Source: Brockia lithotrophica (GTDB taxonomy: Bacteria > Bacillota > Bacilli > Thermicanales > DSM-22653). Taken from it: a stretch of DNA of 64,000 nt. A program made the translations under genes and the position numbers. Below the pieces are notes generated by a model that was not told where the DNA came from, made no database searches, and worked only from the letters and a program-made list of their open reading frames with translations. Within the stretch, counting starts at the first letter, position 1. Each line of letters begins with the position of its first letter. The DNA is taken from contig NZ_RBIJ01000001.1 of assembly GCF_003633725.1 (NCBI RefSeq), positions 1 to 64,000 of the forward strand, read 5' to 3'. Positions 1 through 64,000 of the stretch are shown piece by piece.

Positions 1-475
1 TCTTTCCCGCCGGGGTGTGCGGGACAAAACCGGAAGACTCATCGAACGCACGAAGAACTACGAAAAGGCGCGCCTTGAACTTGCCAGACTCCACCGCCGG
101 GTTCAAAACATCCGGCTGGACTTCCTCCACAAGCTCACGGCCGAACTCGTCCGGACGCATCCGGTGATCGCGATCGAAGATCTAAACGTCGCCGGCATGC
201 TCAAAAACGACCGCCTTGCCCGCTACATCGCCGACGTCGGCTGGAGCACCTTCCGGGCGCTCCTCGAGGCGAAAGCCAAGCTTCGGGGAGTGCGGATGGT
301 GAAGGTAAACCGCTTTGCACCGACGTCGAAGATGTGTTCTGTCTGCGGGTACGTACTTTCTGAGCTTCCGCTTTCTGTCCGAGCGTGGACGTGTCCGGTG
401 TGCGGCACACGCCACGACCGAGACGAAAACGCGGCAAAGAACCTGCTCAAATTTGCCCTGGCAATCGGCTTATAG
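1..475 (+). CDS. tnpB: TnpB-family RNA-guided nuclease / IS200-IS605 OrfB, 3' part
   Basis: This is the C-terminal part of a TnpB (OrfB) protein; its frame is open to the left edge of the window, so the 5' part lies outside. Counting from a GTG at 17, it shows the RuvC-II type motif IEDLNVAGM (Glu54), a zinc finger with Cys107, Cys110, Cys126 and Cys129, and the RuvC-III motif DRDEN (Asp134 and Asp136). The RuvC-I aspartate would be in the missing part. TnpB proteins are RNA-guided DNA nucleases carried by IS200/IS605 elements. The stop at 475 comes soon after the final motif. Another frame continues with residues such as DACGEE that resemble the usual variable TnpB tail, so the end may be frameshifted. 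No tnpA is visible. It lies where tepA is found beside ylzJ and spoIIIE in Bacillus. Confidence 0.85.
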   Translation, partial: LSRRGVRDKTGRLIERTKNYEKARLELARLHRRVQNIRLDFLHKLTAELVRTHPVIAIEDLNVAGMLKNDRLARYIADVGWSTFRALLEAKAKLRGVRMVKVNRFAPTSKMCSVCGYVLSELPLSVRAWTCPVCGTRHDRDENAAKNLLKFALAIGL

Positions 476-484
476 ACTGCCCTA

Positions 485-499
485 CCGCGAGTTCCGCGG
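485..499 (+). other. Hairpin just after tnpB
   Basis: A perfect 5-bp stem (CCGCG/CGCGG) with a 5-nt loop follows the tnpB stop codon. Right ends of IS200/IS605 elements carry small hairpins recognised by TnpA, so this could mark the element end, but the stem is short and chance occurrence is possible in GC-rich DNA. No second end can be seen. Confidence 0.25.
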
Positions 500-640
500 G
501 AAGTGACGCCTGTGGAGAGGAGCTATGCGGCGGAACACGGTCAGCCGTGGTCTACGAGCACCTCCTCGCGGAAGCAGGAAGCAACCGGGACATTTGTCCA
601 CGTGTTGCGGAACGGTGGGCGAGGACGGACGGAACGCGTA

Positions 641-661
641 GCGGGCGGCGCGACCGCCCGC
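641..661 (+). other. Strong hairpin upstream of ylzJ-like gene
   Basis: An 8-bp GC-only stem (GCGGGCGG/CCGCCCGC) with loop CGCGA sits about 28 nt before the ylzJ-like start. It is not followed by a T-run in either direction, so it is not a standard intrinsic terminator. It may mark the border between the transposon remnant and the core gene block, or act as an RNA stability element. Confidence 0.35.
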
Positions 662-689
662 AAAAGACGGCAGGAAAGGAGGGGGAGCC

Positions 690-986
690 GTGTGGTGGGA
701 GACGCTCCCCGGGAGCTTGCATTCTTCGCTCCTTCCGCCGGAAGTCGTGTGGGCGGGGTTTGCCGAAATGACGGCTTCGGAGGAGGTCGAACTTACAGAT
801 GGCGTGCGCTTCCTCCGGATTCGTCCGAAAGAGACGGGGAAGTGGGAGGTGGTTTCCCTCCGAAGTCCTTGGGCGGAGGACTACACGCATCCGGCGTTCT
901 CTCCAGGGGCCGTGTGGGAGGACGTGCCGTATGTCCGAGGGAGTCGTCGGGGATCGTCCTCGACGGGGGGTGCTCCGATGGTATAA
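690..986 (+). CDS. YlzJ-like protein
   Basis: A 98-residue protein of unknown function that fits the YlzJ-like family by context and by a weak sequence pattern: a short N-terminal ETLP segment and a central stretch ending in a Y(T)HPAFSPG block, similar to the StdP...YL.P.Y.PG pattern of the family. It starts at GTG with a good ribosome site (AGGAGGGGG) 6 nt upstream. In Bacillus ylzJ lies immediately before spoIIIE, as here. Its tail after about residue 82 is Ser/Gly-rich. The stop codon lies inside the -10 box of the next promoter. Assignment rests mainly on synteny. Confidence 0.6.
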   Translation: MWWETLPGSLHSSLLPPEVVWAGFAEMTASEEVELTDGVRFLRIRPKETGKWEVVSLRSPWAEDYTHPAFSPGAVWEDVPYVRGSRRGSSSTGGAPMV

Positions 987-987
987 T
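960..987 (+). promoter_or_regulatory. Sigma-A-type promoter for ftsK/spoIIIE
   Basis: A perfect TATAAT at 982-987 is preceded after 16 nt by TCGACG at 960-965 (4 of 6 matches to TTGACA). The -10 box overlaps the stop codon of the ylzJ-like gene, and the ftsK start is 140 nt downstream. Confidence 0.6.
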
Positions 988-1126
988 GTGGGGGACGGGC
1001 CGAACGAAGCGCGGCGGGAGGCGCTGCCCGCATGGCCGCCGAAGCGTCCGAAGGGCCTGCCGGGCGGTCGGTGGAGCGGCGCAAACGGTGGAGGTCGCGG
1101 GGTTTCCGGGAGGGGGAGTCGCGGGC

Positions 1127-3811
1127 ATGGCGCGCAAGAAAGCTCGTCCGTCCTGGGTGCGTGAAGTGCGCCTGGACCTCTTGGCGCTCTTTACGATCGC
1201 CGTCGGCGTGGTCGCCCTGAGCGGGAGTTGGGGTGCCGTGGGGCGCGCGCTTCGCTTCGTCTTTCGGAGCCTGGCGGGCGCTTGGGGCTTTGTCCTGCCG
1301 CTCTTTTTGATCGGGACGGGCCTTTTCGTCCTCGTCTACCGGCGGCGTCCGCACCTCCTTCACCCCCGGTTCGTCGGCGGGCTTTTCCTCTTTCTCTCCC
1401 TCCTCCTCTTTTCCCACCTGGAGATCCTCCGCGACCTGCGCGAGGAAGGCGGCCTCAAGCTGGCCATCCTCACTACGACGTGGAAGCGCCTTCTTCTCGA
1501 CGCCCAAGGGGTACCGGTGGCGATCGGCGGCGGCATGGTCGGCGCGGCGCTTGCCACTCTGTTCGTCTACCTCTTTGGCGGCGTGGGGGCCTACCTCATG
1601 GACGGCCTTCTCTTCCTTGCCGGACTCCTCCTTCTCTTGGGTACTTCCCTCCGCAAGGTCTGGAGCTCGCTGCGCGAAGGGGCGGTGCGGGTGGGCGCAT
1701 TCCTTGCGCGCCTCACTCGGGGTCTGGCGCTCCGCCTTGGGGGAGCTGCACGACTGGTTCGCGCGGGGCTTCGGCGCGGAAGTTCTGCGGGTACGGGCGA
1801 GGAGTTGCCTCTCGCAGGAGATTCCGACTCTATGGAGCGGCGTTCGCTTCATGAAGACGTCCCTTCGACGGCCGAAGGCGTCTACTTCGGCCGTGCGGGA
1901 GACGAGCCCCTTGTACCGGACGCCCAAGGGGGAGCAGACGGAGCCTCGCACCCCGTAGCCTCTTCGGCGTCCTTCGGCGGCGAAGCTGCTCCTTCGCGGA
2001 GGTCTCGGGAAGAGAAACGCCCGAAGGGGAAGTCCGGTTCCGGCGGTGAGGAGGCGGCGCCGGGGATCTTGCGGCGGATTCGGGAAGGGTTTTCTTGGTC
2101 GCCGCGGTCGACTGAGGCACCTCTTTCGGCCGAGGCAAAGGACCTTCCGGAGCCCTCCGCGGAAGAAGGGGACGGCCCCCGGACTTCGAAGCCCCTCCCG
2201 GGAAGCGGTGCAGGCGGAGGCACGGCCGTAGCCGGCGGAGCGGAATTCGCCGTCCGCGGCGGAGGGCGCGCCGCTTCCTTTTCCGACGTTCCCTCTGCCG
2301 AAGGCGAAGAGCTCGAACTCCCCCTCGTGTTTCCCGAAGGTCCCGTACCTCTTCGCTACCGCCTCCCGCCCCTTTCCCTCCTTGAACGCCCCGCCCCCCG
2401 CACTTCGCGGCGGAAGGAGCGGCCCGAGGCAAAGGCGGAGAAGCTCCTCCGTACGCTCGAAAGCTTCGGCGTCCAGGTGCGACTCGTGGGGATCCTCGAA
2501 GGTCCCACGGTCACGCGTTTTGAGCTTCAACCGGAGGCGGGGGTAAAGGTAAGCCGCGTCTTGAGCCTCACCGACGACATCGCCCTCGCCCTTGCCGCCC
2601 GCGACATTCGCACCGAAGCTCCGGTACCGGGGAAGTCCGTGATCGGCGTCGAGGTCCCCAACGACGAGGTGCAGGTCGTGAGCTTGCGGGAGGTCTTGGA
2701 AAGCCGTGTGTTCCAAGATTCTCCCTCCCTCCTCACCCTCGCCCTCGGAAAGAGCATCAGCGGCGAGGTCGTCGTGGCCGACCTGGCCGCCATGCCCCAC
2801 CTCCTCATCGCCGGGGCGACGGGGAGTGGGAAGAGCGTGAGCCTCAACGCCATGATCCTCTCCATCCTCTACAAGGCGCGGCCGGACGAGGTGAAGTTCC
2901 TCCTCGTCGACCCCAAGATGGTCGAGCTTTCCGTGTACAACGGGATTCCGCACCTCCTCGCACCCGTGGTCACGGACGCGAAAAAAGCCTCTCTCCTCCT
3001 CCGGCGGGTCGTCGAGGAGATGGAACGCCGCTACGAGGCGTTTGCCGAGGTGGGCGCCCGCGACCTCGACCGCTACAACGCTCTCGTCATGCGCGGAGCG
3101 GTTCGGGGAGAACCTAAGCCCAAGGTGGTCGTCGTCATCGACGAGCTCGCGGATCTCATGATGGTCGCCCCCGCGGAAGTCGAAGCGTCGATCGCCCGTC
3201 TCGCCCAAAAGGCGCGCGCGGCGGGGATTCACCTCATCGTCGCCACCCAGAGGCCCTCGGTGGACGTGATCACCGGGCTCATCAAGGCGAACATCCCCTC
3301 GCGCATCGCCTTCGCCGTCTCTTCGCACGTGGATTCGCGGACGATCCTCGACATGGGCGGGGCAGAAAAGCTCGTCGGCCGCGGCGACATGCTCTTTTTG
3401 CCCGTCGGCGCCTCCAAGCCGCTCCGCCTTCAGGGGTGCTACGTCTCCGACCGCGAGGTAGAGGAGGTGGTCCGCTTCGTCCGCGCCCAGCTCACTCCCG
3501 TCTACGACGAATCCTTGCGTTCGGTCGAAGAGGACGCCGACGAGCCGGAAGTGGAGGACGAACTCTTCGAACCCGCCGTCCGCCTCGTCCTCGAGACAAA
3601 GCAAGCTTCCGTCTCGCTCCTTCAGCGGCGCTTCGCCATCGGCTACTCCCGTGCCGCACGCCTCATCGACATCATGGAGCGCAAGGGAATCGTGGGACCC
3701 TACGAAGGGAGCCGGCCGCGCAAAGTTCTCGTAGACGACTACGACTTCGGGCGTAAGAGCCCGCGGGGGAAGGCGCCTGCGGAAGGGGACGAAATTTCGT
3801 TCGGGCCTTGA
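1127..3811 (+). CDS. ftsK: DNA translocase FtsK/SpoIIIE
   Basis: An 894-residue hexameric dsDNA translocase that pumps chromosome through the division or sporulation septum. The first 170 residues hold about four transmembrane helices. Residues about 215-425 form a long Ser/Gly/Glu-rich linker. The RecA-like motor follows, with Walker A GATGSGKS near residue 563, a Walker B run VVVVIDELADLMM, and a C-terminal winged-helix gamma domain that reads polar DNA motifs (ends about residue 870). ATG at 1127 was chosen for its GGGAGGGGGA site and because the hydrophobic domain starts just after; the frame is open far upstream without homology. Position beside ylzJ and the later ymf genes matches Bacillus spoIIIE, so a role in forespore chromosome transfer is inferred. 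Confidence 0.95.
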   Translation: MARKKARPSWVREVRLDLLALFTIAVGVVALSGSWGAVGRALRFVFRSLAGAWGFVLPLFLIGTGLFVLVYRRRPHLLHPRFVGGLFLFLSLLLFSHLEILRDLREEGGLKLAILTTTWKRLLLDAQGVPVAIGGGMVGAALATLFVYLFGGVGAYLMDGLLFLAGLLLLLGTSLRKVWSSLREGAVRVGAFLARLTRGLALRLGGAARLVRAGLRRGSSAGTGEELPLAGDSDSMERRSLHEDVPSTAEGVYFGRAGDEPLVPDAQGGADGASHPVASSASFGGEAAPSRRSREEKRPKGKSGSGGEEAAPGILRRIREGFSWSPRSTEAPLSAEAKDLPEPSAEEGDGPRTSKPLPGSGAGGGTAVAGGAEFAVRGGGRAASFSDVPSAEGEELELPLVFPEGPVPLRYRLPPLSLLERPAPRTSRRKERPEAKAEKLLRTLESFGVQVRLVGILEGPTVTRFELQPEAGVKVSRVLSLTDDIALALAARDIRTEAPVPGKSVIGVEVPNDEVQVVSLREVLESRVFQDSPSLLTLALGKSISGEVVVADLAAMPHLLIAGATGSGKSVSLNAMILSILYKARPDEVKFLLVDPKMVELSVYNGIPHLLAPVVTDAKKASLLLRRVVEEMERRYEAFAEVGARDLDRYNALVMRGAVRGEPKPKVVVVIDELADLMMVAPAEVEASIARLAQKARAAGIHLIVATQRPSVDVITGLIKANIPSRIAFAVSSHVDSRTILDMGGAEKLVGRGDMLFLPVGASKPLRLQGCYVSDREVEEVVRFVRAQLTPVYDESLRSVEEDADEPEVEDELFEPAVRLVLETKQASVSLLQRRFAIGYSRAARLIDIMERKGIVGPYEGSRPRKVLVDDYDFGRKSPRGKAPAEGDEISFGP

Positions 3812-4067
3812 GCTGCTTCGCCCTCGCGTTTGGCGCCCGGGAGCTGAGAAGGGGGTGGGCGCTTCGGGACGTCCGGAGGGAAACCGGTTACGCGAACCCC
3901 GAAGGTCGATTTTGCTGCAATCGTGTCAGAGGACCGAGATTCGGCGTGGCGCCTCCCAACGCGCAAGAGCCGTGGACACACACGCACAAGGGGGTCACAG
4001 CATGATCGGGGTGCACCGAACGGGGGATGGAAACGGTCGCGTCGAAAATCCAAACGGGGGTGGCGAC

Positions 4068-5120
4068 ATGAAGGGGCATCCGAAGTTCCGCCGTGTGCCG
4101 ACGTTTCGCCGCGTGGGGGCAATTGCGTTGGCCTTCGTTTTGGCCTTGGGCCTACTGGCCGGGTGTGCCAAGGGTTCGGCGCCGGCGCCGGGAGCGGGGG
4201 AGCACAAGGACTTCCGCGTAGGCATGGTTACGGACATCGGCGGCGTGAACGACAACTCCTTCAACCAGGGGGCGTGGGAAGGGCTCCAGCGCTTCGGGAA
4301 GGAAACCGGTGCTACGGTGAAGTACGTGGAGTCTAAGAGCGACGCCGACTACGTCCCCAACCTGCAGCAGTTCGCTCAAGGTGGGTATTCGCTCATTTGG
4401 GGCATCGGCTACATGATGGCGGATGCCGTGCGCGACGTAGCCTCCAAGAACCCAGCGATTAAGTTTGGGATCATCGACGGCGAGGTAAAGGGTCTCGACA
4501 ACGTGACCTCCGTGACGTTTGCCGAGCAGGAGGGTGCCTTTCTCGTCGGCGTCGTCGCCGGGCTCATGACCAAGACGGGCAAGGTGGGCTTCGTTGGAGG
4601 GATGGACATTCCCGTGATCAAGCGCTTCGAGGCCGGGTTCAAGGCTGGCGTGCGGGCGGCCAACCCCAACGCCCAGGTGCTCGTGGCGTACACGGGGAAC
4701 TTCAACCGCCCCGACGACGGAAAGAGCGCGGCGGCTTCCCTGTACGACAAAGGCGCGGACATCGTCTTTCACGCCGCAGGGCAGACGGGCGACGGCGTCT
4801 TCAGCGAGGCGAAGGACCGGCGCAAGGCGGGGCAGGAAGTTTGGGTGATCGGGGTGGACCGCGACCAGCGCGACCTCGGCCCCGAGGTTACGCTCACCTC
4901 CATGCTCAAGCGGGTAGACGTGGCCATCTACGACGTCTCCAAGTCCGTGATGGAGGGGAAGTTCACCCCCGGGATCGTCACCTTGGGGCTCAAGGAAGAC
5001 GCCGTTGGTCTTCCCAAGGACAACCCGCACGTGCCTCAGGATGTCATGCAAAAGGTGCAGGAGTTCAAGGAAAAGATCGTCAAGGGCGAGATCGTCGTCC
5101 CGACGACGCCGGAATACTGA
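4068..5120 (+). CDS. BMP-family nucleoside-binding lipoprotein
   Basis: A 350-residue substrate-binding lipoprotein of the BMP/PnrA family (Bacillus NupN type), expected to bind nucleosides outside the membrane for the ABC importer encoded next. It has an Arg-rich n-region, a hydrophobic core and the lipobox LLAGC with Cys33, then the family's opening GMVTDIGGVNDNSFNQGAWEG-type block. ATG at 4068 gives a normal lipoprotein signal peptide; an in-frame ATG at 4002 also has a good ribosome site (AAGGGGG) and would add 22 residues. A terminator after this gene probably keeps the lipoprotein more abundant than the transporter subunits. Confidence 0.9.
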   Translation: MKGHPKFRRVPTFRRVGAIALAFVLALGLLAGCAKGSAPAPGAGEHKDFRVGMVTDIGGVNDNSFNQGAWEGLQRFGKETGATVKYVESKSDADYVPNLQQFAQGGYSLIWGIGYMMADAVRDVASKNPAIKFGIIDGEVKGLDNVTSVTFAEQEGAFLVGVVAGLMTKTGKVGFVGGMDIPVIKRFEAGFKAGVRAANPNAQVLVAYTGNFNRPDDGKSAAASLYDKGADIVFHAAGQTGDGVFSEAKDRRKAGQEVWVIGVDRDQRDLGPEVTLTSMLKRVDVAIYDVSKSVMEGKFTPGIVTLGLKEDAVGLPKDNPHVPQDVMQKVQEFKEKIVKGEIVVPTTPEY

Positions 5121-5126
5121 GCGCGG

Positions 5127-5162
5127 AAGGCGGGTGGGGTGTCTCCGCCCCGCCCGCCTTTT
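5127..5162 (+). terminator. Intrinsic terminator after BMP lipoprotein gene
   Basis: A 13-bp stem (5127-5139 pairing with 5148-5160, one G-T pair) with an 8-nt loop is followed by TTTT. It lies inside the importer gene group, so partial read-through is expected. Confidence 0.85.
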
Positions 5163-5286
5163 CCGGCTTTCGTGAGCGGATCCTCGTGTCTCCGGGAGCC
5201 GACCTACGTTCGCACGCGGTCGTTCTTAGCGTCGCCTGCGGATCCGTGCGGGTCGTGGGGCGACCCGCGTCGGGGAGGAGGATGTC

Positions 5287-6933
5287 GTGGAGAATCGCGA
5301 AACCGCGGGAGAGCCTCTCGTGGAGCTTCGGGGGATTACGAAACGCTTTGGCAACCTCGTGGCAAACGACGCCGTGGATCTGTCTCTCTACCCCGGGGAG
5401 ATCCTCGCCCTCTTGGGGGAAAACGGCGCCGGCAAGACGACGCTCATGAACGTCCTCTATGGCCTCTATCGTCCCGACGCCGGGGAGATCCGCGTGCGCG
5501 GGCGGGTCGTCCGTCTGGACGGACCGGATGTCGCGATTCGCCTGGGCATCGGCATGGTACACCAGCACTTTCAGCTCGTGGACGCTTTCACCGTGTTAGA
5601 AAACGTCGTGCTCGGCTCACGGCCGAGCACGCGCGGGTGGTTCGACCGGCGCAGGGCCGAAACGGAGCTCAAAGACCTCATGGAGCGCTACGGCCTCTCC
5701 GTCGACCTCCACGCCCGCGCCGCCGATCTGCCCGTAGGGCTCCTCCAGCGCGTGGAGATCCTCAAGGTTCTCTACCGCGGGGCGGAGGTGCTCATCTTCG
5801 ACGAGCCGACGGCGGTGCTCACGCCCCAGGAGGCGGACGCGCTTCTCGACATCTTTGCCCGCCTCGTACGGGAGGGAAAGGGGATCGTCTTCATCACGCA
5901 TAAGCTGCGGGAGGTGCTTGCGGCGGCCGACCGCATCGTCGTCCTCCGCCGGGGGCGCGTGGTCGGCCGGTACCGCCGGGGCGAGGTCACGGAGCGGGAA
6001 CTCGCGCGCGCCATGGTAGGGGAAAAGGCGGAGGCGGAATTCGTCCTGCGGGCGGAAGCCGCGGTCGAGCCGTCTTCGGAGGTACGGGTCACTGGGGAAG
6101 CGCCGGAGAGGGCCGCTCGCGGGCAGGCGGAAGTAACGGCGGAAGAGGGTGAACAGACGCCCGAGCTCGAGGTGGCGGACGTGCGGGACGTACGCCGGGG
6201 GAAGTCGGCCCTCGCCGGTGTGAGTTTTGCCGTGCGTCCCGGGGAAATTTACGGAATTGCCGGGGTGGCGGGAAACGGACAGGAAGCCCTCGTAGAGGCA
6301 CTCCTCGGCCTACGGCGGGTGGCGGGGGCGATTCGCCTCGCGGGCGAGGACGTTACCTCCCTTCCGCCGCGGGCGCGCCTCGACCGTGGGCTCGGCGTTG
6401 TCCCCGAAGATCGCCACCGGCACGGGCTCGTCCTCGACTTCACCCTCTGGGAAAATCTCATCTTGAACCGCTTTCACGAAGAGCAGTTTCAGCGTGCCGG
6501 GTTTCTCCGCGTGGGGGAGGCCGTGCGCTACGCCCGTGACGCGCTCGCCAAGAACGAGGTGGTTCCCGAAAATCCGTTCGCCCGGGCGCGCAGCCTTTCG
6601 GGAGGGAACCAGCAAAAGCTCATCCTCGCCCGAGAATTCGGCCGTCGTCTTCGGGTGCTCGTCGCGGCGCAGCCGACGCGCGGTTTGGACGTAGGGGCGA
6701 TCGCCTACGTGCACCGACGCCTGCGCGAACTCGCCGCCCAAGGCGTCGCCGTGCTCCTCATTTCCTACGAGCTCGACGAGATCCTCGCCCTCGCCCACCG
6801 CTTCGGCGTGCTCTACGAAGGACGCATCGTGGGGGAGTTCACGCCCGCGACGGCGGACCGGGAGGTCGTCGGTCTGCTCATGGCCGGCCGGCGAAAAGCC
6901 GCGACGTCCGAGGGGGTGGCGGGTGGTGCGTGA
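5287..6933 (+). CDS. Nucleoside ABC importer, tandem ATPase subunit
   Basis: A 548-residue ATPase with two ABC domains, like NupO/YufO and RbsA. The first domain carries Walker A GENGAGKTT near residue 46, a signature region PVGLLQRVEILK and Walker B IFDEPTAVL. The second has the degenerate P-loop GVAGNGQ and the signature LSGGNQQK, typical of this subfamily. The two are joined by a Glu/Ala-rich linker (about residues 250-295). GTG at 5287 follows a GGGAGGAGG site. It overlaps the following permease gene by 11 nt, so the subunits are translationally coupled. It energises uptake of nucleosides delivered by the BMP lipoprotein. Confidence 0.92.
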   Translation: MENRETAGEPLVELRGITKRFGNLVANDAVDLSLYPGEILALLGENGAGKTTLMNVLYGLYRPDAGEIRVRGRVVRLDGPDVAIRLGIGMVHQHFQLVDAFTVLENVVLGSRPSTRGWFDRRRAETELKDLMERYGLSVDLHARAADLPVGLLQRVEILKVLYRGAEVLIFDEPTAVLTPQEADALLDIFARLVREGKGIVFITHKLREVLAAADRIVVLRRGRVVGRYRRGEVTERELARAMVGEKAEAEFVLRAEAAVEPSSEVRVTGEAPERAARGQAEVTAEEGEQTPELEVADVRDVRRGKSALAGVSFAVRPGEIYGIAGVAGNGQEALVEALLGLRRVAGAIRLAGEDVTSLPPRARLDRGLGVVPEDRHRHGLVLDFTLWENLILNRFHEEQFQRAGFLRVGEAVRYARDALAKNEVVPENPFARARSLSGGNQQKLILAREFGRRLRVLVAAQPTRGLDVGAIAYVHRRLRELAAQGVAVLLISYELDEILALAHRFGVLYEGRIVGEFTPATADREVVGLLMAGRRKAATSEGVAGGA

Positions 6934-7960
6934 GTTCTTCGTCTCCCTTATCGCCTTGTTCTTGGGGCTTCTCGTCGGCGCGGCGGTCATGCTCTTTGGG
7001 GGATACAACCCGCTCGAAGCCTACCGGGCGCTTTTTTGGTCGGTACTCACGAGCCCGTACCAGCTCGGAGAGATGCTCCGGGAATCCACTCCCCTTCTCC
7101 TTACGGGGATTTCCGTCGCCCTCGCGTACCGCGCGGGTCTCTTCAACATCGGAGCCGCGGGGCAGATGTACCTCGGGGGAGTGGCCGCCGCCTGGGTCGG
7201 GATTGCCTGGGAGCTTCCGCCCGTGCTCCACGCCGGCCTCGCCGTCACGGCGGCCGCCCTCGCCGGCGCGCTCTGGGGCGCGCTTGCCGGGTACCTCAAG
7301 GCGTGGCGCGGTGTGCACGAGGTGATCTCCACGATCATGCTCAACTGGACGGCCCTCTACCTGGGGAACGGCCTCATCCGCGCGTACCTCCTCGACCCTA
7401 ACCAGAGGCAGAGAAGCCGCTTCGTCGCCGCCTCGGCGACACTCGACTCTCCAACGCTCGCCTCCCTCTTCGGCCAGGCGCGCCTCGGGTACGGCTTCGT
7501 CCTCGCCCTGCTCGCCCTCGTCGTCTACGCCGTCCTTCTCGAGCGGCACACGCTTGGTTTTGCCCTACGCGCCTCGGGTTTGAGCCCCGGAGCCGCCCGC
7601 TACGCGGGGATCCCGCCCGGGCGGAGCATCGTCCTCGCTATGGGCCTGGCCGGCGCCTTTGCGGGTGTGGCGGGAGCGACAGAGGTGCTCGGGGTATTCC
7701 ACTACATGGGCATCGCCGCGGCCCTCCCCAACGCCGGGTTTGACGGGATCGCCGTGGCGCTCCTCGGCGGCAACACCGCGCCAGGGATCCTCCTCGCCGG
7801 GCTTTTCTTCGGTCTTTTGAACTACGGCGCGGGGAGCATGCAGTTCGTGGCCGGAGTTCCCCTCGAGGCCGTGCGCATCGTCGTCGCCGCAGTCCTCCTC
7901 TTCGTCGCCGTGCGCTACGTCTTCGAGCGTTGGGTGGGCGTGCGGCGGTCGGCCGAGTGA
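6923..7960 (+). CDS. Nucleoside ABC importer permease (NupP-like)
   Basis: A 345-residue integral membrane permease of the BPD_transp_2 family, with roughly eight to ten hydrophobic segments and the central motif GLFNIGAAGQMYLGG that is typical for the YufP/NupP type. It overlaps the ATPase gene by 11 nt; GTG at 6923 and the next codon GTG at 6926 are both possible. It forms the channel with the permease encoded downstream. Confidence 0.9.
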   Translation: MVREFFVSLIALFLGLLVGAAVMLFGGYNPLEAYRALFWSVLTSPYQLGEMLRESTPLLLTGISVALAYRAGLFNIGAAGQMYLGGVAAAWVGIAWELPPVLHAGLAVTAAALAGALWGALAGYLKAWRGVHEVISTIMLNWTALYLGNGLIRAYLLDPNQRQRSRFVAASATLDSPTLASLFGQARLGYGFVLALLALVVYAVLLERHTLGFALRASGLSPGAARYAGIPPGRSIVLAMGLAGAFAGVAGATEVLGVFHYMGIAAALPNAGFDGIAVALLGGNTAPGILLAGLFFGLLNYGAGSMQFVAGVPLEAVRIVVAAVLLFVAVRYVFERWVGVRRSAE

Positions 7961-7988
7961 GCCGCGTTGCGGGTTCGGGAAAGGAAGG

Positions 7989-8954
7989 ATGCGGATGTTT
8001 GAAGCTCTCGGGCAGTTTCTCGCGATTACCACGGTGTACGCCACGCCGCTCATCTGGGCGAGCCTTGGCGGCGTGTTTTCCGAGCGCTCGGGCGTCATCG
8101 GGCTCGCCCTTGAAGGGTACATGATCTTTGGCGCCTTTGCCGCCGCGAGTTCCGCCGTCGTGCTGGAAGCCTCGGGGTGGGGGGCGTGGGGCGCGTGGCC
8201 CGCGTTTTTCCTCGGGGGCCTCGCCGGGATGCTCCTCTCTCTGCTCCACGCCTACGCCTCCGTATCCCTCCGCGCCGACCAAGTCGTAAGCGGGTTCGTC
8301 GTGAACTTTTTGGCTTTCGGCCTCTCCGTGTACCTGGTAAAGGTGTTCTTCCACGGGGCGGGTCAGACGGATACGCTGCGCCAGGCGGTCTTCGGCCGCT
8401 GGGGGATCCCCCTCCTCGAGCGCATTCCCGTCCTCGGGCCCTCCGTATTTGCCACGTATCCGTCTACGTACCTCGCGTTTCTCGCCGTCCTCGGCGCCTA
8501 CCTCCTCCTGTGGCACACGCCTTTTGGGCTACACCTCAGGGCGGCGGGAGAAAGCGCGGGCGCGGCGGCGACCGCCGGCCTTCCGGTGCGGCGCATCCGT
8601 TACATAGGCGTGCTCGTAAGCGGTTTTCTCGCGGGCCTCGGAGGGGCTACGGTGGTGCTCACGACGACGGGGAACTTTTCCCACGCGACGATTTCCGGCC
8701 AGGGGTTCATCGCCCTCGCGGCGATGATCTTCGGAAAGTGGCATCCCGTCGGCGCCTTCCTCGCGAGCCTCTTCTTCGGCATCGGTACTGGGCTCAAGAA
8801 CCTCATCCAGCTCACGCCTTGGGCGCGGGACATTCCCTTGGACGCCATCCTCCTCTTCCCTTACGTCCTCACCCTCCTCGTCCTCGCGGGGTTCGTCGGA
8901 CGTGCGGAGGCCCCGCGCTCCCTCGGGCAGGCGTACGACCCGGAGGTGCGCTAA
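7989..8954 (+). CDS. Nucleoside ABC importer permease (NupQ-like)
   Basis: A 321-residue membrane permease, the second channel subunit, with the family motif SERSGVIGLALEGYMIFGAF near the N terminus and several further helices. Two ATG codons two codons apart (7989, 7995) both fit; the AAGGAAGG site favours 7995 by spacing. It completes the group lipoprotein-ATPase-permease-permease. In Bacillus relatives such a cluster sits between spoIIIE and the ymfF/ymfH peptidase genes, but those peptidases are absent here and ymfI-like follows directly. Confidence 0.9.
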   Translation: MRMFEALGQFLAITTVYATPLIWASLGGVFSERSGVIGLALEGYMIFGAFAAASSAVVLEASGWGAWGAWPAFFLGGLAGMLLSLLHAYASVSLRADQVVSGFVVNFLAFGLSVYLVKVFFHGAGQTDTLRQAVFGRWGIPLLERIPVLGPSVFATYPSTYLAFLAVLGAYLLLWHTPFGLHLRAAGESAGAAATAGLPVRRIRYIGVLVSGFLAGLGGATVVLTTTGNFSHATISGQGFIALAAMIFGKWHPVGAFLASLFFGIGTGLKNLIQLTPWARDIPLDAILLFPYVLTLLVLAGFVGRAEAPRSLGQAYDPEVR

Positions 8955-8955
8955 A

Positions 8956-9684
8956 GTGTCGGAGCGGCCGCTCCTCCTCCTCACCGGAGCGTCGGGGGCG
9001 ATCGGGTCGGCGATCGCCCGTCGTCTGGCGGACGGGTGGGATTTCCTCCTCCACGGCCGCGACGCAAGCCGTCTCGCCGCACTCGCCGAGGAGCTCGAGG
9101 CGCGAGGGGCGCGGTCGATCCTCTGGGTCCGCGATCTGTCCCGAACCGAAGGGCTCGCAGCGGAGCTCTCTGCGCGTCCGGAGTTTTCCTGGGTGCGGGC
9201 GTACGTACACGCCGCGGGACAGCCCCTCTACCGCCTGCTTGCGGACACCACGGAAGAGGAATGGGACGCGCTTTTCCACGTACACGTTCGGAGCATCTTC
9301 CTCATCGCCCGTCGCCTCATCCCCTCCATGGTGCGGCGGCGCGAAGGTCGGATGGTCTTTTTGTCCTCCGTGTGGGGGGAAAGCGGTGCCGCGGGAGAGG
9401 CCGCCTACGCGGCGGCCAAGGGCGCCGTGCACGCCCTCGTTCGCTCCCTCGCCCGAGAACTCGCCCCATCGGGTATCGCGGTGAACGGCGTCGCGCCGGG
9501 CGTCGTCCACACCCCCATGCTCGCCCCCCTCGGAGAAGAGGGGATCCGGCAGACGCTGGCGGAAATCCCCCTCGGACGAGCGGCCGAACCCGATGAGGTC
9601 GCCGCCGCAGTCGCCTTCCTCCTCGCCCCCGAAAGCCGCCACATCACGGGACACATCCTCACGGTCCACGGCGGATGGAGGTAG
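8956..9684 (+). CDS. SDR-family oxidoreductase (YmfI-like)
   Basis: A 242-residue short-chain dehydrogenase/reductase with the cofactor loop TGASGAIG (residues 10-17), catalytic Ser138 in FLSSVWGE, Tyr151 and Lys155 in YAAAK. It resembles FabG-type 3-oxoacyl reductases; by position it corresponds to Bacillus ymfI. The substrate cannot be read from sequence. GTG at 8956 starts one base after the preceding stop codon, with GGAGG 9 nt upstream, so it is cotranscribed with the importer genes. Confidence 0.85.
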   Translation: MSERPLLLLTGASGAIGSAIARRLADGWDFLLHGRDASRLAALAEELEARGARSILWVRDLSRTEGLAAELSARPEFSWVRAYVHAAGQPLYRLLADTTEEEWDALFHVHVRSIFLIARRLIPSMVRRREGRMVFLSSVWGESGAAGEAAYAAAKGAVHALVRSLARELAPSGIAVNGVAPGVVHTPMLAPLGEEGIRQTLAEIPLGRAAEPDEVAAAVAFLLAPESRHITGHILTVHGGWR

Positions 9685-9929
9685 GCGCGGCACCCGGTTC
9701 CGTCCGCGCGGCGGCCTCCCTTACCCGCTTTTCCCGGGGATGTAGGTCGAAAAACCGCACAGCCTAACGTGCAGGTGGGGCCGAAGGCGCTCCACCGCCG
9801 TCGGCGGGTCGGGATGTGTCCTGGCATTCGGCCGATGGCGTTTTGCCACCGTCGCGGAGCCGCGGGTTTCCGGGGCCTCGCAGGGCGTGCGGACGTTCGG
9901 GCAAACGACCGCGTAAGGGGGCCGAGAAG

Positions 9930-10178
9930 ATGGGCATCTTGAACAACTTCGGCGACTGGATGGGCTTCCTCAAGGACCGCGTCGCGCAGGCGCAGGGCGC
10001 GGGCCTCGATCAGCAGACGATCCAGGCGGTCGCCCACCAAATCGGCGACTACCTCGCCGCCGAAGTGGAGCCGCGGACGCCGGAGCAAAAGCTCCTCAAG
10101 GAAATGTGGCAGGTAGCCAACGAGCAGGAGCAGCAGGCCATCGCGAACGTGGTCGTCAAGCTCGTCCAGAAACGCTAA
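9930..10178 (+). CDS. DUF3243 protein (YmfJ-like)
   Basis: An 82-residue soluble helical protein of the DUF3243 family, found next to ymfK in Bacillales. Function is unknown. The sequence begins MGILNNFGDWMGFL and ends in a helical segment rich in Glu and Gln. The start is supported by AAGGGGG 8 nt upstream. The 245 nt before it hold no gene that I can support. Confidence 0.82.
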   Translation: MGILNNFGDWMGFLKDRVAQAQGAGLDQQTIQAVAHQIGDYLAAEVEPRTPEQKLLKEMWQVANEQEQQAIANVVVKLVQKR

Positions 10179-10264
10179 CGGAGGCGCCCCCGATCCTCTC
10201 CTTCGGGAGACGGGTTCGGCGGCGGTCTAGCGGTACGGGTTTTGGATACGGCGCCGCACCGCGT

Positions 10265-10303
10265 TTCCCCCGGGTGGGACTTTGGCCGCCCGGGGGAATT
10301 TTT
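10265..10303 (+). terminator. Intrinsic terminator after ymfJ-like gene
   Basis: A 13-bp stem (10265-10277 with 10286-10298, one G-T pair), an 8-nt loop and a run of five T. It lies 86 nt after ymfJ and separates it from ymfK, which has its own promoter. Confidence 0.9.
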
Positions 10304-10394
10304 GTCGCAACCGGCTGCAAGTTTGCCCACACGGTTTCGTACAGGAACACACCTTACGATTTTGTTGCTCCGTGTCAGAGGCGGGGTTTTTCTT

Positions 10395-10424
10395 TTGCTC
10401 TCGGGAAATCGTTCGGGGTACAAT
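10395..10424 (+). promoter_or_regulatory. Candidate sigma-A promoter for ymfK
   Basis: TACAAT at 10419-10424 (5 of 6) with a weak -35 TTGCTC at 10395-10400 after an 18-nt spacer, placed just downstream of a terminator and 45 nt before ymfK. Confidence 0.5.
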
Positions 10425-10468
10425 AAAGGTACGCACGAGGTGAGTTCGAGGTTTCGGAGCGTGGGGGC

Positions 10469-11248
10469 ATGCCGGGGGACAACCGTTGGTACTTGGAGTA
10501 CCACATCGCCGTAGACCGTCCCGGTCTCCTCGGGGACATTGCCTCCCTCGTGGGGGCTCTGGGGCTCAACATCCTCACGATCAGCGGGGTGGACACGCGC
10601 CGGCGCGGCCTCGTCCTCGAAGGCGGAGACGAGGCGCGCGTTGAACTCCTCGCCCACGTCTTGGACCGTATGCCCACGATCCGGGTCACGGCCCTGCGCC
10701 GTCCGACGCTGATCGACATCTTGGCGATCCGCCACGGACGCTACATCGAGCAGGACGCCGTCGACCGCCGGGTGTTTCGCTTTACGCGGGAAGAGCTCGG
10801 AATCCTCGTCAACTTTCTCGGAGAGCTCATGAAGGGCGAGGGGCGGCGTCTCATTGGCCTCAGGGGGGTGCCGCGGACGGGCAAGACGGAGGCAGCCGTC
10901 GCTGCGGCGGTGTACGCGGGGAAGCGCTGGGTCCTCCTTTCGGCCTCTCTCTTCGGTGATGTCCTTCGGACGGAGCTCGACGCGGCGGAACGCGCTCCGG
11001 ACGTCGTGTACCTCGTAGACGCGATCCTCACCGTCTTTCGCGGCTCGTCGGCGCACCGGGAGCTCGTGCGCGAGGTGCTCCAAGGTTCCCACACCGTAGT
11101 CGTCGAACATCCCGACGTGCTCGTCGAGGAACGTTTTGCGGCGTGGGAGGACTTCCAGCTCATCCTCGAACTTAGGAACGCGCCGCACGAAGAGATCCGT
11201 TACGACGTCGCTGCCCTTGAAGAACGCTATGCCGGAGAGGGCGACTAG
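10469..11248 (+). CDS. DUF3388 protein with N-terminal ACT-like domain (YmfK-like)
   Basis: A 259-residue protein matching Bacillus YmfK in length and position. Residues about 6-75 look like an ACT domain (VDRPGLLGDIASLVGALGLN), the small-molecule sensing fold. Later it contains GLRGVPRTGKTEAAVAAA, a P-loop-like segment near residue 135. No experimental function is known to me; a regulatory role is inferred from the ACT domain. Confidence 0.85.
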   Translation: MPGDNRWYLEYHIAVDRPGLLGDIASLVGALGLNILTISGVDTRRRGLVLEGGDEARVELLAHVLDRMPTIRVTALRRPTLIDILAIRHGRYIEQDAVDRRVFRFTREELGILVNFLGELMKGEGRRLIGLRGVPRTGKTEAAVAAAVYAGKRWVLLSASLFGDVLRTELDAAERAPDVVYLVDAILTVFRGSSAHRELVREVLQGSHTVVVEHPDVLVEERFAAWEDFQLILELRNAPHEEIRYDVAALEERYAGEGD

Positions 11249-11421
11249 GGGCGACGGGGCGGAGATCTCGCCCCGGTTCGCTTTGCCCCGAAAGGCGGGG
11301 AAGTGCGGGCGAGCCTCCCGAGACAGACGTCCGACGCTCCTTAGCACACGCGGTACGGGGGCGGACCGCACGCGTGGGGGTTGTGCGCGGAGAAGAACGG
11401 GGAGGAAGAAGGTGCGCGTCG

Positions 11422-12315
11422 ATGCCGGAACTCGGGGAGGTTATTCGTCGGGCGCGCGAAGAAAAAGGGCTCAGTCTCGACGAGCTTGCGGCGATCACCA
11501 AGATCCAGCGGCGGTACCTGGAAGCCCTCGAGGACGGCCAGTACACCCGACTGCCGGGTCCGTTTTACGCGCGGGCGTTCGTGCGTTCTGTGGCGGAGGT
11601 CCTCGGCCTCGACGCCGACGAACTTTTGGCGCGCTACGAATCGGAACTGCCGAAGCATCCCTACGCTGAGGAGGCCTACGTCCTCAAGCTGGAGAAGGCA
11701 CAGCCTCGGCGGAAGTCGCGGGACGTCTTCGGTCCGTGGTTGGCGAGGGGGGTGCTCCTCCTCTTTCTCGCTCTCCTCGGGTACATCTTTTACCACTTCG
11801 TGCTGGAAAGCGGTTCGTGGTGGCCTCATTCCGCAACTTCTTCGACTTGGCCGAGCGCCCCTAAGGTGCGCGACAACCTCCCGCCGGGCCCCATCACCGA
11901 GCCCGCTCCGGATTCCGGAAATGCGGCTCCGGCGCCGGCCCCTGGAAAGGAAGAGCCGCCACCGGGTCCGGAAAAGGCGGAACTCTTGTTTGTGCGCGAA
12001 GAGGGCAAGACGTCCCTCTACGAAGTCCGGGGTACCGACGCCCTCACGTTGAGCCTCTCGGCGCCCGGAGGCGACGTTTGGGTGCGCGTGCAGAAGGACG
12101 GCGAAGGGGGCGAGGTCCTCTTCGAACGCACCCTGCGCAAGGGCGAGCAGGTAGAGGTGGACACCAAGGGGGCCAAGAGCTTGTGGATCCGCCTCGGCGC
12201 CACGGCGAACGCCCGCATCGAGGTGAGCGGTGCGGAGCTCGTCCTCAAAGACAAGCCCAACGTGTACAACGTGTGGCTCCAGCTCGGAAGTTCGGGTTCG
12301 AAGGCCTCTTCGTAG
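11422..12315 (+). CDS. rodZ: Cytoskeletal protein RodZ (YmfM-like)
   Basis: A 297-residue bitopic membrane protein linked to MreB and cell shape. Residues 1-70 are a Cro/CI-like helix-turn-helix (LSLDELAAITKIQRRYLEALE), followed by one transmembrane helix (about 110-130), a Pro-rich external linker, and a C-terminal DUF4115 beta domain. The start at 11422 follows GGAGGAAGAAGG; earlier in-frame codons have no homology. Position before pgsA agrees with Bacillus. Confidence 0.92.
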   Translation: MPELGEVIRRAREEKGLSLDELAAITKIQRRYLEALEDGQYTRLPGPFYARAFVRSVAEVLGLDADELLARYESELPKHPYAEEAYVLKLEKAQPRRKSRDVFGPWLARGVLLLFLALLGYIFYHFVLESGSWWPHSATSSTWPSAPKVRDNLPPGPITEPAPDSGNAAPAPAPGKEEPPPGPEKAELLFVREEGKTSLYEVRGTDALTLSLSAPGGDVWVRVQKDGEGGEVLFERTLRKGEQVEVDTKGAKSLWIRLGATANARIEVSGAELVLKDKPNVYNVWLQLGSSGSKASS

Positions 12316-12319
12316 GGTT

Positions 12320-12348
12320 TTGACAGTTGGGTGCCCCCGTGGTACACT
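12320..12348 (+). promoter_or_regulatory. Sigma-A promoter for rimO-pgsA-cinA
   Basis: A perfect TTGACA (12320-12325), a 17-nt spacer and TACACT (12343-12348, 4 of 6). It begins 5 nt after the rodZ stop and lies 118 nt before the chosen rimO start. Confidence 0.7.
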
Positions 12349-12465
12349 CCTCTTCAAGCCTGGAGGTCGGTGCTTTACCGCGTTGGCGTGGCAAAGGCTC
12401 TCGACGCGGGTCGGCCAGCGGGGGTACCGGGGACGAACTTCGCGCGGAATCGAGGGCGAGGGTGC

Positions 12466-13896
12466 GTGTCGATCAAGGTTTCCCTACTCACGCTCGGGTG
12501 CGACAAAAACGCCGTGGATACGGAAATCCTCGCGTACGTCTTGCAGGAGGCGGGCTACACCGTCGTCCCTCCCGAGGAAGAGGCGGACGTTCGCGTTGTA
12601 AATACGTGCGCCTTCATCCGTGAGGCCAAGGAGACGTCCCTCGCGGCGCTCTTTCGGGCGGCGCGAGAAAAGGAGCGCGGGCGCCTGCGGGCGGTGATCG
12701 CCGCGGGGTGCCTCGTGCAGAGGTACGGAGAAGTCCTACGGGAGGAACTCCCGGAGGTGGACGGATTCCTCGGGACGGGGGACTTAGCGCACATTTCTGA
12801 AGCGGTGCGGCGGGCGCTCGCAGGGGAGCGCCCATTCTTTGTAAGCGCTCCCGAAAATGCGTCGTACGAACACCTCCGCCGCCTTCGCTTGCCCGGTCCT
12901 GTAGCCTATGTCAAGGTGGCGGAAGGGTGCCACCGGCGCTGCAGCTTTTGTGCGATCCCCCTCGTCCGCGGCGGCCTGCGCTCGCGCTCGCTTCGCTCCG
13001 TGGTGGCGGAGGTGGAGACCCTCCTCGAGGAAGGGGTGCGCGAGGTCGTCCTCATCGCCCAGGATCTCAGCGCCTACGGGCTCGACCTCGCCGGCCGTTC
13101 CCTCTTGCCCGACCTCATTCGGGCGCTGGGCCCCCTCTTCCGGGGACGCTGGCTTCGGCTTCTCTACCTCTACCCATCGGGGATCACCACGGAACTCCTC
13201 GAGGCGATGGCCCAATCCTCCGGTGTCGTCCCCTACTTCGACATTTCCCTGCAGCACGTCGTCCCCGAGCTCTTGCGGCGGATGGGGCGCGATCCCCGGG
13301 CGTGGGACGCCGAAGGAATCGTTCGGCGCATCCGGGAATTCTTCCCCGACGCCGCCCTACGGTCGTCCTTTATCGTCGGCTTTCCCGGGGAGACGGAGGA
13401 GGACTTCGCCGCCCTCCTCGACTTCGTGCAACGGACGGAGATCGAGCACGTCGGGGCGTTTCCGTACTCGCCCGAGGAAGGGACGCGTGCCTTCGCCTTG
13501 CGCGAAGGGCGGGTGCCGCTCAGGGAGCGGCGGCGGCGGGCGGAACTCCTCATGGAAGTCGGGCGGAAGGTCGCCGAGCGCCGGAACGGACGGCGGCTCG
13601 GTCGGGTGGTTCCCGTACTCATCGAGCGCATCCTCCCGAACGGCGAAGCCGTAGGGCGAACGCCCTACGACGCTCCGGAGATCGACGGACACACGGTCGT
13701 GCGCGGGTACGGTGGTCCGGCGGGGGAATTCGCCCTCGTCCGCCTCGAACACGCGTGGGAGACGGAAACTTTCGGGACCTTTGTTTCCGAGGAAGTCGCG
13801 GACGAAACGCCGCACGGACGGGCGGAAACTCGGGAGCTTTCGGCCGATGTCGGATCCGCGGCGGGCGGCGAAAGAAGGAGGGGGAGTCGCCGGTGA
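12466..13896 (+). CDS. rimO: Ribosomal protein S12 methylthiotransferase RimO
   Basis: A 476-residue radical-SAM enzyme that adds a methylthio group to an aspartate of ribosomal protein S12. The N-terminal domain has the three cluster cysteines (LGCDKNAVD, VNTCAF, AAGCLV); the radical-SAM loop is CHRRCSFC; a C-terminal TRAM domain follows. GTG at 12466 starts MSIKVSLLTLGC; the frame is open upstream to 12331, but the N-terminal extension lacks family similarity. It overlaps pgsA by 4 nt. B. subtilis 168 does not have this gene between ymfM and pgsA. Confidence 0.9.
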   Translation: MSIKVSLLTLGCDKNAVDTEILAYVLQEAGYTVVPPEEEADVRVVNTCAFIREAKETSLAALFRAAREKERGRLRAVIAAGCLVQRYGEVLREELPEVDGFLGTGDLAHISEAVRRALAGERPFFVSAPENASYEHLRRLRLPGPVAYVKVAEGCHRRCSFCAIPLVRGGLRSRSLRSVVAEVETLLEEGVREVVLIAQDLSAYGLDLAGRSLLPDLIRALGPLFRGRWLRLLYLYPSGITTELLEAMAQSSGVVPYFDISLQHVVPELLRRMGRDPRAWDAEGIVRRIREFFPDAALRSSFIVGFPGETEEDFAALLDFVQRTEIEHVGAFPYSPEEGTRAFALREGRVPLRERRRRAELLMEVGRKVAERRNGRRLGRVVPVLIERILPNGEAVGRTPYDAPEIDGHTVVRGYGGPAGEFALVRLEHAWETETFGTFVSEEVADETPHGRAETRELSADVGSAAGGERRRGSRR

Positions 13897-14465
13897 ACCT
13901 CGCGTGGCCGAACCGCCTCACCCTCCTCCGCCTCGGCCTCATCCCGCTGTTGTGGTGGGCCCTCGTCACTCCGGGACCGACCGCGCGCTGGAGCTCGCTT
14001 CTCCTCTTTTCCCTCGCAGCGGCTACGGACGTGTTGGACGGCTACATCGCCCGCCGCTACGGTCCGATTACGACCTTCGGGAAGATCTTCGACCCGCTCG
14101 CGGATAAGGTGCTCGTCTCCGCGGTCTTCCTCGCCTACATCGCCCAGCAGGCCTTGCCCGCGTGGTGGTTTCTCGCCGTCCTCTTCCGCGAGTTCGCCGT
14201 GTCGGGGCTCCGCATCGTCGCCGCGGCCAACTCAGTCGTCCTCGCCGCAGACGTAGGGGGGAAGCTCAAGACGCTCCTCCAGCTCGTCGGGCTCTTCGCC
14301 CTCCTTCTCGCCGACGTACCGGACGTGGGGGCGACGTTCCCTTGGCTCGGCGCGTTCGCGTGGTGGATGCTCTACGCTTCCGTGTGGGCGGCCCTCCTCT
14401 CGGGCGCAGGGTACTTTTGGCGCACGCGGGAACTCTGGTGGAGGGAAGGAGAGAAAGAGGCGTGA
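13893..14465 (+). CDS. pgsA: CDP-diacylglycerol-glycerol-3-phosphate 3-phosphatidyltransferase
   Basis: A 190-residue membrane enzyme that makes phosphatidylglycerophosphate, the first step to phosphatidylglycerol and cardiolipin. It carries the CDP-alcohol phosphotransferase signature DVLDGYIARRYG...FDPLADK with its four aspartates. Start GTG overlaps the rimO stop, with AAGGAGGGGG upstream. Several hydrophobic helices fill the remainder. Confidence 0.93.
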   Translation: MNLAWPNRLTLLRLGLIPLLWWALVTPGPTARWSSLLLFSLAAATDVLDGYIARRYGPITTFGKIFDPLADKVLVSAVFLAYIAQQALPAWWFLAVLFREFAVSGLRIVAAANSVVLAADVGGKLKTLLQLVGLFALLLADVPDVGATFPWLGAFAWWMLYASVWAALLSGAGYFWRTRELWWREGEKEA

Positions 14466-15745
14466 GGGCGGGAATCCTCACCGTCGGGACGGAGCTCCTC
14501 GTCGGCCATGTCGTAAACACGAACGCCACGTACCTCACGGCGGCGCTCAACGAACTCGGGTTTGACGTCTACTTCCACCTCGTCGTCGGGGACAACCGGA
14601 TGCGGATCCGCGAGGCGCTCTCCTTCCTCGAGGAGAGGGCGGAGCTCATCGTCCTCACCGGCGGTCTGGGCCCTACGGACGACGACCTCACGCGCGACGC
14701 CGTTGCCGAGCACCTCGGCCTCGGCCTCAAGGAAGACGAGGTGTGGCTGGCCAAGATCGAAGCGCGAAAGGGATCCCGCGGTCAGACCCCCCTCCCGCGG
14801 GAAGGACGCCAGGCCCTCCTCCTAGAAGGGGCCACGCCCTTTCCCAACGAGGTGGGACTCGCCTTGGGGATGGCCGTGCGGGCGCGCGGGCGCACGTACG
14901 TCCTTTTGCCGGGACCGCCCGGGGAGCTCGTCCCGATGTTCGAACGCCACGTGGCCCCCTATCTGCGGGAGGCGTTTCCCGGCGGTCGCCCCCTCGTAAG
15001 CCGTTACCTCCGCTTTCTCGGCCTGGAAGAAGGGGCGCTCTTCGCCCGCATTGAGGACCTCGTCCGGAAACAGGGGGATCCTACGATCGCGCCGTACACG
15101 GAGGAAGGCGAGGTGATCCTCCGCCTCGCCACCCGCGCCGCGACGCCGGAAGAGGCGCAGGAAAAACTCGCCCCCCTCGAACGCGCCGTCCTCGAACGCC
15201 TCGGGCCGTACTACTACGGGGAAGGCAAGGAAACCACCGTCGCCCGGGTGCTTTTGGACGAGCTCGTGAGCCGTGGAGCGACGCTCGTCACCGCCGAGAG
15301 CTGTACGGGCGGCGAACTCGCCTCCCGTTTCGTCTCCGAGGCCGGGGCCTCCAAGGTGTACCTCGGCGGCTTCATCCCCTACGCCACCGACCGCAAGGCC
15401 GCGTGGCTTGGCCTCTCGCCGCGGAAGCTCGCCGAAGAGGGCGCGGTGAGCGCCTGGAGCGCCGTAGAACTCGCCCGCGCCGCGCGCCGCCTCGGCGGAA
15501 GCACCTACGGCCTCTCCACCACATGCGCCGCGGGTCCCGCCCCTGCCGATGGGAAGCCCGTAGGCACGGCCTACGTAGGCCTGAGCGCCCCCGAGGGGGA
15601 TCGGGCGTACGCCCTCCGGCTCTGCGGCTCCCGGGGCCACATCCGCGTCCGGCTGGCGAAGCTCGCCCTCTTTTTCCTCCTCAAGGCGGTGCGGGGAGAA
15701 GACGGCGACCCAGAACTTCTTTCGAATTCGCTCAGGCAAGGGTGA
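14462..15745 (+). CDS. cinA: CinA-family protein (NMN amidohydrolase-like)
   Basis: A 427-residue protein with an N-terminal MoaB/MogA-like domain (GTELLVGHVVNTN) and a C-terminal CinA domain containing TAESCTGGELASRFVSE. The C-terminal domain is known in homologues to deamidate nicotinamide mononucleotide; in Bacillus the gene is competence-inducible and adjoins recA. GTG start overlaps the pgsA stop by 4 nt, and its TGA stop shares one base with the next start. Confidence 0.92.
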   Translation: MRAGILTVGTELLVGHVVNTNATYLTAALNELGFDVYFHLVVGDNRMRIREALSFLEERAELIVLTGGLGPTDDDLTRDAVAEHLGLGLKEDEVWLAKIEARKGSRGQTPLPREGRQALLLEGATPFPNEVGLALGMAVRARGRTYVLLPGPPGELVPMFERHVAPYLREAFPGGRPLVSRYLRFLGLEEGALFARIEDLVRKQGDPTIAPYTEEGEVILRLATRAATPEEAQEKLAPLERAVLERLGPYYYGEGKETTVARVLLDELVSRGATLVTAESCTGGELASRFVSEAGASKVYLGGFIPYATDRKAAWLGLSPRKLAEEGAVSAWSAVELARAARRLGGSTYGLSTTCAAGPAPADGKPVGTAYVGLSAPEGDRAYALRLCGSRGHIRVRLAKLALFFLLKAVRGEDGDPELLSNSLRQG

Positions 15746-17337
15746 TGCGCATGTCGACGTTTCAGGACTTTGGCATTTCCGATGCGACGCTTCGGGCGCT
15801 CCAGGATATGGGATTTGAGGAACCTTCGCCGATCCAGCGCGAGGCGATCCCCGTAATCTTAGAAGGCAAGGACGTCATCGGCCAGGCGCAGACCGGCACG
15901 GGAAAGACGGCGGCCTTCGGCATTCCCATCGTGGAGACGGTAGATCCCCGCGTCCCCCACGTGCAGGCCCTCATCCTCGTCCCCACGCGCGAGCTCGCCG
16001 TTCAGGTTTCGGGGGAGATCCGGCGCATCGCGAAGTACAAGCCGCTCAAGGTTTTGCCCGTGTACGGCGGTCAGTCCATCGTGCACCAAGTCCGGGCGCT
16101 GCGCCAGGGCGTCCACGTGGTCATCGGCACTCCGGGCCGCCTTCTGGACCACCTCGAACGGGGGACGCTCGATTTGAGCCGCGTAAAGATCCTCGTGCTC
16201 GACGAGGCGGACGAGATGTTGGACATGGGCTTCATCGAAGACATCGAGCGGATCCTCGAGCGGCTCCCCCGCGAGCGCCAAAACCTCCTCTTTTCCGCGA
16301 CGATGCCACCGCCGATCCTCGCCCTCACGCGACGCTACATGCGCGATCCCGTGACGATCCGCGTGACCCGCGACGACAAACTCACCGCCCCCTCGATCAC
16401 GCAGGTGTACTACAAGGTCCTGGAGCGCAACAAGCTCGAGGCGCTCGCCCGCATTCTCGACGCGGAGGAGATCGAGCAGTCGATCATCTTTTGCCGGACG
16501 AAAAAGGGCGTAGACGAGCTCACGGAAGCCCTGCAGGCGCGCGGGTATTTGGCGGACGGGATCCACGGCGACCTCTCGCAGGCGCAGCGCGAACGCGTGA
16601 TGCGCGACTTCCGCGCCGGCAGAATCGAGCACCTCATCGCTACCGACGTGGCCGCCCGCGGACTCGACATCCCCAACGTGAGCCACGTGATCAACTACGA
16701 CATCCCTCAGGATCCCGAAAGCTACGTCCACCGCATCGGCCGCACCGGACGCGCGGGGCGAAGCGGCGTGGCGATCACCCTCGTCACCCCGCGGGAGATG
16801 AAGCAGCTTCGCATGATTCAGGAGGTCACCCGCGTCCACATCGAGCCGCGCGACCTCCCTTCTGCAGGGGAAATCAACCTGCGCCGTGCGGACGCATTCC
16901 TCGGCGAAGTCGAAGAGGCAATAGCGTCCGGCGAGTTTCATCCCGTAGCCCGCGACCTCGCCGCGCGCCTCCAGGAGCGCTTTTCCGCCGATGCCCTCGT
17001 GCCCGCCCTCGTGCACCTCGCCCTTCGCGAGAGCTTGGAAGAAGACGTCGCGCATGGGTACGACTTCGGCGAAACCGGTGCGCAGGAAGGCATGGTCCGA
17101 TTCTTCCTCAACGTGGGCAAAAACGTCCAGCTCACGCCGAAGCGCCTCGCCGAAGAGCTGGCCAAACTCGTCGGGATTTCCGAATCGGAGATCGGACGCA
17201 TCGACATCTTCGACCGCTTTTCCTTCGTCGAAGTCCCGGAAGCCGTGGCCCCGTTCGTTTACGAAGCCCTTCAGGGCGGCCGCCTCATGGGCCTGCGCAT
17301 CAACGTCGAACCCGCACGCCCCCGCCAGCGCTCGTAA
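15745..17337 (+). CDS. DEAD-box RNA helicase with DbpA-type RNA-binding domain
   Basis: A 530-residue ATP-dependent RNA helicase. It shows the Q motif region, Walker A AQTGTGKT, DEAD box VLDEADEML, SAT motif, RGLDIP and HRIGRTGRAG. The last about 75 residues (GMVRFFLNVGKNVQLTPK onward) resemble the DbpA/CsdA RNA-recognition domain, so it is closer to DeaD/CsdA than to CshA. Likely roles are ribosome assembly or RNA decay. It starts one base inside the cinA stop codon and so belongs to the rimO-pgsA-cinA transcript. ATG at 15751 is an alternative start. Confidence 0.9.
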   Translation: MRMSTFQDFGISDATLRALQDMGFEEPSPIQREAIPVILEGKDVIGQAQTGTGKTAAFGIPIVETVDPRVPHVQALILVPTRELAVQVSGEIRRIAKYKPLKVLPVYGGQSIVHQVRALRQGVHVVIGTPGRLLDHLERGTLDLSRVKILVLDEADEMLDMGFIEDIERILERLPRERQNLLFSATMPPPILALTRRYMRDPVTIRVTRDDKLTAPSITQVYYKVLERNKLEALARILDAEEIEQSIIFCRTKKGVDELTEALQARGYLADGIHGDLSQAQRERVMRDFRAGRIEHLIATDVAARGLDIPNVSHVINYDIPQDPESYVHRIGRTGRAGRSGVAITLVTPREMKQLRMIQEVTRVHIEPRDLPSAGEINLRRADAFLGEVEEAIASGEFHPVARDLAARLQERFSADALVPALVHLALRESLEEDVAHGYDFGETGAQEGMVRFFLNVGKNVQLTPKRLAEELAKLVGISESEIGRIDIFDRFSFVEVPEAVAPFVYEALQGGRLMGLRINVEPARPRQRS

Positions 17338-17338
17338 G

Positions 17339-17391
17339 GGCCGCCGCCGCAAGGTTCGGCAGACGGCCGCCGGCGGCGGCCGGGGGGTTTT
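17339..17391 (+). terminator. Probable terminator after DEAD-box helicase
   Basis: An 11-bp GC stem (17339-17349 with 17371-17381) encloses 21 nt and is followed by six G and then TTTT. The T-run is not adjacent to the stem, which lowers confidence. Confidence 0.45.
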
Positions 17392-17456
17392 GCCCAACGG
17401 CGTCCGAAGACCTCGCGCACCTCGGGGACAAATCCGGCGGACCCGGGCGGGATCTT

Positions 17457-17470
17457 CGCACACTTGTTCT
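17457..17470 (+). promoter_or_regulatory. Candidate LexA (SOS) box upstream of recA
   Basis: CGCACACTTGTTCT matches 11 of 14 positions of the Bacillus SOS consensus CGAACRNRYGTTYC and overlaps the candidate recA -35 box. Its location upstream of recA is where LexA is expected. One half-site (GCAC) is imperfect. Confidence 0.5.
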
Positions 17471-17492
17471 CTTTCGTCCAGAGCGGTATGAT
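17464..17492 (+). promoter_or_regulatory. Candidate recA promoter
   Basis: TTGTTC (17464-17469, 3 of 6), a 17-nt spacer and TATGAT (17487-17492, 5 of 6). It gives a leader of about 160 nt before the recA start. The leader holds GC-rich hairpin sequence but no open frame I can support. Confidence 0.5.
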
Positions 17493-17658
17493 GGGAAACG
17501 AGGAAAGCTGGAGTTTTCTTCCCGCGATCACGCATCACCGACCTTTCGGCGACACGGTTGGGCGGGGGAGCCGCAGCGAATACGGGGGTGTGCGCCCGGC
17601 GGCACCCCCGACCGGCGCGGTCGGTGCGGGAGGGCGGCGCACGGAGGGAGAGTTTGCC

Positions 17659-18696
17659 GTGTCGGAACGGAAAGCGGCGTTGGAGCGCGCCATAGCGGAA
17701 ATCGAACGCCAGTTTGGGAAAGGGGCGATCATGCGCCTGGGGGAGGCGCAGGTCGGTCCCATTCCCGTGGTTTCTTCCGGGTCGCTCGCCTTGGACATCG
17801 CCTTGGGGGTAGGGGGGTACCCCCGAGGTCGGATCATCGAGATCTTCGGACCGGAATCGTCGGGAAAGACGACGTTTGCCCTGCACGCCATCGCAGAGGT
17901 ACAGAAGCAGGGCGGGATTGCCGCCTTCATCGATGCGGAGCATGCCCTCGATCCGACGTACGCGGAGAAGCTCGGAGTGAACATCGACGAGCTCTACGTC
18001 TCCCAGCCGGATACGGGCGAGCAGGCGCTGGAGATCTGTGAGGCGCTCGTCCGGAGCGGCGAAGTAGACATCGTCGTCGTGGACTCCGTAGCCGCCCTCG
18101 TGCCCAAGGCGGAGCTCGAGGGTGAAATGGGCGACGCCCACGTAGGCCTTCAGGCCCGGCTCATGTCTCAGGCGCTGCGCAAGCTCGCCGGGGCGATCAG
18201 CAAGTCGCGGACGATCGCCATCTTCATCAACCAACTGCGGGAAAAGGTTGGGGTGATGTTCGGCAACCCAGAGACGACCCCAGGCGGTCGGGCGCTCAAG
18301 TTTTACGCGAGCATCCGCCTCGACGTGCGCCGCGTAGACGCGATCAAGCAGGGCACGGAAGTCGTAGGTGCGAAGACGCGCGTCCGCGTGGTCAAAAACA
18401 AGGTCGCCCCTCCCTTCCGTACGGCGGACGTGGATATCCTCTTCGGTGAGGGGATTTCCAAGGAGGGCGAACTTCTCGACCTCGGGACGGAAATCGGCGT
18501 CGTCGTAAAGAGCGGGTCCTGGTTTGCCTACGGCGACACCCGTCTTGGGCAGGGACGCGAAAACGCCAAGCAGTTCCTCCGGGAGAACCCTTCCATTGCC
18601 CGGGAAATTGAGGCGAAAATCCGCGAGCACTACGCCTTGCACCAGCCGCCGGCACGGGCGGAGGGGGACGTCCCCGAAGGATCGGAAGAGGTGTAA
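17659..18696 (+). CDS. recA: Recombinase RecA
   Basis: A 345-residue RecA, the strand-exchange recombinase and SOS coprotease. Walker A GPESSGKT is at residues 64-71; the DNA-binding loop L2 region ([22 protein letters not shown]) and the acidic C-terminal tail are present, and length is normal. GTG at 17659 has GGAGGGAG upstream. A LexA-like box and promoter lie 170-200 nt upstream. A separate promoter for rny follows, and I see no clear terminator in between. Confidence 0.98.
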
Positions 18697-18747
18697 AGCC
18701 CAACGGAAACCCAGACGGTGTCGGGAGTCGGGGAGCGGAAGTTTCCC

Positions 18748-18777
18748 TTGACTCCCTTTTTTTGAACGAGGTACAAT
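18748..18777 (+). promoter_or_regulatory. Sigma-A promoter for rny
   Basis: TTGACT (18748-18753, 5 of 6), an 18-nt spacer including a T-run, and TACAAT (18772-18777, 5 of 6). The rny start codon is 157 nt downstream. Confidence 0.7.
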
Positions 18778-18934
18778 CGCAGTGAGTCCGGGTGAATCGT
18801 CTCGCGTGCACCGGTTTAGCCGGTTTTCCAAGCGTGGATGTGTGTCCCTCCGTCACTGCGGATCGCCCTACCAACGGCCGTTCTCGCTTCACGGCAATCC
18901 GACTCGGTCCGTCCGCAAACGGAGGTGTGAAAAC

Positions 18935-20566
18935 GTGCCCGTAAACGGAGCACTCTGTGTTTTGGCTGTTGCGTTGTCTTCGGCCCTCGCCGGGCTTGGA
19001 GGATATTTCCTTCGGAAATCGCTCGCCGATCGTGACCTCGAGAGCGCGGAAAAGCGCGCCGCGCGAATTCTCGAAGAGGCGGAACGCGAAGCGGAAGCCC
19101 TTAAGAAGGAGCGCATCCTCGAAGGGAAAGAAGAAATCCACCGGATGCGCGAGGCCGCGGAGATCGAGTTTAAGCACGAACGCGAGCGCCTTCGCCGCGA
19201 AGAAGAGGCCCTAGAAAAGGCGCGGGAAGAGCTCAGGCGACAAGAAGAGCGGATCCGTGCGCAGGGAGATTCTCTAGGCCGACGCGCCGCAGAACTCAAG
19301 CGTTGGGAGCGTAACCTGCGCGACCTCGAGGGGCGCCTGCGCGGAGAAGAGGAGCGCCTGGCTGCCCGGAAGGAGGAACTCGAGCGCCTGCTCGCAGATG
19401 CGGAACGGAAGTACGCGGAGGCGCAAGCGAAGCTCGTCGAGATATCCGGCCTAACCCCGGAGGCCGCCCGTCGGCTGGTGCTCGAGGAAGCGGAGCGGCA
19501 GGCAGAGCAGGAAGTCCTGCAGCTCCTCCGCGACGCGGAGGCGGAAGCCCGACGGGAAGCGGAACGCAAGGCACGAGAAATCCTCCTCACGGCGATCCAG
19601 CGCCTCGCCGTAGACGTGGTGACGGAGGCTACGGTTTCCGTTGTGCAACTTCCCAACGATGAAATGAAGGGGCGGATCATCGGACGGGAGGGGCGCAATA
19701 TCCGCACGTTGGAAACGCTCACCGGTGTAGATCTGATCATCGACGACACACCCGAGGCGGTCGTCCTTTCCAGCTTTGACCCCATTCGCCGCGAAATCGC
19801 CAAGGTCGCACTCGAGAAGCTCGTCGCAGACGGGCGCATCCACCCCGCCCGAATCGAGGAAATGGTGGAAAAGGCGCGGGCAGAGGTGGAAGAGCGGATC
19901 CGCGAGTACGGCGAACAGGCGGCGATGGAAGTCGGCGTCTTTGGGCTTCACCCGGACCTCATCGTGCTCCTCGGAAAGCTCCACTTTCGCACGAGCTACG
20001 GGCAAAACGTGCTCGCCCACTCCAAAGAAGTCGCCCACCTCGCGGGGCTCCTCGCGGCGGAATTGGGCGAAGACGTCCAGCTCGCGCGGCGGGCGGGACT
20101 CCTTCACGACATCGGGAAGGCGCTCGACCACGAGATGGAAGGCTCGCACGTGGAAATCGGCGTCGAGCTCGCGGTGAAGTACGGAGAGCACCCCGCCGTG
20201 GTGAACGCGATCGCCGCCCACCACGGGGATACGGAATACACCCACGTCGTCTCCGCACTCGTGGGCGTGGCCGACGCCCTGTCGGCCGCCCGTCCGGGAG
20301 CGCGTCGGGAGACGCTGGAGGCGTACCTCAAGCGCCTCGAACGCCTCGAAGGGATTGCCAACAGCTTTGAGGGCGTGGAGAAGTCGTACGCGATCCAGGC
20401 GGGGCGCGAACTCCGGATCATCGTCCAGCCTTCGCGCGTGGACGACCTCGGCGTGTACCGCCTCGCGCGGGAGATCACGGAAAAGATCCAAAACGAACTT
20501 TCCTACCCCGGGCAGATCAAGGTCACGGTGATCCGCGAAACGCGGGCCGTCGAGTACGCCCGCTGA
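18935..20566 (+). CDS. rny: Ribonuclease Y
   Basis: A 543-residue membrane-anchored endoribonuclease that initiates mRNA decay. One N-terminal transmembrane helix is followed by a long charged coiled coil (about residues 30-200), a KH domain ([17 protein letters not shown]) and an HD phosphohydrolase domain with [17 protein letters not shown] and a second AAHHGD motif. GTG at 18935 follows GGAGG at optimal distance. Partners in Bacillus include the RicA-RicF-RicT complex; ricA is also in this window. Confidence 0.96.
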
Positions 20567-20580
20567 CCCCGGGACTACGG

Positions 20581-20614
20581 AAGGCGCACGCGCGGCGAGC
20601 ACGTGCGCCTTTTT
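20581..20614 (+). terminator. Intrinsic terminator after rny
   Basis: A 10-bp stem (20581-20590 with 20602-20611) and 11-nt loop, followed by TTTT. The ymdB start is 25 nt after the T-run, so some read-through is likely needed for ymdB expression unless it has its own promoter. Confidence 0.85.
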
Positions 20615-20638
20615 CCCACAAGAGAAAGGGTGCACGGA

Positions 20639-21514
20639 ATGCGCGTCCTCTTTTTGGGCGACATCGTAGGCCGACCCGGCCGCCGACTCGTAGCTGCTGT
20701 ACTCCCCCTCCTTCGGGCGCGCTACGCCCCGGACGTCGTGCTGGCGAACGGCGAAAACGCCGCCCACGGCAAAGGGATCACGCGGGACGTCGCCCGCCAG
20801 CTCGTGGAGGCGGGGATCGACGCGATCACCCTCGGCAACCACACGTGGGACAACCGCGACGTCTTCGAACTCTTTGCGGAAGGAGCGCTTCCCGTCGTGC
20901 GGCCAGCGAACTACCCGCCAGGGACTCCCGGTCCCGCCTTTTGGATCGTCGAACGCGGGGGCTTTCGCCTCGCTGTCGTCAACCTCATGGGCCGGGCGTT
21001 CATGCCGCCCCTCTGCGATCCGTTCCGCACGATCGACGGGATCCTCCGGGAGCTCGAAGGACGCGCCGACGCCGTCTTCGTAGACGTGCACGCCGAGGCT
21101 ACGGCGGAAAAGCAGGCCCTCGCCTGGTACCTCGATGGGCGCGTCTCCGCCGTCGTGGGCACACACACCCACGTGCCTACGGCCGACGCCCGGATCTTAC
21201 CCGGAGGTACGGCATACCTTACGGATGTGGGGATGACGGGGCCACGGGACGGGATCCTCGGGATGGAGCGGGAGGGTGTCCTTCGGCGGACGCTCACCTA
21301 CCTTCCCGGACGCTTCGAAGTCGAAGAACGCGGGGGCGTCGAGATCGGCGTGTGCGCCGTGGAGATCGACGCTTCCGGACGCTCCGTGAAAATCGAGTCG
21401 GCGCGGTTCACCTGGGATTCCCTCGAGGAAGCGGAGGCCGCCGCAGAGCTCGTACCCTCGGGCGGGAGCGCGGCCGAGGCCCCCGCGCGTACGGAGCGAG
21501 AGGGCGGAGAGTAA
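20639..21514 (+). CDS. ymdB: YmdB-family metallophosphoesterase
   Basis: A 291-residue protein of the YmdB family, reported in Bacillus as a phosphodiesterase acting on cyclic nucleotides and affecting biofilm and motility switching. Metal-binding motifs are GDIVGRPGR at the N terminus, NGENAAHGKG, GNHTWD and the late THTHVPTAD. It follows rny as in Bacillus. The last 25 residues are a low-complexity Ala/Gly/Glu tail. Confidence 0.93.
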   Translation: MRVLFLGDIVGRPGRRLVAAVLPLLRARYAPDVVLANGENAAHGKGITRDVARQLVEAGIDAITLGNHTWDNRDVFELFAEGALPVVRPANYPPGTPGPAFWIVERGGFRLAVVNLMGRAFMPPLCDPFRTIDGILRELEGRADAVFVDVHAEATAEKQALAWYLDGRVSAVVGTHTHVPTADARILPGGTAYLTDVGMTGPRDGILGMEREGVLRRTLTYLPGRFEVEERGGVEIGVCAVEIDASGRSVKIESARFTWDSLEEAEAAAELVPSGGSAAEAPARTEREGGE

Positions 21515-21531
21515 TCGCGCGCCGATAGAGC

Positions 21532-21584
21532 CCTGCTTCCCCCGTTGTGGGAAGGTTTCTCCGAGGGAGGGAAGCAGGATTTTT
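21532..21584 (+). terminator. Intrinsic terminator after ymdB
   Basis: A 10-bp stem (21532-21541 with 21569-21578) closes a 27-nt loop and is followed by ATTTTT. It separates ymdB from spoVS. Confidence 0.75.
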
Positions 21585-21667
21585 CGAAGAGACGGAGAAA
21601 GATATACAGCGAAGACCACCCAGGTACTCTTGCTCCGGAACAGCACCCATCCGAGGAGGGTTCCCTC

Positions 21668-21928
21668 ATGGAGATCCTCAAGGTTTCCGCCAAGTCCAAT
21701 CCCAACGCCGTAGCAGGAGCTTTGGCCGGCGTAATTCGGGAAAAAGGTGCCGCCGAGATTCAGGCCATCGGGGCAGGAGCGGTGAATCAGGCGGTCAAGG
21801 CGGTGGCCATCGCCCGCGGGTACGTGGCACCGAGCGGGATCGACCTCATCTGCATACCCGCGTTCACGGACGTGACGATCGACGGACAGGAGCGGACGGC
21901 GATCAAGCTCATCGTGGAGCCGCGGTGA
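21668..21928 (+). CDS. spoVS: Stage V sporulation protein S
   Basis: An 86-residue protein nearly identical in pattern to SpoVS (MEILKVSAKSNPNAVAGALA), a small Alba-like protein needed for spore coat assembly and septation control. A strong ribosome site GAGGAGGG precedes the ATG. It is flanked by terminators on both sides, so it is monocistronic. No clear sigma-H box was found in the 84 nt between the upstream terminator and the start. Confidence 0.97.
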   Translation: MEILKVSAKSNPNAVAGALAGVIREKGAAEIQAIGAGAVNQAVKAVAIARGYVAPSGIDLICIPAFTDVTIDGQERTAIKLIVEPR

Positions 21929-21989
21929 ACCTGTTGCGCCGTCCGCCGGTCCTCCCGTAAGGATGTTGTCCGCGTTGGAAAAGGCCCCT

Positions 21990-22024
21990 CCGCGGGCGCG
22001 CTCGCGGCGCGCCTGCGGTTTTTT
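21990..22024 (+). terminator. Intrinsic terminator after spoVS
   Basis: A 12-bp stem (21990-22001 with 22007-22018, one G-T pair), 5-nt loop and six T. Confidence 0.9.
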
Positions 22025-22124
22025 GTGCCCCGGGCGGCACCGCGCCGTCCCGCTGAGGTACGTGCGCCCGTCCGCGGGACGCGGCTTCAAGATGCACACG
22101 CGGTAGAGCGGGGGAGGGACGTAC

Positions 22125-23228
22125 ATGCCGATCGCCGACGCCCACGCCGACGTCTTGTACCGCCTCTGGCAGCTCCGCCGATACCGCCTCCTTCGGGAGG
22201 AAGATGCGGAGGTGCGCTGGGAGGAAGGTGAGCTCCACGTGACACCCGCCCGCCTGCGCGAGGGGGACGTACGCCTCCTCTTTGCGCCGATCTACCTTCC
22301 GCCGTTCGCCGTATCCGAAGGCGGTTTCGCCGCGGCCCTCGAGCAGGTGGACCTCTTTTACTGCTCTCTCCTCGGCGATCCCCCCGGAGACGGGCGTGGA
22401 GATGCGCCTGCTTCGGCGGCCCGGACGTCGAACCCCGAAGGCGGAGAAGGCGTTTGGCCGCGCGTGTTCCTCCGCTCTCCGTCGGACCTCGCCCGCGTAG
22501 AGCGCGAGGGCGGGGCGGCCCTGCTTTTGGCCCTCGAGGGGCTCGACGCCGTCGGGGGAAATCTCACCTACCTCCGGACCTTGCTTCGGCTCGGCGTTCG
22601 CTCCGTGGGGCTTACGCACAACCCGGCAAACCTGGCCGCCGACGGAGCGGGAGAACCGCGGGGCGGCGGGCTTACGCGTTTCGGACTTGCGGCCCTCGAA
22701 GAAATCGTCCGCTTCGGCGCCCTCGTCGACGTCGCCCACCTCTCGGAGCGCGGGTTTTGGGACGTCGTCCGATTCTTCGAAGAACGCGGCGCGCGCGTGC
22801 CGCCCGTGGCTACGCATGCCAATGTGTGGGCGCTTCGTCCGCACCCGCGCAACCTCCGCGACGAACAGCTTCTCGCCCTCAAGCGCCTCGGAGGCGGAGT
22901 GGGGATCACGTTTGTCCCGGCATTTCTCACGGACGCGCCCGAGGCCGACCTCACGGACGTCCTTCGCCACGTGGAGTACGCCCTCGCCCTGCTCGGCGAC
23001 GAACACGTGTTCTTCGGCTCCGACTTCGACGGAATCGACCGCACCCCGCGCGGGCTCGAACATGCCGGGTGCTGGGGCCACCTTCTCGATGAGCTCCACC
23101 GCCGCTACCCGCAGGAAACCGTGGAACGGATCACGTGGGGCAACCTCTCGCGCATCGTCTCGGCGGCGCTCGCCGGAGGAGAAGGGGCTTCTCGGGACGG
23201 GGAAGGGGGAATCTCCCGTGGGCGGTGA
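22125..23228 (+). CDS. Membrane dipeptidase family (M19) peptidase
   Basis: A 367-residue zinc dipeptidase of the renal-dipeptidase family. It has the N-terminal HADV metal motif, VGLTHN, DVAHLSERGFWDV, ATHAN and the late FGSDFDGID. A Gly/Ala/Arg-rich insertion is present at about residues 85-125. ATG at 22125 follows GGGGGAGGGAC. A dipeptidase of this type follows spoVS in many Bacillales; the substrate is likely a dipeptide, possibly from wall turnover, but this is not shown by the sequence. Confidence 0.9.
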   Translation: MPIADAHADVLYRLWQLRRYRLLREEDAEVRWEEGELHVTPARLREGDVRLLFAPIYLPPFAVSEGGFAAALEQVDLFYCSLLGDPPGDGRGDAPASAARTSNPEGGEGVWPRVFLRSPSDLARVEREGGAALLLALEGLDAVGGNLTYLRTLLRLGVRSVGLTHNPANLAADGAGEPRGGGLTRFGLAALEEIVRFGALVDVAHLSERGFWDVVRFFEERGARVPPVATHANVWALRPHPRNLRDEQLLALKRLGGGVGITFVPAFLTDAPEADLTDVLRHVEYALALLGDEHVFFGSDFDGIDRTPRGLEHAGCWGHLLDELHRRYPQETVERITWGNLSRIVSAALAGGEGASRDGEGGISRGR

Positions 23229-23278
23229 ACGATGCGCTGCCGTCTTTGGGGCCGCTACGCTCAGGAAGGGGATCCTCC

Positions 23279-23968
23279 GTGGACGGTAAAGGTTCAGACC
23301 TCGGGTGCGGCTACCTTCCCTCTTCGTTTGCGCGGATGGTCGACCTCGCCCAGCTCTTCGTGTGCGCGGCGCTCTCGCGCTTTCGCGCGGCGGAGGCGGA
23401 GAGGAAGCTTCGGGACGATCGGTCTCCTTTCGACGGCAGTCGCGCGCCGGAACCTTCGCCAGCGCGGGGACTCGTCGCCGCCGACCTCACCGCCGGAAAC
23501 GGCCGAGACACCCTCTTCCTCGCCCGGGCGGTGGGCGAAGGAGGACGCGTCTGGGCCTTCGACCTACAAGGAGAAGCGATTCGCCGCACGGAAGCCCGGC
23601 TGCGGGAAGCCGGGCTTCTCGGACGCGTGACGCTCGTTCGGGCAGACCACGCGGAGCTCGCCCGTCACGTACGGGAGCCGCTTCACGCGGCGATGATGAA
23701 CCTCGGGTACCTGCCCGGGGGCGACCCTACGCTGGTCACACACCCCCCTTCGACCCTTCGGGCCGTGGAAGAGACGCTTCGGCTCCTCGTGCCCGGAGGG
23801 ATCCTCACCGTCGTCGCCTATCCCGGACATCCCGGAGGCGAAGAAGAAGCCGAAGCCCTCCTCGCCTTCGCCCGCCGTGCGACTCCGCACCGCGCCCGCG
23901 TCGTCCGGAGCGAAGTCTTGGGGACAAAGGATCCCGCGCCGTTTCTCCTCGTGTGGGAGGCCGTGTGA
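23279..23968 (+). CDS. Class I SAM methyltransferase, YtqB-like
   Basis: A 229-residue putative rRNA-type methyltransferase. It contains the SAM-binding motif LTAGNGRDTLFLA and the conserved NLGYLPGG (residues 141-148) that marks the YtqB/rRNA-methylase family. GTG at 23279 has AAGGGG 8-9 nt upstream; ATG at 23336 is an alternative nearer to the family N terminus. The segment between about residues 40 and 65 is Arg/Pro-rich and not conserved. The target RNA is unknown. Confidence 0.8.
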   Translation: MDGKGSDLGCGYLPSSFARMVDLAQLFVCAALSRFRAAEAERKLRDDRSPFDGSRAPEPSPARGLVAADLTAGNGRDTLFLARAVGEGGRVWAFDLQGEAIRRTEARLREAGLLGRVTLVRADHAELARHVREPLHAAMMNLGYLPGGDPTLVTHPPSTLRAVEETLRLLVPGGILTVVAYPGHPGGEEEAEALLAFARRATPHRARVVRSEVLGTKDPAPFLLVWEAV

Positions 23969-24012
23969 CGGACGGAAGAGCGCCCGCTTCGCCGATGTGC
24001 GGCCTTCGGATC

Positions 24013-24056
24013 TTCACCCAACCTTTAGGGAACCGCAACGAAACCTTTACGGAACC
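24013..24056 (+). promoter_or_regulatory. Four-unit 11-bp tandem repeat, PhoP-box-like operator
   Basis: Four contiguous 11-bp units each end in AACC: 24013-24023, 24024-24034, 24035-24045 and 24046-24056. Units 2 and 4 differ at one base. Their first six bases (TTCACC, TTTAGG, GCAACG, TTTACG) resemble the hexamer-plus-five spacing of Pho-regulon boxes bound by PhoP. The array covers the -35 region of the next promoter and the downstream gene is a phosphoesterase, so phosphate control is a reasonable inference. Confidence 0.6.
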
Positions 24057-24060
24057 GTGC

Positions 24061-24066
24061 TATGCT
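24061..24066 (+). promoter_or_regulatory. -10 box downstream of the PhoP-like array
   Basis: TATGCT (4 of 6) begins 4 nt after the tandem repeats, with no normal -35 box, the arrangement of an activator-dependent promoter. A start site near 24073 would place the in-frame ATG at 24069 outside the transcript and supports the TTG at 24129. Confidence 0.45.
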
Positions 24067-24128
24067 GGATGCGATCGAACGGAACCTTCCACCGCCTGCG
24101 GCACCTTCGCTTTGGGGAGGAGAAGTGG

Positions 24129-25028
24129 TTGCGGATCGTCCTTTTCGGAGACTTTCACTACCCGTACTTTCTCGAATGCGCGGATCGGAGCACCGCCGCG
24201 GCGCGCGACCGCGCTTACCGAACCCTCGCCGATCACCTGTTGGCCGAACGGGCGGACTACCTCGTGGGCGTCGGCGACGTGACGAACTTCGGCTACCCCG
24301 AAGAATTCGCCGGAGTGCGGGAGCTCTTCGATCCCGCGGGCGAGCGCTTTCTCTACGTCCTGGGGAACCACGACACGCTCCTTTTGCCCAAAGAGGAGAT
24401 CGAGGCGGAGATCGGACAGGCGCGTTTTCGCGTGGTCGAACACGACGAGGCGACCCTCATCTTCCTCGACAGCACCCGCGACCGTTCTCTGCGAGACTGG
24501 AGTGGGACGATGGACGGAGAGCAGCTCCGATGGCTAGCCGGCGTGCTCGGTTCGCGTGAGGAGGGGGACGATCGGCCGTTTTTGGTCTTCGTCCACCACC
24601 CGCCGTACGGTACGACGGCCCGCTCCACCGAGGCCAAGATGCACGTCGATCCGGCCGTGCCTCTGATCGATCTCTTGGCTTCGGCGCCGGCCCCCGTGGT
24701 CGTCTTCACCGGACACAACCACGTCCACTCCGTCGTCTACCGCCAAGGGATCGCCTTTGTGCAAACGGCGGCCGTGCTCGACTCTCCGGGATACCGCGTG
24801 ATCGAGGTCGGAGAAGGACGGATGCGCGTGGACTTTCGGCCGATCGCCGATCCGGAGCTGCGGCAGGCGATCGGGCACTTCCACCGCCGGATGCCGGGAT
24901 TTTCGCCCTACCCCGCTCCGGAAGGCACGGAATCCGATAGGACCGCAGAAATCCCTCTGTCGGCCAAGGGCAAAGGGAAAGGCCGCCCCCCCACGGCGCG
25001 TGAGCTTCCGCAAAGTCGGGATGTGTAG
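24129..25028 (+). CDS. Calcineurin-like metallophosphoesterase
   Basis: A 299-residue phosphoesterase with the complete metal-site set: GDFHYP, GVGDVTN, GNHDT, FVHHPPYG and TGHNHVH. It has no signal peptide or membrane helix, so it should act in the cytoplasm. TTG at 24129 has GGGGAGGAG 6 nt upstream and begins LRIVLFGD, the usual family opening. The last 40 residues are a basic, low-complexity tail. A four-unit operator resembling a Pho box precedes it, so it may release phosphate from a phosphodiester under starvation. The natural substrate cannot be told. Confidence 0.87.
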   Translation: MRIVLFGDFHYPYFLECADRSTAAARDRAYRTLADHLLAERADYLVGVGDVTNFGYPEEFAGVRELFDPAGERFLYVLGNHDTLLLPKEEIEAEIGQARFRVVEHDEATLIFLDSTRDRSLRDWSGTMDGEQLRWLAGVLGSREEGDDRPFLVFVHHPPYGTTARSTEAKMHVDPAVPLIDLLASAPAPVVVFTGHNHVHSVVYRQGIAFVQTAAVLDSPGYRVIEVGEGRMRVDFRPIADPELRQAIGHFHRRMPGFSPYPAPEGTESDRTAEIPLSAKGKGKGRPPTARELPQSRDV

Positions 25029-25054
25029 GCCCGGGACTTCCGTCCACACGACGA

Positions 25055-25088
25055 AAAGCCCCCCCGACCGCCATGGTCGGGGGGCTTT
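25055..25088. terminator. Bidirectional terminator between phosphoesterase and purine permease genes
   Basis: A near-perfect 14-15-bp stem (25055-25069 with 25075-25088) with A-runs on the left and T-runs on the right can stop transcription from both converging genes. Confidence 0.88.
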
Positions 25089-25115
25089 GTGCACGGGTGG
25101 AGCCCGATAGGGAGG

Positions 25116-26438
25116 TCACACGTGCGGCAGGAAGAAGAGCTGAATGAGAAAGACCACGGCAAAGAAGTAGAGGAGCGGGTGTACCTCGCGACCGCGGCCG
25201 CGGACGAGCTTGAGGATGGGATAGGCGGAGAAGCCGAGGGCGATGCCCGTGGCGATGCTCGAGGTAAGCGGCATGGAGAGGATCACGAGAAAGGCGGGGA
25301 AGGCCTCGTCGAATTCGTCCCAGGGGATTTCCCGGAGGACGTGGAGCATGAGGCTTCCCACGAGGATGAGGGCGGGGGCGGTGATGGCGGAAAGCCCGGC
25401 GACCGCCTGCACCGTGGGGAAAAAGAAGAGCGTGAGGAGGAAAAAGCCCGCAACGGCAACGGCGGTGAGACCCGTCCGTCCCCCGGCGGCCACGCCGGCG
25501 CCGGATTCGATGTAGGCGCTCGTGGGGCTCGTGCCGAGGAGGGCGCCTACGCTCGTGGCCACGGAGTCGGCGAGGAGCGCTTCGCGCGCCCGAGGAAAGC
25601 GGCCGTTTACGAGGAGCCCCGCCTGTTCGGCGATGCCGATCATCGTCCCCGTAGTGTCAAACAAGGTGATGATGAGGAAGGCGAGGACGACGGTGTAGAG
25701 GTCGTAGCGGAAGAGGTCGACGAAGGGCGTGAAGGGATCGACGACGAAGAGGCCGTCGGAGGGGAGCTTCGGCAGGGAGAAGAACCCCTGATCAAAGGTG
25801 AGCATGCCCACAGCCGCGGCCACGATCGCCGTCACGAGCATTCCGAGGAAGATCGCCCCGGGGACACGGCGGGCGTAGAGCACGACGGTGACGAGGAGGC
25901 CGAAAAGCGCAAGGAGGGTTTGGGGCGCCTTGAGGTTTCCCAGGGCTACGAGGTTTGTTCCATGCGCCGTGACGATGCCGGAAAGCCTGAGGCCGATAAA
26001 GGCGATGAAGAGGCCGATACCCGCGGTGACCGCGTGCTTGAGGCTTGCGGGGATGGCGTTGAGGAGGTCCTCGCGAAAGCGGGTCACGGAGAGGATCACG
26101 AAGAGAACGCCGGCGACGAAGACCGCCCCAAAGGCGACGCGGTAGTCGATTCCCGCAGCGCTTCCGACGACGGAAAAGGCGAAGAAGGCGTTGAGCCCCA
26201 TCCCCGGGGCGACGGCGATCGGGTAGTTCGCCCGAAGCCCCATCCACAAGGTTCCGAGGATCGTCGCCACGACGGTGGCGAAAAAGGCGCGGTCGAACGG
26301 CACCTGGGCCTGCCCGAGGATGATCGGGTTCACGACGACGATGTAGACCATGGTGAGGAAGGTGGTGAGTCCGGCGAGGACTTCGCGCCCGGGGTTCGTC
26401 CCCCGTGCGGATAGTTCGAACATGCGGTCCAAATCCAC
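25116..26438 (-). CDS. Purine (hypoxanthine/guanine) permease, PbuG/AzgA type
   Basis: A 440-residue permease of the NCS2/AzgA family with 12 or more predicted helices, the length of Bacillus PbuG. Typical segments are VAPGMGLNAFFAFSV and LFDTTGTMIG, both in substrate-site regions of the family. GTG at 26438 has AGAGGGGGAA upstream; the frame is open further upstream without homology. It is divergent from miaB. I looked for a purine riboswitch in the 200-nt leader and saw none. It probably imports hypoxanthine, guanine or adenine by proton symport. Confidence 0.88.
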   Translation of the reverse strand: MDLDRMFELSARGTNPGREVLAGLTTFLTMVYIVVVNPIILGQAQVPFDRAFFATVVATILGTLWMGLRANYPIAVAPGMGLNAFFAFSVVGSAAGIDYRVAFGAVFVAGVLFVILSVTRFREDLLNAIPASLKHAVTAGIGLFIAFIGLRLSGIVTAHGTNLVALGNLKAPQTLLALFGLLVTVVLYARRVPGAIFLGMLVTAIVAAAVGMLTFDQGFFSLPKLPSDGLFVVDPFTPFVDLFRYDLYTVVLAFLIITLFDTTGTMIGIAEQAGLLVNGRFPRAREALLADSVATSVGALLGTSPTSAYIESGAGVAAGGRTGLTAVAVAGFFLLTLFFFPTVQAVAGLSAITAPALILVGSLMLHVLREIPWDEFDEAFPAFLVILSMPLTSSIATGIALGFSAYPILKLVRGRGREVHPLLYFFAVVFLIQLFFLPHV

Positions 26439-26640
26439 GGCCGTTCCCCCTCTGCGGGTAGGTTTCTTGGCGTTCGACGGGCGGGAGCGAGGGGCGCATT
26501 CCGTACATTTTTCGTCCCGCACGCCTATCGTATTCGGTTTTTCTCCCAACCGCAAGCGCCCAGCGCGCAGCGATCGCCGCAGCGTTTTCCTCGGTCTTTC
26601 GTGCGTTTCCGTGGTATACTCCCTCTGGAGGGATGTACGG

Positions 26641-28269
26641 ATGAGCGAACGGCAGACGACCGAACGCGATCTCACTCGTCTGTTTTCCATACAGGAGTCG
26701 GCATCCAATCTTCGGCTTCTTTCGGACGCATCGGAGGACTCCCCTGCAGGTGTGGGCGAAACCGCCCTTCGGGGAACTCCTTACGTACCTCGGCGGCTTA
26801 CGCCTGCCCGCGTGTACGGCCTGCCCACGGCACGGGAGACGCGGCGGCGGGTGTTTCGCGACCTCCCCGTCGTCCTCTATCCCCCTCTTTCTGAGGAGCT
26901 CCGCCGCTTGGGACGGGGGAAGAAGTACTTCATCTACACCTACGGCTGCCTCATGAACGTCCGCGATTCCGAGACGGCGGCGGGACTTCTCGAGGCCATG
27001 GGCTTTTCCCCTGCCAAAGATCCGGCGGAGGCGGACGTCGTCCTCCTCAACACATGCGCGATCCGCGAAAACGCCGAGGAACGCGTGTTCGGCGAACTCG
27101 GCCGGCTCAAGGGGCTTAAGCGCACGCGCCCCGAACTCGTCGTCGGCGTGATGGGGTGCATGCCGCAGGAAGAGGGCGTGGCGCGCAAGCTGCTCGAAGA
27201 GCACCCAGAGGTGGACCTCGTCCTCGGCACGCACAACCTGCACCTCCTCCCCGCGCGCCTGGCGGAGGCGATTTTGGATCAAGTCCGTGTCTTTGACGTG
27301 TGGAATCGCGAAGAGGAACTCGTCGAGGCGCTCCCCGTGCGCCGGAGCGACCGGATTAAGGCGTACGTAAATATCTCCTACGGCTGCGACGAGTTCTGCA
27401 CGTACTGCATCGTTCCCTACACGCGCGGGCGCGAGCGGAGTCGGCTTCCGGAGGACGTCCTCCGAGAGGTGCGCGAGCTCGCGGAGGCGGGATACCGGGA
27501 GGTCACGCTTCTCGGGCAAAACGTAAACGCCTACGGCAAGGACTTTCGCGACCGCGTGTACACCTTTGCCGACTTGCTCGCGGACATCCAAAAGATCCCC
27601 ATTCCTTGGGTGCGCTTTACGACGAGCCACCCGCGGGACTTCGACCGGCGGACGATCGAGGTCCTCGCCCGCGGCGGGAACCTCGTGGAGCACGTGCACT
27701 TGCCCGTTCAGTCCGGCTCCGACGCCGTGCTTCGGCGGATGAACCGCCGCTACACGCGGGAGTGGTACCTCGAACTCGTGCGGGAAATCCGCGCGCACAT
27801 TCCCGAGGTGGCCCTCACGACGGACATCATCGTGGGCTTTCCCGGAGAGACGGAGGCGGACTTCGAGGCGACCGTCTCCCTCGTGGAGGAGGTCTCCTTC
27901 GATGGCGCCTTTACCTTTATTTATTCCCCGCGAGAGGGGACGCCAGCGGCGCGCTTTCCCGACGACACGCCTTATGAGGTGAAGCGGGCGCGCCTCGAAC
28001 GCCTCAACGAAGTCGTCCGGGCGCACGCCTTAAGGCACAACGAAGCGCTCCTCGGCCGGAGCGTAACCGTCCTCGTGGAAGGTCCGAGCAAGCGCGACGG
28101 CCGCGTCCTCGCCGCGCGCACGCGCACGAATAAGCTCGTACACTTCGAAGGTCCGCCGGAACTCGCCGGAGAGTTCGTCCGCGTGCGCATCGAGCGCGTG
28201 CAGCCCTACACGCTCTACGGCACCTACGTCGGAGCGGCGACTCCTGCGGAGGTGGAGGTCGGCGGATGA
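26641..28269 (+). CDS. miaB: tRNA-2-methylthio-N6-isopentenyladenosine-37 synthase MiaB
   Basis: A 542-residue radical-SAM methylthiotransferase acting on A37 of tRNAs already modified by MiaA. The N-terminal domain has the cluster cysteines in YGCLMNV, LNTCAIRENAEE and VMGCMPQEE; the radical-SAM motif is CDEFCTYC; a TRAM domain ends the protein. About 95 residues precede the first motif, longer than usual but similar to the Bacillus protein. ATG at 26641 follows GGAGGG. It overlaps ricA by 4 nt. A TATACT at 26615-26620 could be its -10 box, but the -35 is poor. Confidence 0.95.
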   Translation: MSERQTTERDLTRLFSIQESASNLRLLSDASEDSPAGVGETALRGTPYVPRRLTPARVYGLPTARETRRRVFRDLPVVLYPPLSEELRRLGRGKKYFIYTYGCLMNVRDSETAAGLLEAMGFSPAKDPAEADVVLLNTCAIRENAEERVFGELGRLKGLKRTRPELVVGVMGCMPQEEGVARKLLEEHPEVDLVLGTHNLHLLPARLAEAILDQVRVFDVWNREEELVEALPVRRSDRIKAYVNISYGCDEFCTYCIVPYTRGRERSRLPEDVLREVRELAEAGYREVTLLGQNVNAYGKDFRDRVYTFADLLADIQKIPIPWVRFTTSHPRDFDRRTIEVLARGGNLVEHVHLPVQSGSDAVLRRMNRRYTREWYLELVREIRAHIPEVALTTDIIVGFPGETEADFEATVSLVEEVSFDGAFTFIYSPREGTPAARFPDDTPYEVKRARLERLNEVVRAHALRHNEALLGRSVTVLVEGPSKRDGRVLAARTRTNKLVHFEGPPELAGEFVRVRIERVQPYTLYGTYVGAATPAEVEVGG

Positions 28270-28610
28270 ACGCGGAGAAACCGACCGAAACTGAACTCGT
28301 CCGCGCCCGGGCGCGCGCCGTGGTGGAGGTTTTGCGTGCGAGCGAGGTTGGCCAACGCTTTCGCGCTGCCGCCGCGCGCTGCGCCCGGCATCCCCGCCTC
28401 GCCCCCCTCGTCCGCGCTTGGCACCTCGCCCGCAGCCGTGGGGATACCGCCGCCGTGGAACGTCTCGAAGCGGAGATTTCCGCCTATCCGGTGGGCGCCG
28501 AGTACCTCGTTCTGTGGGAGGAGCTTGCCGCCCGACGCGACCTCGTGTTGTCCGTCCTCGAAGGTGCGTTGAACCGCGCGCTGGGGGAGGCGGGTTCGGA
28601 CGGTGTGTAG
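28266..28610 (+). CDS. ricA: YlbF/YmcA-family protein RicA
   Basis: A 114-residue helical protein of the YlbF/YmcA family, placed after miaB as in Bacillus. In Bacillus RicA joins RicF and RicT to steer RNase Y and supports sporulation and biofilm formation. Sequence shows the family helices (VVEVLRASEVGQRFRAAAAR...). The start overlaps the miaB stop (ATGA). Transcription beyond it enters an AT-rich segment. Confidence 0.83.
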   Translation: MNAEKPTETELVRARARAVVEVLRASEVGQRFRAAAARCARHPRLAPLVRAWHLARSRGDTAAVERLEAEISAYPVGAEYLVLWEELAARRDLVLSVLEGALNRALGEAGSDGV

Positions 28611-28664
28611 GTCCTTCTTGCGAAAAATTTGTGATTATGATCTCTTTCGGAGGTTTATTCGTCT

Positions 28665-29459
28665 ATGAACGACAAAATATTTAACTTTAGAAAAGCAATT
28701 TTTGATTTTAACGGCGAATCATTTATTTTTTCTCGTGCTGACACTGAATTTTTTGTTTATAAATTAAGTGATATTCCTAAAGCCCTAGATTGCGTTGATA
28801 GTGCTCGTAAGCGAGGGTTTATTGTAATTGGTTTTTTAACATTTGAAGCATGGAGGGCTTTTTTAAACGATAGTGTAGAATTAAAAAACATTGATTTAGG
28901 AAGAGGTGTCAAAAAAGACGAAAAACTTAATTATAATATTAATTTAGATCTACCATTAGCATGGTTCGGTTTATTTTCTGATAAAGAATATAATTTAGAT
29001 AATTGCGCATATAAACCAAATGAAAATGATTCTAGATCTGTTTATTCTCCTGGTTATGGTGAAGATAAATGGTATTGGGTGGACAGCGAGAGATGGAAGC
29101 AACTCCTTTTCGCATTGAGCAAAGGGTACTTTCCTGACGGCATATTAAAAGAAGCGTCGTGGTACTCTTATGCTACCGTGTTTTCTCAATTGCAGAGTGT
29201 TCTGCGCACAGGAGAACTTGAAGTATTGAACTTGACTTTTCGTTTGGTCTTGCCTTTATCTCGTGCACTCCGTACCCAGGAGTTGGTGCATTTCTATAGG
29301 AATCTCGTTCGTCGGCAGGGTGCTCGATACGGAGCATTTTTTCGATTTTGGTACAGCATTTGTTTTTTCGGCCTCACCGGAACTTTTTTTCACCTGGGAC
29401 GGTCGGACGATCCATCTCCGGCCGATGAAAGGAACAGCACCTCGCGGAAGGTTTGCTGA
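28665..29459 (+). CDS. pabB: Aminodeoxychorismate synthase component I, 5' part, frameshifted (pabB)
   Basis: The first about 225 residues match the N-terminal part of PabB: GFLTFEAWRAFL, LPLAWFGLF and later a GELEVLNLTFRL block that corresponds to the usual GDTYQVNLTF. PabB makes 4-amino-4-deoxychorismate from chorismate for folate. After a run of six T at 29337-29342 homology moves to the next frame; one T fewer would keep the frame open. The tail to 29459 in this frame is not PabB. Bases 28620 to about 29050 are only about 25-30% GC, while neighbours are near 68%. ATG follows GGAGG by 11 nt. This is either a broken gene, an error in the read or assembly, or a +1 shift site. Confidence 0.75.
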   Translation: MNDKIFNFRKAIFDFNGESFIFSRADTEFFVYKLSDIPKALDCVDSARKRGFIVIGFLTFEAWRAFLNDSVELKNIDLGRGVKKDEKLNYNINLDLPLAWFGLFSDKEYNLDNCAYKPNENDSRSVYSPGYGEDKWYWVDSERWKQLLFALSKGYFPDGILKEASWYSYATVFSQLQSVLRTGELEVLNLTFRLVLPLSRALRTQELVHFYRNLVRRQGARYGAFFRFWYSICFFGLTGTFFHLGRSDDPSPADERNSTSRKVC

Positions 29460-29982
29460 AGAAGATGCAAAACGAGGAGCGGAGCTCTTGGCATCGGAAA
29501 AAGATCGGTTGGAGCTTTTCCAAACCGCCTCGAATATTGTAGAAGAACTACGTCCTGTGGTCGACGGTAGCGTTCGAATCGGTTCCCCCGTTTTGGAGGC
29601 ATATCCGACTGTCTGGCAACTAACCCTCCCCATTGAGGCAGAGACACGGAACGGTATCAATCTCCCGGAGCTTTTTCGAACTTTGTATCCCCCTACGAGC
29701 ATCGCCGGTGTGCCTAAACGCGCAGCGCTTAGGTGGATTGAACGGTTAGAAGGAACCCCCCGTGGCCTTTATACGGGTGTTATCGGGATTATCGATTCGC
29801 GGAAAGCGCAGTTTAGCGTTGCCATTCGCACGGCCGTCGTCGACAACCCGAATTCGCGACTCATCTTTGGAACGGGGAGCGGGGTGACTTTACACTCGGA
29901 TGCAAAACGGGAATACCAGGAAGCAATCCTTAAGGCCGCAATTCTCTTGCCCCCAACCCAAGATGCCCCCGGCACTTTTTGA
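29263..29982 (+). CDS. pabB: Aminodeoxychorismate synthase component I, 3' part, frameshifted (pabB)
   Basis: This frame carries the chorismate-binding core of PabB from about 29337 onward: FDFGTAFVFSASPELFF, then RPMKGTAPRGR, EELRPVVDG, PKRAALRWIE and GLYTGVIG, then a final ILLPPTQDAP. The GTG at 29263 is only the first possible codon of the frame; the 25 residues before the shift point have no homology. It continues the 5' part in a +1 frame. Near its end (29960-29982) the reading again appears to leave frame, because the pabC frame follows as in fused PabB-PabC proteins. Base composition here is intermediate. Confidence 0.75.
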   Translation: MHSVPRSWCISIGISFVGRVLDTEHFFDFGTAFVFSASPELFFTWDGRTIHLRPMKGTAPRGRFAEEDAKRGAELLASEKDRLELFQTASNIVEELRPVVDGSVRIGSPVLEAYPTVWQLTLPIEAETRNGINLPELFRTLYPPTSIAGVPKRAALRWIERLEGTPRGLYTGVIGIIDSRKAQFSVAIRTAVVDNPNSRLIFGTGSGVTLHSDAKREYQEAILKAAILLPPTQDAPGTF

Positions 29983-30661
29983 AACGATGCGCCTCGATGA
30001 CGGTGAAATTTTCCTTGAGGCGGATCACCTCGCGCGTCTGACGTCCTCCCTTCGGTACTATGGGTTTCCGGATCGACAGGAAGAGGTTGAATGGGCCCTT
30101 TGGAAGGCAAAATCAGAACATCCTGTAGGCCTCTTTCGGCTGCGTCTTGTCGTCCCCAGGTCGGGTTCGATTCACTGGCATGTGGAACCCCTGGGTTCTC
30201 CGTGGAATGACCAAGGACGGTTGGCCCCGAAGCCGAAAGCAGGTTTAGAAGGAGAGGTGTTCTCCGTTCCCGCTCGTGTGCCGATCGACGAAACGGAGGA
30301 TCGTTGGTGGCACAAACGGATCGACCGTTCGTTTTACGAAGAGCGTCTCGCGGAAGGTTCGGAAGAGGTAGCGGTCCGGCAAATCCCCGTTCCTATCGGA
30401 GGTTTCGATGTACTTCTTTGGAATCGCGCGGGACGACCGACGGAGCTAACGCGGGCCAACCTTGTCGTCGAGCGCGCTGGCAGGTTATACACCCCGCCGC
30501 TCGAAGAAGGACTTCTTCCCGGTGTTTTTCGTGGTTACCTCCTTGCTGCCGGTACCCTAGAGGAAGCTCGTATTTCTTGGGAAGACCTTCGGGCTGCCGA
30601 TCGCCTTTACGCCATCAACAGCGTGCGAGGTTGGATGCCGCTTCGGATTATTTTTTTATAA
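29963..30661 (+). CDS. pabC: Aminodeoxychorismate lyase (pabC), perhaps the fused C-terminal domain of pabB
   Basis: A 232-residue PLP enzyme of the class IV aminotransferase family that splits aminodeoxychorismate into 4-aminobenzoate and pyruvate. It opens with LFETMRLDDGEIFLEADHLARL, has the active-site lysine candidate in WWHKRIDRSFYEERL and ends like PabC. It overlaps the pabB end by 20 nt, and no Shine-Dalgarno sequence precedes the ATG. Homologues exist as PabB-PabC fusions, where ILLPP...LFETMRLD runs without a break, so this may have been one protein split by a one-base change. Confidence 0.78.
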   Translation: MPPALFETMRLDDGEIFLEADHLARLTSSLRYYGFPDRQEEVEWALWKAKSEHPVGLFRLRLVVPRSGSIHWHVEPLGSPWNDQGRLAPKPKAGLEGEVFSVPARVPIDETEDRWWHKRIDRSFYEERLAEGSEEVAVRQIPVPIGGFDVLLWNRAGRPTELTRANLVVERAGRLYTPPLEEGLLPGVFRGYLLAAGTLEEARISWEDLRAADRLYAINSVRGWMPLRIIFL

Positions 30662-30731
30662 CTCAGGTGAACATGTTGCTCGAGACAACCCAATCCGGAG
30701 CTGTGCATCGGCGCGTGCGGCTTTCTCGAGG

Positions 30732-30759
30732 CACCAGCCCTCCTTTCTCCGCATAGCAT
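30732..30759 (+). promoter_or_regulatory. Possible sigma-K-type promoter for cotE
   Basis: CACC at 30732-30735 and GCATAGCAT at 30751-30759 resemble the mACm and gCATAnnnT boxes of sigma-K promoters with a spacer of 15 nt (16 expected). Bacillus cotE is transcribed late in the mother cell. The match is modest. Confidence 0.3.
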
Positions 30760-30792
30760 GGGGGCGGAACGCGGGGAGAAGGAGGGACGAAG

Positions 30793-31332
30793 GTGGAGAG
30801 CCTTGAAGGGAAGCGGATCCTCTTCCGCGAGATTCTCACGAAGGCCGTCGTCGGCCGCGGGCGGAAGTACGTGCAGAACTCGCACCGGATCACGCCCGAG
30901 CACACGCCCACGGGAGTTCTCGGTCTGTGGGTGATCGGTCACGTCTTTTCCGGCCGTCGCGTGGATGACGCCGTAGAGGTTGAAGGGAGCTACGAAGTGA
31001 ACGCGTGGTACGCGTACGACAACAACACGAAGACGGACGTTGCCAAGGCGACCCTCACGTACCGCGCGCGTATCCCCCTCGGCTACCTCGATCCGGATCG
31101 TGTCGAAGATCTCCTCATGGTCCGGGTATCGCAACTCGAGGCGCCGCATGCCGTGGAAGCGCGGGTCGTAGACGGAGAGATCGCGATGACCGTGGCCATG
31201 GAACTCGAGGCGGAACTCGTGGGGGAAACGCGCCTCTGCGTCGTCGTCGCTCCGGATGCCTGTGCCTTTCCGGGAGAAAAGGAGAAAAAAGATCCCGTGG
31301 AAGACGACCTCTTCGCCGACGAGTTGGACTGA
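30793..31332 (+). CDS. cotE: Outer spore coat morphogenetic protein CotE
   Basis: A 179-residue CotE, the mother-cell protein that organises the outer spore coat. It aligns along its length with the family: REILTKAVVGRGRKYVQ, LGLWVIGH, VEGSYEVNAWYAY, NTKTDVAKA, ELVGETRLCVVV and an acidic C-terminal tail. GTG at 30793 has AAGGAGGG 6 nt upstream. Upstream sequence 30738-30752 is complementary to the ribosome-site region 30771-30786. Its place before mutS-mutL matches Bacillus. Confidence 0.95.
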   Translation: MESLEGKRILFREILTKAVVGRGRKYVQNSHRITPEHTPTGVLGLWVIGHVFSGRRVDDAVEVEGSYEVNAWYAYDNNTKTDVAKATLTYRARIPLGYLDPDRVEDLLMVRVSQLEAPHAVEARVVDGEIAMTVAMELEAELVGETRLCVVVAPDACAFPGEKEKKDPVEDDLFADELD

Positions 31333-31425
31333 TCCGCACGCGGGAGGTGCCTCCCCCGCAAGGAAATCTCTTTCCGCTTCGGAGGGGTTTGCCTTTCGCA
31401 CCGCCGCTTCTTCCGGAGGTCGACC

Positions 31426-33198
31426 ATGCGCGCAACGGCCCGAATTCGTACGGAAAACCTGCTTCGCGAAGGGGCCGGTCTCACGCCGTTTGCGGAGGCC
31501 GGCTTTCTTTCCTCCCGCGCGCCGGGGGGACGTTGGCTTCTCACCTTTCCCGGTTCGGAGGTTGCCCTCTGGTGGTCGGACGCGCCGCCTCCTGACGAAG
31601 GGGGACATTTGCCCTTCGGGCATGCGGCAACGGGGGACATTCGTTCCAGGGATTTTCGAGCGTCCGGTGCGGATCCCCGTTTGGGGGAAGCGGCAGGGAT
31701 GCGCATCCTGAACGCAGCCTACGCGCCGCTTGCTGAACTTTCGGCTTCGGGTTTCGGCGACGAGGGAGGGGCGGGGCAGGGGATTCGGGCAGGGCGGGAA
31801 AAGGTGGCAAGGCTCGTCTCTTGCTTTCGCGCCTGGGGGCTACCCGTGGCTCCTTCGTTTGTGCTGAGGAGGGGAGGCGTCGCAGAAGCTGCGGTGGCGG
31901 AACGCCCCCGCAGGGCGGTTCATCCGGGGGGAGACGGCGCTTCCGCGAGCCTCTCGGTCTTGCGTCGTACCTTTCGCCTGTTCTTTGTCGACGGCGCCCT
32001 CCTGTGGCGCGAGGTGCACGATCCCTCGGGGTTTGTGGAGACGGCCAAGGCCCCGGAATCTGCCTGGGGAGCGCCCGCTTCGCGGGAGCTCTTTTTATCT
32101 CCTGAGCATCCGCTCCTCGAGCCGTACGGGCGGCGGTTCTTTCGCGCCGCGGAAGCGGCCCTTCGCGTCGTCTACGCTCTGGGTCTCGACCTCGGGTTCG
32201 TGGATCTTGTGGAGACGGAGGAGGGGTTTTCCCTCCTCGCCGTCGAGGCGCCTCCTGCGCTCAACCTCTCACAGGCGCGGCTTCTCGGGCGCTTCCTCCG
32301 CCGCCGCTACCCGCGTAGGCGGGGGGACGTTCCGGAAACGCCCCTCCTTATGGGTGCCGACCTCGAACTCCTCCTCGAACGTCCGGATGGACGCATCGTC
32401 CCGGCATCTCGTCGATTTCCCGACGCTGGGGAAATCGGCTGCGACCGCGTAACCGTGCGCCGCCGGGACGGGCGAGAGCGCCCCGTTCTCGAGCTCCGCC
32501 CTCCTCCCGGATCCTCGCCCGAGGAACTTCACGGCGAGATCCGCCGCCTGCTCGCCGAGGTGTTTCGCCGCGTCCCAAACGCTGGCGTCTACGCCGGCGC
32601 GGGAAGGCCGGGACTGCCTACGGGCGGACACATCCACCTTAGCGGCGTTCCCCTCACCTTTCGCCTCCTCCGGCAGCTCGACCGCTACGTTGCCCTCCCC
32701 CTCGCTCTCCTCGAGCCCGAGGGAGGCGCGCGGCGCCCGCGCTACGGCTTCCCCGGCGATTTCCGCGCCAAGGAACACGGCGGCTTCGAGTACCGTACGC
32801 CGGCGAGCTTCCTCACCTCCCCGGACACGGCGTATGCCGTCTTCGTCCTCGCGTACGCCGTCGCCCGCTCTACCGACCGCCTGCCCGCTCTTCGGGCCAA
32901 GACCGCCCACCTTGCCTGCGCCCTCCTGCTGGGGGCGGCGGAGGGGCTTTCGAGGGAGGGATCCTCGTTCCGGCGGGCACGGTCCGGCGACGGGCCTTCG
33001 TCTGAAGGGAAGGGGGCGCTTGCGGCCGAGGTCCTCGCCGCCTGGCGGGAACTGCGCCCCATATACCTCCGGCTCTTTGTCGACACGTCCCACGCCGTCG
33101 GGCGGATCCGCGCCGCAGACGACCTCTTTCGGCGCGCGGTATGGGGCGCGCGGGAGGCGCGACGGGATCTGCGCGAGCTCTGGCACCGCGAAGGGTGA
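31426..33198 (+). CDS. Amidoligase-family protein (phiEco32-like COOH-NH2 ligase type 2)
   Basis: A 590-residue protein whose C-terminal half (from MGADLELLL, about residue 309) fits the type 2 COOH-NH2 ligase family, a relative of gamma-glutamylcysteine ligase that forms amide bonds: IGCDRVTV, LELRPPPGSSPEEL and TGGHIHLSG are visible. The N-terminal half ends in ALGLDLGFVDLVE...LLAVEAPPALNLSQA, which resembles the end of an ATP-grasp fold as in YheC/YheD spore-associated proteins; this is inference. ATG follows GGAGG by 7 nt. A homologue lies between cotE and mutS in several Bacillales. The substrate is unknown; a role in peptide or coat modification is a guess from the neighbour. Confidence 0.75.
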   Translation: MRATARIRTENLLREGAGLTPFAEAGFLSSRAPGGRWLLTFPGSEVALWWSDAPPPDEGGHLPFGHAATGDIRSRDFRASGADPRLGEAAGMRILNAAYAPLAELSASGFGDEGGAGQGIRAGREKVARLVSCFRAWGLPVAPSFVLRRGGVAEAAVAERPRRAVHPGGDGASASLSVLRRTFRLFFVDGALLWREVHDPSGFVETAKAPESAWGAPASRELFLSPEHPLLEPYGRRFFRAAEAALRVVYALGLDLGFVDLVETEEGFSLLAVEAPPALNLSQARLLGRFLRRRYPRRRGDVPETPLLMGADLELLLERPDGRIVPASRRFPDAGEIGCDRVTVRRRDGRERPVLELRPPPGSSPEELHGEIRRLLAEVFRRVPNAGVYAGAGRPGLPTGGHIHLSGVPLTFRLLRQLDRYVALPLALLEPEGGARRPRYGFPGDFRAKEHGGFEYRTPASFLTSPDTAYAVFVLAYAVARSTDRLPALRAKTAHLACALLLGAAEGLSREGSSFRRARSGDGPSSEGKGALAAEVLAAWRELRPIYLRLFVDTSHAVGRIRAADDLFRRAVWGAREARRDLRELWHREG

Positions 33199-33227
33199 AG
33201 CGGTATACTACAAGAAAACGGCAACGC

Positions 33228-33255
33228 GCGCTCCGAACCTTCGGAGCGCTTTCTT
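33228..33255 (+). terminator. Intrinsic terminator before mutS
   Basis: A 10-bp stem (33228-33237 with 33240-33249; in practice an 8-bp stem with a 6-nt loop) is followed by TTTCTT. It follows the amidoligase gene. Confidence 0.75.
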
Positions 33256-33326
33256 GTGCCAAGGCCGGTTGGTGCGCATATGGAGGCGCGCGGGACGAAA
33301 AGCGGGTTGCGAAGGGGGGTCCGCCG

Positions 33327-36215
33327 ATGGCCGCCGGGCCGCGCGAAGCGCGCACGTCCGACAAGCTCCCCGATCCCGAAGCGTACACACCCATGTTCCG
33401 TCAGTACTTGGAGATCAAGCGCCAGGTTCCGGATATGCTCCTCTTCTTCCGCCTGGGGGATTTCTACGAGCTCTTTTTCGAGGATGCGGAAGTCGTCTCG
33501 CGCGAACTCGGCCTCACGCTCACGGGGCGCGACGGCGGTTCGGAGCGCGTTCCCATGTGCGGGGTACCGTACCATTCGGCGGATCAGTACCTCCGCCAGC
33601 TCCTCGAAAAGGGGTACCGCGTGGCGATCTGCGAGCAGATGGAGGATCCCAAGACGGCGAAGGGGCTCGTGCGGCGGGAAATCACGCGCATCCTCACGCC
33701 GGGGACGCTCCTCGAAGAGCCGTACCTCACGGAGGACAACCGGTTTCTCGCGGCGGTCGTTCCTTGGGACCTATCCCGCGATGCGGGTTCTCCGGAGAGG
33801 GGGAGGCGCACCCGGGGAAGAGGCGAAGGGGAAGGGGCGAAGGCGTACGGCTTCGCCTTCCTCGACGTGTCCACGGGCGAAGGGTATGCCTTGGTCGATC
33901 CCCTGGTCGGCGAGTCCGGCCTCGAGGCCGAGCTCGCCGCGGTTTCTCCCCGGGAGGTCCTCCTCGCGCCGGAGGTTTGGGAAGACCTCGAGCCCTTGGT
34001 CCGGCGCTTTGGCGCTTTCCCCACCCTTTGGCAAGAAGAGGCGGGCGCGGAGGACCCGGGCGGCCCTGTGGACGCTACAGGAGCGGGGTTCTTCGGGGCA
34101 TCCGGGGCGGGGGGGTCGGGAGAAGGGGAAGAAGACTACCTGCGTTCTCTCGTTCCGGATACGCCCGGATATGAGGCGGCGCGCCGTCTCGTCGCCTACG
34201 TGCGGCGCGTAAGCCGCGCGGCGCGCCTCCCCCTCCGACCGTTCGTCGCCTTTCGCCGCAAGGACGCGATGGTGCTCGACGCGGCGACGCGGCGGAGTCT
34301 CGAACTCTTCGAAACTGAGCGCCGGCGTTCTTACGAGGGGAGCCTCCTCTGGCTCTTGGATGAGACGCGAACGCCGATGGGGCGCCGCCTCCTGCGCCGC
34401 TTTCTCGAGCGCCCTCTCGTCGATCCCGGGGAGATCAGGGCCCGGCTTGCGGCCGTTCGCACCATAAAGCGCCTCCCCCTCTTGCGCGAGGGCCTGCGCG
34501 AGCTTCTCGCCCGCACGTACGACATCGAACGTCCTCTGTCGCGCCTCTACGCCGGAGGGGCTTCGGGCAAAGACCTCGCCCGGCTGCGCGACACCCTCCG
34601 CGCCCTTCCCCACGTGCGCGCCCTTCTCCTCGAATCCCTTGCGGGGGAAGAGTTGCCCGAACGCTTCCTCCCGTGGCGCCGCCTCGACCTTCTGGACGCC
34701 TTGCGCGACCTCTTGGAACGCGCCCTTGTGGACGATCCGCCCTTTTCTCTCTCCGAGGGCGGGGTGATCCGGCCGGGGTACGATGCGGAGCTCGACCGCC
34801 TGCGCGCCCTGCAGGAGGAGGGGACGGCCCGCATCGCCCGCCTGGAGGAAGAAGAGCGTCGGCGGACGGGGATTCGCTCTCTCAAGATAGGCTACAACCG
34901 CGTCTTCGGATACTACATCGAGGTCACGCGCCCCAACCTCCACCTCGTGCCCCCGCACTACCGCAGGCGACAGACGCTCGCCGGCGCCGAGAGGTTCGAC
35001 ACGGAGGAGCTCAAGCGTTGGGAGGAGGAAATCCTCACCGCCGAAGAGCGCGCCCGCGCCCGCGAGGCGGTCCTTCTCGAGGACGTCCGGAATCGGATTC
35101 TCGAAGCGGCGCCGCGCCTGCGCGAACTCGCGGGGCTTCTCGCGGAGCTCGACGTCTTTCAGGCGCTCGCCACCGTCGCCGACCGCCGCGGATACGTCGA
35201 ACCGGAGTTCTCGCCCGACGGTTCGCTCTACATTCGCGCCGGGAGGCACCCGGTCCTCGAGGCGCTCATGCCGCCGGGCGCCTTCGTCCCCAACGACGCC
35301 GCCCTCGACGACGAGGTGCGCATCCTCCTCATCACCGGCCCGAACATGGCCGGTAAGAGCACCTACATGCGTCAGGTAGCCCTCATCCAGCTCCTCTTTC
35401 AGATGGGGTCTTTCGTTCCCGCCGAGGCGGCGCGGCTTCCCGTGGTCGACCGCATCTTTACGCGCATCGGCGCCGGCGACGACCTCGCGGCGGGCGATAG
35501 TACGTTCATGGTGGAGATGAAGGAAGTGCGGACGATGCTCCGCGAGGCCACGCCCAAGAGCCTCCTCCTCGTGGACGAGCTCGGGCGCGGCACCTCCACG
35601 GAAGACGGCCTGGCGATCGCCCAGGCGACCATCGAGTACATCCACGACAAGATCGGAGCCAAGGCCCTCATCTCCACGCACTTTCACGAACTCGCCGAAC
35701 TCGAAGGGCGCCTGCCACGCCTAAGGAACGTGCACTTGGAGGTCAAGGAGCGGGCGGACGGCGTCGTCTTTACGCGCCGGCTTCGCCCCGGCGCCGCATC
35801 TCGCTCCTACGGGATCTACGTCGCCCGGCTCGCGGGCATTCCCGAAGAGGTCATTCGGCGTGCGGAGCGCCTCGCCCGCCTCTACGGCGGCAAGGGCGCG
35901 GCGGTGGAGACGCTCACCCTCCCCCTCGCCTTCGCCGACGAAACATCCGGCGGGGAGGGAGGAGAAGCCGAGGGACCGGAGGGGGGCCTCGCCCCCTGTC
36001 AGGATCCCGCGGACCTTCCCGAGCGCGACGCCGTACGGGCAATTCTCGCGTTCCTTCGAGAAATCGAGGAGCTCGACGTGGACCGGATGACTCCCATTCA
36101 AGCCTTAAACACCCTGGCCGCCCTGCGTCGCCGCCTGCGCGAGCACTTCGACGCGCTTGCGGGACTCGGGGGAGTTGGCGAGGGTTTGGAGAAAGAAGGA
36201 GAGCACTTTGGCTAA
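33327..36215 (+). CDS. mutS: DNA mismatch repair protein MutS
   Basis: A 962-residue MutS, about 100 residues longer than usual. It has the mismatch-recognition start TPMFRQYLEIK...LLFFRLGDFYELFF, the ATPase P-loop GPNMAGKSTYMRQ, Walker B LLVDELGRGTSTEDG and the STHFHEL motif. Extra length comes from charged or Gly-rich insertions near residues 152-172 and 235-270 and near 875-895. ATG at 33327 has AAGGGGGG 7 nt upstream; the frame is open further upstream without homology. It overlaps mutL by 8 nt. Confidence 0.97.
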   Translation: MAAGPREARTSDKLPDPEAYTPMFRQYLEIKRQVPDMLLFFRLGDFYELFFEDAEVVSRELGLTLTGRDGGSERVPMCGVPYHSADQYLRQLLEKGYRVAICEQMEDPKTAKGLVRREITRILTPGTLLEEPYLTEDNRFLAAVVPWDLSRDAGSPERGRRTRGRGEGEGAKAYGFAFLDVSTGEGYALVDPLVGESGLEAELAAVSPREVLLAPEVWEDLEPLVRRFGAFPTLWQEEAGAEDPGGPVDATGAGFFGASGAGGSGEGEEDYLRSLVPDTPGYEAARRLVAYVRRVSRAARLPLRPFVAFRRKDAMVLDAATRRSLELFETERRRSYEGSLLWLLDETRTPMGRRLLRRFLERPLVDPGEIRARLAAVRTIKRLPLLREGLRELLARTYDIERPLSRLYAGGASGKDLARLRDTLRALPHVRALLLESLAGEELPERFLPWRRLDLLDALRDLLERALVDDPPFSLSEGGVIRPGYDAELDRLRALQEEGTARIARLEEEERRRTGIRSLKIGYNRVFGYYIEVTRPNLHLVPPHYRRRQTLAGAERFDTEELKRWEEEILTAEERARAREAVLLEDVRNRILEAAPRLRELAGLLAELDVFQALATVADRRGYVEPEFSPDGSLYIRAGRHPVLEALMPPGAFVPNDAALDDEVRILLITGPNMAGKSTYMRQVALIQLLFQMGSFVPAEAARLPVVDRIFTRIGAGDDLAAGDSTFMVEMKEVRTMLREATPKSLLLVDELGRGTSTEDGLAIAQATIEYIHDKIGAKALISTHFHELAELEGRLPRLRNVHLEVKERADGVVFTRRLRPGAASRSYGIYVARLAGIPEEVIRRAERLARLYGGKGAAVETLTLPLAFADETSGGEGGEAEGPEGGLAPCQDPADLPERDAVRAILAFLREIEELDVDRMTPIQALNTLAALRRRLREHFDALAGLGGVGEGLEKEGEHFG

Positions 36216-38238
36216 GATTCGCGTGCTTCCGCCGGAGGTCGTCGGACACATCGCCGCGGGAGAGGTTGTCGAACGGCCAGCTTCCGTAGCCAAGGAGCTC
36301 GTAGAAAACTCCCTCGACGCCGGGGCGCGGCGGGTCGTGGTGGCGTACGAAGGGGGCGGGATCGCCCTCGTCCGCGTGCGCGACGACGGCGAGGGAATTT
36401 CCGCCGAAGACCTCCCCCACGTGTTCGTGCGCCACGCGACGAGCAAGATCGCCCGTGCAGAGGACCTCGCCCGCGTGACCACCCTCGGCTTTCGTGGGGA
36501 GGCGCTCCCGAGCATCGCGGCCGTGGCGCGCGTGCGCCTCGTGAGCCGAACGCCCGACGCCCCCGTAGCCTCGTGGATCGAGGTGGAGGGGGGGGTCGTC
36601 GTAGGCCGGGGCGAAGAAGCCCGCGCCCCGGGGACGGAGGTCGTCGTCCGCGACCTCTTCTTCAACACCCCGGCGCGGCGCAAGTTCGTCCGCTCCCTCG
36701 TCGCCGAAGGGGCGCACTTGCTCGAAATCCTCGAGCGCCTCGCCTTGAGCCGTCCGGACGTCGCCTTTGCGGTGTACGGGGGCGACCGCCTCGCCTTTGC
36801 CACGCCCGGCGACGGCGTCCTCCTCCACGCCTACTCCTCCGTCGCCGGTGCGGAGGCGGCGCGGGAGATGATCCCCGTAGAGGGGGAGCGCGGCCCTTGG
36901 CGGGTGTGGGGACTTGTGGGCGCTCCTTCGGCGGCGCGCAAGCGCGTGCGGCGCATGTACTTCAACGTGAACGGCCGTCCCGTCCGGTCCTTCGCCTGGC
37001 AAAGGGCCGTCCTCGACGGGTACGGGACGCGACTTTTGCGCGAACACCGCCCTCCCTTCGTCCTCTTTGTCGAAGGACCGCCCGAGCGCATCGATCCCAA
37101 CGTGCACCCTGCCAAGTGGGAGGTACGCCTCTCCGAAGAAGACGAACACCTCCTCTACGGGCTCGTGCGCGACGCGGTGTCCCGCGCCCTGGCCCGCGCG
37201 GACCGGACGTTTTTCTTCGGCGAACTCGTGCGGGGTCGCTCTGCTCCGACCGACGCCGAAGGGCCGATGCGAGGGGAGGACGCCGGAGCGCTTCCGACGC
37301 CTACCGAAAGCATTCCTCCGGAAGGGTCCCAAGGCTCTCCTGCGCCGGTTTCAGAAGCTCCCCCCGCGAGATCTTCCGAGGGCATTCCCCCCTCGGAGCG
37401 CCGAAGCGCCCTTTCTTCCTTTCGCGGAAAGGTTTCCGGGTCGGGCGGGGTGAGGGCGTCCGATGTGGCGGAAAGGACGCGTTCTCGCCTGCGCGGTCCC
37501 TTTGCCTTTTTGCTCCAAGGGCGGCGCCTCGAGGCGGGGACCGGGTCGCCCCCGCACGGCGGCGAGGCGGATACCCCCGAAGTGGTGGGCACCTCGAGGG
37601 AGGGAGGGGGTCCGGCGCACGTGCGGGAACCCCAAGGGGGATACGGCGCAGGACTTTCGCTCGCCGCGTCTCCCGTTCCCCTGCTTCAGCTCTTCGACAC
37701 GTACATCCTCGCCCAAGGGGAGGGGGAGTACTACCTCGTCGATCAGCACGCGGCCCAGGAGCGGATTTGGTACGAAAGGCTCCGCCGCGCCGCGGCCGAC
37801 GGGACCCCCGCCGTCCAGTTTCTTGCCGTCCCTTGGGTGTTTGAGCGGTCGGCATCTGAAGCGGAGGCGCTCGCGGAGCACCTCGAAGCGCTTCGGGAGA
37901 TGGGGATCGACATCGCCCCCTTCGGCCCACGGCGCTTTCGCGTGCGCGCTGTCCCGGATTGGCTTGCCGACGAGGAGACCTTTCTCGCCTTTCTCGAGCG
38001 CTTTCTCGGAGAGGGCGGGCGCCTCGGGCGCCTCGAGTTTTTGGACGAATTCCTCAAAGACCGCGCGTGCAAGGCGGCGATCAAGGGCAACCGTCGCCTC
38101 ACCCAGGAAGAGATGGCCGGCCTTCTCGCCGAGCTCTTCCGCTGCTCTGAGCCGTACACCTGTCCCCACGGCCGGCCGACGATCGTCCGCATCGGGCGCG
38201 AGGACTTCGAGCGGCTCTTTCGCCGCACGGTTCCCTGA
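36208..38238 (+). CDS. mutL: DNA mismatch repair protein MutL
   Basis: A 676-residue MutL. The GHKL ATPase domain shows IAAGEVVERPASVAKELVEN, DDGEGI, HATSKI and TLGFRGEALPSIA. A linker of about 150 low-complexity residues (about 345-495) leads to the dimerisation/endonuclease domain with DQHAAQERI, as in MutL proteins that nick DNA. TTG at 36208 begins LAKIRVLPPEV with AAGGAG 6 nt upstream and lies inside the mutS end. Confidence 0.95.
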   Translation: MAKIRVLPPEVVGHIAAGEVVERPASVAKELVENSLDAGARRVVVAYEGGGIALVRVRDDGEGISAEDLPHVFVRHATSKIARAEDLARVTTLGFRGEALPSIAAVARVRLVSRTPDAPVASWIEVEGGVVVGRGEEARAPGTEVVVRDLFFNTPARRKFVRSLVAEGAHLLEILERLALSRPDVAFAVYGGDRLAFATPGDGVLLHAYSSVAGAEAAREMIPVEGERGPWRVWGLVGAPSAARKRVRRMYFNVNGRPVRSFAWQRAVLDGYGTRLLREHRPPFVLFVEGPPERIDPNVHPAKWEVRLSEEDEHLLYGLVRDAVSRALARADRTFFFGELVRGRSAPTDAEGPMRGEDAGALPTPTESIPPEGSQGSPAPVSEAPPARSSEGIPPSERRSALSSFRGKVSGSGGVRASDVAERTRSRLRGPFAFLLQGRRLEAGTGSPPHGGEADTPEVVGTSREGGGPAHVREPQGGYGAGLSLAASPVPLLQLFDTYILAQGEGEYYLVDQHAAQERIWYERLRRAAADGTPAVQFLAVPWVFERSASEAEALAEHLEALREMGIDIAPFGPRRFRVRAVPDWLADEETFLAFLERFLGEGGRLGRLEFLDEFLKDRACKAAIKGNRRLTQEEMAGLLAELFRCSEPYTCPHGRPTIVRIGREDFERLFRRTVP

Positions 38239-38269
38239 TCGCGGGCCTTGCGTCTTGGAGGCGATGTCC

Positions 38270-40321
38270 GTGCTCACGACGAGTTTACGCGAACCTCCGT
38301 CTCCGGAGGTTCGGGAGCGCCTTTCGCGCCTTGCGGATACCTACGGCCTGCCGGTGGTTCCGCGGCGCGGGCGCCCGTGGTCGCGCCTCTTCGCCGAGAC
38401 GGGGGCTGGGTGGTTTCTCGCCGTAACGGAATCTCCTCCGCCGCGCGACCTCATCCTCGTCCTTCCCGATGTGCCGTACCCCCTCTTTTTTCACCCCGGG
38501 ATGGCCCTTAGGCGCATAAAGGCCATCCGGGAAGGCAAAAGTGATCTAATGGTACAAGTTTCCTCTGTGGGGCCGGGGGACGTGGTCTTCGACGCGACGC
38601 TTGGGTTGGGCGGGGATGCGGCCGTCTGGTCGTTCGTCGTGGGGGAGAAGGGGGCGGTGATGGGCGTCGAAGGCTCGCTCCCCGTCTACATCCTCTTTCG
38701 CGAAGGGCGGACGTCGTACCCGTTTCCCGACGAAGACGTCCGCCGGGCCTACCTGCGCATCGACGCGCGCCTGGGCGACTTTCGGGACGTCTTACCTGGA
38801 CTTCCTCCCGGTTCTGTGGACGTCGTATTTTTCGACCCCATGTTTCCCGGAGGCAGCGTCCCGGGTTCTTCCACGATGGCCGCGATCCGGCGCGTCGCTT
38901 TGGATTCGCCTCTGCGCCGCGAAGACGTGGACGCCGCCTGCCGGCTCGCTCGGCGCCTCGTCCTCGTAAAGACCTCCGTTCGCGGGACCGACTTTTCCGC
39001 GCTCGGCCTCGTTCCCGTACCCCGACGCCAAGGCGCTTCCTTCACCTATGGCCTGCGGGAGTGCGGATCGGGACCGCGCGGAGACCTTCGCGGCGAAGAA
39101 GCGCGCGAATCCGGCGGCAATCCCGCCGGCAGCGAGGGTGGCGGGGCCGAGGTCCGTTTGCGCGGCGCAAGGGTGCGGGAACCCTCCGGCGACCCGCACG
39201 GGCACGGGGAAGAGCTTCGAAGCGGGGACGAAGCGAACGGCCTCGCCGGCGCCCCGCTGATCGCCCTCGTGGGTCCCACGGCCGTAGGGAAGACCGCCCT
39301 GAGCCTCGAGCTCGCCGAGCGCTTCCCCCTGGAAATCGTGAACGCGGACGCCATGCAGGTCTACCGCGGGATGGACGTCGGGACAGACAAGGTGGCGCCG
39401 GAAATCCGCCGGCGAATCCCCCACCACCTCCTGGACATTCGCGACCCGCGGGAATCGTTTTCCGTGGCCGAGTACCAAAAGCTCGCCCTGCGGGCGATTC
39501 GCGACATCCTCGCCCGTGGGCGAATTCCCCTCCTCGTAGGGGGGACGGGTCTGTACGTAAATGCGGTCGTCTACTACCCCGAGTACGACTTTTCGTCTCC
39601 CGGGCGGGACCCCGCCCGCCGCGAACGGTGGTACGCCCTCGCGCAGGAAGTGGGTTCCGAACGCCTCTGGGAGTGGGCGCGGGCGCTCGTCCCGGACGTG
39701 GCGTCCATCCACCCCCACGACGTCCGGCGCATCGTCCGCGCCCTGGAACGGGCCGAAATCCCTCCGGAGGCCTGGGGTACGGATTTCGGCGCTTTCGCCG
39801 CGGCGGCAAAGCTCGGTGGCGGAGCCTCTGCGGAGGCGAAGCCCCTTCCCGCCGAAGAGGCCGACCGACAGTCCGAGGAAGGCGCCGAAAAATGCGGGGA
39901 AGACGCACGATCCCCAAGGCGGCGCCGAAGTCCGTTTCGCCTCCTGTTCCTCGGCCTTACCATGGAACGGTCGCGGCTCTACCGCCGGATCGAGGCGCGT
40001 GTCGACGAGCAGATCGCCCGCGGGCTCCTCGAAGAGGTGCGCGCCCTCCTCGAAGCCGGCGTCGACGAGGAGGCGACGGCCCTTCAGGCCCTTGGGTACA
40101 AGGAACTCGTCCCCGTAGTGCGCGGCGAGGCGACGCTGGAGGAAGCCGTGCGGCGCATCAAGCGCCGAACGAAGCAGTACGCCAAGCGCCAGCTGAGCTG
40201 GTTTCGCGCGCTTCCCGACGTGCGCTGGTTTCCTTGGGACGAGGAAGTTCGCGAGGACAGCCGGAAAGAAATTTTCGCCCTCGTGGCAGGATTCTCCCGC
40301 ACCGAGGCGAATTCAACATAG
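38270..40321 (+). CDS. miaA: Fusion of SAM methyltransferase domain and tRNA dimethylallyltransferase MiaA
   Basis: One uninterrupted 683-residue frame joins two proteins that are usually separate. Residues 1-260 are a class I methyltransferase of the RsmJ-like type found between mutL and miaA in Bacillales (motif [16 protein letters not shown] near 104, then [13 protein letters not shown]). Residues about 262-325 are a Gly/Glu/Arg-rich linker. From 330 the protein is MiaA, which transfers dimethylallyl to A37 of tRNA: P-loop GPTAVGKT (335-342), [42 protein letters not shown]. MiaA carries its own insertion near 505-560. GTG at 38270 is 8 nt from GGAGG; ATG at 38264 is too close to it. No stop codon, start signal or ribosome site separates the halves. 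Confidence 0.88.
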
Positions 40322-40437
40322 GAGGAAGGCGACGTCGGCAGCTTCGGAGCGAATGCCGCAGCCTTCCGAAGCGGACGTTCGGCAAGACGCCGTACAGCCG
40401 TGCGAAACTCGCAAGAGAAAGAGGAGGCAAGGGTCCG

Positions 40438-40725
40438 GTGGCCAAGGCGCAGGTGAACATCCAGGACACCTTTTTGAACCAGCTTCGGAAGGACAACATC
40501 CCCGTGACCGTTTACCTCATAAACGGCTTTCAGCTTCGGGGGTTCGTCCGCGCGTTCGACAACTTTACCGTGGTGATCGAAAGCGAGGGGAAGCCGCAGC
40601 TCGTGTACAAGCACGCGATCTCCACCTTTGCTCCGGCCCGACCCGTGAACTATCAGGCGGCGTTTACGGAACGCGCGCGGGAGGAGCACCCGGAGGCGGC
40701 GCCCAGCGAAAACGCGTCTTCGTGA
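40438..40725 (+). CDS. hfq: RNA chaperone Hfq
   Basis: A 95-residue Hfq. It contains the Sm1 and Sm2 motifs [33 protein letters not shown] and YKHAIST, followed by an Ala/Glu-rich tail. GTG at 40438 follows GAGGAGG by 10 nt. It comes after miaA, the usual order. Hfq hexamers bind small RNAs and U-rich tails. Confidence 0.96.
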
Positions 40726-40821
40726 CGGTTTGTCGAGTGTTCGCTTCCGGCAAAGCGAAGCGCCGTACGGTGGGGACTGCGGGGTTTCGAACGCCATGGA
40801 TTCGGAGAATGCACTCTCCTT

Positions 40822-40853
40822 CGGGCGGGCAGGCTACGTCTGTCCGCCCGTTT
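40822..40853 (+). terminator. Probable terminator after hfq
   Basis: An 11-bp stem (40822-40832 with 40840-40850, one G-T pair) with a 7-nt loop is followed by TTT. The T-run is short. Confidence 0.6.
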
Positions 40854-40912
40854 CGCGTGTATCCGTGCACGTACGCATGCGCCTTTTTGCGCGCGCAAAG
40901 GAGGGAACGCGT

Positions 40913-41290
40913 GTGTCCGAAACCAAGGCCGAACGCAACCTCATCGCCTACTTCCGAACTGCCGAAGACGCCGACCGCGTCAAGGAGGCGCTGTGGCAGC
41001 TCGGAATCGACGACGTGCGCGTAGAACCTCTCTACGCCCAACCGTACGACGACGCCGCGCGCCCGGACCCGATGAGCGGAAGGATGCCCTCCCTTGCGGG
41101 TTCCGTTCTCGACGTGGACGTTCCGTCCCGCGGCACCGCCGTACTCCTTGGAGCCGACCCGGCGGTTTCCGGGATGGCCGACGGGGAGGGTCGCGTAGAA
41201 GGGTGGAGCGTCGTCCTCGCGGCCGTGGTCCCCGAAATACACCTGGCCCACGCCCAAGAGCTCGTTCGTCGGCACGGCGGTCGCCTGTAA
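40913..41290 (+). CDS. Uncharacterised small protein downstream of hfq
   Basis: A 125-residue protein I cannot assign. It opens with a ferredoxin-like beta-alpha-beta pattern (AYFRTAEDADRVKEALWQLGIDDVRVEPL), reminiscent of stress proteins of the YflT type, but this is weak. The centre is Gly/Asp-rich and the end (VVLAAVVPEIHLAHAQELVRRHGGRL) may pair with the opening strand. GTG at 40913 has GGAGGG 7 nt upstream. It lies between a terminator and the mecA promoter, so it may be monocistronic. Confidence 0.6.
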   Translation: MSETKAERNLIAYFRTAEDADRVKEALWQLGIDDVRVEPLYAQPYDDAARPDPMSGRMPSLAGSVLDVDVPSRGTAVLLGADPAVSGMADGEGRVEGWSVVLAAVVPEIHLAHAQELVRRHGGRL

Positions 41291-41320
41291 ATACCTGCGG
41301 GTGGTTCGGTCTTTGTACTC

Positions 41321-41349
41321 TTGCGGGGTTCGGGAGATTCCGCTAGAAT
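41321..41349 (+). promoter_or_regulatory. Sigma-A promoter for mecA
   Basis: TTGCGG (41321-41326), a 17-nt spacer and TAGAAT (41344-41349, 5 of 6), 59 nt before the mecA start. Confidence 0.55.
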
Positions 41350-41408
41350 GAGATGACCACCCAAAGGCGAAGGGTTTCCTCTTCGTCTTTGCGAGGGGGG
41401 GAACGGAT

Positions 41409-42008
41409 GTGCGGATCGAACGGATTTCACCCGATAAGGTGCGCTTTTTCCTTACGCCCGACGACCTCGCGGAACGCCAGCTCGATCGGGAAGACCTGTG
41501 GAAGGACCTACCCAAGGTCCACGAGCTCTTCCACGACATGCTCGAGCAGGCGTACTACGAGGTGGGCTTCGAAGCTCGGGGGCCCGTGGCGGTGGAGATC
41601 TTCACCCTTCCGGCGCACGGGATGGTCGTCGTGATCAGCCGTACGGCAGAAGACGAAGCCCTCTACGAGGAGGACGGAGAAGAGAGCCTGCAGATGGAAG
41701 TCCTCCTCGCGGAGAGGGAGGACGTCGTCGTGGCCTTTCGCGACATAGAGCACGTGATTGCGGCGGCGCAGAAGCTTGCGGGGATCCTCCCGCACGGCGG
41801 TCGGCTGTACGCCTTCCGCAAGCTGTACGTCCTCTACTTCCCTGAAACGCTCGTTCGCGAGGCGGGGAAGGCCGCACAAGCGCTCGCCGTGCTCACGGAG
41901 TACGGGGAGGCGGTGAGCGTAAGCGAGGCGATCCTCGAGGAATACGGCAAAAAGCTCATTGCGGAGGACGCCTTGGGCACCCTCCGAACGTACTTCGCCC
42001 GGTCGTAG
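41409..42008 (+). CDS. mecA: Adaptor protein MecA
   Basis: A 199-residue MecA-family adaptor that brings ComK and other substrates to the ClpCP protease. It begins MRIERISPDKVRFFLTPDDLAER, has a central acidic linker and a C-terminal beta-alpha domain ending in ILEEYGKKLIAEDALGTLRTYFAR. Length is close to that of MecA and its paralogue YpbH, and I cannot tell which it is. GTG at 41409 has a run of GAGGGGGGGAA upstream. Confidence 0.9.
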   Translation: MRIERISPDKVRFFLTPDDLAERQLDREDLWKDLPKVHELFHDMLEQAYYEVGFEARGPVAVEIFTLPAHGMVVVISRTAEDEALYEEDGEESLQMEVLLAEREDVVVAFRDIEHVIAAAQKLAGILPHGGRLYAFRKLYVLYFPETLVREAGKAAQALAVLTEYGEAVSVSEAILEEYGKKLIAEDALGTLRTYFARS

Positions 42009-42038
42009 GCCCGAGACGGTTTTGCGTCGTACGTGTTG

Positions 42039-42084
42039 CGACTCCCCCGGAGGCGGACCCCCGTCTCCGGGGGAGTCGTCTTTT
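42039..42084 (+). terminator. Intrinsic terminator after mecA
   Basis: A perfect 14-bp stem (42039-42052 with 42065-42078), 12-nt loop and a T-rich tail (TCTTTT). Confidence 0.88.
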
Positions 42085-42148
42085 CCCGCCCTCGCTTTGG
42101 CACTCTTCGTGCATACGCTGGGGGGAAGGCTGCCTGGGAGGTGGGAAC

Positions 42149-42430
42149 ATGGACCGCGGGCGGGTGTGGCGTCCTTCCCCCGCGCGGGCGACAAAGCCGT
42201 CCCGCCCTTATCCGCGTGCGGGGACGCCGCGCAGGCAGGGACCGCAAAGGGATTCCCCTACCGCGCCCCGACCTCTGCCCCGCTGCCCCAAGAAGTCGTT
42301 CCGCAACCGGCGCGAAGGGCGCTTCCTCGCCTTTTTGGGCACGCTCCTGTACCTCGCAGGCGCGTTCATCGGCTTTTACCTCGCCTGGCGGGAAATCGCG
42401 GAGGCGGACGAGGAGGAAGTCCTTCCTTGA
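42149..42430 (+). CDS. Small single-pass membrane protein, uncharacterised
   Basis: A 93-residue basic protein with an Arg/Pro-rich N-terminal half and one predicted transmembrane helix near residues 59-80 (FLAFLGTLLYLAGAFIGFYLAW). ATG at 42149 has GGGAGGTGGGAAC upstream, a good site. I do not recognise the family. A shorter form without the basic region may be the true product. It converges on the DUF1614-like gene. Confidence 0.5.
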   Translation: MDRGRVWRPSPARATKPSRPYPRAGTPRRQGPQRDSPTAPRPLPRCPKKSFRNRREGRFLAFLGTLLYLAGAFIGFYLAWREIAEADEEEVLP

Positions 42431-42489
42431 CGCTTTCCCGCCGGACGCCGGAGAGTGGGAAGGGTTGTGCAGGAAGGGCGGGGTGGGCG

Positions 42490-43137
42490 CTACGCGAGGA
42501 GGGCGGCGAAGACGGACACGAGGAAGATCCCGTCGAAGACGCCCGCACCGCCGATGCTCACCACTTGGGCGCCGAGGGAGCGAATTTTGGGGAGGTTGAG
42601 GAGGTCGGCGCCGATGAGCGTCCCGAACGCGCCGGAGATATAGGCTATGGCCGGCGCGTGTTCGCCGCCGAGGAGGATCGCCACGAGGGCGGAGACGAGG
42701 GGAGGGAGGAGGGCGGGAACCTGTATTCCGACGCCGGGTACGGGGCGGGCCAAAAGGTGGACGAAGACCGTGACGATGGCTGTGGCGAGGAGGGCGGGCA
42801 CGAGGGGCGTGCGCGTGAGGAGGTAGAAACCGAACACCGTAGGAACGATCGCCCCGCCGACGTTTACGGCGAGAATCGTCTCCTGAACCCGGGGCGGGCG
42901 GTAGTAGACCCAAACCGGTCCGCGGAAGTATCCGACGGGTTCCGGGGGTACGTACGTGCGCGTCTCGGAAATCGGGATATTGATGAGGCTTCCGAAGAGG
43001 GAAAAGAGGAGGAGAAACGTCGCCCCGGTAGGGGTGAGCCCGAGTTTCGCGAAGGAAAAGGTCACGAGTTGGAAGAAGAGGTTGAGGAGGAGAAGGGGCA
43101 AAAGAAGGATGAGGAGGATCGGCCAGAGAAACGGCAC
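42490..43137 (-). CDS. DUF1614-like integral membrane protein
   Basis: A 215-residue membrane protein with about six helices. The C-terminal signature GGAGVFDGIFLV and the middle block NVGGAIVPTVFGFYLL suggest the DUF1614 family, whose function is unknown. GTG at 43137 has AAGGGAG 7 nt upstream; the frame is open to a TTG at 43170 without a ribosome site. It is divergent from the SsuA-like gene, with a 9-bp inverted repeat between them. Confidence 0.75.
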   Translation of the reverse strand: MPFLWPILLILLLPLLLLNLFFQLVTFSFAKLGLTPTGATFLLLFSLFGSLINIPISETRTYVPPEPVGYFRGPVWVYYRPPRVQETILAVNVGGAIVPTVFGFYLLTRTPLVPALLATAIVTVFVHLLARPVPGVGIQVPALLPPLVSALVAILLGGEHAPAIAYISGAFGTLIGADLLNLPKIRSLGAQVVSIGGAGVFDGIFLVSVFAALLA

Positions 43138-43161
43138 GAACTGCGCTCCCTTCGCCGCGAT

Positions 43162-43191
43162 TTGTCGCAAGGGCCGGCGCTGCGGTATGCT
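43162..43191 (+). promoter_or_regulatory. Candidate promoter for SsuA-like operon
   Basis: TTGTCG (43162-43167), an 18-nt spacer and TATGCT (43186-43191), each 4 of 6. It overlaps one arm of an inverted repeat. Confidence 0.4.
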
Positions 43192-43225
43192 TTACGGCGG
43201 AACCCGTGCGTACCTCAAGCATACC
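43184..43225. repeat. 9-bp inverted repeat between divergent genes
   Basis: GGTATGCTT (43184-43192) and AAGCATACC (43217-43225) are perfect inverted copies 24 nt apart. Each arm contains a TATGCT that can act as the -10 box of one of the two divergent genes; the left arm serves the rightward gene and the right arm the leftward gene. Confidence 0.6.
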
Positions 43226-43386
43226 ACAGCGGAGATTTGCGCGGCGGCGGATGACGGACGTCTGTGCCGCAGGGGATGCCTTACGGAAGCGGTTCCCTTC
43301 GGAAGGTCCGAGACGGAGGCGAATCTATCGGGATGTCCGCATCGGCACACAGACATACAAAAAGGAACCAAGGGGGCGGTTGGCAC

Positions 43387-44448
43387 ATGGGAGGCGATCG
43401 CTTCGGATGGGTAGGGAAGGCGGCGGCAATCGTCGCCTTGCTTTTGGCGGTTGGGTTTTGGGGCACCGCGTGCGCCCGCAAGGCGCCTCAAGCGCCTTCG
43501 GCAAATGAGGGGGGAACGGCTCCCGCGGCTCCCGCACCAGCAAACGTACCTCCGCCTGCGGAAGGGCAGCGCATTTCTGTGCGCGTGGGAATCCTTCCGA
43601 CGATCGACGCCTTTCCCCTCGTCGTGGCAAAGCAATCGGGCGCCTTTGCCCAGAAGGGGGTCGAGGTGACGCTCGTCCCCTTCCAGAGCGCTTCTGAGCG
43701 GGACAGCGCCTTTTTGGCGGGCCAAATCGACGGCATGGTGTCGGACCTCGTCGCCGCCTCCCTCCTCCGCGCGAGCGGTAAGGACGTACGCGTGACCGTA
43801 TCCCTCATGGAGGCCACGGCGGAGACGCGCACCTTCGCCTTGCTTGGCTCTCCGCGCGTGGATTGGCCGAATCCGCTCACGCCCGAGGCGCTGCGCGGGC
43901 GCAAGGTGGCAATGTCGCAAAATTCGGTGGTCGAGTACGTCGGCGACCGCTTCCTCGAACGCCTCGGCGTCGCCCCACGGGAGGTACACAAGACCTGGGT
44001 ACCCAAGATCTCCGACCGCATGACGATGCTCACGGAGGGAAGCGTAGACGCCGCCGTGCTTCCTGAACCGCTCGCCAGCCTCGCGGAGAAGAGGGGTGCG
44101 CGCGTGCTCGTCGACGATCGGGGCAACAACCTCACGCACGTGGTCCTCGTCTTTTCCGGCCCCTTCCTCGCGGAAAACAGCCGTGCCATGGAAGGGTTCT
44201 TCGCCGCCTTGCGGGAGGCGGTAGAGACGCTCAACGCTTCCCCCGAACGCTACCGCCGGGACTTCGTGGAGAGTGCTCGGATCCCGCAGGAGCTCGAGGC
44301 CACCTACGCCGTGCCGCGCTTCCCCCTCCCCGCACCGCCGCCGCGGCGGGAAATCGAGGACGTGCTCGCGTGGCTTCGGGGGAAGGACCTCCTTTCGACC
44401 GAGGTCACGCCGGACGAGCTCCTCGCCCCGGGGTTTAATGGCCGATGA
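43387..44448 (+). CDS. SsuA/ThiY-like substrate-binding lipoprotein
   Basis: A 353-residue binding protein of an ABC importer. It starts with a signal peptide of about 28 residues, with a somewhat unusual lipobox GTAC at Cys29, followed by an Ala/Pro-rich tether. The mature part (VGILPTIDAFPLVVAKQSGAF...) belongs to the NMT1/THI5-like fold that binds small anions, sulfonates or pyrimidines. ATG at 43387 lies about 12 nt after AAGGGGG. It overlaps the ATPase gene by 4 nt. The ligand is not evident; no thiamine riboswitch was seen upstream. Confidence 0.82.
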   Translation: MGGDRFGWVGKAAAIVALLLAVGFWGTACARKAPQAPSANEGGTAPAAPAPANVPPPAEGQRISVRVGILPTIDAFPLVVAKQSGAFAQKGVEVTLVPFQSASERDSAFLAGQIDGMVSDLVAASLLRASGKDVRVTVSLMEATAETRTFALLGSPRVDWPNPLTPEALRGRKVAMSQNSVVEYVGDRFLERLGVAPREVHKTWVPKISDRMTMLTEGSVDAAVLPEPLASLAEKRGARVLVDDRGNNLTHVVLVFSGPFLAENSRAMEGFFAALREAVETLNASPERYRRDFVESARIPQELEATYAVPRFPLPAPPPRREIEDVLAWLRGKDLLSTEVTPDELLAPGFNGR

Positions 44449-45191
44449 GCGCCGAAGTCCTCCTCGAGGTGCGCGGGCTCCGCGCCGCGTACCGCGGACC
44501 CGGGGGAAGCGTCCTCGCCTTGGACGGCGTAGACCTCGACGTGCGCCGAGGAGAAATCGCCGTCCTCCTCGGCCCGTCGGGGTCGGGAAAGAGCACGCTG
44601 CTTCACCTCCTCGCCGGCCTCGGCGGCGAGTACACGGGGAGCATCGTCTACCGCATCCCCGACTTCGATCCGCGCCGCGACGTCGCGCTCGTCCTCCAGA
44701 GCGACGCCCTCCTCCCGTGGAAGACCGTGGAAGACAACGTCGCTTTGGGGCTTCTCTTTCGCCGGGTGCCTCGGGAGGAAATCCGCACCCGCGTCCACGC
44801 GGTCCTCGCGGAGGTGGGGCTTCAAGGCCTCGGCCGCCGCAGGCCCTACGAACTTTCCGGCGGGCAGCGCGCCCGCGTGGCCCTCGCCCGCGCCCTCGTC
44901 ACCTTGCCGCGCCTCCTCCTCTTGGACGAGCCCTTTTCCGCCCTCGACGCGCTCACCCGTGAGGCGATGCAGGACTTCCTCCTCCGCCTGCACGCAGAGT
45001 ACGGGTTTACGGCCCTCCTCGTCACCCACGACATCGAAGAGGCGGTACGCCTCGGCGACCGGATCTTTCTCTTTACGCCGCAACCGGGGAAGGTGGCCCA
45101 CGTGTGGGAGAACCCGGGGCGCGGCAAGGGGGAGGGGGCGTCCCTCGCCGCGGAGATCCGCGCCCGTCTGCGGGAGGTGATGGCGGGTTGA
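44445..45191 (+). CDS. ABC importer ATPase, SsuB/TauB-like
   Basis: A 248-residue ATPase with Walker A GPSGSGKST near residue 44, a Q-loop in VLQSDALLPWKT, signature LSGGQRAR, Walker B LLLLDEPFSALDA and switch VTHD. The LLPWKT and EAVRLGDRIFLF patterns are typical of nitrate/sulfonate/thiamine-precursor type importers. Its start overlaps the lipoprotein stop (ATGA), and its end overlaps the permease start by 4 nt. Confidence 0.88.
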   Translation: MSAEVLLEVRGLRAAYRGPGGSVLALDGVDLDVRRGEIAVLLGPSGSGKSTLLHLLAGLGGEYTGSIVYRIPDFDPRRDVALVLQSDALLPWKTVEDNVALGLLFRRVPREEIRTRVHAVLAEVGLQGLGRRRPYELSGGQRARVALARALVTLPRLLLLDEPFSALDALTREAMQDFLLRLHAEYGFTALLVTHDIEEAVRLGDRIFLFTPQPGKVAHVWENPGRGKGEGASLAAEIRARLREVMAG

Positions 45192-45967
45192 GCCTTCGGT
45201 CGCCGGTTCGGCTGCTCGCCGCCTTCGGCGTACTCCTCGCCCTCTGGTGGGGGATTGCCCTCGTCCTCCGCAATCCCGTGTTCCCCCCGCCTTCGGTTGC
45301 CTTCGAGGGGTTTTTGCGGCTTTTGGGGGACGGGCTCGTGCACCACGTAGGGGCGAGCCTCAAGCGTGTGGGGGTGGCGACTGCTTGGGCCGTCCTTTTG
45401 GCCTTGCCCTTGGGTGTCTTCCTCGGCACGCACCCGAAGTGGGACGGGCGAATTGCCCCCTACGTCTACCTCACGTACCCCGTCCCCAAGACGGCGCTCA
45501 TGCCCGTATTTTTTCTCCTCTTGGGCCTCGGCGACCTCTCGCGGGAGGCGATCCTCTTTCTCATCCTCTTTTACCAGCTTTTCATCGCCGTTCGCGATGC
45601 GGTGCGCGCCGTGGATCCCGCCTACGTCCTCTCCGTGCGCGCTCTGGGCGCGCGACCGTGGGACCTCTACCGCCACGTGTACCTCCCCGCGGCGTTTCCC
45701 GCGCTGCTTACGGCCCTCCGCGTAAATACGGGGATCGCCCTTTCCGTGCTCTTCCTCGTCGAGACGTACGCCACGGAGGAAGGGCTCGGCTACTTGATCC
45801 AGCGGGCGCAGTCGCGTTACGCCTACGGCGAGATCTTTGCCGTCGTCGCCCTACTCGGCCTTTTGGGACTGGTTCTGTACGTGATCCTCGACGTGCTCGA
45901 AGCCCTTTGGGCGCCCTGGGCGCGGCGGCGAAAGGAGGGCGAACTCGTGTGGACGGAGGAACGCTAG
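45188..45967 (+). CDS. ABC importer permease, SsuC-like
   Basis: A 259-residue inner-membrane permease with about six helices and the BPD_transp_1 coupling region (GLGDLSREAILFLILFYQLFIAVRDAVRAVDPAYVLSVRALGARP). TTG at 45188 overlaps the ATPase stop and follows GGGAGGTGATG. It completes the importer. The recX gene starts inside its end, so recX is translated from the same transcript. Confidence 0.88.
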   Translation: MSLRSPVRLLAAFGVLLALWWGIALVLRNPVFPPPSVAFEGFLRLLGDGLVHHVGASLKRVGVATAWAVLLALPLGVFLGTHPKWDGRIAPYVYLTYPVPKTALMPVFFLLLGLGDLSREAILFLILFYQLFIAVRDAVRAVDPAYVLSVRALGARPWDLYRHVYLPAAFPALLTALRVNTGIALSVLFLVETYATEEGLGYLIQRAQSRYAYGEIFAVVALLGLLGLVLYVILDVLEALWAPWARRRKEGELVWTEER

Positions 45968-46716
45968 ACGACGCCCGTACGGGCGAGGTCGGACGAGACC
46001 GCACCGTGCGCGTCGTCGCCGTAGAGGCGGGGAGGCGCGGAGGCGTGGAAGTCTTCTGGGACGACGGGATGCGCACGGAACTTCCGGAAGAGGTCGTCGT
46101 CCGCCGTTCTCTCGTCCCGGGGCAGGAACTCTCGTTGGCCGACCGGGAAGCCCTTCGAGAGGAAGCGGAGGTGGCGCGTGCCAAAGAACAGGCGATCTCC
46201 CTTCTCGCGCGACGCATGCGGACGGAGGCGGAGGTGCGCAGGGCGCTGCGCGCAAAAGGGTATTCCTCCGAGGTCGTGCGCACGGTGGTACGGGAGCTCA
46301 GGCGGCAGGGCTACCTCGACGACCGCCGCTATGCGGAGACGTATGTGGAACTGCGCACCGCTTCGAGCCCTCGGGGCCGATGGGCGCTCTTTGCCGAACT
46401 GCGCAAAAAAGGCGTCGACCGCGAGATCGCGGACGACGCCTTGCGCCACTTGGATCCGGAGGAGGAGTACCGCCTCGCCCGTTCTCTGGCCGAACGGCGT
46501 CTGACGCGCCTCAAGGGCGAGGAGGAGGAACGCCGCATGCGCCTCGCGCGTTTCCTCCTCGGGCGGGGGTTTTCCGCGTCCGTGGTGCTTCGCGTGCTGG
46601 AAGAGTACTTTCCCTCCCTCCCCGAAGACCTACCCTTTCTTCCGGATCCGGGGGAGGTAGGCGAAGAAGAAGGTCCCGGCGAGGACGAGGAGGACGAACC
46701 CTCCGCGCACCCATGA
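45949..46716 (+). CDS. recX: Regulatory protein RecX
   Basis: A 255-residue RecX, which binds RecA filaments and limits recombination. It shows the three-helix repeats (LLARRMRTEAEVRRALRAKGYS, RRQGYLDDRRYAETYVE and the later repeat) after a beta-stranded N-terminal part. GTG at 45949 follows AAAGGAGGGC, and overlaps the permease by 19 nt. The acidic tail (last about 30 residues) is encoded antisense to the end of the TerC-like gene. It is far from recA. Confidence 0.88.
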   Translation: MDGGTLDDARTGEVGRDRTVRVVAVEAGRRGGVEVFWDDGMRTELPEEVVVRRSLVPGQELSLADREALREEAEVARAKEQAISLLARRMRTEAEVRRALRAKGYSSEVVRTVVRELRRQGYLDDRRYAETYVELRTASSPRGRWALFAELRKKGVDREIADDALRHLDPEEEYRLARSLAERRLTRLKGEEEERRMRLARFLLGRGFSASVVLRVLEEYFPSLPEDLPFLPDPGEVGEEEGPGEDEEDEPSAHP

Positions 46717-47418
46717 GGCGGTGAACCACGGGCCGGTCAGGGGATCTTCGAGGATCATGTGGGCGGCGCTCCAGAGGAGGACCGCTCCTCCCGCGTCCAC
46801 GAGGACGGGGAAGCGGTCCATGAGCCCGGCGATGAACGTGCTCCCCCAGATCATGAGGGGGACGCTCAAAGCCAGACCGACCACGAGGAGGATTGGCTCG
46901 CTTCGCGCCACGGCGGCGACGGCGAGGACGTTGTCCAGGCTCATGATCGTGTCGGCAAAGGCGATGCGCCGAACGGCCTGCGCCATCGTGCGCGCGGCAA
47001 TCGCCGCGGCGGCGGTTCCGATCGCCGCCCGCTCGCTTCGGCCGTCCGCCGGTGCGACTTCCCCTGCGGCCTTCGCATGCTTTCCGCCGGCGCGCTTCGC
47101 CCGCCGCTCCACTTCGTGGCGGAGGAAGCGGTAGGCAATCCACACGAGGAGGACGCCGCCTACGGCCCGGAGGGCGGGAAGGCGGAGGAGGGCCACCGCT
47201 AGGAAGGCAAAGAGGATGCGGAGGATCACGGCGAGAAGCGTTCCGACGTAGATCACCCGTTTCCTCCCATGGACGGGGACTTCCCGCGCCGCCAGGGCGA
47301 TGACGACGGCGTTGTCGCCGGCGAGCACGAGGTCGAGAAGGACGATGCCCAGGGCAGCGGCCCAAAACGCGGGATCCGCGAACCCGCCGAACCCTCCCGT
47401 TTCCGCAAGGAGCGGCAT
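46630..47418 (-). CDS. TerC-family membrane protein
   Basis: A 262-residue membrane protein with about seven helices and the two paired motifs of the TerC/YjbE family: LDLVLAGDNAVVIALA and FADTIMSLDNVLAVAAVA. Both contain Asp residues thought to bind metal. A loop rich in Lys, Arg, Gly and Ala (about 105-140) separates the halves. Family members export or load manganese onto secreted proteins. ATG at 47418 follows AAAGGAGGAAA by 10 nt. Its last 29 codons overlap recX on the opposite strand. No yybP-ykoY riboswitch was seen upstream. Confidence 0.85.
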   Translation of the reverse strand: MPLLAETGGFGGFADPAFWAAALGIVLLDLVLAGDNAVVIALAAREVPVHGRKRVIYVGTLLAVILRILFAFLAVALLRLPALRAVGGVLLVWIAYRFLRHEVERRAKRAGGKHAKAAGEVAPADGRSERAAIGTAAAAIAARTMAQAVRRIAFADTIMSLDNVLAVAAVARSEPILLVVGLALSVPLMIWGSTFIAGLMDRFPVLVDAGGAVLLWSAAHMILEDPLTGPWFTASWVRGGFVLLVLAGTFFFAYLPRIRKKG

Positions 47419-47858
47419 TGCTTCGGTTTCCTCCTTTTGCCGGCAGCAACGAGCTTCGAAAGTTTTGCGTGAAGAAGGATTTCCCCGCATTCGCGTGGAA
47501 AGATTTCACGGAGAGGTTCAAGTAGTTTCAAAGGAAAAACGAAACCAAAACGGGTGCGAAAGCCGGGGAAAGGGGCTGCCGACGCGCCGGGTGCAATCTT
47601 ACCAGAACTTAGGCCCCTTCGGCAAATTCGCGGACTTCTCGGCTTTTCGCCAGCGGGAAGCGTTTGGCCTCCGCCCGCGGAGGTCGCGGACCGAAGAAGG
47701 CGCGCGTCCTTCGGTCTCGACTTCGGCGGGGTTTCCGTGGGGACGCGGCGACGCTTTGCTTCTTGCCCTGCCGGTGGGGCTTGAAGTATGGTTACATTCG
47801 GGGCTTGTCTTAGGGACCATCGGCGGGTCGCGCAGTCGATCGAAGGGGGGCTGGGGCC
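47419..47858. other. 440-bp intergenic region before the zinc-ribbon gene
   Basis: This gap carries the leader of the TerC gene on the minus strand and the upstream region of the zinc-ribbon gene on the plus strand. A possible plus promoter is TTGCCC (47763-47768), 18 nt, TATGGT (47787-47792). A small stem pairs CCTCCG with CGGAGG around 47668-47683. On the minus strand TTGCCG...TAAGAT (near 47623-47594) is a weak promoter. I see no protein gene. Confidence 0.4.
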
Positions 47859-48131
47859 ATGGCACTCGATCCGATGGGGCATCCTACGTCCGTAGACCAT
47901 ACCCAGGGAGAGACGGGTGTTCCCATGCGTCGCGTAAAGGTGATGATCCGCTGCAACCGCTGCGGTGAGGTGTACATCCTCCGCGGACGGAAGACGAAAG
48001 ACGGCACCTACGAAACGGGATTCGTACAGTGCGTCTGCGGCAACACGGACGACTTCACGATCACTCCCATTCTCGACCGCACGACGGCGCAGTTCGCAGG
48101 AGACAATCCGGAAAAAAAGCGTGAGGGGTGA
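47859..48131 (+). CDS. Small zinc-ribbon protein, uncharacterised
   Basis: A 90-residue protein with a compact zinc ribbon: CNRCG and CVCG, 30 residues apart, in MIRCNRCGEVYILRGR and FVQCVCG. Similar short proteins occur in Bacillales without known function; RNA or protein binding is likely for such ribbons. ATG at 47859 has AAGGGGGG upstream; a start at 47925 just before the ribbon is equally possible. It is followed by ypeB. Confidence 0.65.
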   Translation: MALDPMGHPTSVDHTQGETGVPMRRVKVMIRCNRCGEVYILRGRKTKDGTYETGFVQCVCGNTDDFTITPILDRTTAQFAGDNPEKKREG

Positions 48132-48391
48132 GGTTCGGGGGAGTTCCCCGTCTCGCCCTTGCCATAACCGGTTACCTAGGCCGCCGTACGGGCGCCGAAC
48201 GAAGGCCCCACGGCGGCCGATTTCGTGTGCGCCGCACGGGTGGGGAGGTCGCGAAAGGACGACACGAACTCGCGGGCGCGGGCGGGATCTGCGGCATAAA
48301 GCGCGCGGATCGGCGCACGCTACGGACAGCCGTCGTCCCGCGGGGTCACCGCGCGGGAATGCGATCGTCCTCGGGAAAGGAAGTGGGGACC

Positions 48392-49732
48392 TTGGGATCG
48401 CGCATCGCGCTTGTCGTCTTGGGCGGACTCCTCGTGGTCTCCCTTTATTGGGGGTATCGGGAGACGCAGGAAAAGAACGCCGTACTCCTTAAAGCGGAAA
48501 ACCAGTACCAGCGCGCCTTTTACGATTTGCTCGCCCATTTGGAGGGGATCGAGCGGTCGTTGACCGTGCTTCGCACCTCCCGCGACGACGGGTACTCCAC
48601 GGCCAAGCTCTTCGAGCTCAAGGAACACGCCGATGCGGCCCGAGCGAATCTCTCTCGACTCCCCCTCACGCTCCTTCCGGCCTCAGAACTCGAGGGGTTT
48701 TTGGGGAACGTCTCTCGCTTTGCCTTTCTCGCCGCCACAGAGGGAAAGTCGAGGGACGACGGCCGCGCTCAGCGCGTCGAGGCGCTTGCCTGCGAGGCCA
48801 GGGCGCTTCGGGAAGAGCTCGAAACCCTCGGGACGAACATTGCCGAACACAAGATCCGCTGGATGGACGTGGAGATGGCCCTCGCCCTTTCGGAGGCCCG
48901 GGGAAATCCCGTCGTGGACGGACTGCGCAAGATTTCCGACGGACTAAAGGGCGATCCTCCTTTTCCCGATGGGTCGCTTCCTCCTTTGGACGGCGAACGC
49001 TTGCGCATGGGCCTTAAGGAGGCGGCCCGCGGAAATCCCGTGTCCGAATCTCAGGCTCGGGAAATTGTGGCAAAGGCCTTCGGCCTCACCCCTTCGGACG
49101 TGCGGCACGCCGAAGTTCATCGGGTGGAGGACGACGTCGCCCTCTTCGACGTCACGATCGAGCCGCAAAATCCGCGCGACGGCGAGGCCTACACGGGCGA
49201 AGTTCTCGAGCGCGGCGGCGAAATCGTCTGGCTTCGGCACGTGCGGCCGCTCGGCGCCCCCCGTCTCACCTACGAACAAGGTGCGGTAAAGGCCGAACGG
49301 GACCTTTACGCCCGCGGGATGCGCGGGTTTGTCCTCGCGGACGGGAGGATGGGTGACGGCTTTGCCGTGTACCGCTTCGTTCCCGTGCAGGGGGACGTCC
49401 TCCTCTTCCCCGACGCCATCCGCGTCTGGGTGGCTCTCGACGACGGGGCCGTCGTAGGCCTGGACCGCTCTTCCTACCTCGCCTTTCACCGCCCCCGCGA
49501 CATCCCCGCGCCCAAGCTCACCGCCGAAGAGGCGCGCCGCGCGGCGGAGAACCGCGGCAAGCTCGTCGACCCTCCGCGCCTCGCGATCACCCAAGACCAA
49601 GCCGGGCGGGAAGTACTTGCCTACACCTTTGTCGTGGAGGATGGCGGGACGCCGTACCGGGTCTTCCTCAACGCCTTCGACGGCACAGAGGAGCACGTGG
49701 AACTCCTCGGCCGTCCGCCGGAAAAGGGGTGA
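48392..49732 (+). CDS. ypeB: Germination protein YpeB
   Basis: A 446-residue YpeB, the protein that stabilises the cortex-lytic enzyme SleB in spores. It has an N-terminal transmembrane helix, a helical domain (about 30-200) and C-terminal PepSY-like repeats. Length is close to the 450 of Bacillus. TTG at 48392 is 8-9 nt after AAAGGAAG; GTG at 48383 is too close to it, and ATG at 48359 lacks a site. SleB, normally its neighbour, is not encoded in the adjoining sequence. Downstream is cmk as in Bacillus. Confidence 0.88.
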   Translation: MGSRIALVVLGGLLVVSLYWGYRETQEKNAVLLKAENQYQRAFYDLLAHLEGIERSLTVLRTSRDDGYSTAKLFELKEHADAARANLSRLPLTLLPASELEGFLGNVSRFAFLAATEGKSRDDGRAQRVEALACEARALREELETLGTNIAEHKIRWMDVEMALALSEARGNPVVDGLRKISDGLKGDPPFPDGSLPPLDGERLRMGLKEAARGNPVSESQAREIVAKAFGLTPSDVRHAEVHRVEDDVALFDVTIEPQNPRDGEAYTGEVLERGGEIVWLRHVRPLGAPRLTYEQGAVKAERDLYARGMRGFVLADGRMGDGFAVYRFVPVQGDVLLFPDAIRVWVALDDGAVVGLDRSSYLAFHRPRDIPAPKLTAEEARRAAENRGKLVDPPRLAITQDQAGREVLAYTFVVEDGGTPYRVFLNAFDGTEEHVELLGRPPEKG

Positions 49733-49744
49733 GGCGTCGCCTGC

Positions 49745-49777
49745 GAGGGCCGTCCTCCGGGAAGGACGGCTCTCTTT
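49745..49777 (+). terminator. Probable terminator after ypeB
   Basis: A 12-bp stem (49745-49756 with 49763-49774, with one G-T pair) and 6-nt loop followed by TTT. Confidence 0.6.
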
Positions 49778-49815
49778 CGTCAAACCGGCGAGGTGGAAAA
49801 GTTTTTTCCTCGCTT

Positions 49816-49844
49816 TTGCCGCCCCCTCTACGGTGTGCTATAAT
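49816..49844 (+). promoter_or_regulatory. Sigma-A promoter for cmk-rpsA
   Basis: TTGCCG (49816-49821, 4 of 6), a 17-nt spacer and a perfect TATAAT (49839-49844). The cmk start lies 134 nt downstream. Confidence 0.75.
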
Positions 49845-49977
49845 GGGCCAGGAAGTTCGGCACCCCGGAAAAATTCCCAGAGGCGCAGGGCGGAACGGGT
49901 CGCCGCGGTCCCGGAGAGCCGCGTGCGCTTCGGGGCCGGGCGGAGCTTAGCCGGAGGGGCACGAGGCCAAAGTCGAG

Positions 49978-50709
49978 GTGAAACGACGCTTGAACGCCAT
50001 CGCCATAGATGGACCGGCTGGTGCTGGAAAGAGCACGGTGGCGCGTCGTCTCGCGGAGCGTTTGGGCGCCTACTACGTGGATACGGGTGCGATGTATCGG
50101 GCTCTCACCCTTAAGGCGTTGGAGCGCGGCGTACCCGTAGACGACGAGGCGGCCCTCGTCGCCCTTCTCGGGGAGACCGTGGTCGCCTTCGGAGGGCCGA
50201 ACGCCGAGGGCGTGCCCACCGTGCTTTTGGATGAACGCGACGTCACGCAGGAGATCCGCTCGCCTCGCGTTTCCGGTTCCGTCTCCGCGGTCGCCCGCCA
50301 CCCCGGTGTGCGCGCCGAGCTCGTGCGCCGCCAGCGTCAGCTGGCGCTGCACTACCTGTCCGCTGGGCGGATGGTCGTCATGGACGGGCGCGACATCGGC
50401 ACGGTGGTGCTGCCGGAAGCGAGGGTAAAGGTGTTTCTCACGGCTTCTCTCGACGAACGGGCTCGCCGGCGCCACGAAGAACTCGCGCGGCGGGGGGAGC
50501 GCCCGACCTACGGGGAAACCCTGGAACGTCTCAGGGAACGCGACCGGAAGGATGCCGAACGCGAGGTCGCTCCTCTCCGCAAAGCAGAAGATGCCGTGGA
50601 GATCGACACGACGGGGAAGTCGGTGGACGAAGTCGTGGAGGCGATCGTCCGTCTGGTCGAGGAGCGCCTATTCAATTCGGTTCAGGGCCGCAAGGAGGAG
50701 TTTCGATGA
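49978..50709 (+). CDS. cmk: Cytidylate kinase
   Basis: A 243-residue (d)CMP kinase. Walker A GPAGAGKST near residue 12, DTGAMYRALTLKAL, the NMP-binding insert of the long type, GRDIGTVVLPEA and the lid segment RDRKDAEREVAPL identify it. GTG at 49978 has only a weak site; TTG at 49990 is an alternative. It overlaps rpsA by 4 nt, the usual cmk-rpsA pair. Confidence 0.93.
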   Translation: MKRRLNAIAIDGPAGAGKSTVARRLAERLGAYYVDTGAMYRALTLKALERGVPVDDEAALVALLGETVVAFGGPNAEGVPTVLLDERDVTQEIRSPRVSGSVSAVARHPGVRAELVRRQRQLALHYLSAGRMVVMDGRDIGTVVLPEARVKVFLTASLDERARRRHEELARRGERPTYGETLERLRERDRKDAEREVAPLRKAEDAVEIDTTGKSVDEVVEAIVRLVEERLFNSVQGRKEEFR

Positions 50710-51875
50710 GCTTTGGGCAGGAAGGTTTCGGCGGAAACCTCCACGTGGGCGAAGTCGTGGAAGGCGTGGTGACCCGGGTCGAGGCGAAGCACGCCATGGT
50801 GGACTTGGGCGACGGGCGGGAGGCAATCCTTCCCATCCGCGAGGTGAGCGCGCTCCACATCGAGAGCGTTTCGGACGTCCTTCGCGTGGGCGACCGCGTG
50901 CGCGTCGAGGTGGTCAAGGTCGACCCCGTCAAGCAGGAAATCGTGGTTTCCAAGCGCGCGGTGGACGCGCGGGAAGCGTGGCAGAGGCTGGCCGACCTCT
51001 TCGACCGCGACGAAACGTTCGAGGTGACGATCTTCGACGCGGTGAAAGGAGGCCTCGTGGCGGACGTCGGCCTTCGGGGCTTTATTCCCGCTTCGCAGGT
51101 GGGCGAACGCTACGTAGAAGACTTGAGCGTCTACAAGGGGAAGCGTCTCCCCGTCAAGGTGCTCGAGCTCGATCCGGAGCAAAACCGCGTGATCCTCTCG
51201 CACCGCATCGTCGTGGAAGAAGAGAAGGAGCGGCGCCGGGAGGAGGCGCTCGCGCGCCTGGTGGAAGGCGAGGTCCTCGAAGGTACGGTGGTCCGCATCG
51301 TGGACTTCGGGGCCTTCGTCGACCTGGGCGGCGTCGACGGACTCGTCCACATCTCGGAGCTCTCCTGGGATCCCGTGGACGACCCGCGGCAGGTGGTAAA
51401 GGAGGGCGACCGCGTCCGCGTAAAGGTGCTCAAGGTGGACCGCGAGACCGGCCGCATCAGCCTGAGCCTGCGCGAGACGCAGCCCGGTCCTTGGGACACG
51501 ATTGCGGAACACTTCCACGAGGGCGACGTCGTGGAAGGCGTGGTGAAGCGCCTCGCCCCCTTCGGGGCGTTCGTCGAGATCGTTCCGGGGGTCGAAGGGC
51601 TCGTCCACGTCTCCCAGGTGGCGCGCCGGCGCGTGTCCACGCCGCACGAAGTGCTGCACGAGGGAGATCGCGTGCGGGTCAAGATCCTCTCCATCTCTCC
51701 CGAAGAGCGGCGGATCAGCCTGAGCATCCGCGAGGCGGAAGGCGAACCCGTCTCCGGGGGCGGCCGCCGCGGCCGCGGCGAGCGGGAGGCTCACGCCGCG
51801 CAGGAGAAGGACGAGAGCCTGGAGGTCTCCATTCGCGACCTCATCCAGGAGGATCTGCGCGACAAGCTCTTTTGA
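50706..51875 (+). CDS. rpsA: S1 RNA-binding domain protein (30S ribosomal protein S1 homologue)
   Basis: A 389-residue protein with four S1 OB-fold repeats (about residues 13-85, 100-170, 187-258 and 272-345), each with V(x)G(x)V(x)R(x)xx(G)A-type beginnings (EGVVTRVEAKHAMVDLG, EGTVVRIVDFGAFVDLG). Firmicute S1 homologues have four repeats and assist translation; in Bacillus the gene is ypfD. It starts inside the cmk stop. The C-terminal 40 residues are Gly/Arg/Glu-rich. Confidence 0.92.
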   Translation: MSFGQEGFGGNLHVGEVVEGVVTRVEAKHAMVDLGDGREAILPIREVSALHIESVSDVLRVGDRVRVEVVKVDPVKQEIVVSKRAVDAREAWQRLADLFDRDETFEVTIFDAVKGGLVADVGLRGFIPASQVGERYVEDLSVYKGKRLPVKVLELDPEQNRVILSHRIVVEEEKERRREEALARLVEGEVLEGTVVRIVDFGAFVDLGGVDGLVHISELSWDPVDDPRQVVKEGDRVRVKVLKVDRETGRISLSLRETQPGPWDTIAEHFHEGDVVEGVVKRLAPFGAFVEIVPGVEGLVHVSQVARRRVSTPHEVLHEGDRVRVKILSISPEERRISLSIREAEGEPVSGGGRRGRGEREAHAAQEKDESLEVSIRDLIQEDLRDKLF

Positions 51876-51990
51876 CGGACTTCGAATCGGACATGCGGCG
51901 ACTCGGCGGGTACGACGCGTGCGCGCCGGAAGGACCGCCCGATGTCGAGCGGTTCGCCGGGGTGCGGCACGGCGTCGGGTACGGCGAGGG

Positions 51991-52020
51991 AAAAGTCGGG
52001 GGCGCCCCCGACTTTTTCTT
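51991..52020 (+). terminator. Intrinsic terminator after rpsA
   Basis: A palindromic 13-bp stem (51991-52003 with 52004-52016; in practice a 4-nt loop in the centre) with T-run TTTTTCTT. Confidence 0.88.
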
Positions 52021-52091
52021 TCGCATTTCCGCGGACTCTTTCTGGGAAGTCCTCTTTGGGAACGGCGGGACGCAGGGCGGGAGGTGATTGC

Positions 52092-53435
52092 GTGGGCGGC
52101 ATCGTTGCCATCGTAGGGAGGCCAAACGTCGGGAAGTCCACCCTCTTCAACCGCCTGATCGGCGAGCGTCGGGCGATCGTCGAGGACGTCCCCGGGGTGA
52201 CGCGGGATCGCCTCTACGGCGAGGCGGAGTGGTTTTCGCGCCGGTTTTGGGTGGTGGATACGGGAGGACTCGACCTCGAGGCGCAAGAAGAGATCCCCGC
52301 GGCGATCCGCCGTCAGGTGCTCGCCGCCGTCGACGAGGCCGACCTCGTCCTCTTTGTCGTCTCCGCCCAAGAGGGGATCACGCCGGCCGACGAATCGATC
52401 GCCCAGCTTCTGCGAAAATCCGGGAAACCCGTCCTCCTCGTGGTGAACAAGGTGGACGCACCGGTACACGAGCTTTACGTCCCCGAGTTCTACCGCCTCG
52501 GCCTTTCCGACCCCATTGCCGTCTCCGCCGCCCACGGGAAGGGAATCGCCGAGCTCGTGGAGGCCGTCCTCGCCCGCCTGCCGCAGGAAGACGAGGGAGA
52601 AGTGGTCGGGGACGACGCGATCCGCGTGGCGATCGTTGGCCGCCCGAACGTCGGGAAGTCCTCCCTCGTAAACGCGATCCTCGGCGAAGAGCGCGTCGTC
52701 GTCACGGACGTTCCGGGTACGACGCGGGATGCCGTGGACATTCCCTTTCGGACGCCCGAGGCGGAGTTTGTGCTCGTGGACACCGCCGGGCTCCGGCGCC
52801 CGGGGCGCGTCGGGCGGGGAACGGAGTACTACAGCACTTTGCGCACGCTCCGCGCCCTCGAACGCGCCCACGTCGCCGTCCTCGTCCTCGACGCGACGGA
52901 AGGAATCGTCGAGCAGGACCGGCGCATCGCCGGCTACGCCTGGGAGCGGGGACGGGCGGTGGTCGTTGCCTTCAACAAGTGGGATGCCGTGGAGCGCGAT
53001 CCCCAGCTTTCCGTGCGCTACGAACGGGAGGTCCGCCGCGACCTGTACTTCCTCGCCAACCCACCGGTCCTCTACATATCCGCCCTCACGGGACGCAAGG
53101 TATCCCGCCTCCTCGAGGAGGTACGCGCCGCGGCGGAGCGCTTCCGCTTTCGGATCGATCCGGAAGAGCTCGACGCGATCTTCCGCGACGCCGTACTTCT
53201 TACGCCCCCGCCTTCCGTAGGGGGGAAAAGGCCCCGCCTCTACCGGATGCGCCAAGTCCTCACGGGGCCGCCGAAGTTCGTCGTCGAAGTCGACGACCCT
53301 TCCTTGGTCACTTCCGGGTACCTCGGCTATTTGGAAAACCGCCTGCGCGAAGTTCATCCCTTGCCGGGGGTTCCAATCCGCATCGAGGCCGAGCGCTACG
53401 TCGCGCGACGCCGTACCCCGTCGGGATCCGTCTGA
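52092..53435 (+). CDS. der: Ribosome biogenesis GTPase Der (EngA)
   Basis: A 447-residue GTPase with two tandem G domains and a C-terminal KH-like domain, needed for 50S subunit assembly. G1 motifs GRPNVGKST and GRPNVGKSS, G3 DTGGL and DTAGL, and NKVD/NKWD are visible. GTG at 52092 follows GGGAGGTGATT. It is followed by gpsA as in Bacillus. Confidence 0.96.
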   Translation: MGGIVAIVGRPNVGKSTLFNRLIGERRAIVEDVPGVTRDRLYGEAEWFSRRFWVVDTGGLDLEAQEEIPAAIRRQVLAAVDEADLVLFVVSAQEGITPADESIAQLLRKSGKPVLLVVNKVDAPVHELYVPEFYRLGLSDPIAVSAAHGKGIAELVEAVLARLPQEDEGEVVGDDAIRVAIVGRPNVGKSSLVNAILGEERVVVTDVPGTTRDAVDIPFRTPEAEFVLVDTAGLRRPGRVGRGTEYYSTLRTLRALERAHVAVLVLDATEGIVEQDRRIAGYAWERGRAVVVAFNKWDAVERDPQLSVRYEREVRRDLYFLANPPVLYISALTGRKVSRLLEEVRAAAERFRFRIDPEELDAIFRDAVLLTPPPSVGGKRPRLYRMRQVLTGPPKFVVEVDDPSLVTSGYLGYLENRLREVHPLPGVPIRIEAERYVARRRTPSGSV

Positions 53436-53509
53436 GCCGCCGAAAACCTCGGGAGAAAACATTCCGGGCCGTCCGCCGTCGGTCCGGAACGAGTCGTGGA
53501 GAGAGAGCC

Positions 53510-54526
53510 GTGAAGGAGACGATCGCCGTACTCGGGGCGGGGAGCTTTGGAATCGCGCTGTCTCGCCTCCTCGCCGAAAAGGGGTTCCCCGTACGCCTCT
53601 GGGGCCGCAACCCGGAGGAGATGGAGCACCTTGCCCGCGAGCGCAGGCACCGCCGGTACCTCCCGGACGTCGTTCTCCCACCTGCGGTTGCCGTCACTTC
53701 CGAGCTTTCCGCCGCCCTGTCCGGGGCGGACGTCGTGCTCTTCGCCGTACCTTCTCAGGCGCTGCGCGAGGTGCTCACCGCCGCCCGCGCTTACCTTCCC
53801 GGAGATGCGCTCCTCGTCAACGTGGCGAAAGGGTTGGAGGTCGGGTCGAACCTGCGCCTCTCCCAGGTCATCGAGGAGGTGATTCCGGGCGCCGCAAGGC
53901 GCCTCGCCGTCCTCTCGGGGCCTTCCCACGCGGAAGAGGTTGCGGTGGGTAAGCCCACATCGGTAGTCGCCGCCGCCTACGTGGAGGACGTGGCGCGCCG
54001 CGCCCAGGAACTCTTCCTCACGCCCGCCTTTCGCGTCTACACGAACGCCGACGTCGTCGGCGTAGAACTCGGCGGCGCGCTCAAGAACATCATCGCCATC
54101 GCCGCCGGAATGTCCGACGGGCTCGGCTACGGGCACAACGCCCGGGCCGCCTTGGTGACACGGGGCCTCGTGGAGATGACGCGCCTCGGGCAGAGGTTGG
54201 GTGCCCATCCTCTGACCTTTTCCGGGCTCTCTGGCCTCGGCGACCTCATCGTCACGACCTCGAGCCCTTTGAGCCGCAACTGGCGTGCCGGGTACCTCCT
54301 CGGCCAGGGCCTTTCCTTAGAGGAAGTCCGGCGCACGATCGGTCAGGCCATCGAAGGAATATCCACGGCCCGCGCCGCCCGCGAGCTCGCCCTTCGGCTC
54401 GGGGTGTCCATGCCTATTACGGAAGCGCTCTACGCGGTCCTCTTCGAAGGGTTGGACCCCCGCACGGCGGCGGATCGGCTCATGGGGAGGGAGCCGAAGC
54501 CCGAGGTCGAAATTTTGCCCTTTTGA
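53510..54526 (+). CDS. gpsA: Glycerol-3-phosphate dehydrogenase [NAD(P)+]
   Basis: A 338-residue enzyme that reduces dihydroxyacetone phosphate to sn-glycerol-3-phosphate for phospholipids. The Rossmann motif is GAGSFGIAL; the catalytic lysine lies in GVELGGALKNIIAIAAGM; LSGPSHAEEV and GLSGLGDLIVTT are present. GTG at 53510 is followed by KETIAVLGAG, with GGAGAGAG upstream. Confidence 0.95.
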   Translation: MKETIAVLGAGSFGIALSRLLAEKGFPVRLWGRNPEEMEHLARERRHRRYLPDVVLPPAVAVTSELSAALSGADVVLFAVPSQALREVLTAARAYLPGDALLVNVAKGLEVGSNLRLSQVIEEVIPGAARRLAVLSGPSHAEEVAVGKPTSVVAAAYVEDVARRAQELFLTPAFRVYTNADVVGVELGGALKNIIAIAAGMSDGLGYGHNARAALVTRGLVEMTRLGQRLGAHPLTFSGLSGLGDLIVTTSSPLSRNWRAGYLLGQGLSLEEVRRTIGQAIEGISTARAARELALRLGVSMPITEALYAVLFEGLDPRTAADRLMGREPKPEVEILPF

Positions 54527-54687
54527 ACGTTTGGGTAGGCGAACCGCTCGGGAGCGAGGGAGAGGGTCGTCCGTTCGCCCGAGGGGTCGTGCGTCCGGCG
54601 GTGGCGCCGTCACGCCCGCAAAAGCGGCGCATACTCTGCCGGTAGAAGATCCGGCTGCGGGCACGGCCGCGGCAGGGAGGTATCGCC

Positions 54688-54987
54688 GTGAACCTCGCCG
54701 ACCTCCTTCAAGTCCTCAGCCGCCTCGGGCAGACCAAGGTCGATCCCGGCCAACTCAAGGCGCTCGCCGCCGACCTCAAGGCGGGCGACGAGACGAACGA
54801 AGAAAAGCTCCGAAACCTCGTCCGTACCCTCACGGCGGCCCTCGGGCGGCCCCTCCCCCCGGAAAAGGAAGAGGAGATCGTCGCCTACCTGCGCAATCAC
54901 CCCTTCCGCGGGATGGAGTCCATCCAGCGCTTGCTCCGAGAAAAGGGCGTCCCTCCCGCCCCGGGCGGGTCGGATCCCGAGGCGTAG
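54688..54987 (+). CDS. SpoVIF-like sporulation protein
   Basis: A 99-residue helical protein resembling stage VI sporulation protein F (Bacillus YjcC) in the block LKALAADLKAGDETNEEKLRNLVRTLTAALGRPLPPEKEEEIVAYL. In other Bacillales such a gene occurs near gpsA or spoIVA. It is involved in spore coat assembly in Bacillus. GTG at 54688 follows GGGAGGTAT. The assignment rests on pattern and place. Confidence 0.7.
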   Translation: MNLADLLQVLSRLGQTKVDPGQLKALAADLKAGDETNEEKLRNLVRTLTAALGRPLPPEKEEEIVAYLRNHPFRGMESIQRLLREKGVPPAPGGSDPEA

Positions 54988-55070
54988 GTCCGCGTCGTTG
55001 TTCGCTTTCCCGCCGCGGACGGCGCGGGCGGGAGGCGAAACTCTCCGCCAAAAGCTCCGATGACGTGCTT

Positions 55071-55096
55071 GCGCCCGCCGCTCGAGCGGCGGGCGC
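55071..55096. terminator. Bidirectional hairpin between spoVIF-like and minus-strand gene
   Basis: A perfect 26-nt palindrome (GCGCCCGCCGCTC and its complement) between two convergent genes. The rightward side reads TTCACTTTCC, the leftward side lacks a T-run. Termination in both directions is plausible but only moderately supported. Confidence 0.6.
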
Positions 55097-55097
55097 T

Positions 55098-55574
55098 TCA
55101 CTTTCCGCTTCCGCCCGGCCTTTTCGGCCCCATGAGGTCGAGCAGGGCTTGGAGGTGCGGCGATTCGAGGACGGCCTGGATTTTTTTCGCGTCCACGCGT
55201 TCGAGCATGGCGGCAAAGCGCTTCAGGCGTTCTGCGGGGGGAACGTCACTTGCGAGGAGCGCCTCGCCGGCGCGACGGAGGAGGTCCGACCGCCGGACCT
55301 GGTCGAGGACTTCGAGGGCGACGAGGAGTCCGGCGGTGAGCTTTTCGATTTCCTGCACGGACTGTGCGAGGCTGCGGATGCTTTCGTGCAGGGGCTTAAG
55401 CTCGTGTACCCAAGAACCGCCTTCGCGCGTCGCAGCGTTGGCCTCTTCGGGTTTCGGTTCTTCGCGTCCGGTTCCCTTCTTCCCTCCGGTACCTTTGGCT
55501 TTGTTCACGGGAAGCGGCCTTTCCTCGGCGAAAGGCCTTTTCACCTCCGCACGGAGCGATTCGCTTCTCCCCAT
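55098..55574 (-). CDS. Uncharacterised coiled-coil protein
   Basis: A 158-residue hypothetical protein on the minus strand, with a basic Lys/Gly-rich N-terminal 40 residues and a helical C-terminal half (ELKPLHESIRSLAQSVQEIEKL). It ends close to a palindromic hairpin. ATG at 55574 is the best start visible; GTG at 55512 is another. The C-terminal part (LDQVRRSDLLRRAGEAL) faintly recalls DUF1641, but I do not assign it. It is divergent from spoIVA. Confidence 0.55.
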   Translation of the reverse strand: MGRSESLRAEVKRPFAEERPLPVNKAKGTGGKKGTGREEPKPEEANAATREGGSWVHELKPLHESIRSLAQSVQEIEKLTAGLLVALEVLDQVRRSDLLRRAGEALLASDVPPAERLKRFAAMLERVDAKKIQAVLESPHLQALLDLMGPKRPGGSGK

Positions 55575-55799
55575 CTCTATGCCCGAACCCTCGCGTTCGC
55601 CCGGGCGCCGTCGTCTTGATCTACAGGGTTTGCAGGCCCGGAGGGGTGCGGCCGAGGGGCACGCGAGAGAGCCTTCGGTATAGAGCGGGACGTGCGGCGT
55701 ATACATGTACCGTTCCGCGTGGGGACGTACCGTCTATCCCGATGAGCAGGAAAGAAACCGGGTGCTCCGGTGGGAGTCGAGGTCAAGGGAGGGAAGGCC

Positions 55800-57290
55800 G
55801 TGGAGCAGAGGATGAAGCGGGAAGAGGTCTTTCGCGACATCGCCGAGCGCACCGGCGGTGAGGTGTACGTCGGAGTCGTTGGTCCCGTGCGCACGGGAAA
55901 ATCCACGTTCATCAAGCGCTTCCTCGAGCTCCTCGTGGTTCCGTACATCGAAGACGAGGAAGAGCGTCGGCGGACGATCGACGAGCTCCCTCAGAGCGCC
56001 CAGGGGCGTACGGTGATGACCACCGAGCCGAAGTTCATCCCCAAGCAGGCGGTGCGCGTAGAGGTGGGGGAGGGGCTTTCGGTCTACGTGCGTCTCGTGG
56101 ATTCTGTGGGCTACGCGATCCCTGGGGCGCGCGGGTACGAGGACGAATCCGGGCCGCGGATGGTGCACACGCCGTGGTTTGAAGAGCCGATTCCGTTTCA
56201 CGAGGCGGCGGAGATCGGCACGCGCAAGGTGATCCAGGACCACTCCACGCTGGGGATCGTCGTGACGACGGACGGCTCCATCGGGGAAATCCCGCGCGCG
56301 AACTACGAAGAGGCGGAGCGGACGGTCATCGAAGAGCTCAAGGCCGTCGGGAAGCCCTTCGTCGTCGTGTTGAACAGCGTCCACCCGACGGATCCTGAGA
56401 CGGAAGGTCTGCGCGCGCGCCTGGAGGAGGCGTACGACGTCCCCGTCCTCGCCCTTTCCGCGGCGACGATGGACGAGGAGACCGCCCTCACCGTGCTGCG
56501 GGAGGCGCTCTACGAATTCTCCCTCTACGAACTCAAAGTTCACCTCCCCGACTGGGTCCTCGTGCTCGACGAGGGGCATTGGCTGCGCAAGAAGTACGAG
56601 GAAGCCGTGGAGGAAACCGTAAAAGAGGTCACCCGCGTGCGCGACGTGCAGCGGGTCTTGGGGAAGTTCGAGGACTACGACTTCATCTCGAGCGCCGAGA
56701 TCTCCTCGCTCGACTTGGGCCAGGGTGTCGCCGAAATCGAGTTGGACGCCCCGGACGAACTTTACGAAGAGATCGTGAGCGAGGTGTTGGGGACGGAAGT
56801 GCGCGGGCGCGACCACTTCCTCGAACTCCTCATCCAGTTCGCGCGCGCCAAGCGGGAGTACGACCACTTTGCAGAGGCGATCGAGATGGTCCGGGCGACG
56901 GGCTACGGGATCGCCACGCCGCGTCCGGAAGACCTAGAGCTCGAGAAGCCGCAGGTCTACCGCCAGGGGTCGCGCTTCGGCGTCCTCCTGCGCGCCAAAG
57001 CGCCGTCCATCCACCTCATCCGCGTGGACGTGGCGTCCGAGTTTTCCCCGCTCATCGGGAGCGAGCGCCAGAGCGAAGAGCTTGCCGAAAGCCTCATGCG
57101 CGACTTCGAGGCGAATCCCGAGGCCCTCTGGAAGACGGAGATCTTCGGACGTTCTCTCTACCAGGTCGTCCAGGACGGCATTCGCGCGAAGCTCCACCTC
57201 ATGCCCGACGAGGCGCGCTACAAGCTCCGCGAGACGCTCGAAAAGATCGTGAACGAGGGCTCCGGCGGCCTCATCGCCATCCTCTTGTGA
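55800..57290 (+). CDS. spoIVA: Stage IV sporulation protein A
   Basis: A 496-residue SpoIVA, the ATPase that polymerises on the forespore surface as the base of the spore coat. It has the P-loop-like VVGPVRTGKSTFIKRF near residue 28 and the final GSGGLIAILL that anchors it through SpoVM. GTG at 55800 has AGGGAGGGAAGG upstream; length is close to the Bacillus protein (492). TATACA at 55700-55705 with GGTATAG at 55677-55683 is a weak sigma-E-like promoter. The hbs gene found next to spoIVA in Bacillus is missing. Confidence 0.96.
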   Translation: MEQRMKREEVFRDIAERTGGEVYVGVVGPVRTGKSTFIKRFLELLVVPYIEDEEERRRTIDELPQSAQGRTVMTTEPKFIPKQAVRVEVGEGLSVYVRLVDSVGYAIPGARGYEDESGPRMVHTPWFEEPIPFHEAAEIGTRKVIQDHSTLGIVVTTDGSIGEIPRANYEEAERTVIEELKAVGKPFVVVLNSVHPTDPETEGLRARLEEAYDVPVLALSAATMDEETALTVLREALYEFSLYELKVHLPDWVLVLDEGHWLRKKYEEAVEETVKEVTRVRDVQRVLGKFEDYDFISSAEISSLDLGQGVAEIELDAPDELYEEIVSEVLGTEVRGRDHFLELLIQFARAKREYDHFAEAIEMVRATGYGIATPRPEDLELEKPQVYRQGSRFGVLLRAKAPSIHLIRVDVASEFSPLIGSERQSEELAESLMRDFEANPEALWKTEIFGRSLYQVVQDGIRAKLHLMPDEARYKLRETLEKIVNEGSGGLIAILL

Positions 57291-57519
57291 TTCTTGCATT
57301 GCGTGTAGGGTCCGTCTAAATAAACGGCGGGTTTCTCGCGGGACCTTACGGGACCTTTGCGGGTGTCCTCGCTTTTGACGCGTTCCCTTTTTCCCCTCGG
57401 CGTGGTAGGATGTCCGTGGGCGATCGCCCGCGTGCCGGGATGCACTCGACCGCCTAGAGAATTCCGCCAATACCGGTTGGCATCGCGGCTACGGTCCACG
57501 CCGAAGGGGGTACCGCAGG

Positions 57520-58095
57520 TTGGCCATCGACCACGATAAGGTGAAGCACGCCGTCCGCCTCATTTTCGAGGCGATCGGCGAAGATCCCGATCGCGAGGGT
57601 TTGGCGGATACGCCGCGGCGCATTGCCGAGATGTTTGAAGAAATTTTTTCTGGCGTGGGGAAGGACCCGCGCAAAGAGCTCAACACCTTTTTCACCGAGC
57701 GCCACGAAGAGCTCGTCGCCCTTCGCGACATCCCGTTCTACTCCATGTGCGAACACCACCTCCTCCCGTTTTTCGGAAGGGGGCACATCGGGTACCTCCC
57801 GGCCGACGGCCGCGTCGTCGGCGTGAGCAAGCTGGCCCGCGTCCTCGAGGTGGTCGCCCGACGCCCGCAGATTCAGGAGCGCATGGGGGAGGAAATCGCC
57901 GACGCGATTGTCGACGTCCTCGCGCCCCGCGGCGTAATCGTCGTCCTCGAGGCGGAACACCTCTGCATGGTCATGCGCGGGGTGAAGAAGCCCGGCTCCC
58001 AAATGGTGACGATCACGACGCGCGGCGTGTTTCGCGAGGATCCGACCCTTCGGGAAGAGGCGCTCCGACTTCTCTTGGGCAACCACCGGAGGTGA
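57520..58095 (+). CDS. folE: GTP cyclohydrolase I (MtrA)
   Basis: A 191-residue GTP cyclohydrolase I, the first enzyme of folate synthesis (GTP to 7,8-dihydroneopterin triphosphate). Zinc ligands are in [10 protein letters not shown] and [29 protein letters not shown] is conserved. TTG at 57520 lies 9 nt after AAGGGGGT. It pairs with mtrB as in Bacillus (mtrAB). Confidence 0.96.
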
Positions 58096-58102
58096 GGGTC
58101 GC

Positions 58103-58348
58103 GTGTCCGAAGGAATGTACAACGACTACGTCGTGATCCGGGCCTTGGAAAACGGCGTCACGGTGATCGGCCTCACGCGCGGGGAGACGACGCGCTTCCA
58201 CCACATCGAAAAGCTCGACGCCGGCGAGGTTATGGTGGCTCAGTTCACGGAACACACGGCGGCGATCAAGATCCGCGGCCACGCCGAGGTGTACACCCGC
58301 TTCGGTACCGTGGAGTCCGGAAAGTCGGAAACCGCCAGGGACGCGTAG
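58103..58348 (+). CDS. mtrB: trp RNA-binding attenuation protein (TRAP)
   Basis: An 81-residue TRAP. It retains the block [24 protein letters not shown]...[22 protein letters not shown], which binds tryptophan and the GAG/UAG repeats of target RNAs in an 11-mer ring. GTG at 58103 follows GGAGGTGAG. It lies 7 nt after folE. TRAP targets are not in this window as far as I can see. Confidence 0.96.
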
Positions 58349-58379
58349 GTGGGTTCCCGGCCGCCGCGGAAGGGGGCGG

Positions 58380-58973
58380 GTGAGGGGAATGTTCCGGCGT
58401 GCGGGGCATGCGCGGTGCGGCGCGCGCGACCTTGCCGCCCCTTCTTCGAAAAGGGTCCGAGAGATCGGCGGACGCCCCGTGCTTGCGGCGTCCGCCGTGC
58501 TCTTCACGGTCCTTCTCGCGGCTCTCGCCCTTTTGCCCTCGCCCCCCCGAGGGCCGTGGGACGCGCTCTCCGGCGTTTCGAGGTCCGCATCTGCCCCCGG
58601 GGAGGTTCGGGAGGAGCGCATCGTCCGCCTCTTTACCTCGCTCCCCCTCTCGGGGCGCGTGCGGCACGTACGCGAAGAGGGGACGACCCTCTTCGTCGGC
58701 GTCGGCTCGCCCCCGGATCCGCGTACCGCCCTGGGGGACGCCCTCGCCCTCTACGGAGCCGTGTTTACGGAACTTCCCGCGGAGACCCTCTACCTTCGCG
58801 TGTTCGTCGGGGACACCGAAGAGCTCTACCTCGCCCTGCGCGCGCGGCGGCCCGCCTTTTTACCCGAAGACCGGCACATTCGTGAACCTTTGTCCCCCGC
58901 GAACCTCAAGTCCCTCTTCGGTCCCGAGGTCGAAATCACCTTCGGACCGCGTTGGCCGGGTTCCGGGGGTTGA
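58380..58973 (+). CDS. Uncharacterised membrane-anchored protein
   Basis: A 197-residue protein I do not recognise. Basic residues at the start are followed by one transmembrane helix (about residues 33-53) and an external or periplasm-side domain (ERIVRLFTSLPLSGRVRHVREEGTTLFVGVG...). GTG at 58380 or ATG at 58389 with a GGGTGAGGGGA stretch upstream. It lies between mtrB and hepS, a spot where Bacillus has no gene. Confidence 0.55.
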   Translation: MRGMFRRAGHARCGARDLAAPSSKRVREIGGRPVLAASAVLFTVLLAALALLPSPPRGPWDALSGVSRSASAPGEVREERIVRLFTSLPLSGRVRHVREEGTTLFVGVGSPPDPRTALGDALALYGAVFTELPAETLYLRVFVGDTEELYLALRARRPAFLPEDRHIREPLSPANLKSLFGPEVEITFGPRWPGSGG

Positions 58974-59038
58974 GGGGCGCGCGGTTCTTCGCCGCCTGAG
59001 GGCGACGCTCGGCGCGGCCCGGTTTTTGCCCTCCTTTG

Positions 59039-59047
59039 TGGTATAAT
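59039..59047 (+). promoter_or_regulatory. Extended -10 promoter for hepS operon
   Basis: TGGTATAAT at 59039-59047 gives a perfect TATAAT with the TGn extension; the -35 region is poor. The hepS start is about 114 nt downstream. Confidence 0.55.
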
Positions 59048-59160
59048 CCTTACGATGCCGACCGCCGCGCCGGCCGCCTACGGCGGAGGCGTGGCACGAG
59101 GCCGTCCGACAGGAGCGGGAAGCGGGGTCGACGCGGTTGACGTGGCGGAGGAGCTTGGAG

Positions 59161-59841
59161 GTGTTCGAACGGCGGCTGGTGCGCGCCGCCCGAGATCTTC
59201 CCTTCTTGGCCGACAGGTTGCCCGAACTCTCGCCGGAACGCGTGTTTCTCGCCGAGCGGATCTTCGCCCTCCTCGATTTGGACGCGCGGGCGCGGGAAAG
59301 CGGACAGGTGGCCGTGCACCTCATCGTCTCGGCGCTGGCGCGTCACGCGCGCGTGTGGGATGGCGAGCCGCAGGGAGAGATGGGGGTGCCGGTCGGCCTC
59401 CGCGTGCTCGAGGGGGATGCGCTGTCCAGCCTCTTTTTCCTCTACCTCCTCGAAGAGGGGAGGGGGGAATGGCTCGTCCCGTTTGCCGCGGCGATCGCCG
59501 CGTACAACCGGGAAATCGTCCGCCTGCTCGAATGGCGGCGCAAGCCGGAGTTTTCTCCGGAACTCGAACTCGAATTTCGCTCGCGGGCAGAGGCCACCCT
59601 CTACTTGGCCTTGTCCCCGGAAGAACCGCGGCTCCGCCGCCTCGTGGAGCTCTACCTGCAGGTGGAGCACGCGCGCATGCGCTCGGGGCGGGACGGCGAC
59701 CTCTACCGGGAGGCACTCGCCCTCCTTCGCCGCGTAGCCCACGAGGTGGAGCGCGATGCGGCGGGGAGCGATGTGGCCGCGTTTGCCGCCTCGCTCCCGC
59801 GGGCTTTCGACGAACGCCTCCTCGCGGCAGAGAAGGAGTAG
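59161..59841 (+). CDS. hepS: Heptaprenyl diphosphate synthase component I
   Basis: A 226-residue regulatory subunit of heptaprenyl diphosphate synthase; with HepT it makes the menaquinone side chain. It is all-helical, with LLDLDARARESGQVAVHLIVSALA and GDALSSLFFLYLL typical of the HEPPP_synt_1 family. GTG at 59161 is 7 nt after GGAGGAG; TTG at 59137 in the same frame is an alternative. It ends 4 nt before menG. Confidence 0.85.
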   Translation: MFERRLVRAARDLPFLADRLPELSPERVFLAERIFALLDLDARARESGQVAVHLIVSALARHARVWDGEPQGEMGVPVGLRVLEGDALSSLFFLYLLEEGRGEWLVPFAAAIAAYNREIVRLLEWRRKPEFSPELELEFRSRAEATLYLALSPEEPRLRRLVELYLQVEHARMRSGRDGDLYREALALLRRVAHEVERDAAGSDVAAFAASLPRAFDERLLAAEKE

Positions 59842-59845
59842 ATCG

Positions 59846-60604
59846 ATGGGGGCCCCGACGTTCCGCACGCCCGAAGAAAAGAAGGCCTACGTCCGGCGCG
59901 TATTCGGCTCGATCGCCCCTTGGTACGACTTTTTCAACACCCTCCTCTCCTTCGGGACGCACAAGCTCTGGCGCCGCCGATTTTTGCGGGAGCTCCGCCT
60001 CACTCCGGGGATGCGGGTGCTCGATCTTGCGACGGGGACGGGGGATCTCGCCCTCGCCGTAGCCCGGCGGCTCGGCCCCGAAGGGGAAGTCGTGGGCGTG
60101 GATCTGTCTCCGGAGATGCTCTCCATCGCACGGGAAAAGGTCGCCCGTCTGCGCGAATCGGGTCGGGCACCTTTGGCGCGCGTCGAGTTTCGCGAGGGGG
60201 AAGCGGAGAGGCTCCCCTTTCCCGACGCCGCGTTCGACGGCGCGACGATCGGCTTTGCCCTGAGAAACGTGACGGACGTGCCGCACGTCCTGCGCGAGAT
60301 GCGGCGCGTCGTCCGTCCGGGCGGCTTCGTCGCCTCACTCGAGCTGTCGCACCCGTACCTCTGGGGGTTCCGCCAGGTGTACGGCGTATACTTCGAACGC
60401 GTTCTCCCGTGGATCGCCGACCGCATCGCCGGTCGCTACGAGGAATACGCCTGGCTTCCAGAATCCCTCAAGCGCTTCATCGATGCCGAGACGCTCCGGC
60501 GCCTCTTCGAGGAGGCGGGGCTCGAGCGCGTGCGGGTCATCCCGCTCACCTTTGGCGTCGCGGCGATTCACATCGGCTACCGACCCGAGGAACCGGGAGA
60601 ATAG
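59846..60604 (+). CDS. menG: Demethylmenaquinone methyltransferase MenG/UbiE
   Basis: A 252-residue class I methyltransferase of the UbiE family that completes menaquinone by C-methylation. Motif I LDLATGTGDLALAVA, GVDLSPEML, IGFALRNVTD and REMRRVVRPGG identify it. ATG at 59846 follows AAGGAG. In Bacillus the same gene lies between hepS and hepT. Confidence 0.95.
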   Translation: MGAPTFRTPEEKKAYVRRVFGSIAPWYDFFNTLLSFGTHKLWRRRFLRELRLTPGMRVLDLATGTGDLALAVARRLGPEGEVVGVDLSPEMLSIAREKVARLRESGRAPLARVEFREGEAERLPFPDAAFDGATIGFALRNVTDVPHVLREMRRVVRPGGFVASLELSHPYLWGFRQVYGVYFERVLPWIADRIAGRYEEYAWLPESLKRFIDAETLRRLFEEAGLERVRVIPLTFGVAAIHIGYRPEEPGE

Positions 60605-60715
60605 GATGCGGGATTCGCGTTCGCCGCTTGCCGCGGCGGCCGTCGGCCGCCTGTGGCCGAAAGGCGGTCCCGAGCTCTGCGCTCGGGCAGGCACGTACGG
60701 AAGGAGAGACCTGAC

Positions 60716-61624
60716 GTGGCGGGGGATGCGCGCGAACTCGAGGGACAAGTCCCGCGTTCGGCGTGGGAGCGCTTCCTCGTCTTTCTCGAGATGATCAAAT
60801 TTGAACACACGGTCTTTGCCCTTCCCTTTGCGTACGTCGGCCTCGTCCTCGGAAGCTTCTACGTCCGGGGGACGTGGCCTACCCTCTGGATGTGGGCGTG
60901 GACGACCGTGGCCATGGTGGCGGCGCGCACGCTGGCGATGACGCTCAACCGGATCATCGACCGCGAAATCGACGCCGCCAACCCGCGCACGCGCGCCCGT
61001 GCGCTCCCCCGCGGCCTTATCGGTGTCCGGGAGGCGTGGGCGTACGCGATCGCCTCCTTTGGCGTGTTCGTCTTGGCCGCGGCCATGCTCAACACCACCG
61101 CCCTCCTCCTCCTCCCGCTTGCGGCGGGGATCCTCTTCCTCTATTCGTTTACGAAGCGCTTTACGGCCTGGAGTCACCTCGTCCTTGGAGCGGCGGACGC
61201 CCTTGCCCCCTTGGGCGGTTGGGTGGCGGCCACGGCCTCGCTTCACGGTCCGTCTGTATGGCTCTTTCTCGCAGTGACCTTTTGGGTGGCGGGCTTCGAT
61301 GTCCTCTACGCCTTGCAGGACGAGGAGTTCGACCGCGCCCACGGCCTGCACTCCCTCCCGGCGCGCTACGGGGCGGAAACGGCGATCCGCATCGCCCGTG
61401 TGTTTCACGTCCTCACCGTTCTCTTCCTTCTCGCCCTCGTGGGGACTGCTGGGCTCGGCGCCTGGTACCTTGCCGGTGTGGGCGCTGCCGCGGCGATCCT
61501 CGTCTACGAACACTCTCTCGTGCGCCCCGGAGATCTGAGCCGTCTGGACGCCGCCTTTTTCACGATGAACGGCGTGATGAGCGTCGTCCTCTTCGCCTTC
61601 GTTCTCTTGAACTACCTCGTCTGA
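60716..61624 (+). CDS. UbiA-family prenyltransferase
   Basis: A 302-residue membrane prenyltransferase with about eight helices and the two Asp-rich motifs: NRIIDREIDAANPRT and LQDEEFDRAHGLHS. In the 4-hydroxybenzoate/UbiA group; its neighbours ubiX and mqnA suggest it is the MqnP-type enzyme that prenylates the futalosine-pathway ring, but the substrate is inferred. GTG at 60716 follows AAGGAG. Confidence 0.88.
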   Translation: MAGDARELEGQVPRSAWERFLVFLEMIKFEHTVFALPFAYVGLVLGSFYVRGTWPTLWMWAWTTVAMVAARTLAMTLNRIIDREIDAANPRTRARALPRGLIGVREAWAYAIASFGVFVLAAAMLNTTALLLLPLAAGILFLYSFTKRFTAWSHLVLGAADALAPLGGWVAATASLHGPSVWLFLAVTFWVAGFDVLYALQDEEFDRAHGLHSLPARYGAETAIRIARVFHVLTVLFLLALVGTAGLGAWYLAGVGAAAAILVYEHSLVRPGDLSRLDAAFFTMNGVMSVVLFAFVLLNYLV

Positions 61625-61689
61625 ATTCGAATTCTGACCGGACGTACGGCAAAGGGTCCCTTACGAGAGACGAGGCGGGAGGTGGGGGG

Positions 61690-62388
61690 ATGTCCGGTCT
61701 GACGCAGAAGGGGCCGCACCGCCTCGTCGTAGGGGTGACGGGGGCGAGCGGCGCCGTCTACGCGCGCCGCCTCGTCGGTGTGCTCCGGGCGGCGGGAGTG
61801 GAGGTCCACCTCGTCGTCACCGATGCCGCGCGCCGCGTGTTTCGAGAGGAGCTTGGTTGGGACGGGGAACACCTCGCGGATTGGGTGAGGCGCACATGGG
61901 TGTGGCCGCCGGAAGGCGGGGGCGGGGGGCCTGCAGCGGCGGAGGGGAGTCGCCCGGGAGTAAGAAAGGGTGCGGCACCTGCAGACGTCTTCCTCTACGA
62001 CAACGAGGACGTAGGCGCCCCCGTGGCGAGCGGTTCCTTTCGCACGCGCGGGATGGTTGTCGTCCCCTGCTCCATGGGAACCCTTGGCCGCCTGGCCACC
62101 GGGTCCGGCGAAAAGCTCCTGGAACGCGCCGCCGACGTGGCGCTCAAGGAAGGGCGCCCGCTGGTCCTCGTGCCGCGCGAGACGCCGCTCACCGCGATCC
62201 ACCTGGAAAACATGCTGCGTCTGGCCCGCGCTGGTGCGGCGATCCTCCCCGCCATGCCCGCCTTCTACCACCGGCCGCGCACCGTCGACGACCTCGTGAA
62301 CTTCGTCGTGGGCAAGATCCTCGACCGCCTCGACCTCTCCGCACCGGACGTCTACGCCCGCTGGGGAGAAGGTTCCAAAGGAGAGTAG
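61690..62388 (+). CDS. ubiX: Flavin prenyltransferase UbiX
   Basis: A 232-residue UbiX/PAD1-type enzyme that makes prenylated FMN for a UbiD-type decarboxylase. It shows VGVTGASGAVYARRL, VVVPCSMGTLGRLATGSG, RETPLTAIHLENMLRLARAG and PAMPAFYHRP. A Gly/Ala/Arg-rich insertion of about 25 residues (about residues 73-98) makes it longer than usual. ATG follows GGAGGTGGGGGG. No ubiD-like gene is visible in the window. Confidence 0.93.
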   Translation: MSGLTQKGPHRLVVGVTGASGAVYARRLVGVLRAAGVEVHLVVTDAARRVFREELGWDGEHLADWVRRTWVWPPEGGGGGPAAAEGSRPGVRKGAAPADVFLYDNEDVGAPVASGSFRTRGMVVVPCSMGTLGRLATGSGEKLLERAADVALKEGRPLVLVPRETPLTAIHLENMLRLARAGAAILPAMPAFYHRPRTVDDLVNFVVGKILDRLDLSAPDVYARWGEGSKGE

Positions 62389-62390
62389 AC

Positions 62391-63230
62391 ATGCTCCGCG
62401 TGGGACGGATCGACTACGCAAACACACTCCCCATGTACTTCTACCTCGACGCCCGCTCCCTCGCCGGGGTGGCAGAATTCGTCTCCACGTATCCCGCCGA
62501 GCTCAACCGCAAGATGGCCGCCGGCGAGGTGGACATGGGCCCCATATCTTCGTTTGCCTACGGGCAGCATTCCCGGGAGTACCTCCTCCTGCCCCATCTG
62601 TCCGTGAGCGCGCGCGGCAAGGTGCGCTCCATCCTCCTCTTCCTCCGCCGCCCCCTTCCCGAAATCCGTCGCCAGGGGCGCGTGCGCCTCGCGCTCACAA
62701 ACCGTTCGGCGACGAGCGCGCACCTCGTCCAAATCCTCTTTCGCGGGTTTTACGGCCTAGAAGTAGAGGGCCGTTCCCATGAACCCGAACTTCGGGCGAT
62801 GCTCGCCGAGCACGATGGCGCGCTCCTCATCGGCGACGAGGCGATTCGCGAGGCATTTCGGGCACGGGGGCTTTTCGTGTATGATGTAGGGGAACTCTGG
62901 TTTGCGGAAACGGGCCTTCCCATGACGTACGCCGTCTTCGCCGTGCGCGAAGATACGTGGAAGCGCCGCACGGCTTCCGTCGAGGTCGTATACCGGGAAC
63001 TCCTCCAAAGCCGTCGGCTTTCGGAGCGGGACTTCCGCCCTCTCGTGGAAGCCGTACAGGGCGAGGTCGGAGGCGACGCGGAGTTTTGGCACGCCTACTT
63101 CTCCGGCCTCTCCTTCGACCTTGGGCCAGAAGAGGAGGCCGGCCTCGCGCTTTACTTCTCCTGGGCGCGCCGCCTCGGCTTTTTGCAGGAGGACGTTCGA
63201 CTCCGCTACGCGAGCCTCGCGTCCGTATAG
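62391..63230 (+). CDS. mqnA: Chorismate dehydratase MqnA
   Basis: A 279-residue MqnA, which converts chorismate to 3-enolpyruvoyl-benzoate, the first step of the futalosine route to menaquinone. It has the family opening VGRIDYANTLPMYFYLD and MAAGEVDMGPISSFAYG, then LLIGDEAIR and VYDVGELWFAETGLPMTYAVFAV. ATG at 62391 follows AAAGGAG. It is 2 nt after ubiX. Confidence 0.93.
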   Translation: MLRVGRIDYANTLPMYFYLDARSLAGVAEFVSTYPAELNRKMAAGEVDMGPISSFAYGQHSREYLLLPHLSVSARGKVRSILLFLRRPLPEIRRQGRVRLALTNRSATSAHLVQILFRGFYGLEVEGRSHEPELRAMLAEHDGALLIGDEAIREAFRARGLFVYDVGELWFAETGLPMTYAVFAVREDTWKRRTASVEVVYRELLQSRRLSERDFRPLVEAVQGEVGGDAEFWHAYFSGLSFDLGPEEEAGLALYFSWARRLGFLQEDVRLRYASLASV

Positions 63231-63321
63231 TCCGCGGAATCGGGAACGCATCCGGAACCGAAGTTTCGATCGGAGGCGGCGCGGGTGTGGGTCGCGGATG
63301 CACGAGAAAGGTGACGTATCG

Positions 63322-64000
63322 GTGAGGACGGTATCGTTTCCCGAGCTCTACGCGATGTTTGCCGAAACCCTCAACCTCGTCGAGGACCGCCTCGAATCCC
63401 TTCTGGAGGGCGACCATCCGCTCTTCTTCGAAGGGACGGTCCACCTCCTTCGGGCGGGGGGGAAGCGCCTGCGCCCGCTTTTGGCCTTGATCGCCGCCCG
63501 TGTGGGCGAGTCTTTCGCACGGGAGCGGGGCGGAGGCGCGTACTCCGGAGAAGCGCCGGAGGAGCGGGAGCGGCGTCTCGTCCACTTGGGCGTTTCGTTG
63601 GAGCTCGTCCACATGGCGAGCCTCGTGCACGACGACGTCGTCGACGCCGCCGACCTTCGGCGCGGGCGCGCCACGGTGCGGGCGCGCTGGGGGGAAGGGG
63701 CGGCGGTCCTCCTGGGGGACATGTTGTTTGCCAAGGCGCTCGAGGAAATCTCGAGCATCGGCGACCGCCTCGCGGCGGAGGTCCTGGCGAGGGCGGTGTA
63801 CGAGATGTCCGTTGGCGAGATCGTGCAGCTCGGGGACCTCTACCGCCCGGTGACGTGCCGCGAATACCTGCGCCGCATTCGGCGGAAGACGGCGCTCCTC
63901 ATCGCCGCAAGTGCCCGCCTCGGCGCCCGCCTTGGGGGTGCGCCGCCGGACGTCGAACGCCGCATCGGCCGCTTTGGATACTACGCGGGGATGGCCTTTC
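63322..64000 (+). CDS. hepT: Heptaprenyl diphosphate synthase component II, 5' part
   Basis: The first about 226 residues of the catalytic subunit; the gene runs off the right edge. The first Asp-rich motif HDDVVDAADLRRGRATVRA (DDVVD near residues 104-108) and GGKRLRPLLALIAARV are visible; the second Asp motif is beyond the edge. Residues about 63-85 are an inserted Arg/Gly/Glu-rich loop. GTG at 63322 is 7 nt after AAGGTGA; ATG at 63298 is less well placed. It pairs with hepS, menG and mqnA. Confidence 0.92.
   Translation, partial: MRTVSFPELYAMFAETLNLVEDRLESLLEGDHPLFFEGTVHLLRAGGKRLRPLLALIAARVGESFARERGGGAYSGEAPEERERRLVHLGVSLELVHMASLVHDDVVDAADLRRGRATVRARWGEGAAVLLGDMLFAKALEEISSIGDRLAAEVLARAVYEMSVGEIVQLGDLYRPVTCREYLRRIRRKTALLIAASARLGARLGGAPPDVERRIGRFGYYAGMAF

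Follow-up and report, generated by a model that had tools for sequence, protein, structure and literature searches.

A split PabB-PabC locus in Brockia lithotrophica and its probable course of gene loss

The stretch of DNA analysed here, a 64-kb window of a GC-rich spore-forming member of the Bacillota (genome G000, a 1.87-Mb draft in 12 contigs), displays three overlapping frames between ymcA (end 28610) and cotE (start 30793), which correspond to the N-terminal part of PabB, the C-terminal part of PabB and PabC. PabB-PabC joins 4-amino-4-deoxychorismate synthase to the cognate lyase and supplies 4-aminobenzoate for folate. The best explanation of the locus, with a probability of roughly two in three, is that the bifunctional PabB-PabC gene, and hence the synthesis of 4-aminobenzoate, is undergoing loss in this genus. 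The locus looks mostly like ordinary gene loss in progress and not like a new way of reading genes. The main rival of this reading is an assembly error at a run of six T. The features of the locus and its neighbours are as follows.

26350-28269, + strand: miaB, native left neighbour, an ORF with 88% amino acid identity to the sister species.
28266-28610, + strand: ymcA/YlbF-like gene, the last native one ahead of the pab module; its name rests on position and on sequence, Pfam giving no match at E 0.001, and the sister copy is 84% identical.
28611-29076, + strand: AT-rich segment (29.7% GC) formed by the leader and the start of pabB, with a change-point at 29076 and a ribosome-binding site, GGAGG, near 28649-28654.
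28665-29459, + strand: ORF of the PabB N-terminal part, frame 0, ATG at 28665; homology stops at the T run and the remainder is out of frame.
29337-29342, + strand: T6 run (TTTTTT) at the first +1 frame change, in the context GCA TTT TTT CGA.
29338-29982, + strand: PabB C-terminal part (Chorismate_bind), frame 1, with its stop at 29980-29982 and the PMKGT lysine near 29428.
29955-29997, + strand: stretch of 43 bp retained by the sister species as a scar (42/43 identical).
29963-30661, + strand: pabC (4-amino-4-deoxychorismate lyase), frame 2, with its own ATG at 29963, its stop at 30661 and a 20-nt overlap with the pabB frame.
29966-29970, + strand: C5 run (CCCCC) at the second +1 frame change, from PabB to PabC, of equal length in the sister's scar.
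30793-31332, + strand: cotE, native right neighbour (Pfam PF10628, E 2e-49; 96% amino acid identity to the sister).

The C-terminal part of PabB is identified by the chorismate-binding domain (Pfam PF00425, E 3e-53), and the best family for this half alone is TIGR00553 (PabB; 168 bits, E 2e-49), a score that falls under the whole-protein cut-off because PabB is split. The catalytic lysine lies within RPMKGT, in alignment with the relatives, and the pattern P-[IM]-K-G-T separates PabB from TrpE (PIAGT). The D-L-x-R-N-D motif, present in 47-49 of 51 relatives, is absent from the window copy (29509-29545); it is also absent from the intact copies of Hydrogenibacillus and of another family member (G003), where the PMKGT lysine is kept, and its absence is thus a trait of the clade rather than a sign of decay. 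PabC is a class IV aminotransferase (PF01063, E 3e-31, scored on a longer ORF from 29900), whose PLP lysine (HK) and TPPLEEGLLPG segment align with the relatives and which displays similarity to solved lyases. The PabB reading frame is not continuous, being changed at 29337-29342, and the PabB-PabC fusion does not occupy one ORF, being split at the C5 run.

Both frame changes would need a +1 movement of the ribosome to be crossed. In nearly all relatives in the genome collections PabB and PabC are intact fusions that share one ORF, about 580-830 amino acids long, and both shifts are therefore derived. The Hydrogenibacillus ortholog (704 amino acids, one frame) aligns through both frame-change points. 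The earlier note is confirmed in placing one +1 change within PabB at 29337-29342 and another between PabB and PabC at a C/G run near 29965. Closer intact relatives were sought in the GTDB contig collection and Hydrogenibacillus remained the best. As a separate observation, the PabB-PabC protein of G003 (812 amino acids) carries a long histidine-rich insert within its PabC part.

The sister species, G001, belongs to the same genus and displays 87-88% DNA identity over much of the window. A search throughout its genome recovered neither PabB nor PabC, while the miaB-ymcA-cotE site is shared and contains, deep inside a 350-kb contig, the 43-bp scar that matches the pabB/pabC junction of the window at 42 of 43 positions. 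Since the scar encodes the PabC start, it is a remnant and not an insertion target; its sole difference converts the pabC start from ATG to ACG in a genome where the gene is otherwise gone. The scar retains the same five C; the second shift is therefore shared between the species, is not a sequencing error and is real. For the second site this already makes improbable the outcome envisaged in the earlier note, an intact gene restored by one base fewer at both runs. The T-run region is deleted in G001, and the comparison with the sister informs the second shift only. In G001 the ymcA frame continues through the scar sequence up to what was once the pabB stop codon, which gives the protein a changed C-terminus (G001:C2, about 129350-129500).

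The two shifts differ in what they do. Because the overlap contains an ATG that belongs to pabC, the second shift amounts to a gene fission that need not disable anything; the pabC frame and its motifs are kept after it, and it seems to be a tolerated fission. Upstream of the pabC ATG at 29963 no Shine-Dalgarno sequence can be seen, so that expression of pabC would depend on coupling. The first shift interrupts the catalytic domain of PabB and represents the real lesion, one that is probably disabling. Apart from the frame changes, the coding frames are free of stops. A caveat to the loss reading is that little decay appears besides the T run: the catalytic residues checked are intact, and deviations at conserved columns are about as many as in the intact family members.

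Comparison with the sister bears on the age of the lesion. Between the two species 22% of fourfold sites are different across ten shared genes, and neutral drift of as little as 0.05 substitutions per site would produce about 4 new stops over the three segments, none of which is observed (chance 0.02). The frames were therefore under selection until recently, through most of the period that followed the species split, unless the locus came later; a late transfer into the Brockia lineage would weaken this dating. At positions on which the outgroups agree, the PabB consensus is kept by Hydrogenibacillus alone at 25 and by the window copy alone at 7, the corresponding counts for PabC being 2 and 5. 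This faster loss of consensus residues in PabB, not in PabC, would fit relaxed selection on PabB, with the reservation that proteins of the Brockia type evolve fast in general, as miaB shows. Deviations at conserved columns number 20 in the window copy and 17 and 18 in the intact family members, so that the decay is young.

The composition of the locus bears on its origin. The GC content rises in steps from 29.7% (to about 29076) through 45.7% (to about 29391) to 55.5% beyond, against a mean of 66.0% for the window, of which the pab locus is the sole stretch below 50%. The coding segment of 30% GC, the first ~465 bp, begins directly after the ymcA stop, and the contrast between a low-GC start and GC-rich surroundings drawn in the earlier note is thereby borne out. 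The AT-rich start is truly coding: its frame is free of stops over 132 codons (chance 6e-6 at the same composition) where the other two frames contain 12 and 26, its codon positions are biased in the order GC1 > GC2 > GC3, it is preceded by a good ribosome-binding site and it matches Hydrogenibacillus PabB. The N-terminus of PabB is rich in F, Y, M, I, N and K (a fraction of 0.39 vs 0.13 in Hydrogenibacillus). Repeats or mobile-element ends flanking the pab module were sought and only short, chance-like repeats were found, and a search of the genome for a second copy of the pab DNA returned none.

These features raise the possibility of horizontal acquisition, or of a mosaic gene with a 5' end taken from an AT-rich pabB, independently of any decay; the odds lie somewhat against such an origin. 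A GC content of 30-55% in a 66% GC genome, the peculiar N-terminus and a position between ymcA and cotE that differs from that in Hydrogenibacillus all speak for it, as does the PabB tree, in which the Brockia and Hydrogenibacillus copies form a pair that leaves out the other family member, whereas miaB places Brockia outside both. On the other side, every one of the three segments, including the AT-rich one, has its closest relative in Hydrogenibacillus, a member of the same family, and no AT-rich donor of the N-terminus turned up in ~800 genomes from the phylum and the class. On the horizontal acquisition proposed earlier the evidence is divided; the gene may have been transferred within the family.

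An assembly or sequencing error at the T run, behind which the true locus would be an intact pabB with an overlapping pabC and a working gene, is unlikely. PabB is otherwise wholly open with its active-site residues kept, and the draft assembly carries apparently foreign contigs, as would suit an error. One published Brockia genome, which may not be this assembly, derives from a hybrid Nanopore/Illumina metagenome, in which homopolymer errors occur (PMC10215811). Against an error, the genes of the window shared with the sister are in frame, save for short hits that resemble shadow frames, even though the window outside the locus contains 243 C/G runs of at least 5 and 12 A/T runs of at least 6; indel errors are thus rare and one at a single T6 run is improbable. 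A run of six T is moreover easy for Illumina, and both the faster shedding of consensus residues by PabB and the loss of the locus in the sister point away from a working gene. Of the suggestions made in the earlier note, an assembly error is thus ruled out at the second shift by the same bases in the sister genome and unlikely at the first, and a decaying gene is the best supported, given the reduction of the sister locus to its scar.

Recoding is far less probable. On this reading TTT-CGA, CCC-GGC or TTT-TGA would be the site of transcript slippage or of a +1 ribosomal frameshift, through which full-length PabB, and perhaps the PabB-PabC fusion, would be produced. It is known that +1 shifts occur readily at UUU when a pyrimidine follows, and TTT-CGA and TTT-TGA presumably fit such sites; CGA is possibly a slow codon, the T run is closely preceded by GGAG, and the frames are otherwise intact. 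TTT-pyrimidine pairs are, however, common in the gene, with 8 more in the N-terminal part, RNA structure beyond chance was found at neither shift site and the second site displays no stimulator. No relative uses a shift there, the intact homologues being all read in one frame, and the sister discarded the gene; the genuine +1 shift considered in the earlier note thus finds no positive support. Among bacteria, +1 shifting at CCC_UGA has been reviewed (PMC5009743). That +1 shifting at TTT-CGA and CCC-GGC maintains a low synthesis of 4-aminobenzoate, as a bypass by which the gene's death would be delayed, is very improbable.

The remaining folate genes are compatible with gene loss. Both folP and folK are present in the two species, and their retention is the basis for proposing that 4-aminobenzoate is taken up. 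A PabA query returned no convincing PabA/TrpG on the native contigs of the window genome, nor anywhere in G001; the enzymes may use free ammonia in place of an amidotransferase subunit. As for another pabB in the genome, which the earlier note suggested looking for, a pabB/trpE-pabA pair does occur on contig C11 (3.4 kb), but this contig is probably foreign, being 91-94% identical to Hydrogenibacillus schlegelii. A fused trpE-trpG on C7 likewise looks foreign, the contig having 54% GC and its own pyrG. On contig C1 trpE lies directly before trpD.

The gene-loss reading has four steps, the first two of which are shown by the sequences of the two genomes. Before the sister species parted, or close to that time, a +1 shift in the C run divided the fusion into pabB and a pabC that overlaps it, and the sister lineage then deleted everything except 43 bp. 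In the window genome the +1 change in the T run, the cause of which is proposed and the bases of which are observed, breaks the catalytic domain of PabB, and the cell would take up 4-aminobenzoate from its surroundings. The genus would be dependent on imported 4-aminobenzoate if the pathway reading is right. The two hydrogen-oxidising thermophilic sisters would accordingly display stages in the loss of a vitamin pathway, from a split and still coding fusion to, in one of them, a broken catalytic domain and, in the other, a scar of 43 bp. Should this be confirmed, these lithoautotrophs would be predicted to need 4-aminobenzoate from their neighbours. Pathway calls based on the mere presence of pabB and pabC hits would be wrong here.

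The locus can be set beside three known systems. With the fusion of Hydrogenibacillus schlegelii MA 48 it shares the domain order, the PMKGT lysine and the PabC HK motif, at 61% identity over the PabB core and 64% over PabC; the Hydrogenibacillus copy differs in its one intact frame, its 72% GC region and its other neighbours, the Brockia copy displaying three frames and an AT-rich start. With programmed +1 frameshift genes of the prfB type it has in common the +1 direction, the TTT-Y context and the GGAG upstream of the first site, and it is unlike them in that the shift is not conserved among functional homologues and that at the first point the A site is not occupied by a stop codon. Pseudogenes formed during the reductive loss of vitamin pathways are resembled through the frame break in a catalytic domain, the near-complete deletion in the sister and the retention of the downstream folate genes. 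The locus departs from a pseudogene in progress in that most of its coding capacity is still clean and its second shift is seemingly a tolerated fission.
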